Made by a program: the position numbers and the translations under genes
Shown: positions 1 through 64,000 of the stretch, in pieces
Position numbering within the stretch: the first letter of the stretch is position 1
How the letters are laid out: each line of letters starts with the position of its first letter
DNA from: Halorubrum lacusprofundi ATCC 49239
Lineage (GTDB): Archaea > Halobacteriota > Halobacteria > Halobacteriales > Haloferacaceae
NCBI RefSeq assembly: GCF_000022205.1
Contig: NC_012029.1
Location: 806,001 to 870,000 of the forward strand
Reading direction: 5' to 3'
DNA length: 64,000 nucleotides
The notes under the pieces: model-generated
Told to the model about the DNA's origin: nothing
The model's input: the letters and a program-made list of their open reading frames with translations, nothing else
The model's database searches: none

Positions 1-360
1 CGGTTCGAACCCGAGCCCCGAGAGCACGCCCGCCATCGCCTCGCCGTCGTCGACGGCGGTCTCGTGTTCCACGCGCGTCTTCGACCTCCCGTCGAGGCGG
101 GGGCCTTTGTACGTGAGCTTCGTCGTTTCTGCGGTCGGGTCCGCGGTCGACACCGCCTCGGTCTCCGCCCCGATCCCGTCCGGAAGTGGGGTCTCGCGTC
201 GGACCCGGAGCGCCTCGTCCGTCTCGGCGAAGTCGCGGTGCGGGGCGTCGTAGTACGCGTCGCGCTGACGGCGGGCATCGACGCGCTCAGCGCCGGCCGC
301 CCGCAGTCGCTTCCGGACAGCGTCGGTGTCGGCGGATACCTTGATCTCGACCTCGTACAT
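1..360 (-). CDS. cyaB: CYTH-domain protein (CyaB / thiamine-triphosphatase-like), 3' end cut by window edge
   Basis: Only the first 120 codons are inside the window; the gene runs off the left edge. The N-terminus MYEVEIKV carries the ExExK signature of the CYTH fold (class IV adenylate cyclase, thiamine triphosphatase), where the acidic residues bind metal and the Lys/Arg residues line the triphosphate tunnel. Further conserved positions visible are YYDAP, ALRVRRE and KLTYKGP. The family acts on organic triphosphates in the cytoplasm; which reaction applies here cannot be decided from sequence, and many archaeal members are called CyaB without proof of cyclase activity. A TATA-like CTTAAG lies about 25 nt upstream of the ATG, suggesting a leaderless mRNA. 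The gene is divergent from the FKBP gene at 515. Confidence 0.8.
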   Translation of the reverse strand, partial: MYEVEIKVSADTDAVRKRLRAAGAERVDARRQRDAYYDAPHRDFAETDEALRVRRETPLPDGIGAETEAVSTADPTAETTKLTYKGPRLDGRSKTRVEHETAVDDGEAMAGVLSGLGFEP

Positions 361-514
361 ACCACCGGATCCGCCGGGATAGTTCTTAAGCACGGTGGGA
401 CGCGCTCACTGCAGCCTCGGGCCCGATCGCTCCGCTTCGACGGCCGCGTTCCGCGCCGTCATCGCTCCGGATCGAACCGTGCGCCTTAAGGGTGTAACAG
501 GAGACGTTCAGGGT
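361..514. promoter_or_regulatory. Divergent promoter region, cyaB / FKBP
   Basis: This 154-bp intergenic region serves two divergent genes. TTCTTAAGCAC at about 381-390 places a TATA-like box about 25 nt before the minus-strand ATG at 360. CCTTAAGG at about 483-490 lies about 28 nt before the plus-strand ATG at 515. Both distances fit leaderless haloarchaeal transcription. The promoter calls are inferred from spacing only. Confidence 0.5.
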
Positions 515-1438
515 ATGAGCGATCAGGAGCAAGCGGACGCGGCCGAGGACGCAGACGAGGCCGAGACCGAAACCGAGGGACTCGCCGACGGCGACTTCGT
601 GCGCGTCGCGTACACGATTCGAACCGCCGACGACGACCGTGTCATCGACACCACCGACGAGGAGGTCGCCGAGGACGCGGAGATCGACACTGAGGAACAC
701 GAGTTCGAGCCTCGCGTCATCGCGCTCGGCGCAGGTCACGTGTTCCCGTCCGTCGAGGAAGCCTTCATCGGCGCCGAGGTTGGCGACGAGGGCGTCGTCG
801 ACGTGCCCGCCGAAGACGCCTTCGGCGAGTACGACCCCGACGAGGTCGAGACCGTCAAGGCCGACAAGATCCCCGAGGACAGCCGCTACCCCGGCGCGCA
901 GGTCCAGATCGATAACCGTCAGGGTTACCTCGAGACGATTATCGGCGGCCGTGCCCGCGTCGACTTCAACCACCCGCTGGCCGGCGAGGACCTCGAGTAC
1001 GAGTACGAGATCCTCGAGGCGATCGAGGACCGCGAACAGCAGGCCGCCGGCATGCTCGGGATGTACCTCCAGGAGGCGCCTGAGGTTCGGATCGAGACCG
1101 TCACCGAAGAAGAGGAGACCGTCTCCGAGGACGACGACGGCGAGGAGGTCGTCGAGACCGAGGATGTCGAGAAGGATGTCCTCTACGTGACGGCGACACA
1201 GGCGATGCAGATGAACCAGCAGTGGATGTTCCAGAAGCAGCAGATCGCCCAGGACCTTATGAGCCGACTCGACCTCGACCGCGTCGTCGTCGAGGAAGTC
1301 ATCGAGGGCGGCGGCATGGGTGGACTCGGCGGCATGATGGGCGGCATGGGCGGCGCTGGCGCCGAAGACATCGAGGAGGCGCTCGAAGACGTCGACGTTG
1401 ACGCCGACGAGATCGTCGACGAGATCGACGAGGAGTAA
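515..1438 (+). CDS. FKBP-type peptidyl-prolyl cis-trans isomerase, SlyD-like with long C-terminal extension
   Basis: The 307-residue protein starts at the ATG with a TATA-like box 28 nt upstream; an upstream in-frame ATG at 395 would add 40 residues lacking halophilic composition. After an acidic 22-residue tail, the FKBP domain begins at DGDFVRVAYTI and includes GHVFPSVEEAFIGAEVGDEG, with an inserted flap domain as in SlyD. The region after residue 185 (QMNQQWMFQKQQIAQDLM onward) goes beyond usual SlyD and ends in a Gly/Met-rich stretch (GGMGGLGGMMGGMGG) followed by an acidic tail. The family catalyses proline isomerisation and has chaperone activity in the cytosol. The Gly/Met tail may be a flexible or metal-linked extension, which is inference. 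Confidence 0.9.
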   Translation: MSDQEQADAAEDADEAETETEGLADGDFVRVAYTIRTADDDRVIDTTDEEVAEDAEIDTEEHEFEPRVIALGAGHVFPSVEEAFIGAEVGDEGVVDVPAEDAFGEYDPDEVETVKADKIPEDSRYPGAQVQIDNRQGYLETIIGGRARVDFNHPLAGEDLEYEYEILEAIEDREQQAAGMLGMYLQEAPEVRIETVTEEEETVSEDDDGEEVVETEDVEKDVLYVTATQAMQMNQQWMFQKQQIAQDLMSRLDLDRVVVEEVIEGGGMGGLGGMMGGMGGAGAEDIEEALEDVDVDADEIVDEIDEE

Positions 1439-1521
1439 CCGATCTTCCAGTCGGGCGGGTCGAACCGCCCGCGCGAACGCGAACCGATCTCTTTTGAACT
1501 GCGGTCGACCCACTGAGAGAC

Positions 1522-1788
1522 ATGGAAATCGAACGTGCGCGTGACGACCTCGTCGTCGCCGCGAGCGCTGGGAGCGCTACGATCGTGATCGCACTTCTGT
1601 CCGGCGTCGCCGGCGTCCTCAACGTTTCGACCCTGCCGACGCTGGCGCCGCTCGTCGTCTACGCGGGGTACCTCTTCTCACGGAAAGGTGGGCCGTATGG
1701 CTCACTCGACCGACCGCGGAACTGGGCGACTGCCGCGGTGCTCGTTGGCGTTCTCGTCGTTGCCGCGGCGTCGGTTCTGTCGGTGTGA
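1522..1788 (+). CDS. Small membrane protein, three predicted TM segments
   Basis: This 88-residue protein begins MEIERARDDLVV and is mostly hydrophobic. Three likely membrane segments lie at about residues 14-34, 36-52 and 68-87, separated by a short basic/Gly loop (SRKGGPYGSLDRPRNW). A TATA-like CTTTTGAA lies about 28 nt before the ATG, so it probably has its own promoter, in the same direction as the FKBP gene 83 nt upstream. I do not recognise the family and assign no function. It faces the RecA-like gene convergently. Confidence 0.7.
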   Translation: MEIERARDDLVVAASAGSATIVIALLSGVAGVLNVSTLPTLAPLVVYAGYLFSRKGGPYGSLDRPRNWATAAVLVGVLVVAAASVLSV

Positions 1789-1815
1789 AGTCGTCGCGTC
1801 GTCACCGACGCCGAG

Positions 1816-2457
1816 TCAGGCGATGTCGCGGCTCGTGTCCACCGACACTGTATCTGTGAGCTTCAGCTTGAGGGGTTCTTCGAGCGCCGCGCCGCCACGG
1901 AACTTCGGAACGATCAGGCGGTTCACGATCTCCGTACCGGTCACAGTCGTTCGGAGGTCGAAGATCACATCCGCGACCTGCTCGGTGACCACTCGGTTCT
2001 GCCCGTTTCCCCCTTTGAAAGCGTGCACCACCGCGATCCCGCCGGCATCATCGACGTGTCGGCGGAGCTCGGTGAGAAACGAACCGTACCGCGACCGGTC
2101 AGCCGCCTCCAGCGGCTCGACGGAGTCGACGACGAGGGTGGCGCCCTCCGGGAGGTCCGAAGCGGTCGCCAGCACGTCATCGATCGGGTCCTCGCGGTCC
2201 GTCTCCTCGACGACGGTTTCCGCGTCGCCTCCACTACCGTCGCCTTCGCTCTCTCCGCCGAGGGTGAGGATCGCCTTGACCGCGTCAGCCGAACGCACCG
2301 TCGTGAGGTAGCGACACGCCCGTGGACGGGAGAACCGGTCCACAATTAGCTCCGACTGGCTCGCGGGGTCTGCCTTCAACACGACGACACTGCCGCTCGG
2401 GAGCCCGCCGCCGAACTCCCGGTCCAGCACGGAAATTCCGGTCGGGAGCGTCTCCAT
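1816..2457 (-). CDS. RecA-superfamily (KaiC/HTR-like) ATPase-fold protein
   Basis: The 213-residue protein starts METLPTGISVLDREFGGGLPSGSVVVLKADPASQSELIVDRF. The opening LPTGISVLDREFGGGLPSGS pattern is typical of KaiC/RadA-related proteins, where it precedes the P-loop. Here the Walker A is degenerate (KADPASQSE rather than GxxGxGKT), so ATP binding is doubtful. A Walker B-like strand TLVVDSVEPL and a later TGTEIVNRLIVPKFRGG strand pair are visible. The ATG at 2457 was chosen because the conserved pattern starts immediately after it; upstream in-frame sequence is basic and non-halophilic. Archaeal relatives of this type are often annotated HTR-like; the role is unknown. Confidence 0.8.
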   Translation of the reverse strand: METLPTGISVLDREFGGGLPSGSVVVLKADPASQSELIVDRFSRPRACRYLTTVRSADAVKAILTLGGESEGDGSGGDAETVVEETDREDPIDDVLATASDLPEGATLVVDSVEPLEAADRSRYGSFLTELRRHVDDAGGIAVVHAFKGGNGQNRVVTEQVADVIFDLRTTVTGTEIVNRLIVPKFRGGAALEEPLKLKLTDTVSVDTSRDIA

Positions 2458-2605
2458 ACATGCGCTGCCGGCTCCGGAGGTTTGGCTCTGTCGGTGGGTC
2501 ACGATGGCGCGACGCGAGGCGGCTCCTGCGTTCATACCGGACGCCCCCGTTTGCGTCGTTTCCGTTGTTCTAGCCGTTCTGACCGGTTCGAACGAGGTCC
2601 TCGGA

Positions 2606-3280
2606 TCACGCGACCCGCCACCGATCCGCACCGTGTTCGTCGACAAGTCGACGAGCAAGGTCGTCGTACGCCGATCGTACCGCAGACGACGCCAACGGCT
2701 CTGCCTCGGCCGGCGGGATCCGTCCAAGAACCGGACAGCCGAGCAGGTCACCGACTCCTGTCGGAACCGACTCGGCTCGAACGGCAACGACGCCGACCGG
2801 GAGACAGTCCAGCCGACGCGCGAGGGCCGCGGTCTTCGCGGCGTCTCGTAGCGCGGCCCGCCGAAGGGGCGTCGCGAGGAGACACCGATCGGCGACCCGG
2901 AGCGGCGCTGCGGCGTCGGGCGACGCCCCCGCCGGGCAGTCAAGGAGGGTCGGCGAATCGTCGGGAACCGACTCTGCGAGCGCGCCGAGGATTCGTCTCG
3001 CATCGACGTCTGCGGGCTCGTCTGGCGCCGAAAGCACCGTTGGCGCCCGCCGATCGGGACGGATCTGTCCTTCAGTCCGAATCGCGTCGACCACAGTCGG
3101 CGCGTCCGCAGCGGGCTCGCGATCCCCGTCGGTCGCGCTCGCCAACCGCGCGAGATTCGGGAGATCCCAGTCGGCATCGGCGGCGACGACGGGGGCGCCC
3201 CGTCGAGACAGCGCCCGCGCGAGCCCCAGCGTGGTGGTCGTCTTCCCGCTTCCGCCCTTTCCGCCAGCCACGGCTATCAC
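2606..3280 (-). CDS. MinD/ParA-family P-loop ATPase
   Basis: The protein has 224 residues and a GTG start at 3280. It opens MIAVAGGKGGSGKTTTTLGLA, the deviant Walker A (KGGxGKT) of the MinD/ParA/Mrp family, with the signature lysine present. The strand around PTLLDCPAG corresponds to the switch II/Walker B region. A T-rich TATA box (TTTTTTATC) sits about 29 nt upstream of the GTG and supports that start. Length is shorter than bacterial MinD (about 260) and I see no clear C-terminal amphipathic membrane helix. Family members use ATP-driven dimer switching to position protein complexes; the partner here is unknown. Confidence 0.85.
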   Translation of the reverse strand: MIAVAGGKGGSGKTTTTLGLARALSRRGAPVVAADADWDLPNLARLASATDGDREPAADAPTVVDAIRTEGQIRPDRRAPTVLSAPDEPADVDARRILGALAESVPDDSPTLLDCPAGASPDAAAPLRVADRCLLATPLRRAALRDAAKTAALARRLDCLPVGVVAVRAESVPTGVGDLLGCPVLGRIPPAEAEPLASSAVRSAYDDLARRLVDEHGADRWRVA

Positions 3281-3358
3281 GGAGCAGAGTGGGGCACAAT
3301 CACTGATAAAAAACGGGATGGAGATCGAAACCGAACGACGAGACGGAGGCGAAGCGGC

Positions 3359-3751
3359 TCAGTCTTGACAGCAGCCGCCGGCCTCGCCGCCGAAGTCGAC
3401 CGCGAGTGGCTCCGAGATGGCCTCGTTCACGGCTTCGAGGGTGTCGGTCAGATCCTCCTGTGCATCGAGGAACTCGCTCATGACGGCCATCGAGTGGAGC
3501 TCGTCTTGAGCTTCTTGCACCTTCTGGAGCCCGGAGTTCGTCGCCTGTCCGGTCTCTCGAGCCTGCATGAACTCTGCGCGGATCTGTTCGAATTCGTCGA
3601 TCTTCGCTTGGACTTCCTCGTCGCGCTGGACCGCTTCGCGAGCCGCCTCGAACCGCTCGTACTCCTGTGTCTGGGCGATACGATCGCCGAGATTGCGACC
3701 GAGGTCCTCGATAGCGGCCTGTTCGTCGGGGGAGGCCTGTTCGACGCTCAT
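3359..3751 (-). CDS. YlbF/YmcA-family helical protein
   Basis: The 130-residue, mostly helical, Glu/Gln-rich protein matches the YlbF/YmcA family, including the central pattern ERFEAAREAVQRDEEVQAKI and a second long helix. It ends GGEAGGCCQD, placing two adjacent cysteines at the C-terminus. I chose the ATG at 3751 rather than the in-frame TTG at 3757 because a TATA-like GGTTAAAACC is centred 26 nt upstream of the ATG. In Firmicutes, YlbF and YmcA work with YaaT in RNA maturation and carry an iron-sulfur cofactor; whether the archaeal protein does the same is not known. The C-terminal CC pair could bind a metal or cluster, which is inference. Confidence 0.8.
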   Translation of the reverse strand: MSVEQASPDEQAAIEDLGRNLGDRIAQTQEYERFEAAREAVQRDEEVQAKIDEFEQIRAEFMQARETGQATNSGLQKVQEAQDELHSMAVMSEFLDAQEDLTDTLEAVNEAISEPLAVDFGGEAGGCCQD

Positions 3752-3859
3752 ATCCAATTCTCGGGACGGATCGGTTTTAACCTGCCGGAGCCGGGGGTGT
3801 CCACGGGGATCGGTGGATCCCGATCGCGCTGAGAGGTCTCCCGCTCACAGGTCTCCCGC

Positions 3860-4522
3860 TCACTCGTGTTTCGCGATCTGTGACTCCACGAACGCGACGA
3901 CATCGCTCAGCTCCTGCTGGCCGATTCCGTGACCGCCCGGGTAGCTCCCCCGGGTGACGGCGGCGCCGATCTCGTCGAACCGGTCGGCCGCGGCGGCCGA
4001 TCGCGACTCCGGAATCACGCGGTCCCCGGCGCCAGCGCCGACGAACACCGGTTTGTCCTCGATCCCGTCCGGTTCGAGGTCGGCGTGCGCGTCCGCGAGG
4101 TAGCCGTGGAGCGCGACGATCCACGCGTAGCGGTCCGGGTCCTCCAACACGAGCGAGAGACTCGTGATCGCCCCCTGACTGAATCCGAGCAGGCCGAGCC
4201 GGTCGGAATCGAGGTCGTACGATTCGACAGCGGCGTCGACGCTCTCGGCGACCAGATCGAGGCTTCGCCGGAAGTCCGCCGCATCCGGCTGGCTCGCTTC
4301 GAGCCCGCCGGCGGACAGGTCGAGCTCGTACCACGTGTACCCGCCCTGTAGCGGGTCGGGAGCGCGCAGGCTCACGACGTGGAGCCCGTCCGGGAGGTGT
4401 CGCGCCACCGGCAGCAGGTCCTCCTCATCAGCGCCGCGACCGTGCAGCACGAAGACGGCGGGGGCTGTGCCAGACTCGTTGTCGGGCGCGACGTGGACGT
4501 GTTCAAGCGGGATCTCGGTCAT
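3860..4522 (-). CDS. Phospholipase/carboxylesterase family alpha/beta hydrolase
   Basis: The 220-residue protein has an alpha/beta hydrolase fold. The oxyanion segment is FVLHGRGADEEDLLPV, the nucleophile elbow is LLGFSQGAI (GxSxG), the acid is in VGAGAGDRVIP, and the catalytic His is in GGHGIG. This layout and length fit the phospholipase/carboxylesterase (YpfH/LYPLA-like) family. The ATG at 4522 (MTEIPLEHV) was chosen because the conserved fold begins soon after; upstream in-frame codons encode basic, non-halophilic sequence. It probably hydrolyses short esters in the cytoplasm; the natural substrate is not evident. It is divergent from the secreted protein gene at 4671. Confidence 0.85.
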   Translation of the reverse strand: MTEIPLEHVHVAPDNESGTAPAVFVLHGRGADEEDLLPVARHLPDGLHVVSLRAPDPLQGGYTWYELDLSAGGLEASQPDAADFRRSLDLVAESVDAAVESYDLDSDRLGLLGFSQGAITSLSLVLEDPDRYAWIVALHGYLADAHADLEPDGIEDKPVFVGAGAGDRVIPESRSAAAADRFDEIGAAVTRGSYPGGHGIGQQELSDVVAFVESQIAKHE

Positions 4523-4670
4523 GTGTCTCGCGTTCGTCGGCTCGGGGGTTGTATCCGTCGGCCGCGGCAGCGATCGGTTCGGGCGAGGGGCACGGCCCTC
4601 TGATCGACGGGATCGCACGCTGCGTCGGTCCGCGCGTGAGTTATTTGGCGATTGCGTCAGAGGTTGGATC

Positions 4671-5372
4671 ATGGATCCCCGAACCCTCGTCGCGGCGACG
4701 GCGATTTTCCTCCTCGTGACAGGAATCACCGCCGCACCGGCGGCCGACGCGCGCGCACCGCCGACGCCGGTGTGCGGCGTCTGCGATCTCGACCGAACGG
4801 CACCCGACGGTACGTCGGTGGTTGCCGACGAGAGCTCGCTGATCGTCACTCTCCACGAGAACGGGTCGACAACGTGGGAGGCGCGGGTCGACCTCGCGGC
4901 CGGCGGCGACGCGCTTGCAGCGAACGAGTCCCTCCGGCGCATGGTCGTTGTCGAGGCGGCTCACGACGGAATCGCGGACCCGAGAGATGTCGACGCCCGG
5001 ATCGACGGGAACGCGCTGCTGGTCGATTACCGTGACCCGAATGCCACGGAGCGGTACCTCGGCGTCGTGGTGTTCACGCCACTGACGCCTGCATCTCCCC
5101 AGGTCCCCTTCGTCATCGGCGGCGAGGGGGTGCGGTATCTCGGTGCCGATCGGCTGACTGTCCGCGGTGCGCCCGGGTGGGAAGTTCGCGGCGATGCGGC
5201 CGCAACCGACTCCGATGGGCGTCTCGTCTGGACCCGTGAAAGCACCGAGCCCGATGACGAGGGACGAGTCTTCATCGATGTCGCTCGAGACCCCGTCGCA
5301 GTCGAGGAGGACGCGGTACTGCCCGGCGTGCGGGCGTGGATGGGCCGACTGCTCACTGGAAACAACTTCTGA
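4671..5372 (+). CDS. Secreted hypothetical protein with signal peptide and CxxC
   Basis: The 233-residue protein begins with an apparent Sec signal (MDPRTLVAATAIFLLVTGIT, then AAPAADARA). A CGVC motif follows the likely cleavage site. The body looks beta-rich and acidic with phrases such as LIVTLHENGSTTWEARV and RYLGVVVFTPLTP, which suggests an extracellular beta-sandwich, perhaps with TM-free surface attachment. It ends GRLLTGNNF without a C-terminal membrane anchor. I recognise no catalytic motif. Upstream sequence GAGTTATTTGGCG lies about 28 nt before the ATG and could serve as TATA box. Confidence 0.7.
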   Translation: MDPRTLVAATAIFLLVTGITAAPAADARAPPTPVCGVCDLDRTAPDGTSVVADESSLIVTLHENGSTTWEARVDLAAGGDALAANESLRRMVVVEAAHDGIADPRDVDARIDGNALLVDYRDPNATERYLGVVVFTPLTPASPQVPFVIGGEGVRYLGADRLTVRGAPGWEVRGDAAATDSDGRLVWTRESTEPDDEGRVFIDVARDPVAVEEDAVLPGVRAWMGRLLTGNNF

Positions 5373-5471
5373 GGGTTGGACGCGCTGTGACAGTACGAAC
5401 CTCACGAACCTCACGGACGAAACTCACGGTCGAACGCGCCGTTTAACCGTCGTGCCGCACAATTCGTCGAT

Positions 5472-6515
5472 ATGAGCGACTCCACGGAGGGCGACCTCAC
5501 GAAGACGGGGATGGCCCTGAAACACGACCGCGAGTGGGACTACGAACTCGATCGGATCGTCGAGGCTATCGAGGAGCGCGACGCGTCGAAGGTCGGCCTC
5601 CAGTTCCCCGAGGGACTCAAGCGCCGTGGCCCGAAGGTCGCCGACGATCTCCGCGAGGTCGCGCCCGACGACGTGACCTTCATGCTGTCCGGCCAACCCT
5701 GCTACGGCGCCTGCGACCTCGACACGTACCTGATGCGCCGGACCGACGTGTTCGTCCACTTTGGTCACACGCCGATGAAGGAGTCCGACAGCATCGTCTA
5801 CGTTCCCCTGTTCTCGAACGTCGACCCGTTCCCGATCATGGAGGACGCGCTGGAGGAAGAACTCGCATCTCCAGAAGAGGACGCCGACGTGGGGCTCGTC
5901 ACGACGGCTCAGCACATGAACCGGTTCGAGGAGATGACCGACTGGTTAGAGGAGCGCGGCTACGAGGTCCACACCCGCCGGGGCGACGACCGTCTCACGA
6001 AGGAGGGACAGGTGCTCGGCTGCAACTACGCCTCCGCGGACATCGACGCCGAGCAGGTGCTGTACGTCGGCGGCGGGAAGTTCCACCCGGTCGGCCTCGC
6101 GATGGAGCACCCCGACAAGCGCGTCGTCATCGCCGACCCCGTCAACAACGCGGTCTCGGTCGCCGAACACGACCAGTTCCTCAAGCAGCGCTACGCCTCG
6201 GTTCACAAGGCGATGAGCGCCGAGAAGTGGGGCGTCATCTTCTGTACGAAGATCGGTCAAGGCCGCTGGGAGAAGGCCCAAGAGATCGTCGAGAACAACG
6301 AGAACGCCTACCTGATCACGATGGACGAGGTGACGCCGGACCGCCTCCGAAACTTCGACATGGACGCGTTCGTCAACACCGGCTGTCCCCGGATCACGAC
6401 TGACGACGGCCCCCGGTTCCACAAGCCGATGTTGACCCCCGGCGAGTACGAGGCCGCGATCGGCGAGAAGCCGCTCGACTCGATCGAGTTCGACACGTTC
6501 CACGACACCTGGTAA
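5472..6515 (+). CDS. dph2: 2-(3-amino-3-carboxypropyl)histidine synthase (diphthamide biosynthesis Dph2)
   Basis: The 347-residue protein fits archaeal Dph2, which transfers the aminocarboxypropyl group of S-adenosylmethionine to a histidine of elongation factor 2 (first step of diphthamide). The three cysteines that ligate its unusual [4Fe-4S] cluster are visible in GQPCYGACD, LGCNYAS and NTGCPRI, one in each pseudo-repeat domain. VLYVGGGKFHPVG is also typical. The start ATG has a TATA-like GTTTAAC centred about 27 nt upstream, indicating a leaderless transcript. It appears monocistronic. Confidence 0.93.
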   Translation: MSDSTEGDLTKTGMALKHDREWDYELDRIVEAIEERDASKVGLQFPEGLKRRGPKVADDLREVAPDDVTFMLSGQPCYGACDLDTYLMRRTDVFVHFGHTPMKESDSIVYVPLFSNVDPFPIMEDALEEELASPEEDADVGLVTTAQHMNRFEEMTDWLEERGYEVHTRRGDDRLTKEGQVLGCNYASADIDAEQVLYVGGGKFHPVGLAMEHPDKRVVIADPVNNAVSVAEHDQFLKQRYASVHKAMSAEKWGVIFCTKIGQGRWEKAQEIVENNENAYLITMDEVTPDRLRNFDMDAFVNTGCPRITTDDGPRFHKPMLTPGEYEAAIGEKPLDSIEFDTFHDTW

Positions 6516-6589
6516 ATCGCCTTGGGGTCGAACCCCGAGGCACTCCACCTGCTCCGCCTGTAGACCGTCCGTGATTTCTCTTATTCCCC

Positions 6590-7030
6590 TCAGACAGCGT
6601 TCTCGACGTGGTCGATCGCCCTCGCCGGCGACGCGACCGCCTCCACGCCCTCGATGTCGTGCGTGTCGAGCCCGGCGACCGCCCGCCCGTGTGCGAGCGC
6701 CATCCCGATCTCCGAGAGCGTGCCGTGCGAGCCGTCGACCGCGATCGCGGCGTCGCCGTTCATCACCACGAGCGCGTTGCGGGCGTGGCCCATTCCGGTC
6801 GCGATCGGGGTCGTGACGTGCGGGTTCGCGTCCTCACACCGGCCGGTCGGCAGGACGCCGATCGTCTCCCCGCCGGCGTTTGCGGCGCCGCGACAGACCG
6901 CCGCCATCACGCCGCCGAGCCCACCACAAACGACCGTGTGGCCGCGGTTCGCGAGTCGTTCTCCCAACTCTTCGGCGACCGCTGCCGTCTCGGCCGGAAC
7001 CGAACTGCCGCCGATGACACTGACGCGCAT
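6590..7030 (-). CDS. SLOG/LOG-like Rossmann-fold protein (TIGR00725-type)
   Basis: The protein has 146 residues and starts MRVSVIGGSSVPAETA. GHTVVCGGLGGVMAAVCRGA and the later MNGDAAIAVDGSHGTLSEIGMAL correspond to the nucleotide-binding loop and the PGGxGTxxE-like motif of the LOG/SLOG superfamily (here DGSHGTLSE). LOG enzymes release cytokinin bases from nucleotides in plants, whereas many short prokaryotic members have no known substrate. A strong TATA box (CTTTTATATAC on the minus strand) is centred about 26 nt upstream of the ATG. Confidence 0.85.
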   Translation of the reverse strand: MRVSVIGGSSVPAETAAVAEELGERLANRGHTVVCGGLGGVMAAVCRGAANAGGETIGVLPTGRCEDANPHVTTPIATGMGHARNALVVMNGDAAIAVDGSHGTLSEIGMALAHGRAVAGLDTHDIEGVEAVASPARAIDHVENAV

Positions 7031-7122
7031 ACCGCGGGACGCGGGACGGATGTATATAAAAGGCGTCGTACGTGTCGCGAGATTGGTGAAACTCTTTTAA
7101 GTGCTGGGCGACGACAGTCCCT
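7031..7122. promoter_or_regulatory. Divergent promoter region, SLOG protein / HAD hydrolase
   Basis: GTATATAAAAGG at about 7051-7062 is a good TATA box for the minus-strand gene starting at 7030. CTCTTTTAAGTG at about 7092-7103 is centred about 26 nt before the plus-strand ATG at 7123. Both genes therefore seem to make leaderless mRNAs from a shared 92-bp spacer. The calls rest on sequence and spacing alone. Confidence 0.6.
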
Positions 7123-7779
7123 ATGACGTACGATACCGTCGTGTTCGACAACGACGGTGTCCTCGTAGGCCGCACGCGCTTCGACGTGCTCCGGGATGCA
7201 ACCCGGGACGCGTTCGAGGAGTGCGGCGTCGAGGAGCCCGATCCGGACGACGTAGAGCGCATGACTATCGGCGCGACCCCCGGCAGCGTGGGGACCGTCT
7301 GTCAGACGTACGACCTCGATCCGGGGTCGTTCTGGCGGACCCGCGACGACGTGGTCTCGAAGGCCCAACAGCAGGAGGCGCGCGAGGGGCGTAAGACCCC
7401 CTACGACGACCTCGACGAGCTACAGAGCCTCGAGGTAGAGATGGGAATCGTCTCCTCGAACCAGCAGGCAACCGTGGACTTCCTCGTGAACCACTTCGAC
7501 GGATTCGAGCGGTTCGGCGCCGCCTACGGCCGGGAGCCTACAATCCACTCGCTCCAGCTCCGTAAGCCGAACCCCCACTACATCGAACAGGCGCTCGGCG
7601 ACCTCGACGCCGGCAACGCGCTGTTCGTCGGCGACAACGAGTCCGACGTGCGCGCCGCCGAGAACGCGGGCATCGACTCCGCGTTCATCCGTCGCCCCCA
7701 CCGCCGCGACTGGGAGCTGAACGTCTGGCCGACCTGGGAGATCGATCGGCTCTCGGACCTGCACGACATCGTCGGGTAG
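7123..7779 (+). CDS. HAD-superfamily hydrolase (phosphoglycolate-phosphatase-like)
   Basis: The 218-residue protein shows HAD motif I as VVFDNDGVL (nucleophile Asp plus general acid Asp, DxD), motif II near GIVSSNQ, a lysine in LRKPNP (motif III), and motif IV in FVGDNESDVRAAENAG. A helical cap (residues about 15-100) lies between motifs I and II. This matches the HAD-IA group, which dephosphorylates small metabolites such as phosphoglycolate. The substrate cannot be assigned. The gene has its own leaderless-type promoter and is followed 89 nt later by the helicase gene. Confidence 0.85.
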   Translation: MTYDTVVFDNDGVLVGRTRFDVLRDATRDAFEECGVEEPDPDDVERMTIGATPGSVGTVCQTYDLDPGSFWRTRDDVVSKAQQQEAREGRKTPYDDLDELQSLEVEMGIVSSNQQATVDFLVNHFDGFERFGAAYGREPTIHSLQLRKPNPHYIEQALGDLDAGNALFVGDNESDVRAAENAGIDSAFIRRPHRRDWELNVWPTWEIDRLSDLHDIVG

Positions 7780-7868
7780 GTCGCAACCGGCGGTGACAAC
7801 TCGGTAGATCACCCCGGCCGACACCGCTCTCTCAAGGTTTAACTCCGATCGGGAGCTACGCCGCCACA

Positions 7869-10232
7869 GTGACAGACGCCCCCCCGTGGACCGACCTCTT
7901 CGGCCACGCAGAGCCGTACCCCGAGCAGGCTGACGGGATCGACGCCGCGATCGACGCCGCCGAGGACGGCGGCTTCCTCGCGCTGGAGGGCGCGTGCGGG
8001 ACGGGCAAGACGATGCTCGCGCTCACCGCCGGACTCGACCGCGTTCGCGACCCCGACTCCGACTTCGAGCGTGTGTTCGTCCTCACGAGCGTCAAACAGC
8101 AGCTCCGCCAGTTCGAGACAGACCTGGAAACGATCAACGGGGACCTCCCAGATGGGTACGACCCGGTCTCTGGGCTCACGCTCGTCGGGAAGGCGGACGT
8201 GTGCCCGTACGCTCGCGAGAACCGCGGCGGGATCGACCGCGAGAACGTGTACGAGCGCTGTGAAGGGCTCCGCGAGCGCACCCGAAACCTCGTCGGCGAC
8301 GGTGGCGCGACCACGACATCGAACCTCGTGAGCGAGGCACAGAGCCAACAGGTCGGCCTGTTGGACTCGGGGAACAGGGGCGGCTCGGCCACCGGTGATT
8401 CGAGCGCCGCCGACTACCTCAGCGTTGACGGCGATCCTACCCCGTACCGACCGGACACAGAGGAGTTCGAGGGCACCGAGTTCTGCCCGTTCTACGCCGG
8501 CTTCCTCGACGACCTTCCGGAGGACGGCGATCCCGCGGAGGCGGTCCCGTTCGACGTAACGGAACTCGGCCACGTCGGACCGACAGAGCTGGTCCGGCTC
8601 GCCGCCGGCCACGGCACCTGTCCGCACTCGATCATGGGTGCGCTCGTCCCCGAGGTCGAGGTCGTGATCGGCAACTACTACCACGCATTCGACCCCGTCA
8701 CGACCGGGACGTTCACGGGCGCGCTGCTGGACAACTCGACGTTCGTCGTCTGCGACGAGGCCCACATGCTCGAACCCCGCGTGCGCGACCTCGTGAGCGA
8801 CGCTGTCGCCGACGCCAGCCTCCGTGACGCGGAGAACGAACTCACGCGCGTCGTCCAGCCGCTCTCGTTCGAGACGGCCGGCGCAGAGTCGGACGACGCC
8901 GAACTCGTCCGTGGCGAGCTGGAGGACGCCGACGTGAGCGTCGACGAGATCGAGTCCGTCCGAGAATTTTACGCGGATCTCCGCGGAGAGCTCGACCGCC
9001 GCGTGACCGAGCGGCTGGACCGAGAGCGCCCAGACTGGCGGGCATCGATGCGCGAACTCGATGACGACGAGGTCCCCCTCCGTGACCCGGAAGAGCCGGG
9101 TGAAGACGAGATCACGGCGTGGGCGAAACGGGAGGGGTACGGTGACCGCGTCTGGGCCCGCGCGGAGCAGGTCGGCGCGGTCGTCAAACGCGTGCTCGAT
9201 TCGCTGGAGGAGGAGGACAAACAGCGCGCTGCGCCGGGCGTCGGCCGCACCCTCAACGCGTGGTACCGCGAGGGCCACGATGACTTCTTCCGGGCGATCG
9301 ATCTGGAGCGGACGTGGGACGAGACGGCGCCGCCCGACTCGTGGCGGCGCGCGTACAACGCGAGCCTCGCGCTGTACAACTGCCTGCCGAGCGAACCGAT
9401 CGGCGACCGGCTCGCGGAGTTCGGCGGCGGCGTGCTAATGAGCGCGACACTGGAGCCGATGGACGTGTTCCGCGAGGTGACTGGGCTCGATCACCTCGAA
9501 CAGCGCGGACGGCCAGTCGTCGAGCGGACATACGGCCTGTCGTTCCCGCCCGAAAACCGTGCGAGTTTCGCTGTCGACGCGCCGAAGTTCACTCACCAGA
9601 ACCGCGGGGCACCCGGCGAGGAGAACGACACGCGACTCGCGCACCTCGACGCGACCGTGGCGGTAGCGAGCCGTGAGGGGAACGTGCTCGTCGGAACGCC
9701 GAGCTACGCGGAGGCGACGTGGATGGCCGAGTCGCTCTCGAAACGACTGGACAAGCCCGTGCTGCTCGACGAGTCGTCGGGCGACCGCGCCACGGAGTCG
9801 CTGAAAGACGACTTCTTCGCGGGCGACGGGAAGGTCCTCGTGACGAGCCTCCGCGGCACGCTCACGGAAGGCGTCGACTACCGCGGCGACCGTCTGTCGG
9901 CCGCCGTGGTCTGTGGCGTCCCGATCATCAACACGGCGCGGCCGCGGACGCGGGCGGTGATCACCGCTTACGACAGGCGGTTCGAGTCGGGATTCGAAAC
10001 CGCCCTCACTGTTCCGGCGGTCCGGAAGGCCCGGCAGGCCGTCGGCCGGGTCATTCGTGGGACGGACGAACACGGAGTTCGCGTCCTGCTCGACGCCCGG
10101 TACGCGCGTGAGTCGTGGAACAGCGTCCGGGAGTACCTCCCGGACCACGAGCGCGAGGAGTACCAGCCGGTAAGCCCGGACATGCTCGGACTCGCGCTTG
10201 ACCGGTTTGAGCGGCAGGTCGGCAACGAGTGA
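7869..10232 (+). CDS. XPD/Rad3-like superfamily 2 DNA helicase (DEAD_2)
   Basis: The 787-residue protein starts with GTG. Walker A is LEGACGTGKTMLAL, the DEAH box is VVCDEAHML, motif V/VI regions are VLVTSLRGTLTEGVDYRG and QAVGRVIRGTDEHGVRVLLD. Cysteines at DVCPYARE, VYERCEGL, EFCPFY and GTCPHS sit between Walker A and the DEAH box, where XPD-family enzymes hold their [4Fe-4S] cluster. The family unwinds DNA 5' to 3' in nucleotide excision repair and related processes. Compared with typical XPD it carries acidic insertions around residues 130-200 and 330-400. The start is a GTG with no competing ATG nearby. Confidence 0.9.
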   Translation: MTDAPPWTDLFGHAEPYPEQADGIDAAIDAAEDGGFLALEGACGTGKTMLALTAGLDRVRDPDSDFERVFVLTSVKQQLRQFETDLETINGDLPDGYDPVSGLTLVGKADVCPYARENRGGIDRENVYERCEGLRERTRNLVGDGGATTTSNLVSEAQSQQVGLLDSGNRGGSATGDSSAADYLSVDGDPTPYRPDTEEFEGTEFCPFYAGFLDDLPEDGDPAEAVPFDVTELGHVGPTELVRLAAGHGTCPHSIMGALVPEVEVVIGNYYHAFDPVTTGTFTGALLDNSTFVVCDEAHMLEPRVRDLVSDAVADASLRDAENELTRVVQPLSFETAGAESDDAELVRGELEDADVSVDEIESVREFYADLRGELDRRVTERLDRERPDWRASMRELDDDEVPLRDPEEPGEDEITAWAKREGYGDRVWARAEQVGAVVKRVLDSLEEEDKQRAAPGVGRTLNAWYREGHDDFFRAIDLERTWDETAPPDSWRRAYNASLALYNCLPSEPIGDRLAEFGGGVLMSATLEPMDVFREVTGLDHLEQRGRPVVERTYGLSFPPENRASFAVDAPKFTHQNRGAPGEENDTRLAHLDATVAVASREGNVLVGTPSYAEATWMAESLSKRLDKPVLLDESSGDRATESLKDDFFAGDGKVLVTSLRGTLTEGVDYRGDRLSAAVVCGVPIINTARPRTRAVITAYDRRFESGFETALTVPAVRKARQAVGRVIRGTDEHGVRVLLDARYARESWNSVREYLPDHEREEYQPVSPDMLGLALDRFERQVGNE

Positions 10233-10377
10233 AGCGGCAGCCGATGAGGCGACTGAGGAGAGGACCGGAGCGACGAGAGCGCCGGAGGCGGTCCGTCGCG
10301 ATTACCACTCGCCTACTGATCGGTTCGACGCAGGTATGGGACGCGTAACTAACGGTCCGTAGCGCCCGTACGTCCTC

Positions 10378-10530
10378 ATGGAGCAACCGACACCGAAAGA
10401 GCGGTACCACGTCGTCTGCAGGGAGTGTCAGCTCGAACGGCTGTTTGATGTCGGCGACGACGCGAATCGCCTCGAACGCGAACACGCGTCGGAGACTGGT
10501 CATCGGATCGCAGTCGGGCGGGTCCGCTAG
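10378..10530 (+). CDS. Small CxxC protein, 50 residues
   Basis: A 50-codon ORF starts MEQPTPKERYHVVCRECQLE and ends in a basic GRVR. It has one CREC knuckle followed by a His (REHASETGHR), so a single zinc-binding site CxxC...HxxxxxxH is possible. Composition is acidic to neutral, and wobble positions are G/C-biased, as in neighbouring genes. Short one-knuckle proteins of this type are common in haloarchaeal genomes. Their function is mostly unknown. It lies alone between the helicase gene and the convergent aIF2-beta gene. Confidence 0.65.
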   Translation: MEQPTPKERYHVVCRECQLERLFDVGDDANRLEREHASETGHRIAVGRVR

Positions 10531-10658
10531 CTCATAGCCGGTCCGAACGAACGTTGCGTCGCTGTAGCTTGTGATCTGAAAATGGACGGAGAACCGTCGG
10601 GTGGCGGAGTAGAACGGTGCGACGACTGAGAAACGCGTCTGTTTTCGGTCCCAGCGGT

Positions 10659-11270
10659 CTAGTTCTCGCGACGGGCGAACGCGAGGTTACCGGAGACATT
10701 CTTGATGTAGGCCGTGACCGTCTCGCCTTCCTGTGCACCGGGGACGAACACCGTGTACTCGCCGCGTTCGGCGACACCGTCGCCCTTGCGGCCGGTGCCG
10801 ACGATCTCGAGTTCGTACGTCTTGCCCGACTCGATCGCCTCCTCCTGCCGTTGGGTGTTCGAGGTGTTTTGCTTGGCGACGGGCCGGAACGCACCACAGG
10901 CCTCACAGCGAAGCATGGGCGTGCGGTTCTCGGTCTCAAGCCGGGTGTCCGGCAGGCCGCACTCAGAACAGGTGACGAACGACTCGATGTACGAGTCGAT
11001 CGCAGTCTGGAAGTCGCGCTCGCGGAAGTTCCCGTTGTAGCGGGCTCGCCCGTCCTCGTACTGGCCAGCGGTACCGAGCTCCTGCTGGATCTTCGAGTGA
11101 ACGTGTTCGGGGTCGCGGCTCAACGCGTCGGCGATCGCGGAGAGGTTCGTCAGCCGGGTGAACGCACCGTCCTTCTGTGTCTCCGGGTCCGGAACTGACA
11201 GCCGTTCGTCGGAGCCGCCGAGGTCCGGAACGTCCTCCATCGCGCGGTCGAGGCTCGATTCGTAATCCAT
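10659..11270 (-). CDS. Translation initiation factor aIF2 subunit beta with C-terminal TRAM domain
   Basis: The 203-residue protein combines the aIF2-beta core and a TRAM domain. Residues 1-135 include GNFRERDFQTAIDSYIESFV and a zinc ribbon built from CSECGLPDT and LRCEACGA. Residues about 145-203 form a TRAM RNA-binding domain (SGKTYELEIVGTGRKGDGVA ... VFVPGAQEGETVTAYIKNV). Canonical aIF2-beta has an N-terminal helix and ends after the zinc ribbon, so the TRAM extension marks the haloarchaeal form. With aIF2-alpha and gamma it would help bring Met-tRNAi to the small subunit. Strikingly, the initiator tRNA gene lies just upstream, on the same strand. The ATG at 11270 precedes the conserved domain; upstream in-frame sequence is basic. 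Confidence 0.9.
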   Translation of the reverse strand: MDYESSLDRAMEDVPDLGGSDERLSVPDPETQKDGAFTRLTNLSAIADALSRDPEHVHSKIQQELGTAGQYEDGRARYNGNFRERDFQTAIDSYIESFVTCSECGLPDTRLETENRTPMLRCEACGAFRPVAKQNTSNTQRQEEAIESGKTYELEIVGTGRKGDGVAERGEYTVFVPGAQEGETVTAYIKNVSGNLAFARREN

Positions 11271-11400
11271 GTCAAACCGGACGGTGGCGCGACGGAAATC
11301 GCTTCCGGGTTTGGGATCGAACGACGGCAATACGACTACGGGTCGAGAAACGAGGGTGAGAAATGAACCCACGACTTGGCGCGTGGCGTTCGTCCAGAAG

Positions 11401-11475
11401 TAGCGGGAGGTAGATTTGAACTACCGATCTCCGGGTTATGAGCCCGGCGGAATCTCCTGGCTATCCCATCCCGCT
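11401..11475 (-). tRNA. Initiator tRNA-Met (CAU)
   Basis: On the minus strand the sequence folds as a 75-nt cloverleaf. The acceptor stem AGCGGGA pairs with TCCCGCT, followed by discriminator A. The anticodon stem-loop GCCGGGCTCATAACCCGG has anticodon CAT between three G:C pairs, the mark of initiator tRNA. The T arm is GGTAGTTCAAATCTACC. The 5'-AGCGGGA start and the GGG/CCC anticodon stem agree with haloarchaeal initiator rather than elongator tRNA-Met. CCA is not encoded. No intron is apparent. Confidence 0.95.
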
Positions 11476-11580
11476 ATCATATCAAAACCGCGTGCGACTG
11501 TTAAGGGTTCTGATCCCGTCGCCGTGTGCGATTCGTCCACGAAGTGTTTAAATATCGATCCGGACGGCCGCCGTCGGACA

Positions 11581-11817
11581 TTAGGAGGTTTCGTCGGTGG
11601 TCGGATCGGCGCTTGCCGCCGCGTATCGCTGGCGCAACCGGAGTGCGGCGATCGCACCGACCGCGAACCCGACCGGTAACACGGCGTCTGCGGGGTCACC
11701 CGAGAGCGCGCGCGGGACGGTCAGCCCCGCCATTAGGGCGAACATTAGTGCCATTAGCCCGGCTATCGGGACCACGTAGCCGTCGGTGATCGATGTCTGG
11801 TCGGACTCATCGCTCAT
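11581..11817 (-). CDS. Small membrane protein, two predicted TM segments
   Basis: The 78-residue protein starts MSDESDQTSITDGYVVPIAG. One hydrophobic segment runs through PIAGLMALMFALMAGL and a second through DAVLPVGFAVGAIAALRL, with a short basic/acidic tail (RQRYAAASADPTTDETS). The ATG at 11817 is preferred over an upstream in-frame ATG because the upstream codons are basic and unlike haloarchaeal protein. TTTTTAATC on the minus strand lies about 27 nt upstream as a possible TATA box. Family and function are not recognised. Confidence 0.65.
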   Translation of the reverse strand: MSDESDQTSITDGYVVPIAGLMALMFALMAGLTVPRALSGDPADAVLPVGFAVGAIAALRLRQRYAAASADPTTDETS

Positions 11818-11934
11818 GGGGGCACTCTCGGGCGGACAGATTAAAAACCCGGGGCGGTCGCGCCCGGAGCGGTCACGACGCTCACCTTGCGTCGGTCGCA
11901 AACGCTTTTATCCATCATAGATAGTGATAAACTG

Positions 11935-13551
11935 ATGCGAAAACCGCTACTAACGACGGACTTCTTGGACCGAGCACGGCGCCACTACGCCGACGAGGAG
12001 GCCGTCCTCGCCACTGACGGGACGCGGTACACCTACGCCGAGCTGGGCGAGCGCGCGGACCGCTTCTCCGCCGTGCTTCAAGAGTGCGGGATCGAGAAGG
12101 GCGACCGGGTTGCGGTGTTGGACCCGAACACTCACTACCACCTAGAAGCCGCCTACGGCGCCATGCAGATCGGCGCAGTTCACACTCCACTAAACTACCG
12201 GCTCACGCCCGACGACTTCTCGTACATGCTCTCCGACGCTGGCGTCGACGCTATCTACGCCGACGCCGAATACGCCGCGAACGTCGAGGCGATTCGCGAG
12301 GAGGTGCCAACCGAGACGTTCCTCACGAACGACGCCGACGCGATCGAGGGTGATTGGGAGTCGTTCGACGAGGCGCTCGCCGACGCGAATCCCGACGCCT
12401 ACGAGCGCCCGGAGATGGATGAAGACGACGTGATCACCATCAACTACACCTCCGGGACCACGGGCGATCCGAAAGGGGTCTGTCGCACGCACCGCGCGGA
12501 GACGCTCCACGCCTACCTGATCACCATCCACCAGGAGATCACCGACGACGACGTGTACCTCTGGACGCTGCCGATGTTTCACGTCAACGGCTGGGGACAC
12601 ATCTACGCGATCACGGGGATGGGCGCCCGTCACATCTGTACCCGCGGCGTCGACGTCGAGGCCGTGTTCGACCGGATCCGCGCCGAGGACGTGTCGTACT
12701 TCTGTGCGGCGCCGACCGTGCTCAACATGCTCGGCGACCACTACGCCGACCACGGCGGCGCGACGACCGGCGACAACGACGTGCGGGCAGCCACCGCGGG
12801 CGCGGCGCCGCCGGAGGCAACGATCCGCACCGTTGAGGAAGAGTTCGGCTGGGATCTCAAACACGTGTACGGCGCGACCGAGACGGGGCCGCTCGTGACG
12901 ACATCGGATGCCAAGCGTCACTTTGACGCCGACTCGGACGACCGGTTCGCGGTCAAGAAGACACAGGGGATCGGCTACCTCGGTACCGACGTGCGCGTCG
13001 TCGACGAAAACGGCGAGGACGTGGCTCCCGACGGCGAGACGATCGGCGAAATCGTTGTTCGGGGCAATCAGGTAATGGACCGCTACTGGAACAAGCCCGA
13101 TGCCACCGAAGAGGCGTTCTCAGAGCGGCTGGAGGGATACTACCATATGGGAGATCTGGCCGTCGTCGACGAGGACGGCTTCGTCTCGATCCAAGATCGA
13201 AAAAAGGACATTATCATCTCTGGCGGGGAGAACATCTCCTCGATCGAGTTAGAGGACACCCTCTTCGAGCACGATGTCGTCTCAGACGTGGCCGTTATCC
13301 CCGCTCCCGACGAGCGGTGGGGCGAGACCCCGAAGGCGTTCGTGGTCCCGGAGAGCGGCGACCCGGACGACGCGGGTGCGACACCGGAGGAGCTCAAGGC
13401 GTTCGTTCGAGAGCGCGTCGCTGACTACAAGACTCCGGGCGAGGTGGAGTTCGTCGCTGAACTTCCGACGACGGCAACCGGGAAGATCCAGAAGTACGAG
13501 CTACGCGAGCGCGAGTGGGACGAGGAGGACCGGATGGTCGGGGAAGGGTAG
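11935..13551 (+). CDS. AMP-dependent acyl-CoA synthetase/ligase
   Basis: The 538-residue protein belongs to the ANL superfamily. Motifs include the P-loop INYTSGTTGDPKGV, YGATETGPL (A5), GYYHMGDLAVVDEDG (A7), DRKKDIIISGGENIS (A8 hinge) and TATGKIQKYELRE, where the lysine is catalytic (A10). It activates a carboxylic acid to acyl-AMP and then to the CoA thioester; medium- to long-chain fatty acid is most likely, but the substrate is not decided by sequence. The ATG at 11935 was chosen over an in-frame ATG at 11887 because a TTTTA box (11906-11910) is centred 27 nt upstream. Confidence 0.9.
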   Translation: MRKPLLTTDFLDRARRHYADEEAVLATDGTRYTYAELGERADRFSAVLQECGIEKGDRVAVLDPNTHYHLEAAYGAMQIGAVHTPLNYRLTPDDFSYMLSDAGVDAIYADAEYAANVEAIREEVPTETFLTNDADAIEGDWESFDEALADANPDAYERPEMDEDDVITINYTSGTTGDPKGVCRTHRAETLHAYLITIHQEITDDDVYLWTLPMFHVNGWGHIYAITGMGARHICTRGVDVEAVFDRIRAEDVSYFCAAPTVLNMLGDHYADHGGATTGDNDVRAATAGAAPPEATIRTVEEEFGWDLKHVYGATETGPLVTTSDAKRHFDADSDDRFAVKKTQGIGYLGTDVRVVDENGEDVAPDGETIGEIVVRGNQVMDRYWNKPDATEEAFSERLEGYYHMGDLAVVDEDGFVSIQDRKKDIIISGGENISSIELEDTLFEHDVVSDVAVIPAPDERWGETPKAFVVPESGDPDDAGATPEELKAFVRERVADYKTPGEVEFVAELPTTATGKIQKYELREREWDEEDRMVGEG

Positions 13552-13597
13552 CTGAAACAGCGGAAAAGACCGATCGCCCGACTTGGCCGTTGCCGGT

Positions 13598-14713
13598 TCA
13601 GTTCTCGCTGAGCAGGCTCTCGACGAGTTCCTCGGGGTCGAAGAGAGTGAGGTCGTCGTATCCCTGTCCAGTACCGAGAAACAGGATCGGCTTTCCGGTT
13701 ACATACGCCACGGAGATCGCGGCCCCGCCGGAGGAATCGGCGTCGGCCTTCGTCAGAACCGCGCCGTCGATCTCGGCGGCGTCGTTGAACTCCTTCGCGC
13801 GGTTCACTGCGTCTTGACCCGCAACCGCCTCGTCGACGAACAGTGTCATATCCGGTGCGACAACGCGGTCGATCTTCTCGAGCTGGGCCATCAGGTCGTC
13901 GCTCGTGTGGAGCCGACCCGCGGTGTCGCCGAGGACGACATCGATGTCGTTCGCCTCGGCGTACTCGACGCCGTCGTAGATCACGGCGGCGGGGTCGCCG
14001 CCTTGGTCGTGGGAGATGAGCTCCCGGTCGAGTCGGTCGGCGTGCTCCTGGATCTGTTCGTTCGCACCCGCCCGGTAGGTGTCGCCGTTCGCCATCACTG
14101 ACGAGTAGCCGCGGTCGGCGAGCCACTCCGAGAGCTTCGCGATGCTCGTCGTCTTTCCGACGCCGTTGACGCCGGTGAAGACGATGGTGACGGGTTTGTC
14201 GGCCTCTGCGATCCGCTCTTCGAAGTCGAACTGTCCGACGGCGATCACGTCGAGAAGGGCGTCGTGAAGCGCCGATTCGACGAGTTCGCCGGTCGTCTCG
14301 ACCTGTTTGCGGGACTCACCGAGCATCTTCTCGCGGACGGTATCGAGGATGCGCTCGGCGACGCTCATCTCCACGTCGCTCTCTAAGAGGGCCATCTCCA
14401 GGTCCCACAGCGGCTCCTCTAGGTCTTCCTCCTCGATAATGATGCGCCCGGTCGCGAACGCCTTCGCACGCTGGAAGGTGCTCGGGTCGTTGTCGTCGGC
14501 GTCCGCATCGTCGTCGTCGGCTGCCGAGTCGACTTCAGTCGGCGATTCGGCGGCCGACGCGTCGCTCTCAGCGGCCGGAGCGTCCTCGGAGGACTCGGCG
14601 GCGGGGCTCTCGCCCGTCTCTGCCTCGTCCTGCTCCGCGGGCTCCTCGACTTCGGCGTTCTCCTCGACGTCTTTCCGGAACCCGGAGAGCTTGTCTTTCA
14701 GTCCGTCGAACAC
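13598..14713 (-). CDS. ftsY: Signal recognition particle receptor FtsY
   Basis: The 371-residue protein has an acidic N-terminal A domain (residues 1-80, rich in Glu, Asp, Ala and Ser), then the NG GTPase domain. G1 is TGVNGVGKTTSIAKL, G3 is LGDTAGRLHTSDDLM, G4 is TKADADSSGGA and the closing GTGQGYDDL motif is present. FtsY receives SRP-ribosome complexes at the membrane through its acidic domain and the SRP54 NG partner. The gene follows prefoldin alpha by 9 nt and L18Ae further upstream, forming one minus-strand operon of protein-biogenesis genes. Confidence 0.95.
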   Translation of the reverse strand: MFDGLKDKLSGFRKDVEENAEVEEPAEQDEAETGESPAAESSEDAPAAESDASAAESPTEVDSAADDDDADADDNDPSTFQRAKAFATGRIIIEEEDLEEPLWDLEMALLESDVEMSVAERILDTVREKMLGESRKQVETTGELVESALHDALLDVIAVGQFDFEERIAEADKPVTIVFTGVNGVGKTTSIAKLSEWLADRGYSSVMANGDTYRAGANEQIQEHADRLDRELISHDQGGDPAAVIYDGVEYAEANDIDVVLGDTAGRLHTSDDLMAQLEKIDRVVAPDMTLFVDEAVAGQDAVNRAKEFNDAAEIDGAVLTKADADSSGGAAISVAYVTGKPILFLGTGQGYDDLTLFDPEELVESLLSEN

Positions 14714-14722
14714 GGTCGGTCG

Positions 14723-15181
14723 TTACTCCTCGTCGCCCTGGCTCTGCTGCATCTGCTGCATCTGCTGTTGCTGCATCTGCTGTTGCATCTGCTGGGCCTG
14801 CTGTTCGAGCTCCTGACTCTCGGACTCGAGCTCGTCAACCTCTTCCTGCGTCTCCTCGATGCGGTCGTCGAGCGCGTCGCGCTTGCGACCGAGCACGTCG
14901 ATGGCGTCCTCCTCGCTCTGCTCGGCGGAGTAGTTGCCACCGAGTGAGACGATAATCTCGTCGATATCCTGGACCTCGGCGCGCACGTAGGCGCCGCCGC
15001 CGAGCGGGACCTGCACCGTCGAGCCCGAGTCGAGGGTCTCGATGGCCTCGATCGCGTCGTCGATGTCAGACTGCTCCTCGCGGTGGTCGTCGATCTCGAC
15101 TTCGAGCGCCTCGATCTCCTCGTCGAGCGCCTGCAGCTCTTGGGAGAGCTGCTGGAGCTGCTGTTGCCCACCGCCCATCAT
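14723..15181 (-). CDS. pfdA: Prefoldin alpha subunit (GimC)
   Basis: The 152-residue protein has two long coiled coils around a beta hairpin (STVQVPLGGGAYVRAEV and IIVSLGGNYSAEQSEEDAI), as in archaeal prefoldin alpha. It forms an alpha2-beta4 jellyfish complex that hands unfolded proteins to the thermosome. The C-terminal helix ends in an unusual Gln/Met-only run of about 22 residues (QQAQQMQQQMQQQQMQQMQQ) before SQGDEE, encoded by an imperfect CAG/ATG trinucleotide tract at about 14740-14800. The start overlaps the L18Ae stop by ATGA (15178-15181), showing translational coupling; a second in-frame ATG directly follows. Confidence 0.93.
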   Translation of the reverse strand: MMGGGQQQLQQLSQELQALDEEIEALEVEIDDHREEQSDIDDAIEAIETLDSGSTVQVPLGGGAYVRAEVQDIDEIIVSLGGNYSAEQSEEDAIDVLGRKRDALDDRIEETQEEVDELESESQELEQQAQQMQQQMQQQQMQQMQQSQGDEE

Positions 15182-15354
15182 GCTGCGGACACCTCCTTGA
15201 TCTCGATCTGGGGGCGCTTCCGGTTGTGCTGGCTCCCGACCGTGGTGTAGATACGCTCGCGGGCGAGGTCCTCGTTCTCCGCCTCAACGTCTTTGGTGAA
15301 CGGCTGGAAGCCGTCTCGACTCTGGAACTGTCCAGTCACCGTGTAGGTACTCAT
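15178..15354 (-). CDS. rpl18a: 50S ribosomal protein L18Ae (LX)
   Basis: The 58-residue protein starts MSTYTVTGQFQSRDG and ends IEIKEVSAA. It matches archaeal LX/L18Ae in length and in the pattern GQFQSRDGFQPFTKDV and RERIYTTVGSQHNRKR. It overlaps the prefoldin alpha start by 4 nt. A TATA-like GCTTTTTAGG lies about 39 nt before the ATG, so this is probably the first gene of the L18Ae-pfdA-ftsY operon, with a short 5' UTR. In many archaea this gene directly follows tif6; here the two are separated by about 700 bp that contain a dead ABC transporter locus. Confidence 0.93.
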   Translation of the reverse strand: MSTYTVTGQFQSRDGFQPFTKDVEAENEDLARERIYTTVGSQHNRKRPQIEIKEVSAA

Positions 15355-15507
15355 GTTCTCCGATCCGGCAGGGAGAGGGAAGTATCTTCCTAAAAAGCGG
15401 GACGCGACCGATCAGGCTAAAGGGCGACGGAACGCCACAGGCGACCGAATTTCCGGTCGAAATCCGTCGCGACTAGGCACCGGAATCCGTCACCACCGAA
15501 CACACAG

Positions 15508-15961
15508 TCAGCTGGCGAGGTCGACCCGCCGGAACCGGAAGGCCGCGAGGAGTACGAGCGCAAGCGTCGCCGTGAACAGGACGGCTGCACCGGCGGTGTC
15601 GTACTCGGCGTTCACGAGCAGTGCGGAGGGGTCGTAGTGAGCGGTCGGGCTGATCGACCCCACCCGAGCGTACTCGCTGCTGGCCGCGAGCGAATCAAAC
15701 ATGAACAGCGCGAACAAGCCGCCGAGCGCGACCCGTTGGGCGACGCCCGCCCGTGAGATGAGCGTCGTGACCGATCAGGGTGGCCCCGCCGCTCGTCGGC
15801 GACAGGAACCCGAGGAGGGTGCGGATCGCGATCGTCTTTCCGGCGCCGTTCGGCCCGAAGAAGCCGAACACCTCGCCATCCTCGACGGCAAACGACACGT
15901 CTTCGATCCCGCGAACGTCGCCGTAGTACTTCGTCAGGGACCGACATTCGATGGCGGGCAT
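15508..15961 (-). pseudogene. Deleted ABC exporter locus: ATPase N-terminus joined to permease C-terminus
   Basis: From the ATG at 15961 the sequence encodes MPAIECRSLTKYYGDVRGIE and Walker A FFGPNGAGKT of an ABC-2 type ATPase, continuing to about LSPTSGGATLIG. Near 15765 the homology stops before the Q-loop, signature and Walker B. From there a different frame encodes a hydrophobic permease tail (ALGGLFALFMFDSLAASS, then AVLFTATLALVLLAAFRFRR), ending at 15508. So one internal deletion removed most of the ATPase and the start of the permease gene. The ATPase frame ends at 15695. No functional transporter can result. The remnant sits between the aIF6 and L18Ae genes. Confidence 0.8.
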
Positions 15962-16064
15962 ACTGCCCGCAACTCGGCATTGAGGCTTAAAAAATGGGCA
16001 GAATCGCCGGACTGAGCGCGATTCGCCGGGGTGCGGAGGTGTTTCGACCGGATGCGCTTCGGCC

Positions 16065-16730
16065 TCAGTCGATGAAGCCGAGCGTCTCCTCGATCCGACC
16101 CAGTTCGGGACCGGTGGTGTCCTCGCCGACGACGTATCCTTCGTCGGTGGCGATAAGCCCGGAGCCGATGAGCGGCGCGCCGTAGTTGATCGTCCCGAGA
16201 TCGGCGCGCACGTCGAGCGCCTCCTCGACCGCTTGGAGCTCCGATTCGGTCGATTTGGGGTGACAGAGCACGCCCGTGTTGTTGGCGACCGCAGCGGTGC
16301 CGACCGTCCGCACGTCGCCGAGATCGCCACGGACCACGGGGACGCCGAGGGTCTCTCTGATCGTCACGATCGACTCGCGCGGGAGGTCCGGGTGGACGTA
16401 CGCACCGTAGTCGTTCGCGAGGACGACGTTCCCGGCCGCGTTGATCTCGCCGGGAAGCTCGCCCACCTCGCAGTCAGCGGCCTCGGCGATCCGCGACTGC
16501 TCTCGCTCGGTGGCCCGCGCGGAGACGAGAACTCCGTTCTCGTTGCCCGTCGCGAGGGATCCGACGGTGTTGGCGCCGCCAACGGTCGTGAGGAGGGGCT
16601 CCGCGCCCAGTTCCTCGCCGAGTGCGTCGGCGAGCTCCTCGTCGACGTCCGGCCGAACCAACAGGAGGTCGTCGATCGCGCGGGCGAACACGCCCACGTA
16701 CGACGAGCCGGTGAAGGTCGCCCGTAACAC
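16065..16730 (-). CDS. tif6: Translation initiation factor aIF6
   Basis: The 221-residue protein fits aIF6 (usually about 220), a five-bladed pentein-fold protein that binds the 50S subunit and blocks joining with 30S until maturation is complete. Repeats visible are [50 protein letters not shown]-like [14 protein letters not shown] and [22 protein letters not shown]. The start is GTG at 16730, one nucleotide after the L31e stop, so translation is coupled. Order L39e-L31e-aIF6 is a well-known archaeal cluster. Confidence 0.95.
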
Positions 16731-16731
16731 G

Positions 16732-17010
16732 CTACTCGGCGTACTCGGCTTCGACGACGGGCTCGCCGTCCTCGACGAACCGGGCCGCGCGGACGCGGAC
16801 CTTGCTCGGGGGGTTCTGGCGACCGTTCGCCCAGACGGCCTCGTTGACCGTGGTGTCGAGAACGACCTCCGCCTCGTCGACGGAGAAGTGCTGTGCGAGG
16901 TGTTCGCGGACGATCTTCATCGCGAAGTCGGCGCGCTCCTGAATCGGCTTGTCGTTGGCGTCGCGGAGCGGGACGGTGACGACGCGCTCCTCGAAATCAC
17001 TCGTGCTCAT
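16732..17010 (-). CDS. rpl31e: 50S ribosomal protein L31e
   Basis: The 92-residue protein carries the L31e pattern [32 protein letters not shown] and [23 protein letters not shown]. It is more acidic than mesophilic homologues, as expected for a halophile. The gene starts immediately after the L39e stop (17011) and is followed by aIF6 after one base, so the three genes form one operon. Confidence 0.95.
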
Positions 17011-17163
17011 TTACTCGTCCAGGTCGTTCCGGCGCCAGTTGCGCCGCTTGGGGTTTCGCGTCACGTTCATGTCCGTCTTCATCATGACCCACGCGGGGAC
17101 GCGGGTGTTCTGGCGTTCCGCCTTCGCCAGACGCTTTTTTTGAGCCTTCGACTTGTCTCCCAT
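17011..17163 (-). CDS. rpl39e: 50S ribosomal protein L39e
   Basis: The 50-residue basic protein reads [19 protein letters not shown], then [11 protein letters not shown] and [14 protein letters not shown], the complete L39e signature. The ATG at 17163 is decided by family length and by a GGGTTTTATG TATA-like box about 29 nt upstream; the frame stays open further upstream without homology. It is the first gene of the L39e-L31e-aIF6 operon and lies at the peptide-exit tunnel of the large subunit. Confidence 0.95.
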
Positions 17164-17259
17164 AGTGGCGCACACTTTCCACGGGGCGCATAAAACCCCT
17201 TCCATACCGCGTCGATCGGTGAGATCGAACACCCTGCGATGCACCGCGTCTCGGCAGGA

Positions 17260-18378
17260 TCAGAAGGTCCGCTCGGCGAGGCCGCGGTAGATCCGGTAGC
17301 AACGCTCTAGCACGTCGACCCCGACGCTTTCGGTGTCGGTGTGCGCCTCGCCGGGCTCAGAGGCCCCGCAGACGAGGCAGTCGGTGCCGGCCTCGGCGAG
17401 CCAGCCCGCGTCGGTCGCGTGGGGCTTAATCACGTGTTCGGGCGCGTCGAGCCCCAGTTGGTCGTGGACCTCGCGCGCCGCCGCGAGCACGGCGTCGGCG
17501 AAGGCGTCGTCGCCGCAGGCCATCGGCGGAAGGTCTTGGTCGACCTCCCACTCGACGCCGTCGACCGCGTCGGCGGCGCGGCCGATGTCGGCGCGATCGC
17601 CCGGGACCGTCCGCTCGTCGATCGTCACCTCGCATCGCTCCGGGATCACGTTCCACGTCTCGCCGCCGTGGACCATCGTTACCGCGAGTGACCCGGAGAC
17701 GGTCTCACCGAAGACGGTCGACTCCGGGGCGTCGAGCTCCCGAACCACATCGATGGCGTCACTTGCGCGGTAGATCGCGTTTTCGCCGTCCTCGGGCTCT
17801 GAGGCGTGCGCCGCGGTCCCGCTCGCGACCAGCGTCGAAGCGCGCCGCCCCTTGTGCGCGACGACCACGTCGGTGACGCCCGGCGTCGAGTAGTCCGTCG
17901 ACCCCTCGGCGACGACTGCGCGCTCGGGGGCGAACCCGTTGTCGATCGCGTGGCGCGCGCCGGTCCCGCCGACCTCCTCGCCGGTGAACGAGGCGAACGC
18001 CAGCTCGCGACCCGCCGGCGGCTCGGCGTCTCGGAACGCGAGCATGCAGGCCGCCACCGCGCCCTTCATGTCCGCCGTCCCGCGGCCGTAGATCCGGCCG
18101 TCGCGGCGCTCGACGACGTATCCACCCGCGTTGCCCTCACCGGTCGTCTGGCGGTCAGCCGGCGGGACCACGTCGTGGTGGCCGACGAACGCGAGGGTGT
18201 CGGCGTCGTAGTCGTTCGTCTCACCTTTATAAGCGAGCACGCTGCCGGCGTCGTCGCGCTCGACCCGCGCGTCGGTCTCCGTGCGGAGCCACTCCTCGAT
18301 CGCGTCGCCGGCGGCGGTCTCGTCCTCGTGCGACGGGATCGCGACCAGCTTCTCCGTCAGATCCGCGAGTTCGTCCAT
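17260..18378 (-). CDS. M20-family metallopeptidase (ArgE/DapE/CPG2-like)
   Basis: The 372-residue protein shows the dinuclear zinc site of family M20: GHHDVVP (His, Asp), RGTADMKGA (bridging Asp), FTGEEVGG (catalytic Glu and metal Glu), and a late His in KPHATDAGWL. The dimerisation lid domain lies at about residues 175-290 (VAHKGRRASTLV to VEWEVDQD). Family members hydrolyse N-acyl amino acids or succinyl-diaminopimelate. DapE is unlikely to be needed in haloarchaea, which lack murein, so an acylornithine or general aminoacylase role is more plausible. CAGTTTTTAAGC centred 28 nt upstream of the ATG is a good leaderless TATA box. Confidence 0.88.
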   Translation of the reverse strand: MDELADLTEKLVAIPSHEDETAAGDAIEEWLRTETDARVERDDAGSVLAYKGETNDYDADTLAFVGHHDVVPPADRQTTGEGNAGGYVVERRDGRIYGRGTADMKGAVAACMLAFRDAEPPAGRELAFASFTGEEVGGTGARHAIDNGFAPERAVVAEGSTDYSTPGVTDVVVAHKGRRASTLVASGTAAHASEPEDGENAIYRASDAIDVVRELDAPESTVFGETVSGSLAVTMVHGGETWNVIPERCEVTIDERTVPGDRADIGRAADAVDGVEWEVDQDLPPMACGDDAFADAVLAAAREVHDQLGLDAPEHVIKPHATDAGWLAEAGTDCLVCGASEPGEAHTDTESVGVDVLERCYRIYRGLAERTF

Positions 18379-18427
18379 AGAGCGGTGTGGGTGCTCGGCA
18401 GCTTAAAAACTGAGTCTGGTGAGTGTA

Positions 18428-18788
18428 CTTATAAATAGTACGTGCGGTGGCGTCGCCGGCGGCTTTGCCGCCGGCTGCAAGCGAGAGCTTCGCTCTCGCC
18501 CTGTGCGCCCCGGTTCGCGGCCAAACAGGCCGCGAACCGACGGTGCGAGGGAGTCGATCGTCCGGAGCAACGCGGAGGACGACCGACGAGGCTGGGGAGG
18601 CGTGAGGTGCTGTGCGGTCGCGGTCGGGTGGGACTCAAAGGGGCAGCCGGGGAGGCGGGCGCAGGCTCGTTGCGCGCTTCAGTCGCTCGCTGCGCTCGCT
18701 CCTTCCAGTGCTTACGTCGCCTGCGCCCGCCTCACCGGCTGGGGCTTTGGAGGTGTCTGCCGAGCAGCAGTCGACCACTCATAAACAA
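18428..18788 (+). repeat. Mosaic repeat element copy A (TTATAAATAG-bounded)
   Basis: This copy fills most of the 483-bp spacer between the M20 peptidase gene and msrA. It begins with CTTATAAATAG (18428-18438) and GTGCGGTGGCG (18442-18452). Three perfect stem-loops follow: 9-bp arms at 18455-18463/18467-18475, 8-bp arms at 18481-18488/18492-18499, and 11-bp arms at 18512-18522/18528-18538. Conserved blocks are at 18585-18607, 18630-18646 (GGGACTCAAAGGGGCAG) and 18737-18756 (GGCTGGGGCTTTGGAGGTGT). A 12-bp inverted repeat (GCGGGCGCAGGC / GCCTGCGCCCGC) brackets the segment 18672-18713. The right end, CTCATAAAC near 18778, is a weak copy of the terminal motif. The same blocks occur on the other strand at 48.3 kb. 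Confidence 0.75.
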
Positions 18789-18861
18789 GAACTCGCTCAA
18801 TAGACTACTTCTCCCACATAAGCGCGCGTGATTAATACGTCTCCGAGCCCTTCGAGCGAGT

Positions 18862-19398
18862 ATGTCCAATCAGCTCGAAACCGCGACGCTCGGCGGCGGG
18901 TGCTTCTGGTGTACCGAGGCGGCGCTCGAACAGCTCGCCGGCGTCGAGTCGGTCACGTCCGGCTACGCCGGGGGCCACGTCGAGAATCCGACTTATAAAG
19001 GAGTCTGCTCCGGGAACACCGGCCACGCCGAGGTCGTCCAAGTGGAGTTCGATCCCGACGTGATCGCCTACGACAAGATTCTGGAAGCCTTCTTCGAGGT
19101 CCACGATCCGACGCAGCTCAACCGACAGGGCCCGGACGTTGGGTCCCAGTACCGCTCGATCGTCCTCACCCACGACGAGGAACAGCGCGAGGTCGCCGAG
19201 GCGTACGTCGAGGCGCTCGACGAGGAGTACGACGACGACGTGGTGACCGAGATCGAGCCGCTGGAGACGTTCTACCGCGCCGAGGAGCATCACCAGGACT
19301 ACTTCGCGAAGAACCCCGACGACGCCTACTGCACCTTCCACGCGAAGCCGAAGATGGAGAAGGTCCGCGAGAAGTTCGAGGCGAAGGTCGCGAAGTAG
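18862..19398 (+). CDS. msrA: Peptide methionine sulfoxide reductase MsrA
   Basis: The 178-residue protein has the MsrA catalytic motif LGGGCFWCTEAAL, where the first Cys is the nucleophile, followed by VTSGYAGGHVENPTYK and VQVEFDPDVI, and the FEVHDPTQLNRQGPDVGSQY core. It reduces the S epimer of methionine sulfoxide in proteins. No obvious resolving Cys pair is present at the C-terminus apart from the Cys of DDAYCTFHAKP. A TATA-like ATTAATACG is centred about 28 nt before the ATG, immediately right of repeat copy A. Confidence 0.95.
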   Translation: MSNQLETATLGGGCFWCTEAALEQLAGVESVTSGYAGGHVENPTYKGVCSGNTGHAEVVQVEFDPDVIAYDKILEAFFEVHDPTQLNRQGPDVGSQYRSIVLTHDEEQREVAEAYVEALDEEYDDDVVTEIEPLETFYRAEEHHQDYFAKNPDDAYCTFHAKPKMEKVREKFEAKVAK

Positions 19399-19439
19399 GG
19401 CGTTTGCGCTGCTGTGAGATCCCCGGATCCTCGATCTCG

Positions 19440-19636
19440 CTTATAAATAGTTGATTCCGGATCGACGGTGAACACCGCCAAAGCCCCAGCCGCTCGACGA
19501 TACGTGAGCGGTGACTCCTCGGTGAACACCGCCAAAGCCCCGGCCACGAGGACTCGCGGGACCCTTGCTGCGCTCCTCGCTCGCAGGCACGCGCCACCGC
19601 CTGGCTGCGGTCGCGATCACGTCGGCTATTTATAAG
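19440..19636 (-). repeat. Mosaic repeat element copy C (short, perfect terminal inverted repeats)
   Basis: The 197-bp element has perfect 11-bp inverted termini, CTTATAAATAG at 19440-19450 and CTATTTATAAG at 19626-19636. Read on the minus strand it begins with a GGCGGTGGCGC block (19591-19601), like the left block of copies A and B, and ends with two tandem copies of the right block (19466-19491 and 19520-19545), each containing GGGGCTTTGGCGGTGTTCAC. The central blocks found in A and B are missing, so this is a deletion derivative. It lies between msrA and ribH. No protein is likely. Confidence 0.75.
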
Positions 19637-19732
19637 CAATCACCACCCGATTCGCCCCGGTCCCGACCGCGTTTGTCCGGCAACCCTGCGGTCGAACGGT
19701 AGACCTTTGCCGTCCCCGGTGTGAGCGGGCGT

Positions 19733-20137
19733 ATGGTCTCGCTGGGACTGGTGGTGGCGCGGTTCAACGACTCCGTCACGGAGCCGATGGCCGAGGCCGC
19801 CCGCGAGGCGGCCACCGACCGCGACGCCGTCATCGTCGACGAAGTGAGCGTGCCGGGAGCGTACGACAGCCCGCTGGCCGCCGACCGGCTCGCGCGCCGA
19901 GACGACGTCGACGCCGTCGCGGTGGTCGGCGCCATCGTCACCGGCGACACCGACCACGACCACGTGATCGCGAGCGCGACCGCCGACAAGCTCACGCAGG
20001 TGAGCCTCGACCGCGACACCCCCGTCACGTTCGGCGTGAGCGGCCCGGGGATGTCCGGCGCGGAGGCGCGCGAGCGGATCGACAAGGGCGCGGACGCGGC
20101 AGAGGCCGCGATCGACCTCGCGGACGAACTCGACTGA
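19733..20137 (+). CDS. ribH: 6,7-dimethyl-8-ribityllumazine synthase
   Basis: The 134-residue protein has VSLGLVVARFNDSVTEPM at the N-terminus, VDEVSVPGAYDSPLAADRLA, and VVGAIVTGDTDHDHVIASATADKL, where the His is the catalytic base. RibH condenses 5-amino-6-ribitylaminouracil with dihydroxybutanone phosphate in riboflavin synthesis. I prefer the ATG at 19733 to a GTG four codons upstream because family members start directly with the first beta strand. It is followed after 29 nt by the aminotransferase gene, so they are probably co-transcribed. Confidence 0.92.
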   Translation: MVSLGLVVARFNDSVTEPMAEAAREAATDRDAVIVDEVSVPGAYDSPLAADRLARRDDVDAVAVVGAIVTGDTDHDHVIASATADKLTQVSLDRDTPVTFGVSGPGMSGAEARERIDKGADAAEAAIDLADELD

Positions 20138-20166
20138 CGGAGCCGAGACGACCACACCACACCACA

Positions 20167-21321
20167 ATGAGCGACGCATACGACTTTTCAGAGCGGATCG
20201 GACGCGTAGAACCCAGCGCCACGCTGGCGATATCGAACCTCGCGGCGGAGAAAGAGGCGGAGGGCGCTGACATCGTCGACCTGTCGGTCGGCGAGCCCGA
20301 CTTCGATACTCCAGCGAACGTCGTCGAGGCAGGCAAGGATGCCCTCGACGCCGGCCACACGGGGTACACCTCCTCGAACGGGATTCCCCAACTCAAAGAG
20401 GCGATCGCGGCGAAGCTCCGCGACGACGGACTCGACGCCGACGCCGACGAAGTGATCGTCACCCCCGGCGGCAAGCAGGCGCTGTACGAGACGTTCCAGA
20501 CCCTGATCGACGACGGCGACGAGGTCGTCCTGCTGGATCCGGCGTGGGTCTCCTACGAGGCGATGGCAAAGCTCGCCGGCGCCGACCTCTCGCGGGTCGA
20601 TCTAGCCCCGCACGGGTTCCAGCTGGAGCCCGCGCTCGATGCGCTCGCGGAGACGGTTTCTGACGACACCAAACTGCTCGTCGTCAACTCCCCGTCGAAC
20701 CCGACAGGTGCCGTCTTCTCGGAGACCGCCTTGGAGGGCGTCCGCGACCTCGCGGTCGAACACGACATCGCCGTGATCTCAGACGAGATCTACGAGCAGA
20801 TCACCTACGACGCAGAGCACGTCTCGCTCGCGAGCCTTGACGGAATGGCCGACCGGACGATCACGATCAACGGTTTCTCGAAGGCGTACTCGATGACCGG
20901 CTGGCGGCTCGGCTACCTCCACGCGACCGACGAGTTCGTCGGGCAGGCCGGCAAGCTCCACTCGCACTCCGTCTCGTGTGCGGTCAACTTCGTCCAACGC
21001 GCGGGCGTCGAGGCCCTCGAAAACACCGACGAGTCGGTCACGGAGATGCGCGACGCGTTCCGCGACCGCCGCGACCTCCTCGTCGACCTGTTCGACGAGC
21101 ACGGCGTCGACGTCGACGTGGGCGACGGCGCCTTCTACATGATGATCCCGGTCGACGAGGACGATCAGGCGTGGTGTGAGGCCGCCATCGAGGAGGCGTC
21201 GGTCGCCTGCGTCCCCGGGAGCGCGTTCAACGCGCCGGGCCACGCCCGGATCTCGTACGCTGCCAGCGAGGGGCGGCTTCGCGAGGCGGTCGACCGACTC
21301 GTCTCGAACGACCTGCTGTAG
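20167..21321 (+). CDS. PLP-dependent class I/II aminotransferase (aspartate aminotransferase-like)
   Basis: The 384-residue fold type I enzyme has EPDFDTPANVVEAGKDAL at the N-terminus, VVNSPSNPTGAVFS (Asn and substrate loop), ISDEIYEQI (Asp that contacts the pyridine nitrogen), and NGFSKAYSMTGWRLGYLHA with the PLP lysine. The C-terminal Arg is in GHARISYAAS. This is the AspC/AAT-1-like group common in archaea; aspartate, aromatic or branched-chain substrates are all possible. It lies 29 nt after ribH. Confidence 0.92.
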   Translation: MSDAYDFSERIGRVEPSATLAISNLAAEKEAEGADIVDLSVGEPDFDTPANVVEAGKDALDAGHTGYTSSNGIPQLKEAIAAKLRDDGLDADADEVIVTPGGKQALYETFQTLIDDGDEVVLLDPAWVSYEAMAKLAGADLSRVDLAPHGFQLEPALDALAETVSDDTKLLVVNSPSNPTGAVFSETALEGVRDLAVEHDIAVISDEIYEQITYDAEHVSLASLDGMADRTITINGFSKAYSMTGWRLGYLHATDEFVGQAGKLHSHSVSCAVNFVQRAGVEALENTDESVTEMRDAFRDRRDLLVDLFDEHGVDVDVGDGAFYMMIPVDEDDQAWCEAAIEEASVACVPGSAFNAPGHARISYAASEGRLREAVDRLVSNDLL

Positions 21322-21389
21322 GCCCACAGGGGCGAGAACCGCCGACGTGTTTTTCAATCTTGTCACCGAATCTTCATTCGAGTGGTGGC

Positions 21390-21899
21390 ATGTACACAGA
21401 CATCTTGTATCCGACTGACGGGAGTACCGGATCGAACGCGGCGGCCGAACACGTCCGGCTGCTGGCGTCGATGTTCGACGCGACCGTGCACGTGCTGTGC
21501 GTCGTCGACACACGTCACGTGGGAATCGGAATGAGCGGCGCGTTTCTCGACGAGGGGACCGCGGGCATGAGTGGATCGGCCACGGACACCGAGGGCGGCA
21601 CGGTCGGGGAGCGAGACGACGCCGACGAGCGGCAGGCGGAGTTGCGAGAACACGGCGAATCGGTCGTTAAAGAAGCGAGCGCGGCGTTCGGAGATATTGA
21701 GACGACAACGGCAGTCATGGCGGGCAATCCCCACACGAGCATCCTCGAGTACGCTGACGATCACGACATCGATCTGATCGTGATGGGGACGCACGGACGG
21801 ACAGGCGTCGATCGGTACCTCCTCGGTAGCGTCACCGAAAAGGTGATCCGGATGTCCGACGCGCCCGTGATGACGGTTCGCGCCGGAGTCGAGGACTGA
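21390..21899 (+). CDS. Universal stress protein (UspA family)
   Basis: The 169-residue single Usp domain starts MYTDILYPTDGSTGSNAAAEH and has the ATP-binding signature GTHGRTGVDRYLLGSVTEKVIR (G-2x-G-9x-G-S/T type) near the C-terminus. An acidic Gly/Ser-rich insertion (about residues 52-90, from AFLDEGTAGMSG to ADERQAE) lengthens the loop after strand 2. Its role in stress is unknown. The ATG at 21390 is decided by the family N-terminus. A TTTTT stretch lies about 38 nt upstream. Confidence 0.92.
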   Translation: MYTDILYPTDGSTGSNAAAEHVRLLASMFDATVHVLCVVDTRHVGIGMSGAFLDEGTAGMSGSATDTEGGTVGERDDADERQAELREHGESVVKEASAAFGDIETTTAVMAGNPHTSILEYADDHDIDLIVMGTHGRTGVDRYLLGSVTEKVIRMSDAPVMTVRAGVED

Positions 21900-22064
21900 C
21901 CGAGTCCTCGCGCGGTCCGGTATCCACGGCCGGCTGGGCGGCGCGGACCCCCGACCGCAGCCCATTTTCGTCCTCGTTTTGAACCGGGCGGCATGGACGA
22001 ATCCCTGCGTGAGTAGCCGGCGACCTTCCGAAACCCTTACTCCCGATCCGGAACACCTCAGCGT

Positions 22065-22400
22065 ATGAGCGATACGTCCGAGTCGGCGGATGACGCGGGG
22101 GAGGCGCCCGACGGGGGCGACGACGCCGCGGCCGCCGTCGACGCCGAGAAGGTCCGACACGTCGCGGATCTGGCCCGCGTGCGGCTCGACGACGACGAGG
22201 TCGAGGCGTTCGCCGACCAGTTCGGCGACATTCTCGACTACTTCGAGGCGCTCGACGAGGTGCCAGAGACCGACCGCGAGGAGGAACTCGTCAACGTGAT
22301 GCGCCCCGACGAGGTCAAAGAGGGGCTCACGCAAGAAGAAGCACTGTCGAACGCCGAGGAGACGGAAGACGGCTTCTTCGTGGGGCCGAAGGTGTCGTGA
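22065..22400 (+). CDS. gatC: Aspartyl/glutamyl-tRNA amidotransferase subunit C
   Basis: The 111-residue protein has an acidic N-terminal stretch of about 30 residues, then the GatC core VRHVADLARVRLDDDEVEAFADQFG and ILDYFEALDEV, ending in a belt FFVGPKVS. GatC stabilises GatA-GatB in the enzyme that converts Glu-tRNA(Gln) or Asp-tRNA(Asn) to the amidated form. A TATA-like AAACCCTTACT is about 27 nt upstream. The stop overlaps the gatA start (TGATG). gatB is not in the window. Confidence 0.93.
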   Translation: MSDTSESADDAGEAPDGGDDAAAAVDAEKVRHVADLARVRLDDDEVEAFADQFGDILDYFEALDEVPETDREEELVNVMRPDEVKEGLTQEEALSNAEETEDGFFVGPKVS

Positions 22401-23704
22401 TGGCGGCCGACTACAACGCCTTCATCACGGAGGAAACAATCGAGGGCGACGACGACGCCGACGGCCCCCTCGCTGGAGCGACGGTCGCGGTCAAGGATAA
22501 CATCTCCACAGAGGGGATCCGGACGACCTGCGGCTCCGAGATGCTCGCCGACTACGTCCCGCCGTACTCCGCGACTGTCGTCGACCGGCTGACCGACGCG
22601 GGCGCGACGGTCGTCGGCAAGACGAACATGGACGAGTTCGGGATGGGAACGACCACCGAGACCTCCGCGTTCGGCCCCACGAAGAACCCTGCCGACCCGG
22701 AGCGCGTCCCCGGCGGCTCCTCGGGCGGGTCGGCGGCGGCGGTCGCCGCGGGCGAGGCCGACGTGGCCCTCGGCTCCGACACGGGCGGGTCGGTGCGCTG
22801 TCCGGCCGCGTTCTGCGGCGTCGTCGGGATCAAGCCCACCTACGGGCTCGTCTCGCGGTACGGGCTCGTCGCGTACGCAAACTCCCTCGAACAGATCGGA
22901 CCGATCGCGGGCACCGTCGAGGAGGCGGCCGCCGCCCTTGACGTCATCGCTGGAGCGGACCCGCACGACGGGACCACTCGCGACTTGAGCGAGGTTGAGG
23001 GTGCGAATCCCGACCCGAACTACGCCGCGGCCGCCGACGGCGACGTCGACGGGCTCACCGTCGGGATCCCGACCGAGCTGTTCGACGGGGCCGACGAGCG
23101 CGTGGTCGAGACGGTCGAGGCCGCGATCGCGGACCTTGAGGCGCAGGGCGCCGAAACGACCGAAATCTCGCTGCCCTCGGTCGAGCACGCGGTGCAGGCG
23201 TACTACGTCATCGCGATGGCGGAGGCCTCCTCGAACCTCGCGCGCTTCGACGGCGTGCGATACGGGAACCGCGCCGAGTCGGACGGCAACTGGAACGAGT
23301 CGTTCGCGGAGACGCGCGAGGAGGGGTTCGGCGCGGAGGTCAAACGTCGGATCCTGCTGGGCACGTACGCGCTCTCGGCGGGGTACCATGACAAGTACTA
23401 CCAGAAGGCGCAGGATGCTCGTGCGTGGGTCCGTCAGGACTTCGAAGACGCGTTCGCGGACGTGGACGTGATCGCGTCGCCGACGATGCCGGTGCTCCCC
23501 TTCGAGCTCGGCGAGAGCCTCGACGACCCCCTCCGGATGTACCTCGCGGACGCGAACACGACGCCGGTGAACCTCGCGAATCTCCCCGCGATTTCGGTGC
23601 CCGCCGGCGAGGCCGACGGGCTTCCCGTCGGGCTCCAACTGGTCGGCCCGAAATTCGACGAGGAGACGGTGATTCGCGCGGCGAGCGCGGTCGAGGACAG
23701 ATGA
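22400..23704 (+). CDS. gatA: Aspartyl/glutamyl-tRNA amidotransferase subunit A
   Basis: The 434-residue amidase-signature protein has the Ser-cisSer-Lys triad: Lys in TVAVKDNISTEG, cis-Ser in PGGSSGGSAAAVAAGEAD, and the nucleophile in LGSDTGGSVRCPAAFCG. The C-terminal region FDEETVIRAASAVE is typical. GatA releases ammonia from glutamine for GatB. The ATG at 22400 overlaps the gatC stop; a GTG three bases upstream is also possible. The stop overlaps the next gene's ATG by ATGA (23701-23704). Confidence 0.95.
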   Translation: MAADYNAFITEETIEGDDDADGPLAGATVAVKDNISTEGIRTTCGSEMLADYVPPYSATVVDRLTDAGATVVGKTNMDEFGMGTTTETSAFGPTKNPADPERVPGGSSGGSAAAVAAGEADVALGSDTGGSVRCPAAFCGVVGIKPTYGLVSRYGLVAYANSLEQIGPIAGTVEEAAAALDVIAGADPHDGTTRDLSEVEGANPDPNYAAAADGDVDGLTVGIPTELFDGADERVVETVEAAIADLEAQGAETTEISLPSVEHAVQAYYVIAMAEASSNLARFDGVRYGNRAESDGNWNESFAETREEGFGAEVKRRILLGTYALSAGYHDKYYQKAQDARAWVRQDFEDAFADVDVIASPTMPVLPFELGESLDDPLRMYLADANTTPVNLANLPAISVPAGEADGLPVGLQLVGPKFDEETVIRAASAVEDR

Positions 23705-24207
23705 GTCTGACTGACGAGGAGCTGAGCCGGCTCGCCGACATCGTCCGCCTCCAGCCGACGAAGAACGGCGAGCTACAGGACGCGTGGGGACTCGACAGCG
23801 GCAGCGAGGTCCACCAGTACCTGGAAAACCACCTCAAGGAGTACTACTACCGCGACGACGACAGCCTGATCCGATCGACCGCCGAGGCGAACGACCTCGT
23901 CGACGTCGAGCCCGGGATCGAGGCCGACGCCGTCGCGAAGGGCGCCGCGCCGGAGACGATCCGCGTCCCCGAGCTGGAGGCGCGGGTGTTTGAGGTCGTG
24001 GCGGGTCCCGACGAGCGCTCGCAGTCGGTCGTGGCCGTGCTCAACGCGGTCCGCGAGGCGTTCGATCTCGACCCCGACGTCGACGAGGTGCGGCGCGCGC
24101 TCCGGAGCCTCGAACGGAAGAACGTCGTCGAGGTCGTCTACCGGACCGTGCCGACGTTCAGGCTGGCCGTCGAGCGCGACGAGATCACCGTCGAAATCGC
24201 CGAGTAG
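23701..24207 (+). CDS. Haloarchaeal conserved protein (DUF5797-like), winged-helix-like
   Basis: The 168-residue acidic protein starts MSLTDEELSRLADIVRLQPTK and contains SGSEVHQYLENHLKEYYYRDD, where helices and a short beta wing suggest a winged-helix fold. The second half (PELEARVFEVVAGPDERSQS to FRLAVERDEI) looks like another small helical plus beta-wing unit. It resembles what I recall as DUF5797 of haloarchaea; I am not certain of the number. Overlap with gatA suggests co-expression with the amidotransferase subunits. No function is known. Confidence 0.75.
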   Translation: MSLTDEELSRLADIVRLQPTKNGELQDAWGLDSGSEVHQYLENHLKEYYYRDDDSLIRSTAEANDLVDVEPGIEADAVAKGAAPETIRVPELEARVFEVVAGPDERSQSVVAVLNAVREAFDLDPDVDEVRRALRSLERKNVVEVVYRTVPTFRLAVERDEITVEIAE

Positions 24208-24285
24208 CGCGCTACCTGCGCATCGGTCGGGAGAGCGTTCCGCAACGGTACCTTATAAGCCGCCGGGGCCGGAACCGTCTCGGTA

Positions 24286-25455
24286 ATGCTACAGGGGGTC
24301 AACGTCGCGCTCGGTGTCTCGGGGAGCATCGCGGCGGTGAAGGTCGTCGAACTCGCTCACGAGCTACGCCGCCATGGTGCGAGCGTGCGCGCCGTCATGT
24401 CTCCGGCGGCGACGAACATCGTCCACCCGTGGGCGGTCGACTTCGCGACCGACGAGCCCGTCGTCACCGAGATCACCGGCGACGTGGAACACGTCGAGCT
24501 GTGCGGCCGAGAGGGGTGGGCCGACGTGCTCCTGCTCGCGCCCGCGACCGCGAACACCGCCGGGAAGGTCGCGGCTGCAGTCGACGATACCCCGGTCACG
24601 ACTTGCGCGACGACCGCACTCGGCGCGGATCTGCCGGTCGTGATGGCGCCGGCGATGCACGAGCCGATGTACGACCACCCGGGCGTGCTGGAGGCGCTCG
24701 ATCGGCTGGAGGCGTGGGGCGTGACGTTCGCGGATCCTCGCATCGAGGAGGGAAAGGCGAAGATCGCCGCCGAAGAGGACATCGTGACGAAGGTCGCCCG
24801 CGCAACCACGCCGCAGTCGCTCTCGGGGACGCACGTCGTCGTCACCGCGGGTGCGACGAAAGAGCGGATCGACCCAATTCGGATCTTGACGAACCGGGCG
24901 TCGGGGAAGACGGGGCGGGCGGTCGCTCGGGCGCTGTACGTCCGGGGCGCGACCGTGACGCTGGTACAGGACGGTTCGGAGGTCCCCTACGCCGACGTGG
25001 TCGCGGTCGAGACCGCGGCGGAGATGATGGAGGCGTGTCGCCGGACCGCGGCCACCGCGGACGCGCTGATCTCCGCGGCGGCCATCTCCGATTTTACCGC
25101 CGACGCGGTCGACGAGAAGATCCGATCCGGATCCCCGCTCTCGGTCGATCTGGAGCCGACGCCGAAGCTGATCGACTCGGTGCGAGAGGCGTACCCGGAC
25201 CTCCCGATCGTTGGGTTCAAAGCCGAGACCTCCGGCGACGACGCGGCGATGGTCGCGGAGGCGGAGCGGATCCGCGACCGAGTTGGACTCGTGTTCGTCG
25301 TCGCCAACGACGCGAGCGTGATGGGGGACGACGAGACCCGCGTCCTCCTCGTCGGCGACGAAGGGACCGAACCGACGGAGGCCGTCGGCTCGAAGGATAC
25401 CGTTGCCGGGCAGATCGCAGACAGGCTGGCCGTCGAACTCGGGTGGTCGGCGTAG
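24286..25455 (+). CDS. coaBC: Bifunctional phosphopantothenoylcysteine decarboxylase / phosphopantothenate-cysteine ligase
   Basis: The 389-residue protein has the flavin-dependent CoaC domain at 1-180 (VALGVSGSIAAVKVVELAHEL, the active His in GDVEHVELCG, and VVMAPAMHEPMY for the PxMNxxMW-type motif, here with His for Asn). The CoaB domain at 185-389 contains VVTAGATKERIDPIRILTNR and ASGKTGRAVARAL. It converts 4'-phosphopantothenate to 4'-phosphopantetheine in CoA synthesis. A strong TATA box (CCTTATAAG) is centred 30 nt before the ATG. Confidence 0.95.
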   Translation: MLQGVNVALGVSGSIAAVKVVELAHELRRHGASVRAVMSPAATNIVHPWAVDFATDEPVVTEITGDVEHVELCGREGWADVLLLAPATANTAGKVAAAVDDTPVTTCATTALGADLPVVMAPAMHEPMYDHPGVLEALDRLEAWGVTFADPRIEEGKAKIAAEEDIVTKVARATTPQSLSGTHVVVTAGATKERIDPIRILTNRASGKTGRAVARALYVRGATVTLVQDGSEVPYADVVAVETAAEMMEACRRTAATADALISAAAISDFTADAVDEKIRSGSPLSVDLEPTPKLIDSVREAYPDLPIVGFKAETSGDDAAMVAEAERIRDRVGLVFVVANDASVMGDDETRVLLVGDEGTEPTEAVGSKDTVAGQIADRLAVELGWSA

Positions 25456-25611
25456 CGGCCGAATCGATCCGCGTCGACAGCCGCTCCTCCCCTCGTTCGC
25501 CCCGAAGCCGTCGTGGATACAAACTGTTTTGAGGCGGTAGAGAAACGATTGGGACAGAGATACTCATGTGCATAGAGACGGCGAAACTCGGTTCCGTCGG
25601 AGGTGTGGTGG

Positions 25612-26877
25612 GTGGCTGACACCGACGCCGGTAGCGACACCGCCGACAGCGAGGCCGCCGGTGGCGAAGCGGGTGACCCCGTCGAAGCGGGCGACGAACC
25701 GGAACACGAGTCACCGTCCGCACCGGCTGGAGGGATCGTCATTCCCGTCGAACCCACGCCGACCCTCCGAGCGACGATCGCGCACGCGGTCGAGGCAGCG
25801 ATCGACGAGGGCTTCTCGACGATCCACCTCGTGGAGATTGCGTCGTGGCGCAACGGCGACCCCGGCGCCGACGATCGAGCGGCGGCCGCGGAGCGCGTCC
25901 TCGAACGCGCCGAGGCGTGGGCTACCTCCGACCTCGACGATGTCGACGGGGAACGACCCCTAGTGACGGTCGTGACGGAGCTCATCGGCGCCGACGAGTA
26001 CCTGTTCGGACCCGACGACTACGTCCGGGTGCTCGCCGCCTACGCGGAGGCCAACGACGCCGACAGAGTGCTTCTCGATCCGGAGTACACGCCCGTCAGT
26101 AACACCACCCTACTCCAGCCGCTGGAGTTCGCGCTGTCGAACAGTTCACTGACCGTCGAGACGGCGCCAGTCACGCGGCCGACCCGAGGCGAGCGGCTCC
26201 GGACTGAGGCCACCGGAAAGCGGTTCGCCGCGATGTTCGGATTCTCGCTGGCCTTCTACTTGATTCTCGGCGATCCCCTCTACTGGTTCGACTGGGTGAC
26301 CGGTATCGCGACCGCGGCGATCGTCTCGGTTACCCTCTCGCGGGTCAGTATCGACGTCGAACCCGGTATTCCGCGGACGCCGATGCGACTGCTCCGCGGC
26401 GTGATCTACGTCCCCGTCCTCCTCTTCGAGATCGTGAAGGCGAACATCGAGGTCGCCCGAGTGATACTCGACCCGCGGCTCCCGATCGAGCCGACGATGA
26501 ACCGGATGCGCGTGATCGTCGGCAGCGGGCTCCCGCTGATGACGCTCGCGAACTCGATCACGCTGACGCCGGGGACGCTGACGGTTCGCGCCCGCGACAG
26601 CGACCTGTACGTCCACTCACTGATCCCGTCGGCCCGTGACGGACTCTTCGACGGCTCTCTCGAGCGCTGGACGCGATTCGTCTACTACGGGCGGGCGTCT
26701 GCGCGGCTCCCGACGCCCCGCGAGCGCGACGACTGCGCGATCTTACAAGGGCCGGACGCGACCGAGGAGATGCCGATCGCCGCCGCTGACGGCGGGGCGG
26801 ATCCTGATACCGGCAACGGCTCGCCAGCCGAACCGGACGACGAGGACCGAGAGGAGACGGAGGTAACCGACGAATGA
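25612..26877 (+). CDS. Mrp-type cation/proton antiporter subunit E with N-terminal Usp-like domain
   Basis: The 421-residue protein is a fusion. Residues about 35-190 resemble a universal stress protein fold (GIVIPVEPTPTLRATIAHAV, then FSTIHLVEIASWR and DRVLLDPEY). Residues about 210-380 form MnhE, with two or three membrane segments (AFYLILGDPLYWF, WVTGIATAAIVSVTLS) and the hallmark LLFEIVKANIEVARVIL and NSITLTPGTLTVRA. A GTG at 25612 was chosen because GGAGGT lies 7 nt upstream; a GTG at 25603 is possible. It is the first gene of the Mrp operon and overlaps mnhF by 4 nt. Confidence 0.88.
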   Translation: MADTDAGSDTADSEAAGGEAGDPVEAGDEPEHESPSAPAGGIVIPVEPTPTLRATIAHAVEAAIDEGFSTIHLVEIASWRNGDPGADDRAAAAERVLERAEAWATSDLDDVDGERPLVTVVTELIGADEYLFGPDDYVRVLAAYAEANDADRVLLDPEYTPVSNTTLLQPLEFALSNSSLTVETAPVTRPTRGERLRTEATGKRFAAMFGFSLAFYLILGDPLYWFDWVTGIATAAIVSVTLSRVSIDVEPGIPRTPMRLLRGVIYVPVLLFEIVKANIEVARVILDPRLPIEPTMNRMRVIVGSGLPLMTLANSITLTPGTLTVRARDSDLYVHSLIPSARDGLFDGSLERWTRFVYYGRASARLPTPRERDDCAILQGPDATEEMPIAAADGGADPDTGNGSPAEPDDEDREETEVTDE

Positions 26878-27179
26878 GCGTTGTCGACTCTGCGCTCGTC
26901 GCCGGCTACACCCTTGCGGACTTCCTGCTTCTCGCGGCCGCGGGATTCACCGTGCTCGCGATCGGGATGCTCTACCGGGCCGTGAAGGGCCCGACGATGC
27001 AAGACCGGGTGCTCGCGGTGAACGTCCTCGGGACGAACACCGTCGTCATCCTCGCCATCCTGAGCGCCGCGCTCTCGGAGCCGACGTTCCTCGACATCGC
27101 CTTAGTGTACGCGCTGTTGAACTTCCTGATGGCCATCGCCATCTCGAAGTTCACCGTCGAGCGGGGTGGTGTGCTGTGA
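26874..27179 (+). CDS. mnhF: Mrp antiporter subunit F
   Basis: The 101-residue protein has three membrane helices, at about 12-35, 46-65 and 70-92. GMLYRAVKGPTMQDRVLAVN between helices 1 and 2 is the MnhF signature. It starts in a 4-nt overlap with subunit E and ends in TGATG with subunit G. In the antiporter complex, F belongs to the E-F-G side, structurally required for activity. Confidence 0.93.
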   Translation: MSVVDSALVAGYTLADFLLLAAAGFTVLAIGMLYRAVKGPTMQDRVLAVNVLGTNTVVILAILSAALSEPTFLDIALVYALLNFLMAIAISKFTVERGGVL

Positions 27180-27505
27180 TGGAGACGCTCGAAACCGCTC
27201 GCATGGGTCTCATCGTCGCCTTCGCGCTGCTCGGGCTGTTCTTCTCGTTCGTCTCGATGACGGGCGTCCTCCGGCTCCCGGACGTGTACTCGCGGGCGCA
27301 CACCGCCTCGCAGGCGGACACGCTCGGCGCCGGCTTCGGGCTGGCCGCGGTCGCGCTCGCGATCGGCTGGGAGGCCGCCGGGGTCAAGAGCGTGCTCCTC
27401 CTCTTCTTCATCTTCGTGACGAATCCGACGGCGGCCCACGCGATCGCCCGTGCCGCCTTCGAGGAGGGGACCGTGCCGTGGACCGAGGGGGATGAGCGCC
27501 GATGA
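27179..27505 (+). CDS. mnhG: Mrp antiporter subunit G
   Basis: The 108-residue protein has three membrane helices and the MnhG signature GVLRLPDVYSRAHTASQADTLG between the first two. The ATG at 27179 overlaps the mnhF stop; a GTG three bases earlier is the alternative. The C-terminus is short and acidic (VPWTEGDERR). It overlaps the next gene by 4 nt (27502-27505). Confidence 0.93.
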   Translation: METLETARMGLIVAFALLGLFFSFVSMTGVLRLPDVYSRAHTASQADTLGAGFGLAAVALAIGWEAAGVKSVLLLFFIFVTNPTAAHAIARAAFEEGTVPWTEGDERR

Positions 27506-28101
27506 CGGGCGTGCTCCCTCTCACGGCCGACTCGGTCGCAATCGCCTCCCCGGTCGTCGCGCAGGTCACCGCGATCGAGGCGAGCCTGCTCGCGTTCGTC
27601 GTGTTCACGGCGCTCGCGACCGCGCTCGCCCGCGACGTGCTCGCGGCGGTCATCGTCTTCGGGGCGTACAGCCTCGGGATGGCCGCGCTGTACACGTTCT
27701 ATCGCGCGCCCGACGTGGCGCTGACGGAGGCCGCGATCTCCGCCGGCGTGACGACCGTCCTCCTGCTGTTGACGCTCGCGAAGACGACCCGGATCGACCA
27801 CGATGCGGTCTTCGAGTCGGTGAACCTCCCCGCCGCGGGCGCCGCCGGGTTCCTGTTCGCCGGCCTGCTGCTCACCATGGGCGATATCCCGGCGATCGGT
27901 TCGCCGGACGCGCCGATCTGGTCGAACCCGGACGTGACGCAGTGGTACCTCACGGAGACGTACGCGCAGACCCACGTCGAGAATACCGTGATGGCCGTGC
28001 TGGCGGCGTTCCGTGGATTCGACACCTTCGGCGAGGCGATCGTCGTCTTCGCCGGCGGGATCGCGGCGCTGATCGTGCTCCACCGAGAGGTGTTCGCATG
28101 A
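27502..28101 (+). CDS. Mrp antiporter DUF4040/MnhB-N-like subunit
   Basis: The 199-residue membrane protein contains the MnhA C-terminal/DUF4040 signature AVIVFGAYSLGMAALYTFYRAPDVALTEAAISAGVTTVL. A long extracytoplasmic loop (VTQWYLTETYAQTHVENTV) is followed by a last pair of helices (FGEAIVVFAGGIAALIVL). In bacteria this region is fused to the end of MnhA; in archaea it is often separate, as here. It probably forms the sodium/proton path at the A-D interface. It is coupled to both neighbours by 4-nt overlaps. Confidence 0.88.
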   Translation: MTGVLPLTADSVAIASPVVAQVTAIEASLLAFVVFTALATALARDVLAAVIVFGAYSLGMAALYTFYRAPDVALTEAAISAGVTTVLLLLTLAKTTRIDHDAVFESVNLPAAGAAGFLFAGLLLTMGDIPAIGSPDAPIWSNPDVTQWYLTETYAQTHVENTVMAVLAAFRGFDTFGEAIVVFAGGIAALIVLHREVFA

Positions 28102-28793
28102 GCGACCGCGTCGACGACACCGACATGACCGACACAGCCACCGACGGCCCTTCAGACGCCACCTCAGACGCCTCGACAGCCGACCAGAACGACGCGGAGC
28201 CCGACGTCCCGCCGCACCGTGCCGCCCCCCGGTCGGGACGACTCGACTCCGAGGAGCGACAGGGGGTACCCTACACCGAGAGCCAGGTGATCATGCCGAC
28301 CGTGAAGGTGGTCGCACCGTTCGCGTTCACCTACGGGCTCTTTATCACCTTCCACGGGAGCGGCTCCCCGGGCGGCGGGTTCCAGGGCGGCGCGATCATG
28401 GCCGCCGTGGTGTTTATGATCGCGTTCGCGTTCGGCATCGAGTCGACGCGCGACTGGCTCGCGAACACCGTCGTCGTCGCGCTCGCGGTCGGCGGCGCGC
28501 TCGCGTTCGCCGCCATCGGGCTCGTCCCGGTCGCGCTCGGCGGGGCGTTCCTTCAGTACGACCTCCTTCCGATCCCGATCCTCGACCCCGTCAAGTACGG
28601 GATGGAGGCCGTGGAGGTCGTCGGGATCGCTCCCATCGTGGCCGGCGTGCTCATGGGGCTGTTCTTCCTGCTCGCGAGAGGGTTCGACTCCGCCGAAGAC
28701 GGGTTCGGAAACAGCTCGTTCAGGGAAGACGGGCCGAACGACGAGGGCGGTTCCCTCGAAGAGGAGGCGGCCGACGCCGGAGGTGACCGATGA
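28098..28793 (+). CDS. mnhB: Mrp antiporter subunit B (MnhB domain)
   Basis: The 231-residue protein has an unusually long soluble N-terminus of about 65 acidic residues (MSDRVDDTDMTDTATDGPSD onward), then the MnhB core: FAFTYGLFITFHGSGSPGGGFQGGAIMA and four membrane helices, ending with an acidic tail (FGNSSFREDGPNDEGGS). The GSGSPGGGFQGG loop is the family hallmark. The ATG overlaps the previous stop by ATGA. Confidence 0.92.
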   Translation: MSDRVDDTDMTDTATDGPSDATSDASTADQNDAEPDVPPHRAAPRSGRLDSEERQGVPYTESQVIMPTVKVVAPFAFTYGLFITFHGSGSPGGGFQGGAIMAAVVFMIAFAFGIESTRDWLANTVVVALAVGGALAFAAIGLVPVALGGAFLQYDLLPIPILDPVKYGMEAVEVVGIAPIVAGVLMGLFFLLARGFDSAEDGFGNSSFREDGPNDEGGSLEEEAADAGGDR

Positions 28794-29284
28794 CGGGTGC
28801 TCTCGACACCACGGCCGGGGTTGCCTCCGCACTCGCGTCCGGGACCACGGCCGTCTCGGCGCTCGACGTGTTGACGACGAGACACTCGTACGTCGCGTTC
28901 GCGCTGCTGCTGTGTATCGGGCTCTACATGATGATCGCCAACCCTCACCTCGTGAAGAAGATAATCGGTCTCAACCTGTTCCAGACGGCGATATTCCTGC
29001 TGTTCATCACCTCGGCGTACGTCGAGGGCGGCGCAATCCCGATCATTCCCGAGGGTGCGGCCGAGACGCAGACGTTCGTCAGCCCGCTCCCGCACGTGAT
29101 CGTGCTCACCGCCATCGTCGTCGGCGTGAGCCTCACTGCGGTGGGGCTCGCGCTCTGTATCCGTATCTACGACGAGTACGGAACGCTCCGCACCGACGTG
29201 CTTCGGGAGCTACTGCGCGACGAGGGGTCGCTTCCGGAGCGGCCGGCGGTCGGCGGGGTCGACGGGGGTGAGACTGATGAGTGA
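28790..29284 (+). CDS. mnhC: Mrp antiporter subunit C (NuoK-like)
   Basis: The 164-residue protein has three membrane helices homologous to NuoK: FALLLCIGLYMMIANPHLVKKIIGLNLFQTAIFLLFI and HVIVLTAIVVGVSLTAVGLALCIRIY. The Lys pair and Asn in HLVKKIIGLNL fit MnhC. The N-terminal 35 residues and the C-terminal acidic tail are extensions. It overlaps mnhB by 4 nt and the following mnhD by 8 nt (29277-29284). Confidence 0.93.
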   Translation: MTGALDTTAGVASALASGTTAVSALDVLTTRHSYVAFALLLCIGLYMMIANPHLVKKIIGLNLFQTAIFLLFITSAYVEGGAIPIIPEGAAETQTFVSPLPHVIVLTAIVVGVSLTAVGLALCIRIYDEYGTLRTDVLRELLRDEGSLPERPAVGGVDGGETDE

Positions 29285-30923
29285 CGTGCTTCTCCCGGTC
29301 GCCATCGCCCTCCCGCTCGTCGCGGCGACGCTCCCGATCGCACTCGGGCTGAAGTACGACGATATCGGCTGGTCGGTGGCAGCGGTCGCGACGACCGCCC
29401 TCGCCGTGCTCGCGGCTGCGATCGGTATCGAGGTGGCCCGCGACGGAGCGCTCTCGCACGCGCTCGGAACGTACCAGCCGCCGATCGGAATCGAGCTGGT
29501 GGCCGACGAGCTGTCGGTCGCGGTGCTCGCCTTGGTCGCTGCCGTCTCGCTGGCGACACTCGTGTTCGCGCGCGTGGCCGGCCCACGCGGCAACTCGTTT
29601 TACAGCGGGTACCTGCTCTTGGTCGGCGGGCTCACCGGGCTCGTGCTCACGGGCGACCTGTTCAACATGTTCGTCTTCTTGGAGATCGTCGGGATCTCGA
29701 CGTACGCGCTCATCGCGGCCGACCGGTCCGGTGCGAGCGCGTACGCCTCGCTGAAGTACCTCGTGGTGGGAACGGTCGGCGCCTCGTTGTACCTGCTGGG
29801 CGTCGGCTACGCCTTCCTCGCGACGGGGACGCTGAACATGCTCGACATGCAGGTACAGATCGTCGAACAGGCGAGCTACGCCGACCCGCTGATCCGGGCG
29901 AGTTACGCGCTGATCATCGCGGGACTCGGGCTGAAAATTGCCGTGTTCCCGATCCACGCGTGGCAGCCGGACGCCTACCAGCGCGCACCGGACGCCGTGA
30001 CGACGATCGTCGCGGCCCTCGTGTCGACCGCGAGCGCGTACGCGCTGATCCGGGTGTCGTACACCGTCTTCACGGTCGACTTCCTCGCGGCCAACGACGC
30101 GATCACGACGGTCATGCTGATCGTCGCCGGCGCGTCGATCCTCGCGGGCTCCGCGCTCGCGGCGATGCAGTCCGACCTCAAGCGGATGTTCGCGTACTCT
30201 TCTGTCGCCCAGTTCGGGATGATCGTCGCCGCGGTCGCGCTCGCGAACGAGACCGCGCTGCTCGGTGGGATCGTCCACCTCATCGGCCACGGGCTGCTGA
30301 AGTTCGGACTGTTCCTCGGGGTCGGCCTGCTGGCGCTCGGCTACGGTACCCGAGAGCTCGACGACCTCGCGAGCGCGGCCCGCTCTGCACCGTACACGAC
30401 CGGAGCGATCGCCGTGCTCGGGCTTGGGCTTGTCGGGATTCCGCCCTCGATCGGCTTCCTCGGGAAGTGGTACATCGGCGTCGGTGCGGTCGAGTCGAGC
30501 ATGGGTGGGGGTGACCCCGCGGGGATCGGGATCGCGGTCGTGATCTTCGTCAGCACGCTGTTCACCCTGTCGTACGTCGCGCGAGTGATCGAGCGGTTCT
30601 ACTTCGCCGGCGTCGGACTCTCTGACGGTCACGGCGAGGAACACGGTGACGACCACGGCGACGACGATCACGACGACGCTCACAGCGCCGGCCCCAATGA
30701 CGGCGTCGCGGCCGACGGTGGTCACGAATCGGCGACCAGCGACGGCGACAGCCCCCTCACACCCGTCGAGGGGGCGTCGCGGTCACGGTTCGTTCCGGAC
30801 CGCGTGCCCTCGGCATCGCTCGCGATCCTGATCCTTGCGGCGCTGACGACAATCGCGCTCGGCTTCGCCGGCTACGCGCTGTTCGAGTGGTTCGATCCGT
30901 ACCTCACGGAGGTGTTCGCATGA
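29277..30923 (+). CDS. mnhD: Mrp antiporter subunit D, first copy
   Basis: The 548-residue NuoN/NuoM-like protein has about 14 membrane helices. NMFVFLEIVGISTYAL holds the TM5 Glu and GLGLKIAVFPIHAWQPDAYQRAP holds the TM7 Lys of the proton channel. Between about residues 445 and 500 there is a cytosolic insertion rich in His, Asp and Glu (SDGHGEEHGDDHGDDDHDD). The ATG at 29277 is preferred to a GTG nine bases upstream by family N-terminus; both overlap mnhC. The next gene starts in an ATGA overlap. Confidence 0.93.
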   Translation: MSDVLLPVAIALPLVAATLPIALGLKYDDIGWSVAAVATTALAVLAAAIGIEVARDGALSHALGTYQPPIGIELVADELSVAVLALVAAVSLATLVFARVAGPRGNSFYSGYLLLVGGLTGLVLTGDLFNMFVFLEIVGISTYALIAADRSGASAYASLKYLVVGTVGASLYLLGVGYAFLATGTLNMLDMQVQIVEQASYADPLIRASYALIIAGLGLKIAVFPIHAWQPDAYQRAPDAVTTIVAALVSTASAYALIRVSYTVFTVDFLAANDAITTVMLIVAGASILAGSALAAMQSDLKRMFAYSSVAQFGMIVAAVALANETALLGGIVHLIGHGLLKFGLFLGVGLLALGYGTRELDDLASAARSAPYTTGAIAVLGLGLVGIPPSIGFLGKWYIGVGAVESSMGGGDPAGIGIAVVIFVSTLFTLSYVARVIERFYFAGVGLSDGHGEEHGDDHGDDDHDDAHSAGPNDGVAADGGHESATSDGDSPLTPVEGASRSRFVPDRVPSASLAILILAALTTIALGFAGYALFEWFDPYLTEVFA

Positions 30924-33016
30924 TAGAAGCTCCAATCACCGATCTACGTCCCCTACTGGCGGTTCTCGTCTCGTTCGTCGCGGCGTTCTTCATCGTCGCG
31001 TCGTACCGTTCCCCGAACGTCCGCGAGGGGTGGACGATCGTCGCGGCGGTCGCGAAGTTCGCGATCGTCGCCTCGATGCTGCCGGCCGTCCTCGACGGAG
31101 CCGTCTTCGAGTGGTCGCTCGGCGCGTTCCTGCCCGGCGGCATCGAGTTCGTCCTGCGCGCCGACGCGCTCGGGATGCTGTTCGCGTTCCTCGCGAGCGG
31201 GCTGTGGATCGTCACCTCGTTTTACAGCATCGGCTACATGCGCGGCAACGACGAGGTGAACCAGACCCGGTACTTCGCCGCGTTCGCGGTGTCGCTATCG
31301 GCGACGATGGGGATCGCGTTCGCGGGCAACCTCGTGACGATCTTCGTCTTCTACGAGCTCCTCTCGATCGCGACGTACCCGCTCGTCGCCCACGACGAGA
31401 CCGACGAGGCCCGCGCGGCCGGCCGGAAGTACCTCGCGTACACGATGTTCGGCGGCGGCGTGCTCGTGCTCGCGGGGACGGCCCTCGTCTACCTGATCGC
31501 CGGTAACGTCTCGTTCACGGCCGGCGGCATCGAGGAACTCGCCAACGCAGATCCCGGACTCGCGATGCTCGCCTTCTTCCTCTTAGCAATCGGGTTCGGC
31601 GTGAAGGCCGGCATCATGCCGCTCCACCAGTGGCTCCCCGAGGCGATGGTGGCGCCGACGCCCGTCTCCGGGCTGCTCCACGCGGTCGCGGTCGTCAAGT
31701 CCGGCGCATTCGGCGTCTCGCGGGTCGTCCTCGACGTGTTCGGGCCGGAACTCGTCTTCGACCTCTCGCTCCCCTTCGGCTTCTCGGCCGGGCTCGTCCT
31801 CTCGACTATCGGGGCGATCACGCTGACCGCGGCCTCCATCATCGCCCTGCGGAAGGACCACCTGAAACAGCGACTTGCCTACTCGACGGTGAGCCAGCTG
31901 AGCTACATCATCCTCGGGCTCGGCCTGTTCGGCTGGTACGGGCTCGTCGGCGCGCTGTTGCACATCCCGGCGCACGCGTTCATGAAGCTCACCCTGTTCT
32001 TCTGTGCGGGGAACCTCCACGTCTCGACGCACACCGACTACATCTCGGAGATGGCGGGGATCGGCAAGCGGATGCCCCTGACGATGGGGGCCTTTACCGT
32101 CGCCTCGCTCGGGATGGCGGGGATCCCGCTGCTCGCCGGCTTCGTCAGTAAGTACTACATGCTGATCGGCGGGATCCGGATGGGCGCCCAGCTGACCCCG
32201 GTCGCCTACTACCTCGTCGGGGCGCTGCTGCTCTCGGGCGTCCTCAACATCGCGTACTTCTGGCCCGTGATCTATACCGCCTTCTTCGAGGCGGAGGACG
32301 CCCACGACGCGAAGCCGCTCGTCGACTTCCGGATGGGCGGTGAGTCGCGGTCGACGCTGCCGGCGACCGATGGTGGTCGGCCGGAGGATGCCGACGGCGA
32401 TGACGGCGATAGCGACGATACCGCCGCCACCGACATCGACATCGACGAGGTCGTCGAGAGCGCCGAGGGCGACTCGGCGGTCGACGCCGAAGATGCGGAC
32501 TCCGTCAGCGACGATGTCGAGGTGCCGGACGACTCCGACATCCCCGACGCGGAGATGGACGACCTTCCGACCGACGAGGACGGGGTCGTCCGCCCGAACT
32601 TCGACACGAGCGACCGGGACTTCTCGGAGCCGGCCGACCGCGTTGACACCGGGGATTACGCGGTCGACTCGCGCCCCTCCGACGCCGACGTGCCCTTCGG
32701 TGTTGGGCGCGGCGACGCCAACAGTGCCGACGAAGCCGACGACCAGACGGACCACGGCGACCACGACACGGGCCACGACGACCACGCGGACCACGACCAC
32801 GGCCACGCGGGCGGTCCGCCGGCCGGCGGTTGGACGCATATCGACGGGCTCGACGTCCTCCTCGGGCGCGAGTCGACGTGGTTCACGCTCGCGCCCATCC
32901 TCACCGCGATGAGCCTCGCGGTGCTGCTCGGCGTGATTCCCTACGAGATGGGCTTCTTGGAGCTGATCGAACTCATCGTCGATACGCGGCTCCCTGAGGA
33001 GGTGATGCGTCCGTGA
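30920..33016 (+). CDS. Mrp antiporter D-type (NuoL/M-like) subunit, second copy with long acidic insertion
   Basis: The 698-residue protein has about 14 membrane helices in residues 1-460 and a last helix near the C-terminus. IFVFYELLSIATYPLVAHDETD carries the TM5 Glu and GFGVKAGIMPLHQWLPEAMVAPTP carries the TM7 Lys. Residues about 470-640 form a soluble, extremely acidic loop, ending with a His/Asp cluster (DHGDHDTGHDDHADHDHGHA). Such a loop length is unusual. The protein may take the place of MnhA. It starts in an ATGA overlap with the first mnhD and ends in a GTGA overlap. Confidence 0.9.
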   Translation: MIEAPITDLRPLLAVLVSFVAAFFIVASYRSPNVREGWTIVAAVAKFAIVASMLPAVLDGAVFEWSLGAFLPGGIEFVLRADALGMLFAFLASGLWIVTSFYSIGYMRGNDEVNQTRYFAAFAVSLSATMGIAFAGNLVTIFVFYELLSIATYPLVAHDETDEARAAGRKYLAYTMFGGGVLVLAGTALVYLIAGNVSFTAGGIEELANADPGLAMLAFFLLAIGFGVKAGIMPLHQWLPEAMVAPTPVSGLLHAVAVVKSGAFGVSRVVLDVFGPELVFDLSLPFGFSAGLVLSTIGAITLTAASIIALRKDHLKQRLAYSTVSQLSYIILGLGLFGWYGLVGALLHIPAHAFMKLTLFFCAGNLHVSTHTDYISEMAGIGKRMPLTMGAFTVASLGMAGIPLLAGFVSKYYMLIGGIRMGAQLTPVAYYLVGALLLSGVLNIAYFWPVIYTAFFEAEDAHDAKPLVDFRMGGESRSTLPATDGGRPEDADGDDGDSDDTAATDIDIDEVVESAEGDSAVDAEDADSVSDDVEVPDDSDIPDAEMDDLPTDEDGVVRPNFDTSDRDFSEPADRVDTGDYAVDSRPSDADVPFGVGRGDANSADEADDQTDHGDHDTGHDDHADHDHGHAGGPPAGGWTHIDGLDVLLGRESTWFTLAPILTAMSLAVLLGVIPYEMGFLELIELIVDTRLPEEVMRP

Positions 33017-34800
33017 ACCCGATCCTCACCTCACTTCCGCCGTACGTCGTACTCGCGGCGGCGGCGTTCCTCGTCCTCGGCCTCCCGCGCCGCGCCGGTC
33101 ACGCGGCGGCCGCGCTGGCGACGGCGTTCACGTTCGCGCAGGCGGTGCTGCTCGGCGACGGCGGCACGGGCGCGTACGTCGCGACGCAGCTGTTCGGCTT
33201 CGACGTGATCCTGTTCAACGTCGATCAGTTCTCGTTGCTGATGGGGGTCGTCGTCGGCTTCCTCGCGACGGCGGCGGTGCTGTACGCGTACGGCACCGAG
33301 GCACCGAAGTGGGTGACCGCGTTCGCGCTGATCTACGTCTCATCGACGGTCGGGACGATCTACGCCGGCGACTGGCTCACGCTGATCTTCTTCTGGGAGC
33401 TGATGGCCGTCACCTCGACGCTACTGGTGTGGCAGTACGGCGGGAAAGCAGTGCGGGCCGGCTACCGCTACGCCCTGTTCCACGGGATCGGCGGGACGTT
33501 CCTGCTCGGGGCGGTCGTCGTCCACGGCGCATCGATGCTCGGGAGCGTGCCGGCCGGCGAGATCTTCTTGTTCTCGTCGACAACCGGGATCCACGCCTCC
33601 GCGACGCTGCTCGCGGCGATCGGGATCGGCGTCAACTGCGGGTTTATCTTCCTGCACACGTGGCTGCCGGACACCTACCCGCGCCCGCACGTCGCGGCGT
33701 CGGTGTTCCTCTCGGTGTTCACGACGAAGACCGCGGTGTACGTGATGTACCGCGCGTTCCCCGAGGGCGGCATGTGGCTCGCGTACCTCGGCGGGTTCAT
33801 GGCGGTCTACGGCGCGTTCTTCGCGCTGCTGCAGTACGACCCGCGTCGCCTGCTATCGTACCACATTCAGGCGCAGGTCGGCTACATGCTGGCGGGGCTC
33901 GGACTCGCGACGGCCGTCGGTGACTTCGCCGTCACCGGCGGGTTCGCGCACCTGTTCAACAACGTTCTCTACAAGAGCCTCCTGTTCATGGCGGTCGGCG
34001 TCGTGATCTACCGGACCGGCGTCGAGGACATCAGGGACATGGGCGGGCTCTGGCGGGTGATGCCGGTCACCTTCCTCGTGTACCTCGTCGGTGCGGCGTC
34101 GATTACGGCCGTTCCGGGCTTTAACGGATTCATCTCGAAGGGGATGGTGATCGACTCCGCCCACGAGATCCACAACTTCGAGCTGCTGTTCGGCGAGGGG
34201 CTACTCTGGTGGCTACTCATCCTCGGCGGCGTGGGGACGTTCATGTCGTTCATCAAGCTCGGCTACTACATGTTCTTCCACGGGTCGGCGACGCTGTCAC
34301 CGAAGGACGCAACGCGGTTCCAGACCGTCGGGATGGTGCTGGCGGGCGGCGCGTGCGTCTTCTTCGGCACGCCGTTCACCTACGGCTACCTCGTCGAGCT
34401 GATGCCGTTCACGGCCGAGGTCGCGCCGGAACTGCATCCCTACAGCACGAGCCACCTGACCGAGAGCGCCGCGCTGCTCGTGGCCGGCTTCGTCGGCTTC
34501 TTCGCGCTGAAGCGCCCGCTCGGCTGGCTCGCCCACCACATGCGCGACGTCGACGCCGTGACGTACCCCGCCGCGTTCTACCTCGCTCGCGGGTCGGTCT
34601 GGGGCGTCACCGAACTGTGGGCCGCCGTCGACCGCGCGGTGATGAACGCGATCGCGGCCGTCGAGTGGACCGCGATGCACCCGCGGGAGGCGCTCGGGCG
34701 CGCGGGCGTCGACGTCGAGATCCGAACCGGTATCGGCCGGAGCGTCCTCTTCCTGACGCTCGCCGCGGGAGTCGCGCTGTTCGTGTTCGTGCTCGGCTAG
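33013..34800 (+). CDS. Mrp antiporter D/A-type (NuoL-like) subunit, third copy lacking the TM7 lysine
   Basis: The 595-residue protein begins with GTG. LIFFWELMAVTSTLLVW carries the TM5 Glu, and GIGVNCGFIFLHTWLPDTYPRPH aligns with the TM7 loop of the other two copies, but the lysine position (GVK) is Asn (GVN). VFTTKTAVYVMYRAF has a Lys in the next helix. TM8 Gln/His region LLSYHIQAQVGYMLAGL and a C-terminal membrane helix (SVLFLTLAAGVALFVFVLG) are visible. It is the last gene of the nine-gene operon. The Asn substitution suggests an altered ion path. Confidence 0.9.
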   Translation: MNPILTSLPPYVVLAAAAFLVLGLPRRAGHAAAALATAFTFAQAVLLGDGGTGAYVATQLFGFDVILFNVDQFSLLMGVVVGFLATAAVLYAYGTEAPKWVTAFALIYVSSTVGTIYAGDWLTLIFFWELMAVTSTLLVWQYGGKAVRAGYRYALFHGIGGTFLLGAVVVHGASMLGSVPAGEIFLFSSTTGIHASATLLAAIGIGVNCGFIFLHTWLPDTYPRPHVAASVFLSVFTTKTAVYVMYRAFPEGGMWLAYLGGFMAVYGAFFALLQYDPRRLLSYHIQAQVGYMLAGLGLATAVGDFAVTGGFAHLFNNVLYKSLLFMAVGVVIYRTGVEDIRDMGGLWRVMPVTFLVYLVGAASITAVPGFNGFISKGMVIDSAHEIHNFELLFGEGLLWWLLILGGVGTFMSFIKLGYYMFFHGSATLSPKDATRFQTVGMVLAGGACVFFGTPFTYGYLVELMPFTAEVAPELHPYSTSHLTESAALLVAGFVGFFALKRPLGWLAHHMRDVDAVTYPAAFYLARGSVWGVTELWAAVDRAVMNAIAAVEWTAMHPREALGRAGVDVEIRTGIGRSVLFLTLAAGVALFVFVLG

Positions 34801-34926
34801 CGCGGCACGAGTTTATAAGTGATCGACGACCTCTCGTCGCCGACCGCGTTCGGTAGCGAACGCATTTATAAAGGTGGCTTCGATCGGACCCGTGAGTTCT
34901 TATTCCCCGAGCGGTGACGGACGGCC

Positions 34927-36375
34927 ATGTTCACGGAGCGGTCCGACCTCGTCGCGGACGACGACCCGGTTCGGGGCTACGGCGTCGCGGTGACGCCCGG
35001 CCGGGAGGGCCCGCTCGTGTTCGTCGCGGGCTACGGGGAGCCCAATCGGCTATACGCCCGCGACGGCGACCGCTTCGTCGACACGGCTTGCGGCATCGTC
35101 GCCGACGGAACCCGACACGGGATGGGCGTGTGCGCGGCCGACCTCGACGCTGACGGCTGCGAGGAAGTGTACGTCCACAACTGTACCAAGGGCGTCGACG
35201 GCGGCGGCGACCCGGACCTCCTTTTAAGCCGGCTCGAATCTGAACGGTACCGCTGGACCGACCTGTTCGCACTCGATGTGAACGCCGATCGGCTCGACGT
35301 GCGCGCCGGGCGGTCGGTCGCCGCGCTCGACCGCCTCGGAACCGGCCGCTACGGCGTCGCCGTCTCCGGGTACGCTGCCCCCCTCGCCTTCTACGAAGTC
35401 GGCGACGACGGCGAGATCACGGACATGGCCGACGCGGTCGGGCTGGAGGTCGACGGGGGGTGTCGGTCGCTGCTCGCGGTCCCGCACTGTTCGGGCGAGG
35501 GCGATTTGTTCGCGGGCGTTGAGCGCGGGCCGAACCGGCTGTTTCGGAACGACGGCGGCCACTACGACCGGGCCGACAGCGGCGCGGCACTCTCGGACCC
35601 GGCCGGCGACACGCGGGGGGCCGCCCTCGTCGACGAGGGCGGTCGGTTCGCGTTCGTAGTCGGTAACGAGGACGGGTCGAACCGCCTCCTCCGCCGAGCC
35701 CCCGGTGGCGGGTTCGTCGACGCGGCACCGCCCGCACTCCGCGACACCGGGCGCGTCCGGACCGTCGTGGCCGCCGACTTCGACAACGACGGCCGCGAGG
35801 AGCTGTTCTTCAACGCCTCGGGAGAGCAAAACCGGCTCTTCGCTCGCGTCGCTGAGAGCGGTGACGACCCGTGCTGGCGTCGCATCGACCTCGGACCGGC
35901 CGCCGAGCCGGACGGCTTCGGGACCGGCGCGGTCGCGGCCGACATCGACGGGGACGGTATCCTCGAACTGATCGTCGTCCACGGCGAGGTCGCAGCCCAA
36001 CCGATTTCGGTGTACAAGGACCCGACTGCGGCGGCTGCCGGGTGGCTCCGCGTCAGACCGACCACGCGCCACGGGGCACCCGCCAGGGGGGCGGTGGTCC
36101 GGCTCGAAACGACCGGGGGCGTCCAGCGCCGCACGGTCGACGCCGGCGGCGGTTGCCTCTGTCAGACGGAACCAGTGGCGCACTTCGGACTCGGGGGAGC
36201 GACCCCGGTCCGCGTCGACATCCGGTGGCCGGACGGGCGCGAGCGGACCCTGACCGACCCAACGGCGAACGAGGAGATCGCGGTCGAACACCCCTCGCGG
36301 ACTGCAGCGCCGACCGGGAGGCGACGGGGTGGAGGAGAAATCGAAGGAGATGGCGGCCACTCCGTCGGGCGGTGA
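34927..36375 (+). CDS. Cytoplasmic FG-GAP/VCBS propeller protein with ASPIC/UnbV C-terminal domain
   Basis: The 482-residue protein has at least three calcium-loop-like repeats (DLDADGCEEVYV, DFDNDGREELFFN, DIDGDGILELIVV), each following an alternating beta pattern, indicating a beta propeller. Residues about 375-455 match ASPIC/UnbV (GWLRVRPTTRHGAPARGAVVRL, VAHFGLGGATPVRVDIRWPDG). Most such proteins are secreted, but here the start MFTERSDLVADDDPV has no signal peptide or lipobox. TTCTTATTCC is centred 26 nt upstream, supporting this ATG. The 126-bp spacer to the Mrp operon contains TTTATAAG and ATTTATAAA motifs. Confidence 0.8.
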   Translation: MFTERSDLVADDDPVRGYGVAVTPGREGPLVFVAGYGEPNRLYARDGDRFVDTACGIVADGTRHGMGVCAADLDADGCEEVYVHNCTKGVDGGGDPDLLLSRLESERYRWTDLFALDVNADRLDVRAGRSVAALDRLGTGRYGVAVSGYAAPLAFYEVGDDGEITDMADAVGLEVDGGCRSLLAVPHCSGEGDLFAGVERGPNRLFRNDGGHYDRADSGAALSDPAGDTRGAALVDEGGRFAFVVGNEDGSNRLLRRAPGGGFVDAAPPALRDTGRVRTVVAADFDNDGREELFFNASGEQNRLFARVAESGDDPCWRRIDLGPAAEPDGFGTGAVAADIDGDGILELIVVHGEVAAQPISVYKDPTAAAAGWLRVRPTTRHGAPARGAVVRLETTGGVQRRTVDAGGGCLCQTEPVAHFGLGGATPVRVDIRWPDGRERTLTDPTANEEIAVEHPSRTAAPTGRRRGGGEIEGDGGHSVGR

Positions 36376-36442
36376 GACTGAGTCGCACGGCCAGAACTGC
36401 CGCCCTTCGCGGGTTCAAGTGTCCGGAGGCGTACGGACGGGT

Positions 36443-36643
36443 ATGGTAGATCCGACGTCCGACCTCGAGGAAGATATCGATGAGGAATCCGCACCGCGCT
36501 GTGTGACCTGTAGCGAGCCAGCGCTGGGCACTGGTCGCCGAACCGTCACGTGGGTCGACGGCGACGATGCGGTGCATCGACACTTCTGCTCGCAGACCTG
36601 TCGAGCCGAGTGGACAGACGAGCGGCCCTCGGCGGGGAGCTGA
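36443..36643 (+). CDS. Small zinc-ribbon-like protein (TRASH/DUF7576-like)
   Basis: The 66-residue acidic protein has CVTC near the N-terminus and a FCSQTC pair at the C-terminus, with a His (VHRHFC), giving a CxxC...CxxxC zinc site. The pattern FCSQTCRAEW is typical of TRASH-like treble-clef domains, used in metal sensing or protein contacts. The ATG at 36443 is the first Met giving an acidic start (MVDPTSDLEEDIDEE). It stands alone between the propeller gene and SBDS. Confidence 0.75.
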   Translation: MVDPTSDLEEDIDEESAPRCVTCSEPALGTGRRTVTWVDGDDAVHRHFCSQTCRAEWTDERPSAGS

Positions 36644-36726
36644 CCGGAGGGGTAGACCGGACTGAATGGTCGAGGTTGCGGCGCGTCGCGGGAGGCTTTT
36701 TCACGACGGGGGTGGTACCGTTCAGT

Positions 36727-37452
36727 ATGATTTCGCTCGACGAGGCCGTGACGGCCCGATTGGAGTCACACGGCGAACGGTTCGAGGTGCTGATCGACCC
36801 CGACGCCGCGCTCGCGATGAAACGGGGCGAGTTCGAGGGCAACCTGGAAGACGTGATCGCCGCCGAGGACGTGTTCGAGAACGCCTCGCGGGGCGATCGC
36901 CCGGCCGAAGAAGACCTAGAGACCGTGTTCGGCACGACCGACCCGCTGGAGATCATTCCCGAGGTCGTCGAGCGCGGGGAGATCCAGATCACCGCCGAGC
37001 AGCGCGAGGAAATGATGGAACGCAAGCACAATCAGCTTGTCACCACCATCACGCGCAACGCGGTGAACCCGCAGATGGATGACTCGCCGCACCCGCCCGA
37101 ACGCATCGAGCGCGCCTTAGAGGAGGCGGGTTTCCAGATCGATCCGATGGAGCCGGTCGAGAATCAGGTCGACGACGCGCTCGAGGCGCTCCGCCCGGTG
37201 ATACCGATCCGTTTCGAGGAAGTGACGATGGCGGTCCAGCTCCCCGCCGACTACGCGGGATCCGGGCAGGCCCAGATCCGAGAATTCGGCGATCTGGAAC
37301 GCGAGGAGTGGCAGAACGACGGATCGTGGGTGGGCGTCCTCACCTTCCCCGCCGGACTTCAAAACGACCTGTACGATCTCGTCAACGAGGTCACGTCCGG
37401 CGAGGGCGACGCTCGCGTGATCAAGGACAAAGACGAGCTACGGACGCGGTAG
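36727..37452 (+). CDS. sdo1: Ribosome assembly factor SBDS (SDO1)
   Basis: The 241-residue protein matches archaeal SBDS. Domain 1 is SLDEAVTARLESHGERFEVLIDPDAALAMKRG, the middle helical domain includes ITAEQREEMMERKHNQLVTTITRNAVNP and ERIERALEEAGF, and domain 3 is VIPIRFEEVTMAVQLP with GQAQIREFGDLEREEWQNDGSWV. SBDS acts with EF-2-like GTPases to release aIF6 from the 50S subunit, and the aIF6 gene is also in this window. The start ATG is decided by family alignment. Confidence 0.95.
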   Translation: MISLDEAVTARLESHGERFEVLIDPDAALAMKRGEFEGNLEDVIAAEDVFENASRGDRPAEEDLETVFGTTDPLEIIPEVVERGEIQITAEQREEMMERKHNQLVTTITRNAVNPQMDDSPHPPERIERALEEAGFQIDPMEPVENQVDDALEALRPVIPIRFEEVTMAVQLPADYAGSGQAQIREFGDLEREEWQNDGSWVGVLTFPAGLQNDLYDLVNEVTSGEGDARVIKDKDELRTR

Positions 37453-37549
37453 GGCGTCGACAGCGCCGCGCTTGGCCACCGGTCTCGCCCGATCGCGATA
37501 CGTGCCGCGGCCGGGAGCTTCATACCCAGACGCGGGCTTCTTTCTCGTC

Positions 37550-38080
37550 ATGCACGAGCGTGCGGCGGAGTTCTCGGAGCGGGCGCGGGAGCGACACGGC
37601 GTCGACCTCGACGTGCTGGAGTTCGACGCCGGCACGGAGACGGCGGCCGCGGCCGCCGACGCCGTCGGATGTGACACCGCGGCGATCGCCTCCACCATCG
37701 TGGTGTCGCTCTCGGGCGGGGAGGCCGGAGCCGACGAAGAGGCCGGAGCCGACGAAGAGGCCGGAGCCGACGAGGACCGGCTCGTCGCGGCGATCACGAG
37801 CGGCGCGAACCGGCTCGATCTGGACGCGGTCGCGGAGCGGTTCGGCGCAGCCTCAGCCGCGATGGCAGACCCGGAGCGGATCCGCGAGGTCGTCGGCTGG
37901 AGCATCGGCGGCGTGCCGCCGATCGGTCACGACGCCTCGATCCCGACCGTTTTCGATCCGACGCTTACCGGATACGACACGGTCTACGGCGCGGCGGGGA
38001 CGCCGAGTGCGGTGTTCGAGACTGATCCGGAGACGCTCGTCAACCTCGCCGAGGCGACGGTCGTCGATCTCACCGAATAA
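37550..38080 (+). CDS. YbaK/EbsC-family aminoacyl-tRNA deacylase-like protein
   Basis: The 176-residue protein has the YbaK fold: STIVVSLSGG, later GANRLDLDAVAERFGAASAAMADPERIREVVGWSIGGVPPIGHD and TLTGYDTVYGAAGTPSAVFETDPETLVNLAEATVVDL. The lysine usually found after the first strand (KSxVF) is not clear here; TAAIAST precedes the strand instead, so deacylase activity is uncertain. Between two strands it carries three tandem hexapeptides (EAGADE type). I chose ATG 37550 (MHERAAEF) because upstream in-frame codons are basic and non-conserved. Confidence 0.82.
   Translation: MHERAAEFSERARERHGVDLDVLEFDAGTETAAAAADAVGCDTAAIASTIVVSLSGGEAGADEEAGADEEAGADEDRLVAAITSGANRLDLDAVAERFGAASAAMADPERIREVVGWSIGGVPPIGHDASIPTVFDPTLTGYDTVYGAAGTPSAVFETDPETLVNLAEATVVDLTE
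37721..37774 (+). repeat. Three 18-bp tandem repeats inside the YbaK-like gene
   Basis: The unit GAGGCCGGAGCCGACGAA occurs three times in direct succession (37721-37738, 37739-37756, and 37757-37774 with a final G). It encodes E-A-G-A-D-E three times in a surface loop. Unit length is a multiple of three, so copy-number change would keep the frame. Confidence 0.9.
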
Positions 38081-38095
38081 ATGAGAGCGTCTGCC

Positions 38096-38204
38096 CCAAA
38101 TGGTGACACCGAGTTGTTAATCGGGGACGCTCTCGACGCCCATTTTATTAATTCGGGGTTATGAAATAACAACATTTTTCTGTTAATCAGCGGTATCGAT
38201 AGAT
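38096..38204 (+). promoter_or_regulatory. AT-rich promoter/operator region of the metal importer operon
   Basis: This region is much richer in A+T than its surroundings. It contains three TTAAT cores in related contexts (GTTGTTAATCGGGG at about 38113-38126, TTATTAATTCGGGG at about 38145-38158, CTGTTAATCAGCGG at about 38180-38193). It also has a perfect inverted repeat GTTAT-GAA-ATAAC at 38158-38170. CATTTTTC, about 27 nt before the ATG at 38205, can serve as TATA box. The palindrome just upstream of that box is in place for a metal-dependent regulator. That role is inference. Confidence 0.5.
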
Positions 38205-39218
38205 ATGACTCACTCACGGCGGTCGGTGCTGCGTCGCGGCGCCGGTCTCGCGGTCGCGGGAACGGCGGCGTCGTTAGCCGGCTGTTCCGGCACCACAAAC
38301 GGCGGATCCGGTGGGTTCGACGCCGGCTACGCCGCCTTCTTCACCCTCAATGACTGGGCGAATCAGGTCGCGGGCGACCACGCGAGCTTCGAGGACCCGG
38401 TCGACGTGGGGCAGCTCGGTCACGGCTGGACGCCGGACGGGAACCTCGCTGTAGACGTCGCCTCCACCGACGCGTTCGTCTACCTCGACAGCTCGGAGTT
38501 CTCGTGGGCGCAGGATCTGGCCGCGACGCTGGAGGACGATTACGACACGGTCGCCGTGATCGACGGGCTCGCCGGGCTGGAAGAGGACCTCCTTGAGTGG
38601 GACCATAGCCACGACGAAGAGGAGGAAGACGCCCACGACGACGAAGACAGCCCCGACGACGAAGACGGCCCCGACAGAGGGCAGTACGACCCCCATGTCT
38701 GGGTCGATCCGGTGCTTGCCGCCGATGTCGTCGACACCATCGCGGCAGGGCTCGGCGAGGCGGACCCGGACAACGCCGACGACTACGCCGACAACGCCGC
38801 CGCCTACGCCGAGGATCTCGACGCGATCGACGATGCCTTCGAGTCAATCGCCGAGAACGCCGAGCGCGGCGTGGCGGTCATGGCGGGCCACAACTCCTTT
38901 CAGTACCTAGAGGCGCGCTACGGGTTCCGGCTCCACTCGCCGGTCGGCGTCTCGCCGCAAAACGAGCCGACGCAAAGCGAGATCGCCGACACGATCGAAC
39001 TCGTGAACACGGAGGGGATCGACGCGGTGTTGTACGACCGCTTCGAGTCGCCCAGGCTCGCCGAGTCGATCGTCGAGAACAGCGATGCCACCGAGGCGGT
39101 CCCCGTCACGCCGGCCGGGGGGACGACCCGTGAGTGGAACGACGCCGGGTACGGCTATCTCGAACAGATGACCGAGATCAACGTCCCCGCCTTCGAGCGG
39201 GCATTCGACGCGCAGTGA
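38205..39218 (+). CDS. Zinc/manganese ABC transporter substrate-binding lipoprotein (ZnuA-like)
   Basis: The 337-residue protein has a Tat signal (SRRSVLRRGAG) with lipobox LAGC, so it is exported folded and anchored to lipid. The cluster A-I family His and Asp ligands lie around GQLGHGW, PHVWVDP, GHNSFQYLEARYGF and the late YDRFESPR. A His/Asp/Glu loop (SHDEEEEDAHDDED) sits between the first ligands, as is common in ZnuA. It delivers zinc or manganese to the downstream permease. The two downstream genes encode the ATPase and permease; the ATPase gene starts 97 nt later with its own possible start region. Confidence 0.9.
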   Translation: MTHSRRSVLRRGAGLAVAGTAASLAGCSGTTNGGSGGFDAGYAAFFTLNDWANQVAGDHASFEDPVDVGQLGHGWTPDGNLAVDVASTDAFVYLDSSEFSWAQDLAATLEDDYDTVAVIDGLAGLEEDLLEWDHSHDEEEEDAHDDEDSPDDEDGPDRGQYDPHVWVDPVLAADVVDTIAAGLGEADPDNADDYADNAAAYAEDLDAIDDAFESIAENAERGVAVMAGHNSFQYLEARYGFRLHSPVGVSPQNEPTQSEIADTIELVNTEGIDAVLYDRFESPRLAESIVENSDATEAVPVTPAGGTTREWNDAGYGYLEQMTEINVPAFERAFDAQ

Positions 39219-39315
39219 TCAGTGCGGTCACCGACTCGTCGGGCGACCGCTCCGACGACAGCGACGACGGACTAAAAGAGCTAAACGTGCGGACAACCCA
39301 GATCGGACACACGCA

Positions 39316-40056
39316 GTGACCGTAATTGTCGATCTCGACGGCGTGACGTTCTCCTACGGCGACACGGTCGCCGTGAGCAACGTCTCTCTGACGGTCGAGG
39401 AGGGTGATTTCCTCGGGCTCGTCGGGCCGAACGGCTCCGGGAAGACCACCCTGCTTCACCTCATGCTCGGGCTCCACGAGCCCGACGAGGGATCCATTGA
39501 GCTGTTCGGCCGCCCGGTCGACGAGTTCGACGACGGCGGTCGGATCGGCTACGTCTCCCAGAAGGCAACGAGCCGGGGCGGCGCGATGCCGGTCACCGTC
39601 CGCGAGTGCGTCACCATGGGCCGGTTCGCGCGCGCCGGCCGAGGGCGGCTCTCCGCGGCCGACCGTGCCGCTGTCGCCGACGCGATCGAGACGGTCGGCA
39701 TCGGCGAACTCGCCGACCGACTCGTCTCGGAGCTGTCCGGCGGCCAGAAACAGCGAGCATACATCGCGCGTGCCTTGGCGAGCGACGCAGATCTACTCGC
39801 GCTCGACGAGCCGACCGTCGGCGTCGACGCCGAGTCGCGCGACGCCTTCTACGCCCTCCTCGACGAGCTGAACGACGAGGGGATCACCATCATCCTCATC
39901 GAACACGACATCGGCGTCGTCACCGACCGCGCGAACCGCATCGCCTGTATCAACACCGAGCTGTACCACCACGGAGACACCGAGTCGTTCGTCGAGAGCG
40001 ACGCCCTCGCGGAGGCGTACGGCACCACGGGACAGGTCGTCCACCACCACCACTGA
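39316..40056 (+). CDS. Zinc/manganese ABC transporter ATP-binding protein (ZnuC-like)
   Basis: The 246-residue ATPase starts with GTG. Walker A is GPNGSGKTTLL, the signature LSGGQKQR, Walker B DLLALDEPT and H-loop EHDI. The protein ends VVHHHH, a natural run of four histidines at the C-terminus that could bind the transported metal. Its stop overlaps the permease ATG (TGATG). The set is typical of class A-I metal importers. Confidence 0.92.
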   Translation: MTVIVDLDGVTFSYGDTVAVSNVSLTVEEGDFLGLVGPNGSGKTTLLHLMLGLHEPDEGSIELFGRPVDEFDDGGRIGYVSQKATSRGGAMPVTVRECVTMGRFARAGRGRLSAADRAAVADAIETVGIGELADRLVSELSGGQKQRAYIARALASDADLLALDEPTVGVDAESRDAFYALLDELNDEGITIILIEHDIGVVTDRANRIACINTELYHHGDTESFVESDALAEAYGTTGQVVHHHH

Positions 40057-41114
40057 TGAGCGGGGAATCAGCCGCCGACACGAAAAATCGCCCGCGCCCC
40101 GACCGTGGCCTCCGCCGAACCGCCGAACTCGTCGGAATCGCGATCACGGCCGTCGTCGCGGCCGTCATGCTCGGATTCGTTCTGCTCTACTGGGCGCAGG
40201 ACCTCCCGGTAGCGAGCGAACTGTACGCCGCGTTCCGCTCGTTCGGACGCGGGATGGACGCCGCGTTCGGCACGAATGTGTTCCGGCACCCGATCATGTG
40301 GCAGTCGATGGCGGTCGGCGTGCTCGTCGGGGTCGTCGCTCCGCTGGTCGGTTCCTTCCTCGTCCACCGCGAGATGGCGCTGATCGGCGAGACGCTCGCG
40401 CACACCGCATTCGCCGGCGTCGCGATCGGCATCCTCGTCACGTCTTCGACCGGGTGGAACGGTTCGCTGCTGCTCGTCGCGCTCGCGGTCGGGATCCTCG
40501 GCGCGCTTGTAGTCCAGTGGCTTACCGAGCGCACTGACGCCTACGGGGACGTGCCGATCGCGATCATGCTCAGCGGGAGCTTCGCGGTCGGAACCCTGAT
40601 CATCAGCTACGGTGACGGACTCACCGGGGTCAACATTCAGGGATACCTGTTCGGGAACCTCGCGGTCGTCACGCCGGAGGGAGCGCGCCTGATGGGCGCG
40701 CTCTCCCTGATCGTCGTCGCTGGCGTGGCGCTGACGTACAAACAGCTGCTCTTCATCACCTTCGACGAGCAGGCCGCGCGGGTCGCTCAGCTGAACGTCA
40801 CCGGATACAACACCCTGCTCGTGGTGTTGACCGCGGTCGTCGTCGTCGGCGCGATGCAGGTGCTCGGCGTCATCCTCGTCGCCGCGATGCTCGTCGTTCC
40901 GGTCGCGGCCGCCTCCCAGATCGCTCGGAGCTTCCGCGAGACGATGTACCTCGCGGTGATCTTCGGACAGCTGTCGGTGATCGGCGGCTTCGCCGTCTCG
41001 ATCGGCTTCGGACTTCCCTCCGGGGGGTCGATCGTCATCACCGCGATCGCAATCTACCTCGCGAGCATCGTCGGCTCCGGCTTCTCGGTGAAGGCGATCT
41101 CGGCGCACGGGTGA
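40056..41114 (+). CDS. Zinc/manganese ABC transporter permease (ZnuB-like)
   Basis: The 352-residue ABC-3 family protein has eight or nine membrane helices. Family markers are HPIMWQSMAVGVLVGVVAPLVGSFLVHREMALIGETLAH and the coupling region TAFAGVAIGILV, and the C-terminal VPVAAASQIARSFRETMYLAV. A soluble N-terminal 25 residues is polar (SGESAADTKNRPRPDRG). It ends the znuABC-like operon; a 92-nt gap follows before the next gene. Confidence 0.92.
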   Translation: MSGESAADTKNRPRPDRGLRRTAELVGIAITAVVAAVMLGFVLLYWAQDLPVASELYAAFRSFGRGMDAAFGTNVFRHPIMWQSMAVGVLVGVVAPLVGSFLVHREMALIGETLAHTAFAGVAIGILVTSSTGWNGSLLLVALAVGILGALVVQWLTERTDAYGDVPIAIMLSGSFAVGTLIISYGDGLTGVNIQGYLFGNLAVVTPEGARLMGALSLIVVAGVALTYKQLLFITFDEQAARVAQLNVTGYNTLLVVLTAVVVVGAMQVLGVILVAAMLVVPVAAASQIARSFRETMYLAVIFGQLSVIGGFAVSIGFGLPSGGSIVITAIAIYLASIVGSGFSVKAISAHG

Positions 41115-41205
41115 CGGAGGAGGTCGCCGATCTCCCGTGAAGGAACTGCCAGATAATCGGGCCCGCTTTCCACAGACCCTTATGTACCGGTCCCGATCCA
41201 CGGGT

Positions 41206-41490
41206 ATGGGAGAGACAGAAACCTACACGATCACCGGTCCCGACGGTGACGAGGAGTCTTTCGAACTGCCCGCCGGTCTCGTCGACGTGCTCAGCCAGCA
41301 GGGCGAGCAGCCGACCCGCGTCGTCAGCGACGTGGTGGTGCAGGCGATGGCCCAGCAGGCGCACGTGATCGCCCACCACAGCGAGGGCGAGGTCCCGGAC
41401 GACATCGCGGAGATGAACGACACCGCCGCGGAGCTGTTCGAGGAGCGCTTCGGCCAGTCGCTCGAAGACGCGCTCGGTCACTCGCACTGA
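41206..41490 (+). CDS. Conserved acidic haloarchaeal protein, 94 residues
   Basis: The protein starts MGETETYTITGPDGDEESFEL, with a short beta hairpin, then helices: PAGLVDVLSQQGEQPTRVVSDVVVQAMAQQAHVIAHHSEGEVP and a last helix AAELFEERFGQSLEDALGHSH. Composition and codon use are normal for the window. I recognise it as a widespread haloarchaeal hypothetical but not a family with known function. The ATG at 41206 is preferred to 41137, since upstream codons are basic. Confidence 0.75.
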   Translation: MGETETYTITGPDGDEESFELPAGLVDVLSQQGEQPTRVVSDVVVQAMAQQAHVIAHHSEGEVPDDIAEMNDTAAELFEERFGQSLEDALGHSH

Positions 41491-41520
41491 TCGGTCCGAT
41501 CGGTCCGATCGGTCGACACA
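41489..41520 (+). terminator. Possible terminator: three GATCGGTC(C/G) repeats followed by T-rich tract
   Basis: Directly at the stop codon of the 94-residue gene, GATCGGTCC occurs twice and GATCGGTCG once in tandem. ATCGGTCCGAT is self-complementary around one base and the outer GATCGG/CCGATC can pair. TTTCTTTTAT follows after a few bases. A hairpin with a U-rich tail is plausible as a transcript end. Archaeal terminators mainly need the U tract, so the repeat part is weaker evidence. Confidence 0.45.
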
Positions 41521-41583
41521 TTTCTTTTATACTGCAACCCCCTCAGCCGGTCGCTTAAGCCGCCGGAGTGCGTACCCGAAGGC

Positions 41584-42018
41584 ATGGACACCGACCCGGA
41601 CGCGCCGGTGCTGATCTTCGACGGCGACTGCCCGTACTGCTCGGTGGCGGCCGTCGCGCTCCGGCGGCTGGAGGGCGTCGCGGCGGTGCCGTGGGAGGCC
41701 GATCCCGTCGGGCCGTTCCTCGACGCGCAGTTCGGCTCGCGCCCGTTCGCGATGGTGCTCGTCGACCCCGGCGAGGGACGGGTGTACGCCGGCCGCTCGG
41801 CGGCCGAGGAGCTGGCCGAGCGCGCCGGCACCCCCGAAATCGTCGGCGGGCTCGTCCGCGACAACTACGACCGGATCGCCGGCGTCGTCGGGACGCTGTC
41901 GGGGCGCGGCCGCGACCCCGACGACGTGCACGAGACCTACCGGCTGACCGACGCCGCGAGCGACCTCGTGGACGGCCTCCGCCTCGCGGCGAGCGACCGG
42001 CCGGAGGCGCTGTCGTAA
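41584..42018 (+). CDS. DCC-family thiol-disulfide oxidoreductase-like protein (DUF393)
   Basis: The 144-residue protein has LIFDGDCPYCSVAAVALRR at the N-terminus, the DxxCxxC signature of the DCC family, and a thioredoxin-like arrangement. FLDAQFGSRPFAMVLVDP and GRVYAGRSAAEELAERA match the family core. The role is probably thiol redox or disulfide handling; the partner is unknown. A CTTAAG box is centred about 28 nt before the ATG. Its TAA stop lies at the junction with the DUF123 gene in the -1 frame. Confidence 0.85.
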   Translation: MDTDPDAPVLIFDGDCPYCSVAAVALRRLEGVAAVPWEADPVGPFLDAQFGSRPFAMVLVDPGEGRVYAGRSAAEELAERAGTPEIVGGLVRDNYDRIAGVVGTLSGRGRDPDDVHETYRLTDAASDLVDGLRLAASDRPEALS

Positions 42019-42560
42019 GCGGGGGCAGAAACGGGGGGGACGGAAGCAACGCGATCGACGGCGATCCCGAGAGCGACGCGGGCGGCACCTACACCCTCCT
42101 CGTCGAACTCGCGGCCCCGGCGACGATCGAGGTCGGTGCGCTCGGAGACCGCCGATTCGAACCCGGCATCTACGCGTATACCGGCAGCGCGCTCGGCACC
42201 GGGGGGTTCTCCCGCGTCGACCGCCACCGCCGGACCGCCCGCGGCGAACACGACGTGCGCCACTGGCACGTCGACCACCTGCTCGGCCACCCCGACGCCC
42301 GGATCGACAGCGTCGTTCGGAGCGTCGACGCCGACGTGGAGTGTGCGGTCGCCGACCGACTCCCAGCGAGCCCGGTTGACGGCTTCGGCGCGTCCGACTG
42401 TGACTGCGGGAGCCACCTCGCCGCGGGCACCGACGGCGCCACCGCCCTCGCCACGCTGGTCCGCGAGGCGCACGAGGTCGCGGTCGAGGAAACCGGCGGA
42501 CACGTCGATGTGATTCCCGGATCCACGGAGCGGATCGACGACGCGAGCGCGACTCGGTGA
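42015..42560 (+). CDS. DUF123 / GIY-YIG-like endonuclease-fold protein; start codon unclear
   Basis: From about 42087 the frame encodes GGTYTLLVELAAPATIEVGAL and PGIYAYTGSALGTGGFSRVDRH, then RHWHVDHLLGHPDA, the DUF123 family signature (YAYTGSA motif, related to GIY-YIG nucleases). The open frame has no ATG, GTG or TTG between 41700 and the end of the conserved N-terminus. The only nearby candidate is GTA at 42015, in a GTAA overlap with the stop of the DCC gene, so I use that position. A -1 frameshift at the end of the DCC gene would fuse both proteins. The 42015-42090 stretch codes for a Gly/Asp-rich linker. Confidence 0.7.
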   Translation, partial: VSGGRNGGDGSNAIDGDPESDAGGTYTLLVELAAPATIEVGALGDRRFEPGIYAYTGSALGTGGFSRVDRHRRTARGEHDVRHWHVDHLLGHPDARIDSVVRSVDADVECAVADRLPASPVDGFGASDCDCGSHLAAGTDGATALATLVREAHEVAVEETGGHVDVIPGSTERIDDASATR

Positions 42561-42585
42561 GCCGCGGACGGATTCCGCCGGTCGT

Positions 42586-43068
42586 CTACAGATCGTACCG
42601 CTCGGCCACGCTTCGGAGCTGTTCGCGCCGCCCCTCGATCGCGTCGTCGCGCAGCGTCTCCTCCGCGTCGGTCGGTGTGGTCAGCTCCGGTACGCTCGCC
42701 GGGGTGCCCTCGTCGTCGAGCGCGACGAAGGTGAAGTAGGAGGTCGTCGTCCGGCGGCGCTCGTCGGTCCTAGGGTTCTCAGCGCTGACGTGAACCTTCA
42801 CGTCGACGCTCGTGTTCCCCACGTTGAACACGTACCCCTCGATCACGGCAACTTCGCCCATCTCGATGGGAGAGATGAAGTCGACGTGATCCATCGAGGC
42901 GGTGACGACCTGCCGGTTCGAGAAGCGCATTCCGGCGATGGCGCCGCAGATGTCCATCCAGTGGAGGACCGCGCCCCCGAGCGCTCGCCCGAGGTTATTC
43001 GTGTCGTTCGGCAACAGCAGTTCGGTCATCTCGGTGTACGACTCCGCGACCGTCGCCGTCTCGTCCAT
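42586..43068 (-). CDS. Acyl-CoA thioesterase (hotdog fold)
   Basis: The 160-residue protein has TELLLPNDTNNLGRALGGAVLHWMD, with the Asn/Gly hotdog helix and catalytic Asp of the YciA/BFIT group, and VTASMDHVDFISPIEMGEVAVIEGYVFNVGNTSVDVKVHVSAE. It hydrolyses acyl-CoA to free acid and CoA; substrate length is not clear. The C-terminal helix is polar. The gene is convergent with the DUF123 gene and separated by 25 nt. Confidence 0.92.
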   Translation of the reverse strand: MDETATVAESYTEMTELLLPNDTNNLGRALGGAVLHWMDICGAIAGMRFSNRQVVTASMDHVDFISPIEMGEVAVIEGYVFNVGNTSVDVKVHVSAENPRTDERRRTTTSYFTFVALDDEGTPASVPELTTPTDAEETLRDDAIEGRREQLRSVAERYDL

Positions 43069-43124
43069 GCCGTCGGTGAGGCGGCGGGTGACTTGAACCT
43101 CCTGACCGGCGGCGAGTGCAGCGG

Positions 43125-43577
43125 TCAGGCGCCGCCTTGGGGACCGTCGTCGAACCGGATCGAGTCCTGCGGGCGACCCGCCTCGTCAATCACCGCGTCG
43201 GAGACGATGATCGGACAGTCGATCCGAACGGCGATCGCGAGCGCGTCGGAGGGGCGCGCGTCGAAGACGAACCGCTCCGGCTCGCCGTTCTCGTACCGCT
43301 CGGCGTCGACCTTCGCGTAGAAGGTTCCGTCCCGGAGGTCGTCGACTCGGACGCGGTCGATCGCACCGCCGAACTCGGTGAGGATGTCGACGAGGAGGTC
43401 GTGCGTCAGCGGCCGGTCGAACGGTTCGCCTTCGAGCGCCATCCCGATCGATTGCGCCTGATCGGCGCTGACGAAGATCGGGACGTACTCGCCGCGCGCG
43501 GACAGGATGACCGCCGGCACGTCGCCGCCGGGTGCGGAGCCCGCTCCGACCCCGACGACCTCGGCTTCGTGTTCCAT
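43125..43577 (-). CDS. Bifunctional nuclease family protein (DUF151)
   Basis: The 150-residue protein has the BFN domain: PAVILSARGEYVPIFVSADQAQSIGMALEGEPFDRPLTHDLL, VRVDDLRDGTFYAKV and FDARPSDALAIAVRIDCPIIVSDAVIDEAG. Plant and bacterial members were reported to have RNase/DNase activity; archaeal function is not established. The ATG at 43577 is decided by the domain start (MEHEAEVVGVG). It reads in the same direction as the thioesterase gene, with a 56-nt gap. Confidence 0.9.
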   Translation of the reverse strand: MEHEAEVVGVGAGSAPGGDVPAVILSARGEYVPIFVSADQAQSIGMALEGEPFDRPLTHDLLVDILTEFGGAIDRVRVDDLRDGTFYAKVDAERYENGEPERFVFDARPSDALAIAVRIDCPIIVSDAVIDEAGRPQDSIRFDDGPQGGA

Positions 43578-43665
43578 ACCGGATCGTGGCGGCGGCGGCA
43601 TGAATAGCTGTCCCACGTGAGCGCAGCCCGAGGCGATCGGTACTGTGTGTCGGCAGCGCGCCCCG

Positions 43666-44370
43666 TCAGCGGCCGCCCCAGTACCAGTACGCCCAGCCGA
43701 TCGTGAACACGAGCGCGGCACCGACGAAGAAGACGACCCCCGGCTCAAGCAGCGAGACGGCGTAGTCAGCCAAGGGATCGACGACGTACTCGACGGTGCC
43801 GTCGATCTCGCCGCTGCCGCCGCCGTCGGCCTCAGAGACCGTCTCGATGGAAGGCCCGTCCGCAGCGTCTTCGGTCGCCGCGTCGCCGCCGGCACCCCCG
43901 CCCGTGCTCCTCGACACGCGAGCGGTCGGTCTCGGCACCGAGAGCACCCGCTGGGCCGCGACCGCCGCCAGCCCGATGATCCCGTAGCCGCCGAGCAGCC
44001 GCATCAGGGCCGACTTGATCCCGTTCGACTCCTCAGAACCGCCAGCGAAGAGTACGAGTGGCTCGTCGGCGGCCGCGTACACGTCCATCTCTCGGCCCTT
44101 CTCGGAGTAGGTCGTGTCGACGACATCGACGAGGTCGGCTCTGTTGAGCTTCGAGAGGTGATACTGGACGTTCTGGAGCGTGGTGTCGACGGCGTCAGCG
44201 AGTTCCGATTTCGTCGCCGGCTCGTCGTGGAGCCGCGTGAGAATCTCGCGTGCCGTCTCGGAGCCGAGTGCGGCGATGAGCTCGTCTGCGTCATCTTCGT
44301 TGACGCCGACCACCCGCGGCTCTCGATCTTCGGGGGTCGCGTCGGGGAGGGAGGGCAACAGCCGCGACAT
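43666..44370 (-). CDS. ArsR-type winged-helix regulator with C-terminal membrane segments
   Basis: The 234-residue protein has a winged helix at about residues 25-95 (DELIAALGSETAREILTRLHDEP, KSELADAVDTTLQNVQYHLSKLNRADLVDV). Then GYGIIGLAAVAAQRVL may be one weak membrane helix, and PGVVFFVGAALVFTIGWAYWYWG is a strong one at the C-terminus, separated by a Gly/Asp-rich linker. Membrane-bound HTH regulators of this type are common in haloarchaea. AAATTTGTATTC is centred 28 nt upstream. It is divergent from the TraB gene; mutual regulation is possible but unproved. Confidence 0.85.
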   Translation of the reverse strand: MSRLLPSLPDATPEDREPRVVGVNEDDADELIAALGSETAREILTRLHDEPATKSELADAVDTTLQNVQYHLSKLNRADLVDVVDTTYSEKGREMDVYAAADEPLVLFAGGSEESNGIKSALMRLLGGYGIIGLAAVAAQRVLSVPRPTARVSRSTGGGAGGDAATEDAADGPSIETVSEADGGGSGEIDGTVEYVVDPLADYAVSLLEPGVVFFVGAALVFTIGWAYWYWGGR

Positions 44371-44478
44371 ACCAGTCTCTGTGACCCGTGAGAATACAAA
44401 TTTGTTGGATCCTTGAGGCGGTGCCGCGCGCTCACCGACTCACAAACCCTAAACGCGGCGACGGAGTACGTCGTGGCA

Positions 44479-46290
44479 ATGACAGAGACGCCAGGGGGAT
44501 CCGACGGCGCGTCCCCGCCCCCGACGGCGAGCGAGCCGGCGCCGACGGCAAGCGACTCGGCGCCAATCGATGGCGAGGGTTCCCCTGCGAGTGGTGCAGC
44601 CGGAACGCCCGCCGCCGGCGACGAGTCCGGCTCCGTGACGGTCGTCGGAACCGCGCACGTCTCCAAGCAGTCGGTCGACGAGGTCGAGGAGACGATCGAG
44701 CGCGAGCGACCCGACGTGGTCGCCGTCGAGCTCGACGAGGGGCGATACCGCCAGATGAACGGCGAAAGCCCCGACGATCTCGACGCGAGCGACCTGCTGC
44801 GGGGAAACACCGTCTTCCAGTTCCTCGCGTACTGGATGCTGTCGTACGTCCAGACCCAGCTCGGTGACCGGTTCGACATCGAGCCCGGCGCCGACATGCG
44901 GGCCGCCATCGACGTCGCCGAGGGGCTCGGCATCGACGTGGCGCTGGTCGACCGAGACATCCAGACGACGATACAGCGCTTCTGGGCCCGGATGTCGCTC
45001 ACCGAGAAGCTGCGAATGGTGGGCGGACTCGCGTTCGGCGTCACCGACTCCCGCGTGGTTGGGGTGTTAGTTGGACTGTTCGTCGGTATTCTCGCTGGTC
45101 CGGTGATCGGGCTCTTCGGTGGGAGCGTCGGCGTCACTGACGCCCTGTTGACGAGCGTCACGGGCGGCGTGCTCGCCACGGTTGCGGTCGCGATCGCCGT
45201 CGATCAGGTCGGGAAGGTCGCGCTCTCACCCGATGGACGCCTCTACGCCGCAGCGGCACTGGGCGTCGCGGCCGGTATCATCGCCGCCGCGGTCGGTGCG
45301 CTCGACGGGATCGTCGCGACGTATCTCGGCGGCTTCGCCGTGACGGCGATCGGCAGCCTCGGGCTCGGGATCTCGCTCGGCTTAACCCTCGGTGTGGTCG
45401 CGTCACTCGCGATGACCGTCGTCGGACGGGGCACCAGCGAGCCCGAACACGGCGGGATCGAGGAACTCGGGATGGAGGACCTGACCGACACCGACGTGGT
45501 GACGATGATGATGGAGGAGTTCCGGCAGTTCTCCCCGGGCGGCGCGGAGGCGCTCATCGACGAGCGCGACGCCTTCATCGCCCACCGGCTCGTCGCCCTC
45601 CGCGAGGCCGGGCACAACGTGGTCGCCGTCGTCGGCGCGGGTCACCGCGCGGGGATCGAGGGGTACCTCGCCGACCCCGCGTCGCTCCCGCCGATGGAAG
45701 ACCTCGTCGGGAAAGAGCGCGGGCGACGGCTCCCGTGGAAGAAGGCGATCGGCTACGCGATCACCGTCAGCTTCGTGGGCTTCTTCGTCCTGCTCGCGCT
45801 CGCCGGCGTGGAGAACGCGTTCCTGTTCCGGCTGTTCGGCGCGTGGTTCCTGATCAACGGCGCGTTCGCGTTCGCATTCGCGAAACTCGCCGGCGCACGC
45901 TGGACTTCGGCCGGCGTCGGCGGCGCCGTCGCGTGGATGACCTCGATCAACCCGGTGCTCGCGCCCGGCTGGTTCACCGGCTACGTCGAGCTCCGGCATC
46001 TCACGGTGAACGTCGGCGATATCGGACGGCTCAACGAGCTGCTCTCCGACGAGACGCAGTCGCCCTCCGAGCTGGTCTCCGCGATGCTCGACGTGCCGCT
46101 GTTCAAGCTCATCGTCGTCGTCGCGATGACGAACATCGGCAGTATCGTCGCGAGCTTCCTGTTCGCGGTGTACGTCATCCCCGCGATGTTCGGCGACGTA
46201 GGCGGCGTCGACGAGGTGGGACGGCTCATGGTCGAGGGCGCACGCACCGGCGCGGAACTGATCCGAAGCGCGGTCACGGGTGGCGCATGA
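44479..46290 (+). CDS. TraB/PrgY-family membrane protein with a hydrophobic insertion inside the TraB domain
   Basis: The 603-residue protein starts MTETPGGSDGASPPP and has the TraB motifs VTVVGTAHVSKQSVDEVEETI, VVAVELDEGRYRQM, LSYVQTQLGDRFDIEPGADMRAAIDVAE and, much later, RDAFIAHRLVALREAGHNVVAVVGAGHRAGI. Between them (residues about 195-335) is a hydrophobic stretch with four or five probable membrane segments, where other archaeal TraB proteins have only a short linker. More membrane helices follow at about 430-600. TraB/PrgY proteins relate to the peptidase-like Tiki/GumN fold and shut down peptide pheromones in enterococci. The archaeal function is unknown. Confidence 0.88.
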   Translation: MTETPGGSDGASPPPTASEPAPTASDSAPIDGEGSPASGAAGTPAAGDESGSVTVVGTAHVSKQSVDEVEETIERERPDVVAVELDEGRYRQMNGESPDDLDASDLLRGNTVFQFLAYWMLSYVQTQLGDRFDIEPGADMRAAIDVAEGLGIDVALVDRDIQTTIQRFWARMSLTEKLRMVGGLAFGVTDSRVVGVLVGLFVGILAGPVIGLFGGSVGVTDALLTSVTGGVLATVAVAIAVDQVGKVALSPDGRLYAAAALGVAAGIIAAAVGALDGIVATYLGGFAVTAIGSLGLGISLGLTLGVVASLAMTVVGRGTSEPEHGGIEELGMEDLTDTDVVTMMMEEFRQFSPGGAEALIDERDAFIAHRLVALREAGHNVVAVVGAGHRAGIEGYLADPASLPPMEDLVGKERGRRLPWKKAIGYAITVSFVGFFVLLALAGVENAFLFRLFGAWFLINGAFAFAFAKLAGARWTSAGVGGAVAWMTSINPVLAPGWFTGYVELRHLTVNVGDIGRLNELLSDETQSPSELVSAMLDVPLFKLIVVVAMTNIGSIVASFLFAVYVIPAMFGDVGGVDEVGRLMVEGARTGAELIRSAVTGGA

Positions 46291-46339
46291 TCCGACGCGT
46301 TGCGGTGGGCATAACTCGGCGCGCTAGTGAGGTGAACGC

Positions 46340-47008
46340 ATGAGCGGAACTCTGCAGGGCCGACGGATCGCCGGGCTCTACTTCAGCGGGACCGAGATCC
46401 GCGACCTGCTGGTCGCGTGGCTCGCGCTCGGCGTCGCGTTCACGTTCTTCTTCGTGAACGGCACCGCCGGTTTCGATCGGCTGCTCGCGGCGGGGATCGT
46501 CCCGCCGCTTCTGGTCGGGCTGCTCACCGCGGGCGTCGCGTTCCTCCTCCACGAGATCGCCCACAAGGTCGTCGCGGTCCACTACGACCAGGTCGCCGAG
46601 TTCCGGGCGGACAACAGCATGCTGTTTCTGGCCGTGATGAGCTCGCTTCTCGGGTTCATCTTCGCCGCGCCCGGTGCGGTCCACCACCGCGGCCGGCTGA
46701 CGCCCCGCGAACACGGCCACATCGCGCTGGCCGGGCCGGTAGTCAACCTCCTCCTCACGCTCGTGTTCCTGCCGGCGCTCCTGCTCGGTCCCGTCGTCGG
46801 GAGCCCGGTGATAACCCTGATCGGTTCCCGCGGGATCGCGATCAACGTCTTCCTCGCGGCGTTTAACCTGATTCCGTACGGCCCCCTCGACGGGAAGACC
46901 GTGCTCGACTGGAGCAAGGGTGTGTGGGCCGGCTTCTTCGTCCTCTCCGTCGTGCTCACGATCGGGCTCGTGTTCGTCGGCGGACTCGGCTTCGGCGGGC
47001 CGTTCTGA
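46340..47008 (+). CDS. Site-2 protease (M50) family intramembrane metalloprotease
   Basis: The 222-residue membrane protein has the M50 zinc motif FLLHEIAHKVVAVHYDQVAEFRAD (HExxH) in a hydrophobic helix and YGPLDGKTVLDWSKGVW, the second zinc ligand Asp (xxPLDG). Five or six membrane helices are predicted. Site-2 proteases cut membrane-bound anti-sigma or regulatory proteins; here the substrate is unknown. It lies 49 nt after the TraB gene on the same strand, so they may be expressed together. Confidence 0.92.
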   Translation: MSGTLQGRRIAGLYFSGTEIRDLLVAWLALGVAFTFFFVNGTAGFDRLLAAGIVPPLLVGLLTAGVAFLLHEIAHKVVAVHYDQVAEFRADNSMLFLAVMSSLLGFIFAAPGAVHHRGRLTPREHGHIALAGPVVNLLLTLVFLPALLLGPVVGSPVITLIGSRGIAINVFLAAFNLIPYGPLDGKTVLDWSKGVWAGFFVLSVVLTIGLVFVGGLGFGGPF

Positions 47009-47106
47009 GCCGGGCGTCGCCGGCCCCTGCCGGCCCCGCGGTCCTCGCCCTCCACCCGTTCGCGGGGAACGGTGCGCTTTTGCTCCGCGGGCGTCCCTCG
47101 ACACAC

Positions 47107-48138
47107 ATGACCGAGGGCGACGGCGGCGAGACGGGCGGCGGCGACGAGGAACCGACGATCGACGGCGACGACGAACTCACCTACGCGGACGCCGGCGTCG
47201 ACATCGACGCCAGCGAGGCGGCGACCGCGGCGCTGATCGGCGCGGTCGGCGAGGGGGAGGGCGACTACGCCGGCCTGCTCGACATCGGCGACCGCTACCT
47301 CGCGCTGGCGACCGACGGGGTCGGGACGAAGCTGCTCGTCGCCGAGGCGCTTAGCGACTACTCGACGGTGGGGATCGACTGCATCGCGATGAACGTCAAC
47401 GACCTCGTTGCCGCCGGGGTGCGCCCCGTCGCGTTCGTCGACTACCTCGCCGTCGACGAGCCGGACGAGCGGTTCGCCGAGCAGGTCGGCGAGGGGCTCG
47501 CGCGCGGCGCCGAACTCGCCGACATGGAGCTCGTCGGCGGCGAGACCGCGGTGATGCCCGACGTGATCCGCGGGCTCGATCTGGCGGGGACCTGCGCCGG
47601 ACTCGCCGCGAAGGAGGCCGTCTTCGACGGCGCGGCGGAGCCGGGCGACGCACTCGTCGGCTGGCGTTCCTCCGGGATCCACTCGAACGGGCTCACGCTC
47701 GCCCGGGAGGCCGCGACCCGCGAGCACGCGTACACCGACCCGTGTCCGTTCGACGGGTACGAGACGGTCGGCGAGGCGCTGTTAGAGCCGACCCGGATCT
47801 ACACCGATCTGCTCGACCCGATGCGCGACCACGGCGTGCGCGGCGCGGCTCACGTTACCGGCGGCGGCTGGACCAACCTGACGCGGCTCGGCGCGAATCG
47901 GTACGTCGTCGACGACGCCTTCGAGCCGCAGCCCGTCTTCGAGTTCGTGCAGTCGGAGGGGAGCGTCTCTGACGAGGAAATGCACCGGACGTTCAACATG
48001 GGGACCGGCTTCGTCGCCGCCGTCGACCCCGACGCGGCCGAATCGCTGGCTGCCGAGACGGATGGGCGTGTGATCGGGCGAGTAGAGGAGGGCGATGATG
48101 ATGAGGGGAGCGTCGCGATCCGCGGACTGGAGTTATAA
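47107..48138 (+). CDS. purM: Phosphoribosylformylglycinamidine cyclo-ligase
   Basis: The 343-residue protein has an acidic N-terminal extension of about 23 residues, then TYADAGVDIDASEAATAAL, ALATDGVGTKLLVAEAL, VNDLVAAGVRPVAFVDYLAV, LVGGETAVMPDVI, WRSSGIHSNGLTLAREAA and AHVTGGGWTNLTRLG, the PurM signature. It closes the imidazole ring of AIR in purine synthesis with ATP. The ATG at 47107 was chosen for the halophilic acidic start. The stop codon TAA is part of a TTATAAG motif that marks the edge of the repeat region at 48.1 kb. Confidence 0.94.
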   Translation: MTEGDGGETGGGDEEPTIDGDDELTYADAGVDIDASEAATAALIGAVGEGEGDYAGLLDIGDRYLALATDGVGTKLLVAEALSDYSTVGIDCIAMNVNDLVAAGVRPVAFVDYLAVDEPDERFAEQVGEGLARGAELADMELVGGETAVMPDVIRGLDLAGTCAGLAAKEAVFDGAAEPGDALVGWRSSGIHSNGLTLAREAATREHAYTDPCPFDGYETVGEALLEPTRIYTDLLDPMRDHGVRGAAHVTGGGWTNLTRLGANRYVVDDAFEPQPVFEFVQSEGSVSDEEMHRTFNMGTGFVAAVDPDAAESLAAETDGRVIGRVEEGDDDEGSVAIRGLEL

Positions 48139-48200
48139 GTAGTTGTTGTCAGCGGGAATCCGGTTCCTGTCGGCACTGTAGCCGATCGCTTATAAATGGG
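48133..48200 (+). repeat. Degenerate repeat-element ends next to purM
   Basis: TTATAAGTAGTT (48133-48144) followed by CAGCGG resembles the right edge of copy B (ATTTATAAGTAGTTAACAGCGG at 48293-48314), and CTTATAAATGGGCG near 48190 resembles a left edge. Between them lie about 45 bp without other matches. They look like remains of further copies, forming a nested or stacked repeat region between purM and copy B. The remainder, to 48291, holds no gene or clear motif. Confidence 0.5.
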
Positions 48201-48291
48201 CGTTGGCGTGGGAACCTCCTCTGGAGCGGTTCTAAGCGTTCGCTAATAAATCGTTGCTGGCGCGGTGAACTGTTTCGAATTCTCATTCGGT

Positions 48292-48644
48292 CATTTATAA
48301 GTAGTTAACAGCGGATCGACGGTGAACACCTCCAAAGCCCCCAGCCGCGACGACTCGCGCGCTTTGCTGCGCGCTTCAGTCGCTCACTTTGTTCGCTCCT
48401 TGCAGTGCTTGCTGCAGCGTGCTTCGTCCTCGCGACTGCCCCTTTGAGTCCCGCCCCGCCCCGCCCCGCAGCTGCAGCCTCACGCCTCCCCAGCCTCGTC
48501 ACCGGCGCGTAGCGCCGGTTGCAAGCGAGAGATTCGCTCTCGCCCTGTCGCTGGCGCCGTCGGCGCCAGCGACTCCCTCGTGCGGGCTGCTTGCGCCCTA
48601 ACGGGCGCTCGCAGGCGCACGCCACCGCACCGTTCATTTATAAG
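48292..48644 (-). repeat. Mosaic repeat element copy B (TTATAAATG-bounded)
   Basis: This copy lies on the minus strand between purM and the 98-residue gene. Its left end is CTTATAAATG (complement of 48635-48644), followed by GTGCGGTGGCG (48620-48630). Conserved blocks identical or nearly identical to copy A occur at 48478-48500, 48436-48452 and 48326-48346, in the same order. Palindromic stems occupy 48503-48518 and 48546-48572 (12-bp arms GTCGCTGGCGCC / GGCGCCAGCGAC). Two inner modules (48369-48410, 48520-48548) lie in the opposite orientation relative to copy A. The terminal TTATAAATG includes the stop codon (48638-48640) of the adjacent gene. Confidence 0.75.
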
Positions 48645-48934
48645 GAGCTGTCGCCGTTTTGCGCGGCGTCGACGCGGTCCGCCGTCGACTCCAGCGCCTC
48701 GGCGAGCGTCCGTGCCTGCGCGGGCGAGAGGTCGACCTCGTCGGCGTGGGCGGGGAGGTCGTCGATCGCCGTGTTATCGAGTTCGACTTCCAGCGTGACG
48801 TGTTCGGGGTCCTCCCGGGGAGCCGTGACGTTCACGACGCCGGGCGCGTCGGCCTCGAACTCGTGCCCGCGGGCGCGGCCCTCCACGAGGTCGAGCGTCG
48901 TGTAGGCGTTCACGCGGAGCAGGCGATCGGACAT
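48638..48934 (-). CDS. Conserved small haloarchaeal protein (DUF6360-like), 98 residues
   Basis: The protein starts MSDRLLRVNAYTTLDLVEGRA and is acidic, with a likely beta sheet (VVNVTAPREDPEHVTLEVEL) and a C-terminal helix (SPAQARTLAEALESTADRVDAAQN). It starts 2 nt after the reductase stop, so it is co-transcribed with it. I recall this as DUF6360, not certain. The stop codon TAA lies inside the TTATAAATG terminus of repeat copy B. Confidence 0.75.
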   Translation of the reverse strand: MSDRLLRVNAYTTLDLVEGRARGHEFEADAPGVVNVTAPREDPEHVTLEVELDNTAIDDLPAHADEVDLSPAQARTLAEALESTADRVDAAQNGDSSL

Positions 48935-48936
48935 CG

Positions 48937-50706
48937 TCAGTCGTCCGCCGGCGTCGGCGGCGCGTCCTCCATCGTATCGTTCTCGGCGTACGGGTACCAG
49001 GTGCGCTTCGTGTTGTGCATCATCGGGTCCTCGTAGTCGGTCTCCTCGGGCTCGACGAAGGCGTCTAGCTCGTCGTCGTCGTGACGGGCGACGAACGCCC
49101 GGAACGACTCGCCCTCGTCGCGCTCGGCCGCGAAGCTATCGATCAGGTTCGCGATCGCGCCCGGAACCTCGTCGACGGGCACGCGCTGGGTGACCCACCG
49201 GGCGAACTGCGGGTTCTCGCCGAGCCCGCCGCCGAGGCCCACGTCGAGCGCCTCCACCGGGTCCCCGTCCTTGCGGGTCTTCATCCCGCGCAGGCTCACG
49301 TCGGCGATCTGCGGCTGCGCGCACGACGCGGTACACCCCGAGAGGTGGATGTGGAACTCGTCGACGTCGGCGGGGAGGTCGACGTTGACCTTCAGCCAGC
49401 GGGCGAACCGGACCTGCCGGTTCTTCGTCTCGACGATCGACAGCGAGCAGAACTCCGTACCGGTACACGCGACCGAGCCGCGCATGAACGGGGAGGGGTC
49501 GGGCGAGTAGTGGTCGAGCAGCGGCTCGTCGCGGAAGTCGTCAAGGGCGTCGTCCGGCACGTCGGTGACGATGACGTTCTGGCGCTGCGAGAGCCGGACC
49601 TCGCCGGAGCCGTACTCCTCGGCGAGGTCGGCGAGGTTGAGCACGTCGTCAGCACCCATCCGTCCGACGAGCACGTTCAGCCCGACGAAGTTCCGGCCGT
49701 CATTCTGGTCGTGGACGCCGATCAGGTCGTTGCGCTCGCCCTCGCCGGCGTTGTAGGTGTACTCCTCGCGAACGTCGCGCCCGGCGGGTTCGAGCTCGAA
49801 GTCGACGTACTCCTCCTGAAGCGTCTCGCGAACTTTGTCTGCGCCCCACTCGTCGACGAGGAACTTCACCCGCGCGTTGTACCGGTCCTCGCGGTCGCCG
49901 TAGTCGCGGAACAGCGCGGAGAGCCCGCCGGCGACATCTGATACTTGCTCCGGTGGCACCCAGACGTCGATGTCGCGGGCGAGCCGCGGCTCGTTGCGCG
50001 CGAGCCCGCCGCCGACGCGGACGTTGAAGCCGACTGCGTCCTCGCTCTCGTCGCCCTCTCCGTCTCCGTCGATCGACTTGTACGCGGGCTCGAACGCGAG
50101 GTCGTTGATGTCGCCCTGCCCGGAGCCGTCCGCGGACCCGGTCACGGACACTTTCCACTTCCGGGGGAGGTTCGCGTGGTCGTCGTTTCCCTTGAACGTC
50201 TGGTTAAGGTCGCGGATCACCGGCCACGCCTCGACGACCTCCTGTCCGTCCTTGCCGGCGACCGGGTTCCCGACGATGTTCCGCCACGAGTCGCCACACG
50301 CCTGCTGCGTCGAGAGGCCGTTCGCGGCGAGCTTCTCGAAGATCGCCGGCACGTCCGAGAGTTCGATCCAGTGGAGCTGGATCGACTGTCGAGTGGTGAA
50401 GTCGGCGTACGCGTCGCCGAAGATCGGGTTCGTCCCGGGACCGCGAGCGTACTCGTCGGCGATCTCGCCGATAGTTCGGAGCTGTCCCGGTTCGAGCACG
50501 CCGTTCGGGGTCCCGATCCGCATCATAAAGTACCCCTCCTGTCCGTTCCGCTGGTGGTACAGGCCCCACCATTTGAACCGCTCGAACCACGCGTCCCGCT
50601 CGTCGTCCGGGATCGAGTCGTACCCCTCCTCGGCGAACTCGAACAAGCGGTCGCGGACCTCTCGCCCGTACGCCTCCGATTTCCAGTTCTCGACGTCCGT
50701 TGGCAT
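48937..50706 (-). CDS. Siroheme nitrite/sulfite reductase (ferredoxin-type)
   Basis: The 589-residue protein has two ferrite-like and two siroheme half-domains. The cluster-siroheme cysteines are in ACTGTEFCSLS and LSGCTASCAQPQIAD. The N-terminal part includes GLYHQRNGQEGYFMMRIGTPNG and TRQSIQLHWIEL, and a second half-domain starts near LNVLVGRMGADDVLNLADLAEEYG. It reduces nitrite to ammonia, or sulfite to sulfide, with six electrons from ferredoxin. Distinguishing the two needs the neighbouring active-site residues; haloarchaeal homologues of this length are mostly assimilatory nitrite reductase. A co-transcribed small gene follows. Confidence 0.88.
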   Translation of the reverse strand: MPTDVENWKSEAYGREVRDRLFEFAEEGYDSIPDDERDAWFERFKWWGLYHQRNGQEGYFMMRIGTPNGVLEPGQLRTIGEIADEYARGPGTNPIFGDAYADFTTRQSIQLHWIELSDVPAIFEKLAANGLSTQQACGDSWRNIVGNPVAGKDGQEVVEAWPVIRDLNQTFKGNDDHANLPRKWKVSVTGSADGSGQGDINDLAFEPAYKSIDGDGEGDESEDAVGFNVRVGGGLARNEPRLARDIDVWVPPEQVSDVAGGLSALFRDYGDREDRYNARVKFLVDEWGADKVRETLQEEYVDFELEPAGRDVREEYTYNAGEGERNDLIGVHDQNDGRNFVGLNVLVGRMGADDVLNLADLAEEYGSGEVRLSQRQNVIVTDVPDDALDDFRDEPLLDHYSPDPSPFMRGSVACTGTEFCSLSIVETKNRQVRFARWLKVNVDLPADVDEFHIHLSGCTASCAQPQIADVSLRGMKTRKDGDPVEALDVGLGGGLGENPQFARWVTQRVPVDEVPGAIANLIDSFAAERDEGESFRAFVARHDDDELDAFVEPEETDYEDPMMHNTKRTWYPYAENDTMEDAPPTPADD

Positions 50707-50798
50707 CGAGAGCCCCTACACCAGACTCCCTCATAGCTGACAGCGTGGTGTCAACCTTCCCCGGTGCTGCACCGATGGGGCATTTGTTGCCGCTTTCC

Positions 50799-51104
50799 TC
50801 AGCGTCGCACGCGGCGGACCGCGGAGCGGTCGAGTTCGGCGAACTCGCCCCCTCGTACCCGCCCGATCGGGACCCATCCGGTCGTTCCCGTTGCCCCGCA
50901 CGCGATACACTGACCGTAGACCCGCGCCTTCACGGTCGAGCCGTCGACGCCGACCGACTGGAAGTTCTCCACGACCAGATCGGTGAGCGCGCACTCACAC
51001 AGATCCGGCGCGTCGAGCCGCCACAGTTCGCTGACACGCACTTCCCGGCTGTCGTTGACGGAGATCCACGCCCCGTCGTCGAGGACGCGCAAACGAGTGG
51101 TCAC
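50799..51104 (-). CDS. Haloarchaeal hypothetical protein with C-terminal zinc-knuckle-like CxxC
   Basis: The 101-residue protein (GTG start at 51104, MTTRLRVLDDGAWISVND) is beta-rich. It has CECALTD in the middle and CIACGATGTTGWVPIGR near the end, four cysteines that could form one zinc site. An ATG at 51197 would add 31 residues (MQRFSDLGGVIETVADCEH...) with no clear match to the rest, so I prefer the GTG; this is not certain. It lies between the reductase gene and the small acidic gene pair. Function unknown. Confidence 0.6.
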   Translation of the reverse strand: MTTRLRVLDDGAWISVNDSREVRVSELWRLDAPDLCECALTDLVVENFQSVGVDGSTVKARVYGQCIACGATGTTGWVPIGRVRGGEFAELDRSAVRRVRR

Positions 51105-51281
51105 ACCCCCAATTGGCCCGCAACGGCCCAATGCGTGACGGTGTTCGCAATCGGCGACAGTTTCGATGACGCCCCCAAGATCGGAAAATCGTTGCACTGC
51201 GCGGTGGAACCACCCACAGATGCCGTCCGAACTACCGGACGTGAAATCCGGTATCCGAGAGTAGTGGTTCGATTTACATGT

Positions 51282-51297
51282 GTACCGGTACTTATGG
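51282..51297 (+). promoter_or_regulatory. Palindrome GTACCGGTAC adjoining the TATA box of the small acidic operon
   Basis: The perfect 10-bp palindrome GTACCGGTAC (51282-51291) touches CTTATGG (51291-51297). The latter is centred about 28 nt before the ATG at 51322, typical for a haloarchaeal TATA box. The palindrome covers the TFB recognition region, so a bound regulator could block initiation. This is inferred from position only. Confidence 0.45.
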
Positions 51298-51321
51298 CTC
51301 GCGTACCCCTACCTCGGCGTG

Positions 51322-51450
51322 ATGACCGATTCGGTTCCCGACTCCACCGGCGATCGACCCGTCGACGCGGTCGACGACGGCGAGTACCGACAGCACGCGT
51401 CCGCGGACGTGGCGCCTGAGCTCTTCGACGACACCCCGGAGGGACGATGA
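51322..51450 (+). CDS. Very small acidic protein, 42 residues
   Basis: The 42-codon ORF runs MTDSVPDSTGDRPVDAV, then DDGEYRQHASADVAPELFDD and TPEGR. It has a good TATA box 28 nt upstream and an ATGA overlap (51447-51450) with the next gene, so a two-gene leaderless transcript is likely. Composition is strongly acidic. No known domain. It could be a regulator or interaction partner of the next small protein, which is only inferred from coupling. Confidence 0.6.
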   Translation: MTDSVPDSTGDRPVDAVDDGEYRQHASADVAPELFDDTPEGR

Positions 51451-51644
51451 CCGAACACGCCGATCCCCAAGCGACCGACGACGAACGAGAAGGCGTCGAG
51501 GCCGATCGGCGGGGGGACGACGTGGACGCGGAGGGAGAGACGGACACCGACCCCGACGACGGTACGGGCCACCTCAACGACATCGAGGACGGCGCCGGCT
51601 GTACGGAGATTTGGGAACGGCTCTCGGAGCGGCGAGAAGAGTGA
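51447..51644 (+). CDS. Small acidic protein, 65 residues, coupled to the 42-residue gene
   Basis: The protein begins MTEHADPQATDDEREGVEAD and has an extreme Asp/Glu/Thr content (EGETDTDPDDGTGHL), ending with a likely helix (DGAGCTEIWERLSERREE) carrying one Cys. The C-terminal 24 residues are less acidic and look like the conserved part. Its ATG overlaps the previous stop by four bases. I recognise no family; similar short proteins with a GxGCTEIWE-type tail exist in haloarchaea by memory, without known role. Confidence 0.6.
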   Translation: MTEHADPQATDDEREGVEADRRGDDVDAEGETDTDPDDGTGHLNDIEDGAGCTEIWERLSERREE

Positions 51645-51704
51645 CACCTCTCGATTGCAGCGTGTTCTGCCCCCGCGAACACCGCGGGACGCCCCTAATC
51701 CCCC

Positions 51705-52244
51705 TTACGACAGGTGCGCAGCGATGTCGGCCTCGGTGATGATTCCGACCGTCTCACCGCCGTCGGTCACCATCACCGCCTTGTAGTGGTCGAGTAAGTT
51801 CCGAACCTCGTCGACCGTCGCGCCGGGCGCGACCGTGGGGAACGACTCGCTCATCACATCGCTGACCGGATGGTCGCCCACGTTCTCGCCGGCGTGGACC
51901 ACGTCGCTCTGACTGATCGAGCCGACAGGCACGCCGTTCTGGAGCACCGGGAGCTGCGAGTACGCCTCCTCTTCCATCAGCTCGACCGCCCCGTGCACCG
52001 CGTCGTCGGGCGCGACGCTTATCACCGTCTCGTTCATCAGGTCGCTCGCGCGAACGACTTTCCCTTCCGCCTCTTGGAGCGCGTTGACGATACGCCGAAG
52101 CGTCGAGAGTCGCGGATCGACGTCGCCGCCCTCGATCCGCGCGATGAGGGGCTGCGAGACATCGGCGGCGTCCGCCAAATCGCTCTGGGTCAGCTCCAGC
52201 GTCGTCCGCCGCTCGCGGAGGTCCTGTGGCGTCGGGAGTTCCAT
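51705..52244 (-). CDS. HTH-CBS transcriptional regulator
   Basis: The 179-residue protein has an XRE-type helix-turn-helix at residues 8-65 (RRTTLELTQSDLADAADVSQPLIARIEGGDVDPRLSTLRRIVNAL). Two CBS domains follow (residues about 68-120, ASDLMNETVISVAPDDAVHGAVELM, and 125-179, VSDVMSESFPTVAPGATVDEVRNLL), which in other proteins bind adenosyl ligands. So it may sense AMP, ATP or SAM and bind DNA. A perfect inverted repeat just upstream of its start suggests self-regulation. Confidence 0.93.
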   Translation of the reverse strand: MELPTPQDLRERRTTLELTQSDLADAADVSQPLIARIEGGDVDPRLSTLRRIVNALQEAEGKVVRASDLMNETVISVAPDDAVHGAVELMEEEAYSQLPVLQNGVPVGSISQSDVVHAGENVGDHPVSDVMSESFPTVAPGATVDEVRNLLDHYKAVMVTDGGETVGIITEADIAAHLS

Positions 52245-52250
52245 ACGCTA

Positions 52251-52267
52251 AATAACTAGGGGTTATT
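52251..52267 (-). promoter_or_regulatory. Inverted repeat AATAAC-N5-GTTATT upstream of the HTH-CBS gene
   Basis: Six-base arms AATAAC (52251-52256) and GTTATT (52262-52267) flank TAGGG. The centre lies about 15 nt upstream of the ATG at 52244, between the start and a probable TATA box (CTTTTCTAAT near 52265-52275). The position overlaps the transcription start, so binding there would repress. Autoregulation is inference. Confidence 0.5.
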
Positions 52268-52341
52268 AGAAAAGGTTTCGGCGGCGACCGATATCGCAAC
52301 GACGGTCGAATCGGTCGCGTCGTCGCACCGCTCGCGAAATC

Positions 52342-52716
52342 CTACTCGTCGTCGCGGTCGCCGTCCTCGTCCCCGTCGGTTTCGATGACTTCGATGATCT
52401 CAAGCGGAACGTCGCGGAGGGCACCGCCGACCTCGCTCTTCGCGATCCGCTCGGCGTGCTCCTCGCTGTCGGCGTTGAAGATGTCGATCTCCAAGAGGAG
52501 TCCGACCAAGGCGGTGTTCGCGGCGAGGAACGCGGCGTCGAACGGCTCGCCGCAGGCCGGACAGCCGGTGACGCCGGGCTCGACCTCGACGTACTGCTTG
52601 TCCGTCTCGTTGAGTCGCTTGCCGGCTTCGCTGACCGCGACGCCGATGGCGTCGTCGGTCTCCTTGACGTCACGGACCAACCAGGCTGCTTCCATCGCGA
52701 CTTCGTAGTTGCTCAT
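52342..52716 (-). CDS. UPF0212 (DUF555) family protein
   Basis: The 124-residue protein has MSNYEVAMEAAWLVRDVKETDDAIGVAVSEAGKRLNE and TGCPACGEPFDAAFLAANTALVGLLLEIDIFNADSEEHAERIAKSEVG, the DUF555 signature with a CPAC zinc knuckle. It is found in most archaea, with unknown function. The C-terminal extension is acidic (ETDGDEDGDRDDE). A TATA-like CCACAAGAAAGG lies about 28 nt before the ATG. Confidence 0.92.
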   Translation of the reverse strand: MSNYEVAMEAAWLVRDVKETDDAIGVAVSEAGKRLNETDKQYVEVEPGVTGCPACGEPFDAAFLAANTALVGLLLEIDIFNADSEEHAERIAKSEVGGALRDVPLEIIEVIETDGDEDGDRDDE

Positions 52717-52831
52717 ACCTGAGTCGACGGGCCGCAGGGTTTCCTTTCTTGTGGTTTGCCTGTGGTCACGAGTCTCGTTCGCACGGCGAAGAGTTAGGTG
52801 GTCGACGGGTACCGGAGGCGGCGCTCGCCGC

Positions 52832-53830
52832 CTACAGCCGGTCGAGGATCGCCGCGGTGACCTCGTCAGTCGTGGCGTCGCCGCCGAGATCGCCGGTCCG
52901 CGGGCCGTCGGAGAGGACGCCCTCCACGGCGTCCCGGACTCGCTGGCCCTCCTCGACGTGTCCGAGGTACTCCAGCAGCATGGCGGCCGACAGGATCGCG
53001 GCCGTCGGGTTCGCGATTCCCTCGCCCGCGATGTCGGGCGCCGTGCCGTGAACCGGCTCGAACAACGCGTTGTCGTGGCCGACGTTCGCGGACGGGAGGA
53101 GGCCGAGCCCGCCGACGAGTCCCGCTGCCAGATCGGAGAGCACGTCGCCTGCGAGGTTCGGACAGACGATCACACCGTACTGAGTCGGGTCAAGCGGGAG
53201 CTTCGTCGCGAACGCGTCCATCAGCTCCTCGTCGGCGTCGACGTCGCGTTCGTCGGCGACCGCGAGCACCTCCTCGCGGAACCGGCCGTCCGTCTCGCGC
53301 ATCACGTTCGCCTTGTGCGCGACGGTGAACCCCTCGTCGGGGTCGCCGGCCGGTCCTCTCCCGTCGTCGACGAACTCGCAGGCGAACTCCGCCAGCTCTC
53401 GCGAGGCCGACGAGGTGACGACCCGCGTCAGCGTCGAAAGGTCGTCGCTGAGCCGGTTCTCGTGGCCCGAGTAGACGCCCTCGGTGTTCTCGCGGAGGAA
53501 GACCACGTCAGTCTCCGGCTGGAGCGCGTCGACGCCGGGATACGCCTTCGCCGGCCGGATGTTGACGAACGAGTCGACCGCCTCGCGTAGCGGGAGGATG
53601 ACGTCGGCGGCCGTCTCGCCGGCCGCGCCGAACAGCGTCGCGTCCGCTTCGGCCGCGCGTTCGTACGTCTCCGCTGGGAGCGCTTCTCCCGTCCGCTCTT
53701 TCACCGCGTCGCCCGCCTCGGCCTCGACGAACTCGAAGTCGACGGGGAGCGCCTCCAGCACGTCGACGGCGGCCGGAACGACCTCTCGGCCGATCCCGTC
53801 GCCCTCGATGACGACGATGTCGTGGCTCAC
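52832..53830 (-). CDS. leuB: 3-isopropylmalate dehydrogenase
   Basis: The 332-residue protein has [18 protein letters not shown], the substrate-binding [14 protein letters not shown], metal-binding [27 protein letters not shown] and [19 protein letters not shown]. It oxidises and decarboxylates 3-isopropylmalate in leucine synthesis. ATGA overlap with leuD (53827-53830). At its stop there is a perfect hairpin AGGCGGCG-CT-CGCCGCCT (52816-52833), but no T tract follows. It is the last gene of the ilv-leu operon. Confidence 0.95.
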
Positions 53831-54480
53831 GCCTCGTCCCCCGGAATGTCCTCGGCCGGAACGTACGGCAGCGACCGAGCGGTCTCGCGGACCGCCTCCT
53901 CGTTCGCACCCATCAGCGCCGTGGTGTCCCAGACGCCCTCGACGAGCGCCTTCCGCTGGGCGTCGTGGACCGTCGCATCGACGACGGTGTCGCCGTAGGT
54001 GATCGTCTCGGCGGCCACGTCGATGTCGACCTCGGCGTTCGGGTTGGCCTCGACGAAGTCCTGCAGCGCCTCGATGTCCTCTTGGTCTGCCGTGACCGTC
54101 GGAATACCGAGCGCGAGGCAGTTACCCGCGAAGATCTCCGCGAACGACTCGCCGACGACCGCGTCGATCCCCCAGCGCATCAGCGCCTGCGGGGCGTGCT
54201 CACGCGACGAGCCACAGCCGAAGTTGGCGTTGACAACTAGGACGTTCGCGCCCTGGTACTGCTCCTCATTGAACGGGTGGTCCTTCTCGTTGTCGTCGTC
54301 GAACCGCTGGTCGAAGAAGGAGAACTGGCCCAGTCCGTCGAAGGTAACTACCTTCATGAACCGCGCCGGGATGATCTGGTCGGTGTCGATGTCGTTGCCT
54401 CGGACCGGGATGCCGGTGCCGGAGACCTCGGTGACCTTCTCGGCCGGCGCCTCGCCCTCGCTGAACTCGGGCGAGCTCAT
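53827..54480 (-). CDS. leuD: 3-isopropylmalate dehydratase small subunit
   Basis: The 217-residue protein has the LeuD motifs [46 protein letters not shown] and [17 protein letters not shown]. With LeuC it isomerises 2-isopropylmalate to 3-isopropylmalate. The ATG at 54480 overlaps the leuC stop by four bases, deciding the start. The C-terminal end overlaps leuB. Confidence 0.94.
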
Positions 54481-55898
54481 ACGGTCGCCACCTCCTCCAT
54501 CTCGCGGACGTCGGTGACCTCGCCGGTCACCGCCGCGGCCGCGACCATGATCGGACTCATCAGCACGGTGCGCCCGTCCTTCGAGCCCTGTCGGCCGACG
54601 AAGTTCCGGTTCGACGAGGAGGCGCTCGCCTCGTCGCCCACCAGCTGGTCGTCGTTCATGCCGAGACACATCGAACAGCCGGGCTCGCGCCAGTCGAAGC
54701 CGGCCTCGATGAATATCTCGTCTATCCCTTCGGCCTCGGCGGCGTCGCGGACGCGCTGGCTACCGGGGACGACCATCGCGCGCACGTCGTCGTCGACCTC
54801 GCGACCCTCGACGAACGCCGCGGCCTCGCGGAGGTCCTTCAGCCGCGCGTTAGTACACGAGCCGAGGAACGCCACGTCGATGTCGTACCCCTCCATCGTG
54901 TCGCCGGGCTCGACGCGCATGTGTTTCTGTGCCCGCTTCGCGGTGTCGCGGTCCTCCTCGGGCAGGTCGTCGGGATCCGGGATCGGCTCGGTGATGCCCG
55001 CGGTCTGACCGGGCGTGGTCCCCCACGTGACGGTCGGTTCGATCGCCGAGCCGTCGATGGTGACCACGTCGTCGTACTCGGCGTCGGCGTCGCTCCGGAT
55101 CGACTCCCAGTAGGGTTTCAGCCGCTCGAACTTCTCGGGGTCGTCGGCGAAGGCGTCCGTCTCCGCGAGCCACTCGTAGGTGGTCTCGTCGGGGTTGACG
55201 TATCCCGCGCGGGCGCCGCCTTCGATCGACATGTTACAGATGGACATCCGCCCTTCCATCCCGAGGTCCTCGATGGCCTCGCCGGCGTACTCGTAGACGT
55301 AGCCGACGCCGCCGTCGGTCCCGAGCTTCCCGATGATCGTCAGGATGACGTCCTTCGCGGTGACGCCCTCGCCGAGCTCGCCCGTGACCTCGATCTTGCG
55401 GACCTGCTGTTTCTCCATGGCGATACAGCCCGTCGCGAGCACGTCGCGGATCTGCGAGGTGCCGATGCCGAACGCCAGCGCGCCGAACGCGCCGTGCGTC
55501 GACGTGTGCGAGTCGCCACAGACGATCGTCATTCCCGGCTGGGTGAGCCCCTGCTCCGGCCCGATAACGTGGACGATCCCCTGGTTGCCGGAGTCCGGAT
55601 CGGAAAAGTCGATGCCCGAGCCGCGGACGTTCGCCTCCAGCTCCGCCATCATGTTCTCGGCGGCCTCGTCGCGGTAGGGCCGATCGCGGTTCCCAGTCGG
55701 CACAATGTGGTCGACGGTCGCGTGCGTGCGCTCCGGGAACGCCACCTCTTGGTCGCGCTCTTTCAGCATGCCGAACGCCTGCGGGCTGGTGACCTCGTGA
55801 ACGAGGTGGAGCCCGACGAACAGCTGGTCCTGTCCGGTGGGCAGCTTCGTCACCGTGTGCCGGTCCCACACCTTGTCGTACAGGGTCCCCTCGCTCAT
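54477..55898 (-). CDS. leuC: 3-isopropylmalate dehydratase large subunit
   Basis: The 473-residue aconitase-family protein has [15 protein letters not shown], the nucleotide-like [19 protein letters not shown], and three cluster cysteines in [12 protein letters not shown] and [29 protein letters not shown] is the substrate phosphate/carboxylate loop. The ATG overlaps the stop of the mini-ORF between it and ilvC. The [4Fe-4S] cluster makes this enzyme oxygen-sensitive. Confidence 0.95.
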
Positions 55899-55969
55899 CG
55901 GGGATCACCTGCGCAGCGCGTGGGTCGCGTGGTCTCGCAGATCCGGTTCGCGTCGCCGCGTCCGCCCAT
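55895..55969 (-). CDS. 24-residue mini-ORF coupled on both sides between ilvC and leuC
   Basis: The ATG (55969) overlaps the ilvC stop in ATGA, and the TGA overlaps the leuC ATG in ATGA (55895-55898). The frame has 24 codons, beginning [12 protein letters not shown] and ending PTRCAGDPR, with two Cys and several Arg. Without it the 70-nt spacer would break the otherwise continuous coupling of the operon. So it may serve mainly to carry ribosomes from ilvC to leuC, or code a small protein with a Cys pair. It is too short for family recognition. Confidence 0.5.
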
Positions 55970-57024
55970 CAGGCGGTCACCTCGGCCGATTCCTCCTCGT
56001 CGTCTTCTTCATCTTGCCACGCGAACAGGCCGCGCAGTTCCTCGCCGACGGCCTCGATCTCGTGGTTCTTCTCCGCGGCCCGGAGCTGGGTGTAGGAGGG
56101 CCGTCCCGCCTGGTTCTCCGCAATCCATTCGCGGGCGAACTGCCCGTTCTGGACCTTCTCCAGTACTTCTTCCATGTTCTCGCGAGCGTGCTCGTCGACG
56201 ACCACGTCGCCCTGCGTGAGCCCGCCGTACTCCGCGGTATCGGAGACCGAGTCCCACATGCCGCCGAGCCCGTCTTCGTACATCAGGTCGACGATGAGCT
56301 TCAGCTCGTTGAGACACTCGAAGTACGCCATCTCCGGGGAGTAGCCGGCGTCGACGAGCGTCTCGTACCCCTGCTTCACGAGGGAGGTGACGCCGCCACA
56401 GAGGACGGCCTGCTCGCCGAACAGGTCGGTCTCGGTCTCCTCGCGGAACGACGTCTCGACGACGCCGGCGCGGGTACAGCCGATCGCGGCCGCGTACGCG
56501 AGTCCCTCGTCGTGGGCGTCGCCGGTCGCGTCCTGATACACCGCCAGCAGGCCGGGCGTCCCCTCGTCGTTCTCGTAGTTGCGGCGGACGAGGTGGCCCG
56601 GCGACTTCGGTGCGACCATCGTCACGTCGACGTCCTCGGGCGGCTGGATCTGGTTGTAGTGGATGTTGAACCCGTGCGCGAACTGGAGCGTGTCGCCCGC
56701 GTCCAGGTTCGGCTCGATGGCGTTCTCGTACACGTCCGGCTGGACCGTGTCGGGCACGAGCACGCTGACGATGTCGGCCTCGGCGACCGCGTCCGCGGGG
56801 ACCTCTACGCGGAGCCCGTCGCTCTCGGCGGCGTCCCACGAGGAGCTGTCCTCGCGGAGGCCGACGACCACGTCGACCCCGCTGTCGTTGAGGTTCTGCG
56901 CGTGCGCGTGGCCCTGCGAGCCGTAGCCGAGCACGGCCACGGTCTTGTGGGCGATCGCTTCGCCGTCGGCGTCTTCGTCGTAGTATACTGTCGAGTTGAA
57001 CGTCTGTGTGTCGTCTTCGGTCAT
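55969..57024 (-). CDS. ilvC: Ketol-acid reductoisomerase
   Basis: The 351-residue class I KARI has [21 protein letters not shown] (NADP site), [36 protein letters not shown] and the metal-binding helices [17 protein letters not shown] and [19 protein letters not shown]. It converts acetolactate to dihydroxyisovalerate. An acidic N- and C-terminus is typical of halophiles. The start is 22 nt after ilvN; the end overlaps the mini-ORF. Confidence 0.95.
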
Positions 57025-57046
57025 GTGTATCGTGTGAATTCGCGTG

Positions 57047-57766
57047 TCAGTCGTCGTGAGTCGTCGGTTCGCCGGCCGTTCCGGGTTTCTCTCCGGGCGC
57101 CGTCGGCGTGTTGCCGCGCGCGAGGGCGGTCGGCCCGGTGCGCGCGATCTCGACGATGCCGAACCGCTCGAACGCGCCGATCGCGTTGTCGATGCTGGCG
57201 TTGTCGCCGGTAAGCTCGACGGTGATCGTCTCCGGACCGGCGTCGACCGTCCGGCCGTCGTACATCTCCGAGACCGCGTGGACCGCTGCAGGGTCGTCCG
57301 CCTGCACCTTGAGCAGGACGAGCTCCGAGGTGACCGCGTCGCCGGAGACCTCGCCGACCGAGATGACCGGCTTTAGCTTCGCCATCTGCTTTTCGATCTG
57401 GTCGATGCCGGGGTCCGTCTCCTCGACGACCATGGTGATCCGCGAGTGACCCTCCACGGTCGTCGGGCCGACAGTGAGGCTCTCGATGTTGAACTGTCGG
57501 CGGGAGACGAGACCGGAGACGCGCGCGAGCACGCCCGGCTCATCTTCCACCAACGCCGAGATGACTGCGCGGCGAGACTCGTGTTCCGCCTCGACGACCG
57601 GGTCGATGCGGATCCCTTCGAGGTTCCGGCGTCCCGTGGGATAGTTGCGCTCCTCGGGGCCGGGCTGTTCGCTCGGCATGGGTCGCGAGTCGGCCTCGGG
57701 CACGCCGCCGGACGCGGGGGAGCCGCCATCGGTCGCGGGCCGGGAGTCGGGGGAGTCGCCGCTCAT
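57047..57766 (-). CDS. ilvN: Acetolactate synthase small (regulatory) subunit
   Basis: The 239-residue protein has an N-terminal 65-residue low-complexity extension (rich in Pro, Ser, Asp), then an ACT domain ([38 protein letters not shown]) and a second half-domain ([32 protein letters not shown]). ACT domains bind valine for feedback control. Bacterial IlvN is about 160 residues, so this version is long at both ends. It overlaps the ilvB stop by four bases. Confidence 0.93.
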
Positions 57767-59589
57767 AGCTGGTCCTCCGCGGTGGCGAACTTACCGTTCG
57801 CACCGCCGCTCGGCACCATCGGCAGGACGTTCTCCTCGGGATCGACGTGGAAGTCGATCACGGCCGGTCCGTCGTAGTCGAGCGCCTCCTCGACCGCGGG
57901 CGCGACCTCGTCGTAGTCGTCGACGCGGAGTCCGAGCGCGCCGAACGCCTCGGCGAGCTTGTCGAACTCGGGCATCCACGTGTAGTCGGAGGCCATGTGA
58001 CGCCCTTCGTAGAAGGCGTCCTGCCACTGGCGCACCATCCCGATGTACTCGTTGTTGAGCACCGCGATCGTGATATCGAGGTCCTCGCGGACCGCCACCG
58101 ATAGCTCCTGCATCGTCATTAGGAAGGAACCGTCGCCGTCGAAACACACCACCTCGCGGTCCTGCTCACCCATCGTGTCGGCCGCGACGCGCGCGCCGAC
58201 CGCGGCGGGCACGCCGTAGCCCATCGTCCCGAGCCCGTGAGAGGAGATCCACGTCCGGGGCTCCGTGTACGTCCAGAACTGGGAGGCCCACATCTGGTGT
58301 TGGCCGACGCCGGTCGTCACGATGGTGTCGTAGTCGGTCGCCTCGTCGAATGCCTCGACGACGAACTGCGGCTTCAGCGGCTCGTCTTCCGGGGTCGCGT
58401 ACGTGAGCGGGTACGTCTCCTTCCACTCGGCGCACCGGTCGCGCCACGCCTCAGCGTCGGGCGCCTCGCGCACCGCCGCGGTCAGCTGCTCGAGGATGCG
58501 CTCAGCGTCGCCGATCAGCGGGTAGTCGGCGTAGACGTTCTTCGAAATCTCGGCCGGGTCGATGTCGATGTGGACGACCTCGGCCTCCGGGGCGAACGTG
58601 TCGATCCCGCCCGTCAGCCGGTCGTCGAACCGGGTGCCGACCGCGATCAGGCAGTCGGTGTGGGTGATCGCCATGTTGGCGTAGCCGGTGCCGTGCATCC
58701 CGCCCCACGAGAGACAGAGGTCGTCGTCCTCGGGGAACGAGCCGATGCCGGGCATCGTCGTCGTCACGGGGATGCCGTACGACCGTGCGAAGGTGCGCGC
58801 GGCGTCGCTCGCGTCGGCCTTGATCACGCCGCCGCCGAACAGACACACGGGTCGTTCGGCCGCCTCGATCGCGCGGGCGGCGTCCTCGACCGCATCGGCG
58901 TCGGCGTTCGGGTCGGGGTCGGTTCCGGCCGGGGGCGCCGCCGGCCCGGGCGTCTCCTCCGTCTCGGCCTGCGTCACGTCCTTCGGCAGGTCAACGAGCG
59001 TCGGCCCGGGACGGCCCGCGCGCGACAGCTCGAACGCCTCGCCGACGGTGTCGCCGACGGTGTCCGCGCCGTTTGCGAAGTAGTTGTGCTTCGTGATCGG
59101 ACGGGTGACGCCGACCGTGTCGGTCTCTTGGAACGCGTCGTTGCCGACGAACTCGGTGGGCACCTGCCCGGTCAACGCGAGCATCGCGTCGGAGTCCATG
59201 TCGGCGTCGGCGATGCCGGTGACGAGGTTCGTCGCGCCCGGTCCCGAGGTCGCCAGACAGAGTCCCGGTTCGCCGGCCACGACGCCGTAGGCGTCGGCGG
59301 CGTGGGCGGCGCCCTGCTCGTGGGCCATCGTCACGTGGCGGATCGAGGAGTCGTACAGCGCGTCGTAGACGGGCATGATCGCGCCGCCCTGCACGCCGAA
59401 GGCGGTCTCCGCGCCGGCGGCCTCCAGCGCGGCGACGACCGACTCGGCACCGGTCGACACCGGTCCCGTCACGGGACCGTCGGTGTCGCTCGGATCGTCG
59501 GTCTCGGCCGCGACCGACTCGTCCGCGTCCGGCGGATCTTTCGGCTCCTCTGCGTCGTCCTCTCGTGGCTGTGCTGCTGTGTCGCTCAT
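57763..59589 (-). CDS. ilvB: Acetolactate synthase large subunit
   Basis: The 608-residue TPP enzyme has an acidic N-terminal tail of about 45 residues, AETAFGVQGGAIMPVYDAL, the catalytic Glu in AHEQGAAHAADAYG, and the TPP/Mg motif CFDGDGSFLMTMQELSVA with NNEYIGMVRQWQ. It condenses two pyruvates, or pyruvate with 2-oxobutyrate, for Val/Leu and Ile. It is the first protein of the ilvBNC-leuCDB operon, preceded by a 140-nt untranslated stretch with the leader peptide ORF. A nine-codon ORF (MHHRTPPRQ, 59586-59615) ends in an ATGA overlap with the ilvB start. Confidence 0.95.
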   Translation of the reverse strand: MSDTAAQPREDDAEEPKDPPDADESVAAETDDPSDTDGPVTGPVSTGAESVVAALEAAGAETAFGVQGGAIMPVYDALYDSSIRHVTMAHEQGAAHAADAYGVVAGEPGLCLATSGPGATNLVTGIADADMDSDAMLALTGQVPTEFVGNDAFQETDTVGVTRPITKHNYFANGADTVGDTVGEAFELSRAGRPGPTLVDLPKDVTQAETEETPGPAAPPAGTDPDPNADADAVEDAARAIEAAERPVCLFGGGVIKADASDAARTFARSYGIPVTTTMPGIGSFPEDDDLCLSWGGMHGTGYANMAITHTDCLIAVGTRFDDRLTGGIDTFAPEAEVVHIDIDPAEISKNVYADYPLIGDAERILEQLTAAVREAPDAEAWRDRCAEWKETYPLTYATPEDEPLKPQFVVEAFDEATDYDTIVTTGVGQHQMWASQFWTYTEPRTWISSHGLGTMGYGVPAAVGARVAADTMGEQDREVVCFDGDGSFLMTMQELSVAVREDLDITIAVLNNEYIGMVRQWQDAFYEGRHMASDYTWMPEFDKLAEAFGALGLRVDDYDEVAPAVEEALDYDGPAVIDFHVDPEENVLPMVPSGGANGKFATAEDQL

Positions 59590-59720
59590 TGTCGTGGTGG
59601 TGTTCGGTGGTGCATCTCGCGGGTGTGAGATTCGGTCGGTCCGAACGCCGGGTCGCTGGACGAGGAACGGCTCGCCCGTCGGCGTTCATCGATGCGTGGC
59701 GTCGGTGAGGAAGGGGTGGT

Positions 59721-59740
59721 GTAGGGGATTATACCCCTAC
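59721..59740 (-). promoter_or_regulatory. Perfect inverted repeat with TATA core upstream of ilvB
   Basis: On the minus strand the sequence is GTAGGGGTATAATCCCCTAC, with arms GTAGGGG and CCCCTAC flanking TATAAT. The first arm overlaps the last codons and stop of the leader ORF. It can be read as an RNA hairpin at the end of the leader peptide, or as a DNA operator with a TATA box for a second promoter (start expected about 59703). A similar GGGG-TATAAAT-CCC lies 100 bp away (59825-59838). A second RNA stem, GAACGCCG/CGGCGTTC, is at 59643-59650/59680-59687. Confidence 0.6.
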
Positions 59741-59803
59741 AATGATCGGCGCGACGGCTCCGGCGACAGCGGCGGTCGTCGGAATCGTGGTGTGCCGTCG
59801 CAT
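59729..59803 (-). CDS. Putative Ile/Val-rich leader peptide upstream of ilvB
   Basis: The 24-codon ORF starts MRRHTTIPTT and ends in APIIVGV. Seven of 24 residues are Ile or Val, with five of them in the last twelve codons, and none is Leu. A TATA box (ATTTATA, complement of 59829-59835) is centred 29 nt before its ATG, so a leaderless mRNA would begin at this start. The stop codon lies inside the inverted repeat GTAGGGGTATAATCCCCTAC. The set resembles bacterial ilv attenuator leaders, in which ribosome stalling at Ile/Val codons controls RNA folding. No U-run terminator is visible, so control might be at translation or not exist. Confidence 0.5.
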   Translation of the reverse strand: MRRHTTIPTTAAVAGAVAPIIVGV

Positions 59804-59824
59804 CTCGGCTCCACCAATGCGGCC

Positions 59825-59838
59825 GGGGTATAAATCCC
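59825..59838 (-). promoter_or_regulatory. TATA box of the ilv leader with G/C-run flanks
   Basis: On the plus strand the sequence is GGGGTATAAATCCC. On the minus strand this gives ATTTATA centred 29 nt upstream of the leader ORF ATG at 59803. The G-run and C-run flanks match those of the inverted repeat at 59721-59740, so both could bind the same regulator, about 100 bp apart. The rest of the spacer up to the leuA stop (59957) shows nothing else I can support. Confidence 0.55.
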
Positions 59839-59956
59839 TGTCGGGGAGCGGGACCCGCGGACCGGTTCCGGACGGCGGATCGGGCAGGGTGATCGCCCCC
59901 TGGCGCCGCGTCCGACGGCGGTCGCTCGGCGGGCTCCCCCTTCAGGGAAGCGGCCA

Positions 59957-61181
59957 TCAGATCCGGACCTCCTCCTCCTCGCGGTCGATGTCTGCCTCCT
60001 CGGCGAACCGCTCGACATCGCCGGCAGTCACCTGACGCTTGCCGGAGCCGTACTCCTTGACGCGCTTGGTGATCCGCCGGACCTCGCTGTCCGTCGGGTC
60101 GAAGCCGGCCTCCACCAGGTGCTTGCGCACGCTGTGGGTGCCGGTGTGTTTCCCGAGGACGAACTCGCGTTCGGCCCCGACCATCTCGGGAGTCATCACG
60201 CCGGTCTCGAACGTGTCGGCGTTCTCGATGACGCCGGCGGCGTGGATGCCCGACTCGTGGGCGAACGCGTTTCGCCCGGTGACGGGCTTGTTCGCCGGCA
60301 CCGGGATGTCCGAGGCCTCCTCGACGATCCGGGCCAGCTTGGTGATCTGAGTCGTGTCGATGCCGGTGTCGACGCCGTACACCGATTCGACCGCCATCAC
60401 GACCTCCTCGTAGGCGGCGTTGCCGGCGCGCTCGCCGATCCCGTTGACCGACACCTGCGCCTGCTCCGCGCCGTTCTCGAAGCCCATGACCGCGTTCGCC
60501 GCGGCCATCCCGAAGTCGTCGTGGGTGTGCACGTCGACGCGGGCGTCGGTCGCATTGACGACCGCCTTCACCGTCTTCCCGAAGCTGGTCGGCATCGCGA
60601 CGCCGCACGTGTCCGGGATGTTGATCCAGTCCGTGCCCGCGTCACTGACCGCCTCGACGATCTCTCGCAGGTAGTCGGGGTCGGTCCGCGTCGCGTCCAT
60701 CGGCGAGAACATGCACTCGACGCCGGCATCTTTCACCTGCTCGACGGCGGCGACGGCGCGCTGTTTCGCCTCTTGCCGGGTCGCGTGCATCGAATCCTCC
60801 AGCTGTACGTCGCTGGTGGAGACGAACACGTGGACCATCTCGACGCCGGAGTCGATGGCGGCGTCGATGTCGCCCTCGACGACCCGCGCCAGCCCGCAGA
60901 CGGTAGTGTTCGTCGCGGCGGCGATGTCGCTCACGGCCTCGAACTCCGCGTCCGAGTTCACCGGGAACCCCGCCTCGATGACGTGGGTGTTCATGTCGTC
61001 CAGCGTCGCCGCTATGCGGCGTTTCTCGTCGTAGCTGAACGACGTGCGCGGTGACTGTTCACCGTCTCGTAACGTCGTGTCGAAGATCCGTACAGGACCG
61101 ATATCGATGTTAGAAGCTATCGTGCCCTGGAAGAACTCGATCCGCCGGGGTGTCCGACGAAGCCTCCGTGATGTCTGTCAT
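59957..61181 (-). CDS. leuA: 2-isopropylmalate synthase / citramalate synthase (LeuA family) with apparent +1 frameshift near the start
   Basis: Residues after the frameshift match the LeuA family: RIFDTTLRDGEQSPRTSFSY (metal and catalytic residues), VIEAGFPVNSD, the HxH metal site in DVHTHDDFGMAAANA, and GNAAYEEVVMA. A candidate ATG is at 61181, with a GTTAAG box centred 28 nt upstream (leaderless). From it the frame reads MTDITEASSDTP and stops at 61110. Deleting one C from the CCCC run (61147-61150 on the plus strand) would connect SSDT directly to RRIEFFQGT and the rest. The next in-frame ATG (60994) would omit the catalytic motif. So the gene is either frameshifted, misread, or decoded by +1 frameshifting. 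Confidence 0.8.
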
Positions 61182-61425
61182 CGACTCACAGAAGCACGGT
61201 CGAGAACTTAACGCTTGTGCCGATCACAAAAACGACCCGTTTGGGGAGACCTCGTGGTCGAGCAGCGATCTCAAAAACCGCAAGACAGCAACGTGATCAT
61301 ATGGCCTTATATACATTATACACACACCCAGACGATCGGGGTGATGTGGTTTCGGAACCGGGTTCATAAGGCGAATCGACGTTCGTTTCGTTCCGTTCGA
61401 AGCCGGCGCGCGGTCGGCCCGTGCC
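61182..61425 (-). promoter_or_regulatory. leuA upstream region with TATA-like elements
   Basis: GTTAAG (complement of 61206-61211) is centred about 28 nt before the leuA ATG at 61181. Farther upstream, TATAATGTATATAAGG (complement of about 61306-61321) is a much stronger TATA-rich element, about 130 nt from the ATG, so a second promoter with a long leader is possible. ATTCATAAGG-like sequence near 61364 is weaker. I see no gene in this spacer. Confidence 0.4.
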
Positions 61426-62985
61426 TCAGTTGCTGTTTGCCCACGCAGAGAAACCGCCCTCGATCAGCGTCTCCGCCTGTCGGTCGATGTACTCGCGTTG
61501 GGTGTCGTAGACGGCGGTCTCGAAGTCGTCGCCGGCGCCGAGGCGCTCGCGGACGCGGTCCCGCTTCCAACTCGCCGGCGTCGTCCGATTCGCTACCCGC
61601 CACCGGAGCGGGGCGAGCCACGCGGCGGCCTCCTCGTCGGGACAGCCCGCGGTCCGGAGGCCCGCTTCGGCGTGGTCGAGGAGATCGGCGTACAGCGCGT
61701 CGGTGTCAGTGGTGCGCTCGCCGTCGAGCCCGACCCACTCGATCTCCGCGTCGAGCCCGCCGGCGACCGCGGCGTAGAAGTTGTCGCGGGCGGTCTCCCA
61801 GTCGAGCCCGATGACGGGGTGTTCCTGCTGTGGGAGTGCCTGCATCAGCCCCGCAAACGCCGCCTGGAAGGCGATCGAGTCGCGGACGGTCGGTTGCCCC
61901 GGAATCGGGCGAAACTCGATCCGGGCGTTGGCGCTCGACCGGCTCGCGCCCTCGAAGACGGGACGAACCCACCGCCAGTAGCTGCCGTGTTTCGTCCGGA
62001 ACGTCGCGAACTCGTCGTCGAAGCGGTCGGTCCCCTCAGGCTCCGGCATCGGGATCAGCGTCTCGTCGGCGACGATCCGGTCGACCGCGGTCTCGATGTC
62101 GTGGAACTCCCGCGGAAATCGGACCTTGCCCTCGTCGGTCCGCGCGTTGAGAACGGACTCGAACACGTGGATCCGATTCTCCGTCGCGCCCTCCGCGAGG
62201 ACCCGTTCGCCGTCCCATCCCTCGTCGTACAAGTCTGGCGGGAAGAAGGGGGAGTTGACGCCGAGCGCGAGGAGGGGGCCGGCGATCCGGAGGGCGTAGC
62301 GGAAGTGCTGCGGCAGGGTGTCGGCCTGCGCAACCTGGTAGTGCGGCTGGATCGAGGTGATGAGACTTTCGGGCATCACCGTATCCGCTGCAAGCGACAC
62401 CCCGGGCGCCTTGACAACCGTCCCGCGGTGCTCGTCGCCGCCCGTGTTCGCCATCGCGTGGTACCGGACCGCGTCGCTCATGTTGACGGCGACGGTGACC
62501 CCGTCGACGTCGACGCTGTCCGTGAGGTACCCGCGGGCCGTCTCACCAGTCGGCGGGATGGTCCAGAGGGCGTCCGAGACGAGCCGCATTCCCTCGACGC
62601 CAGCGGTGTTCTCCGCGGCCTCCAGTCGCGCACGGACCTCTGCGAGCTGCGCCCGGAGGCCGTGATCAGAGAGCGGTTGCGGGCTCGTCGACATCTCGGC
62701 GTTGTGGAGCCCGAGCTCCTTCTCGAACCCCATCAGCTCCAGCAGACGGCGGGGGACCCGCATCAGGGCGTACTCGCCCGCTCGTGACTCCTCGCTCCAC
62801 CGCCCGTCGGCGACCGCGTAGAACTCGTACTCGAAGCCCACGATCGACTGGTGGTTGTCGAAGGCGCCGTCGCGGAGCCCCTGTTTGACGATCTCCGCCT
62901 CCTCCTCGGCGCGAGCGTCGAACTCTTCGGGGTCGACCGCGAGCGCCTCACGGACCCCGTCGGCGAGGACGGACTCGGTGCTCAT
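61426..62985 (-). CDS. Glutamate-cysteine ligase family 2 (GCS2)-like protein
   Basis: The 519-residue protein has GFEYEFYAV (the ExE metal/ATP motif of GCS2), LHNAEMSTSPQPL, YHAMANTGGDEHRGTVVKAPGVSL, and the Arg-rich ARIEFRPIPGQPTVRDSIAFQAA near the C-terminus. The GCS2 family joins glutamate to the amino group of cysteine or another amine. Haloarchaea make gamma-glutamylcysteine as their main thiol, so that role is possible, but paralogues exist. A CTTTTTACC box lies about 28 nt before the ATG. It is divergent from the ligase gene. Confidence 0.85.
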   Translation of the reverse strand: MSTESVLADGVREALAVDPEEFDARAEEEAEIVKQGLRDGAFDNHQSIVGFEYEFYAVADGRWSEESRAGEYALMRVPRRLLELMGFEKELGLHNAEMSTSPQPLSDHGLRAQLAEVRARLEAAENTAGVEGMRLVSDALWTIPPTGETARGYLTDSVDVDGVTVAVNMSDAVRYHAMANTGGDEHRGTVVKAPGVSLAADTVMPESLITSIQPHYQVAQADTLPQHFRYALRIAGPLLALGVNSPFFPPDLYDEGWDGERVLAEGATENRIHVFESVLNARTDEGKVRFPREFHDIETAVDRIVADETLIPMPEPEGTDRFDDEFATFRTKHGSYWRWVRPVFEGASRSSANARIEFRPIPGQPTVRDSIAFQAAFAGLMQALPQQEHPVIGLDWETARDNFYAAVAGGLDAEIEWVGLDGERTTDTDALYADLLDHAEAGLRTAGCPDEEAAAWLAPLRWRVANRTTPASWKRDRVRERLGAGDDFETAVYDTQREYIDRQAETLIEGGFSAWANSN

Positions 62986-63147
62986 GGGACGGTCGACGAC
63001 TCCGGCCGGTAAAAAGGTCTGCGCCCGATCGGCGGCGTGGAAGCGATCGGCACGCGGCGTGGAGGACTACGCGGACGATCGCGATGCATCTGCGCCGAGA
63101 TCGACCCGTATCGGGGCGCTTTTGCCGAGCGATCGCCGATTCCGCGC

Positions 63148-64000
63148 ATGGAGTTCGCAGCGTTCGCCGACCGGGCGGAGGAGCTGGCGGCCGAGCCCGC
63201 CGACATCGGAACGACTCGCCTCGTCACCGACCTACTCGGGGCCGCCGGGGGAACCGACGAAAACGACGACGATCTCGCGACGGTCACCCGGTTCCTGCTC
63301 GGCCGCGTCTTCCCGGCCCACGACACCCGGACGCTTGACGTGGGACCGGCCCTCTGTCGCGAGGCGATCGCCCGCGCCGCCGGGCCGAACGTGACCGCCG
63401 ACGACGTGGAGGACCGACTGGCCGAGGAAGGCGAGATCGGTGCGGTCGCAGCAGGCTTCGAGTTCGGCGGCCAGCGAGGGCTCGCCGCCTTCGGCGAGGG
63501 GCGGGACCGGCTCACCGTCGCCGCGGTCGATGCGGAGCTACGCAGGTTGGCGGCCGCCGCCGGCGACGGTAGCGAGTCCCACAAGCGCGACGCCCTGTTC
63601 GGGCTGTTCAACCGGTGTGAGCCTGCCGAGGCGAAGGTTATCGCCCGGCTCGTGCTCGGCGAGATGCGGCTCGGCGTCGGCGAGGGGGCCGTCCGTGACG
63701 CGATCGCAGAGGCGTTTCTCGCGGGGAACCCGGAAGGCGACGAACGTGACGAGAGCGACACCGACGACGATCCGATTCTCCGCGCCGGCGACGAGGCGGT
63801 CGTAGCCGTCGAGCGCGCGCTTCAGGTGACCAACGACTACGGCCGCGTCGCGGTCCTCGCCCGCGATGAGGGGCTCAACGGGCTGCGCGCTGAGGGGCTG
63901 GCGGTCGGCCGACCGGTACAGGCGATGCTCGCGCAGGCCGGGACGGCGACCGACGCGGTCGAGGCGTTCGGCGAGGTCGCCGTCGAGACCAAGTTCGACG
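63148..64000 (+). CDS. lig: ATP-dependent DNA ligase, 5' part (cut by window edge)
   Basis: The first 284 codons lie in the window. The N-terminal DNA-binding domain is visible (MEFAAFADRAEELAAEP, PALCREAIARAAG, FGLFNRCEPAEAKVIARLVLGEMRLGVGEG, ALQVTNDYGRVAVLA), and the last residues VETKFD open motif I (KxDG), where Lys receives AMP. It seals nicks in DNA with ATP, in replication and repair. A TATA-like GCTTTTGCC is centred 27 nt before the ATG. An acidic insertion (DERDESDTDDDP) is present near residue 200. Confidence 0.93.
   Translation, partial: MEFAAFADRAEELAAEPADIGTTRLVTDLLGAAGGTDENDDDLATVTRFLLGRVFPAHDTRTLDVGPALCREAIARAAGPNVTADDVEDRLAEEGEIGAVAAGFEFGGQRGLAAFGEGRDRLTVAAVDAELRRLAAAAGDGSESHKRDALFGLFNRCEPAEAKVIARLVLGEMRLGVGEGAVRDAIAEAFLAGNPEGDERDESDTDDDPILRAGDEAVVAVERALQVTNDYGRVAVLARDEGLNGLRAEGLAVGRPVQAMLAQAGTATDAVEAFGEVAVETKFD

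Follow-up and report, generated by a model that had tools for sequence, protein, structure and literature searches.

In-place inversion of hairpin loops, and separate insertion of a double-hairpin mini-element, in an intergenic repeat family of Halorubrum

Two short segments that keep the same strand in a pair of oppositely oriented repeats of Halorubrum lacusprofundi, here called A and B, are real matches far above chance, but they represent two different phenomena. The longer segment, module 2, is the loop of a third hairpin (P3), truly inverted, with A as the odd, derived copy; the shorter, module 1, is part of an inserted double-hairpin mini-element of 49-53 nt and not an inversion. We have hardly any doubt that the loop flips are spacer inversions which happened in situ, and we regard as probable an overall explanation in which P3 loops flipped in place by template switching and the mini-element was inserted independently. 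A and B belong to a three-hairpin intergenic repeat of about 300 bp that has about 70 copies on the main chromosome, C2. The window is the whole analysed stretch of 64,000 nucleotides (C2:806,001-870,000), and the coordinates of A and B are window positions (Table 1).

The original prediction had described conserved blocks on the plus strand in A but on the minus strand in B, with two inner segments plus in both, and this arrangement is what we observe. The same-strand identities are exactly 28 of 29 bases for module 1 (18,476-18,504 versus 48,520-48,548) and 37 of 42 for module 2 (18,672-18,713 versus 48,369-48,410), the reverse complement giving only 15/29 and 12/42. Measured between starts, GGGACTC and CTTTGG stand 115 bp apart in A and B alike, and the inverted repeats reported near the modules are real, with DNA folding of either copy more stable than that of all shuffles (z = -5.0 for A, -3.9 for B). 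Coincidence between GC-rich palindromes, named beforehand as a reading that would undo these matches, is contradicted by A-versus-B BLAST E-values of 3e-13 (54 bp) and 3e-12 (43 bp). The further proposal, that the modules had flipped within a fixed frame by inversion at palindromes, has to be divided. It describes module 2, which occupies one frame position with opposite orientations in A and B and turns between the P3 arms with the outer boxes unmoved, as orthologues show in place; here A is the inverted copy, not B as had been reported. It does not describe module 1, which lies at different frame positions and is a separate insertion of about 50 nt.

The repeat family is old, intergenic and genus-wide in Halorubrum, and consists of fixed boxes with the hairpins P1, P2 and P3 between them. 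From the start box GCGGTGGCG the frame runs through P1, the box GAGGGAGTCG and P2 to the core GACGAGGCTGGGGAGGCGTGAGG, and from there through a G-rich spacer, the box GGGACTCAAAGGGGCAG and P3 to the end box CTGGGGCTTTGGAGGTGT. The host genome comprises 3,692,576 bases in three contigs (C2, 2,735,295 bases), and the replicons of H. lacusprofundi ACAM34 are published as a primary one of 2735 kb and secondary ones of 525 and 431 kb (PMC6011602). BLAST finds the repeat at 53 sites, and a whole-genome search for the core block gives 69 matches, 69/69 on C2 and none on the 957 kb of the secondary replicons C1 and C3, an outcome with a probability of about 1e-9 under random scatter (0.74^69). The core block occurs in 30/30 Halorubrum sampled, at 13 to 194 copies per genome, and outside the genus in a few further members of the family; all Halorubrum genomes examined contain copies of the repeat. 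Spread by plasmid or virus is unsupported: phage records have no match to the repeat, which is also nearly absent from plasmids (4 of 72,556 records, all with partial matches). An Rfam scan of the window at gathering score returned one tRNA and no other structured RNA, and the literature searched contained no description of this repeat.

Hairpin arm sequences vary from copy to copy with pairing kept. At other Halorubrum loci 84% of P3 arm positions are Watson-Crick paired, against 58% with shuffled partners, and single positions show up to four pair types; P2 hairpins of the 29-nt class are 90-93% paired and include compensatory changes.

Table 1. Features of repeat copies A and B (window positions)
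Feature	Start	End	Strand	Context and basis
Repeat copy A, start box GCGGTGGCG to end box CTGGGGCTTTGGAGGTGT	18444	18756	+	Between divergent M20-peptidase-like and msrA-like genes
Module-1 mini-element of copy A, double hairpin of 53 nt, TCGCCGGCGGC..GCCGGCTGCAAGCGAGAGC..CTCTCGCCCTGTG	18453	18505	+	Between start box and P1; empty site GTGGCG/CGCCCC in L121; unit catalogue
P1 hairpin of A	18506	18547	+	DNA folding
P2 hairpin of A, 29-nt class	18556	18584	+	Covariation within class
Core block GACGAGGCTGGGGAGGCGTGAGG of A	18585	18607	+	69 genome copies
Box GGGACTCAAAGGGGCAG of A, left foot of P3	18630	18646	+	Copy comparison
P3 hairpin of A	18647	18738	+	DNA folding, P3 comparison
Inverted P3 loop of A (module 2), derived state	18667	18718	-	Standard in L121-L125, L130, L135; 94% inverted match to L122
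Repeat copy B	48320	48628	-	Between 3' ends of purM-like gene and small conserved gene
Module-1 mini-element of copy B, TCACCGGCGC..GCCGGTTGCAAGCGAGAG..CTCTCGCCCTG	about 48499	48547	+	Between P2 and core, opposite to B frame; absent from B orthologues L181-L206; unit catalogue
P1 hairpin of B	48581	48619	-	DNA folding
P2 hairpin of B (GCTGGCGCCGACGGCGCCAGC)	48550	48570	-	DNA folding
Core block of B	48478	48500	-	Copy comparison
P3 hairpin of B	48345	48435	-	Copy comparison
P3 loop of B, standard (majority) orientation	48366	48415	-	Own-genome copies and orthologues

Several further features of these loci were noted. The gene next to copy B has its nearest named relatives in Halorubrum species. 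The orthologues L133 and L136 of locus A have no repeat, and the L133 sequence reads as a deletion between terminal short direct repeats of GCGCG type. Downstream of the msrA-like gene (window 19441-19640) stands a third copy that has lost its interior, with the start box and part of P1 apparently fused to part of P3 and the end-box sequence following as two tandem units. On the right, many copies are flanked by tandem repeats of about 55-70 bp, degenerate in sequence (GGCTGGGGCTTTGGAGGTGTTCACCGTCGATCC..TTATAAATGAGC) and carrying TTATAAA motifs, for example at window 48100-48345 and 19441-19560 and at L182, L186 and L188. Among the orthologues of locus B (L180-L206) the contents of P1 and P2 are swapped wholesale between species with the boxes kept, which suggests a possible exchange of hairpin cassettes between repeat copies.

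When P3 loop orientation was tabulated over the 51 core copies of the own genome, 38 were standard, two flipped (A and one at C2:153,622) and 11 without a recognisable motif. Across 52 Halorubrum genomes strict loop patterns, which miss variant loops, recovered 1281 standard loops in 47 genomes and 33 flipped ones in 18 genomes, a flipped fraction of about 2.5%. We read 30 of the 33 flipped loci individually, and in 29 of these the core and boxes are in place and the loop alone is turned, so that they are true inversions; the apparent flip at L151 is false, being symmetric with AAAGGGGCAG at both ends. The direction of change can be read at three loci. At locus A the loop is standard in seven orthologues from other species (Table 1) and flipped in the own copy alone; at a locus of genome G004 it is flipped there and standard in orthologues from G036, G020, G014, G023, G026 and G030; and the flipped own copy at C2:153.6k faces seven syntenic copies that are standard. 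Orthology was assigned from both flanking genes at loci A and B, from both flanks at the G004 locus, and from one flank plus synteny at C2:153.6k. As the orthologues at these three loci carry the repeat in place with a standard loop, the flips happened in situ. At locus B the loop is standard in every orthologue in which it is readable. Furthermore, when the P3 of A was compared in inverted orientation with standard P3s, its own orthologue L122 matched best, at 94% over 87 bp.

A second type of double hairpin, of about 53 nt (TTCACGAGAGC..GCTCTCGTGAGCCAATCAGAACGC..GCGTTCTGATGA), occupies one place in the P3 loop at L080, L092, L096, L150, L158 and L167. In the last three this nested element has turned together with the loop, which implies that the inverted unit is whatever stands between the arms. 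In A and L178 the inner arms are alike on both sides, while most flips exchange asymmetric inner arm bases reciprocally, a pattern that a template switch and a simple inversion would explain equally well.

Several routes to an inverted loop have to be weighed. If the P3 arms, together with the CAAAGGGGCAG/CTGGGGCTTTG boxes, recombined as homologous sequences, the loop would turn as in any inversion between inverted repeats, and this route draws support from the 31-bp inverted repeat (87%) that arms and boxes form in A, from the many flips with perfect arms of about 16 bp and from the reciprocal look of the majority. However, the perfect outer arms of the 25 distinct flipped P3s range from 0 to 20 bp, several having 10 or fewer consecutive pairs, and the spacers measure only about 50-90 bp. 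RecA/RadA-type recombination usually uses longer perfect arms than 10 or fewer pairs, and we think this route unlikely, though it keeps a real share of the probability; with the help of conversion from other copies, recombination between arms could lead to an identical product. Gene conversion from a few flipped donors, with the P3 of A received from elsewhere, is made plausible by the wholesale replacement of palindrome content at orthologous loci such as B. Against it stand the diversity of the flipped P3s and the match between the P3 of A and its own orthologue, and as a general account it appears distinctly improbable, although copying from one repeat to another may have carried some of the flips further.

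The length of P3 and its terminal inverted repeats recall the SMR-A elements of Haloquadratum, and it could be supposed that P3 was inserted independently, in either orientation, as a mobile element of about 115 bp. Yet P3 is already in place in the orthologues, and in flipped copies the asymmetric outer boxes (AAAGGGG..GGGGCTTT) hold their polarity while the loop alone turns, which makes such insertion very improbable; P3 lies within the frame in all copies read, and frames without it resemble deletions. We are just as sceptical of a dedicated invertase or HUH nuclease flipping the loops, possibly as a regulatory switch. The boundaries do always fall inside a hairpin, and copy A does sit in the promoter region shared by two divergent genes, but arm sequences vary freely between copies with no conserved crossover site evident in the P3 arms, flips are rare, B is flanked by gene 3' ends, locus A has no repeat in two species, and among the Y1 transposase loci of the own genome no matching gene was found. 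A general function as promoter or terminator was rejected on similar grounds: the gene starts beside A diverge, the gene ends beside B converge, and L133 and L136 have no repeat at locus A.

P3 arms covary strongly, and in several flips they are too short or too imperfect to serve homologous recombination of the ordinary kind. Intrastrand template switching fits these observations, and in our analysis template switching at the hairpin is the reasonably likely mechanism of the flips. A replication fork would copy the folded P3 hairpin, the nascent strand would change template inside the palindrome, and the loop would be copied backwards before the strand switched back, leaving an inverted spacer and homogenised arms. 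Published work describes this combination, an inverted spacer between homogenised arms, as the mark that polymerase template switching between inverted repeats leaves behind (PMC8794818; PMC8604942). In the Halorubrum flips the spacer is inverted with flanks and outer arms unchanged, and at three loci orthologues polarise the derived state. The comparison covers a single genome of the species itself. The original prediction had also offered selection for structure rather than orientation. The arms do covary, but selection is not needed, as mutation alone can give the pattern: template switching also repairs arms, and arm covariation alone is thus no proof of selection for structure.

The mini-element to which module 1 belongs has the layout TC, hairpin, TGCMAG, hairpin, CTG, with the pattern TCRCCGG..GCCGGYTGCMAG..CTG. 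In A it interrupts a sequence that is intact in the orthologue L121, and in B it stands on the other strand at another frame position and is absent in all orthologues; these different positions, and orthologues without either insert, mean two insertions and not one flip. Other copies carry it at further frame positions, sometimes in tandem and nearly always preceded by G, and in the own genome it has one orientation per frame position. It was found in 10/10 Halorubrum sampled, and scattered copies without a repeat core nearby occur in other haloarchaeal genera and families; in two other genomes (L352, L365) it follows just after an apparent tRNA gene 3' end (GTTCAAATCTC.., TTCAAATCTC..). The filled and empty pair L120/L121 has no detectable target duplication, and neither has a related unit in L184 compared with the unfilled L181. 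Because of this lack of duplication, the mini-element may spread by single-strand, hairpin-dependent insertion, either IS200/IS605-like or passive. An IS200/IS605 parent was sought and rejected: the own genome has nine Y1 transposase genes with no significant match to the module, and the surroundings of these nine loci match neither the mini-element nor the 300-bp frame. In its second hairpin the 3-nt loops TTC and GAA occur between identical arms (L074, L078, L089, L095, L096), as though flipping extended even to loops of this tiny size. A single dedicated single-strand hairpin system, rather than chance replication errors, might both insert the 49-53 nt unit and flip the loops, which would place the unit among the smallest recognisable mobile DNA elements, across several haloarchaeal families; we hold this to be improbable.

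With more than 1000 natural copies of one hairpin in about 50 species, and orthologues giving direction, palindrome loop inversion becomes countable in an archaeon, and with it how frequent the event is and how far it depends on the lengths of arm and loop and on the direction of the fork. The flipped loops and inserted double hairpins are a natural record of palindromic DNA rearrangement, in which the mini-element is a separate small puzzle. They also counsel caution, in that arm covariation, usually taken as selection for RNA structure, here goes together with inverted spacers, as would be expected of a palindrome that is maintained by mutation itself.

Among known systems, template-switch mutations at hairpins (PMC8794818; PMC8604942) resemble the P3 flips in that a loop or spacer inversion is bounded by stem arms which are homogenised or covary. 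The published rRNA loop inversions span about 4-8 nt, whereas the P3 loops span about 50-90 bp, belong to a dispersed DNA repeat, have flipped repeatedly and, in three cases, carry a nested element. REP sequences and GTAG- and CGTC-tagged palindromes (PMC3733652) share with the mini-element short, often paired, extragenic hairpins; its left foot, however, is G followed by TC, preceded not by an invariant GTAG or CGTC tag but by GCG, CAG, TCG, AGG, CTG or GTG before TC, and no Y1 transposase locus is flanked by units. The closest precedents come from Haloquadratum walsbyi. Its 'SwitchRepeats' (PMC3119063) are listed as whole repeats in forward and reverse; in Halorubrum the loop alone turns, the frame is unchanged and the direction of change is read from orthologues. 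The palindrome-associated transposable elements (PATEs) of the same organism, one of which has shrunk to its terminal palindromes, fused into 52 bp (PMC3119063), resemble the mini-element, which likewise has two near-terminal palindromes and no detectable target duplication and is too short for a transposase; its palindromes, on the other hand, have no significant match at the own genome's nine Y1 loci, where the search for an IS605-type parent whose ends agree gave nothing. SMR-A elements, about 110 bp long and inserted in palindromes (PMC3119063), are like P3 in length, in terminal inverted repeats and in lying inside palindromic elements, but P3 appears to act as part of the frame and not as an insertion of its own. 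The Halorubrum repeat family has features of each of the Haloquadratum walsbyi classes and fits no one definition fully.
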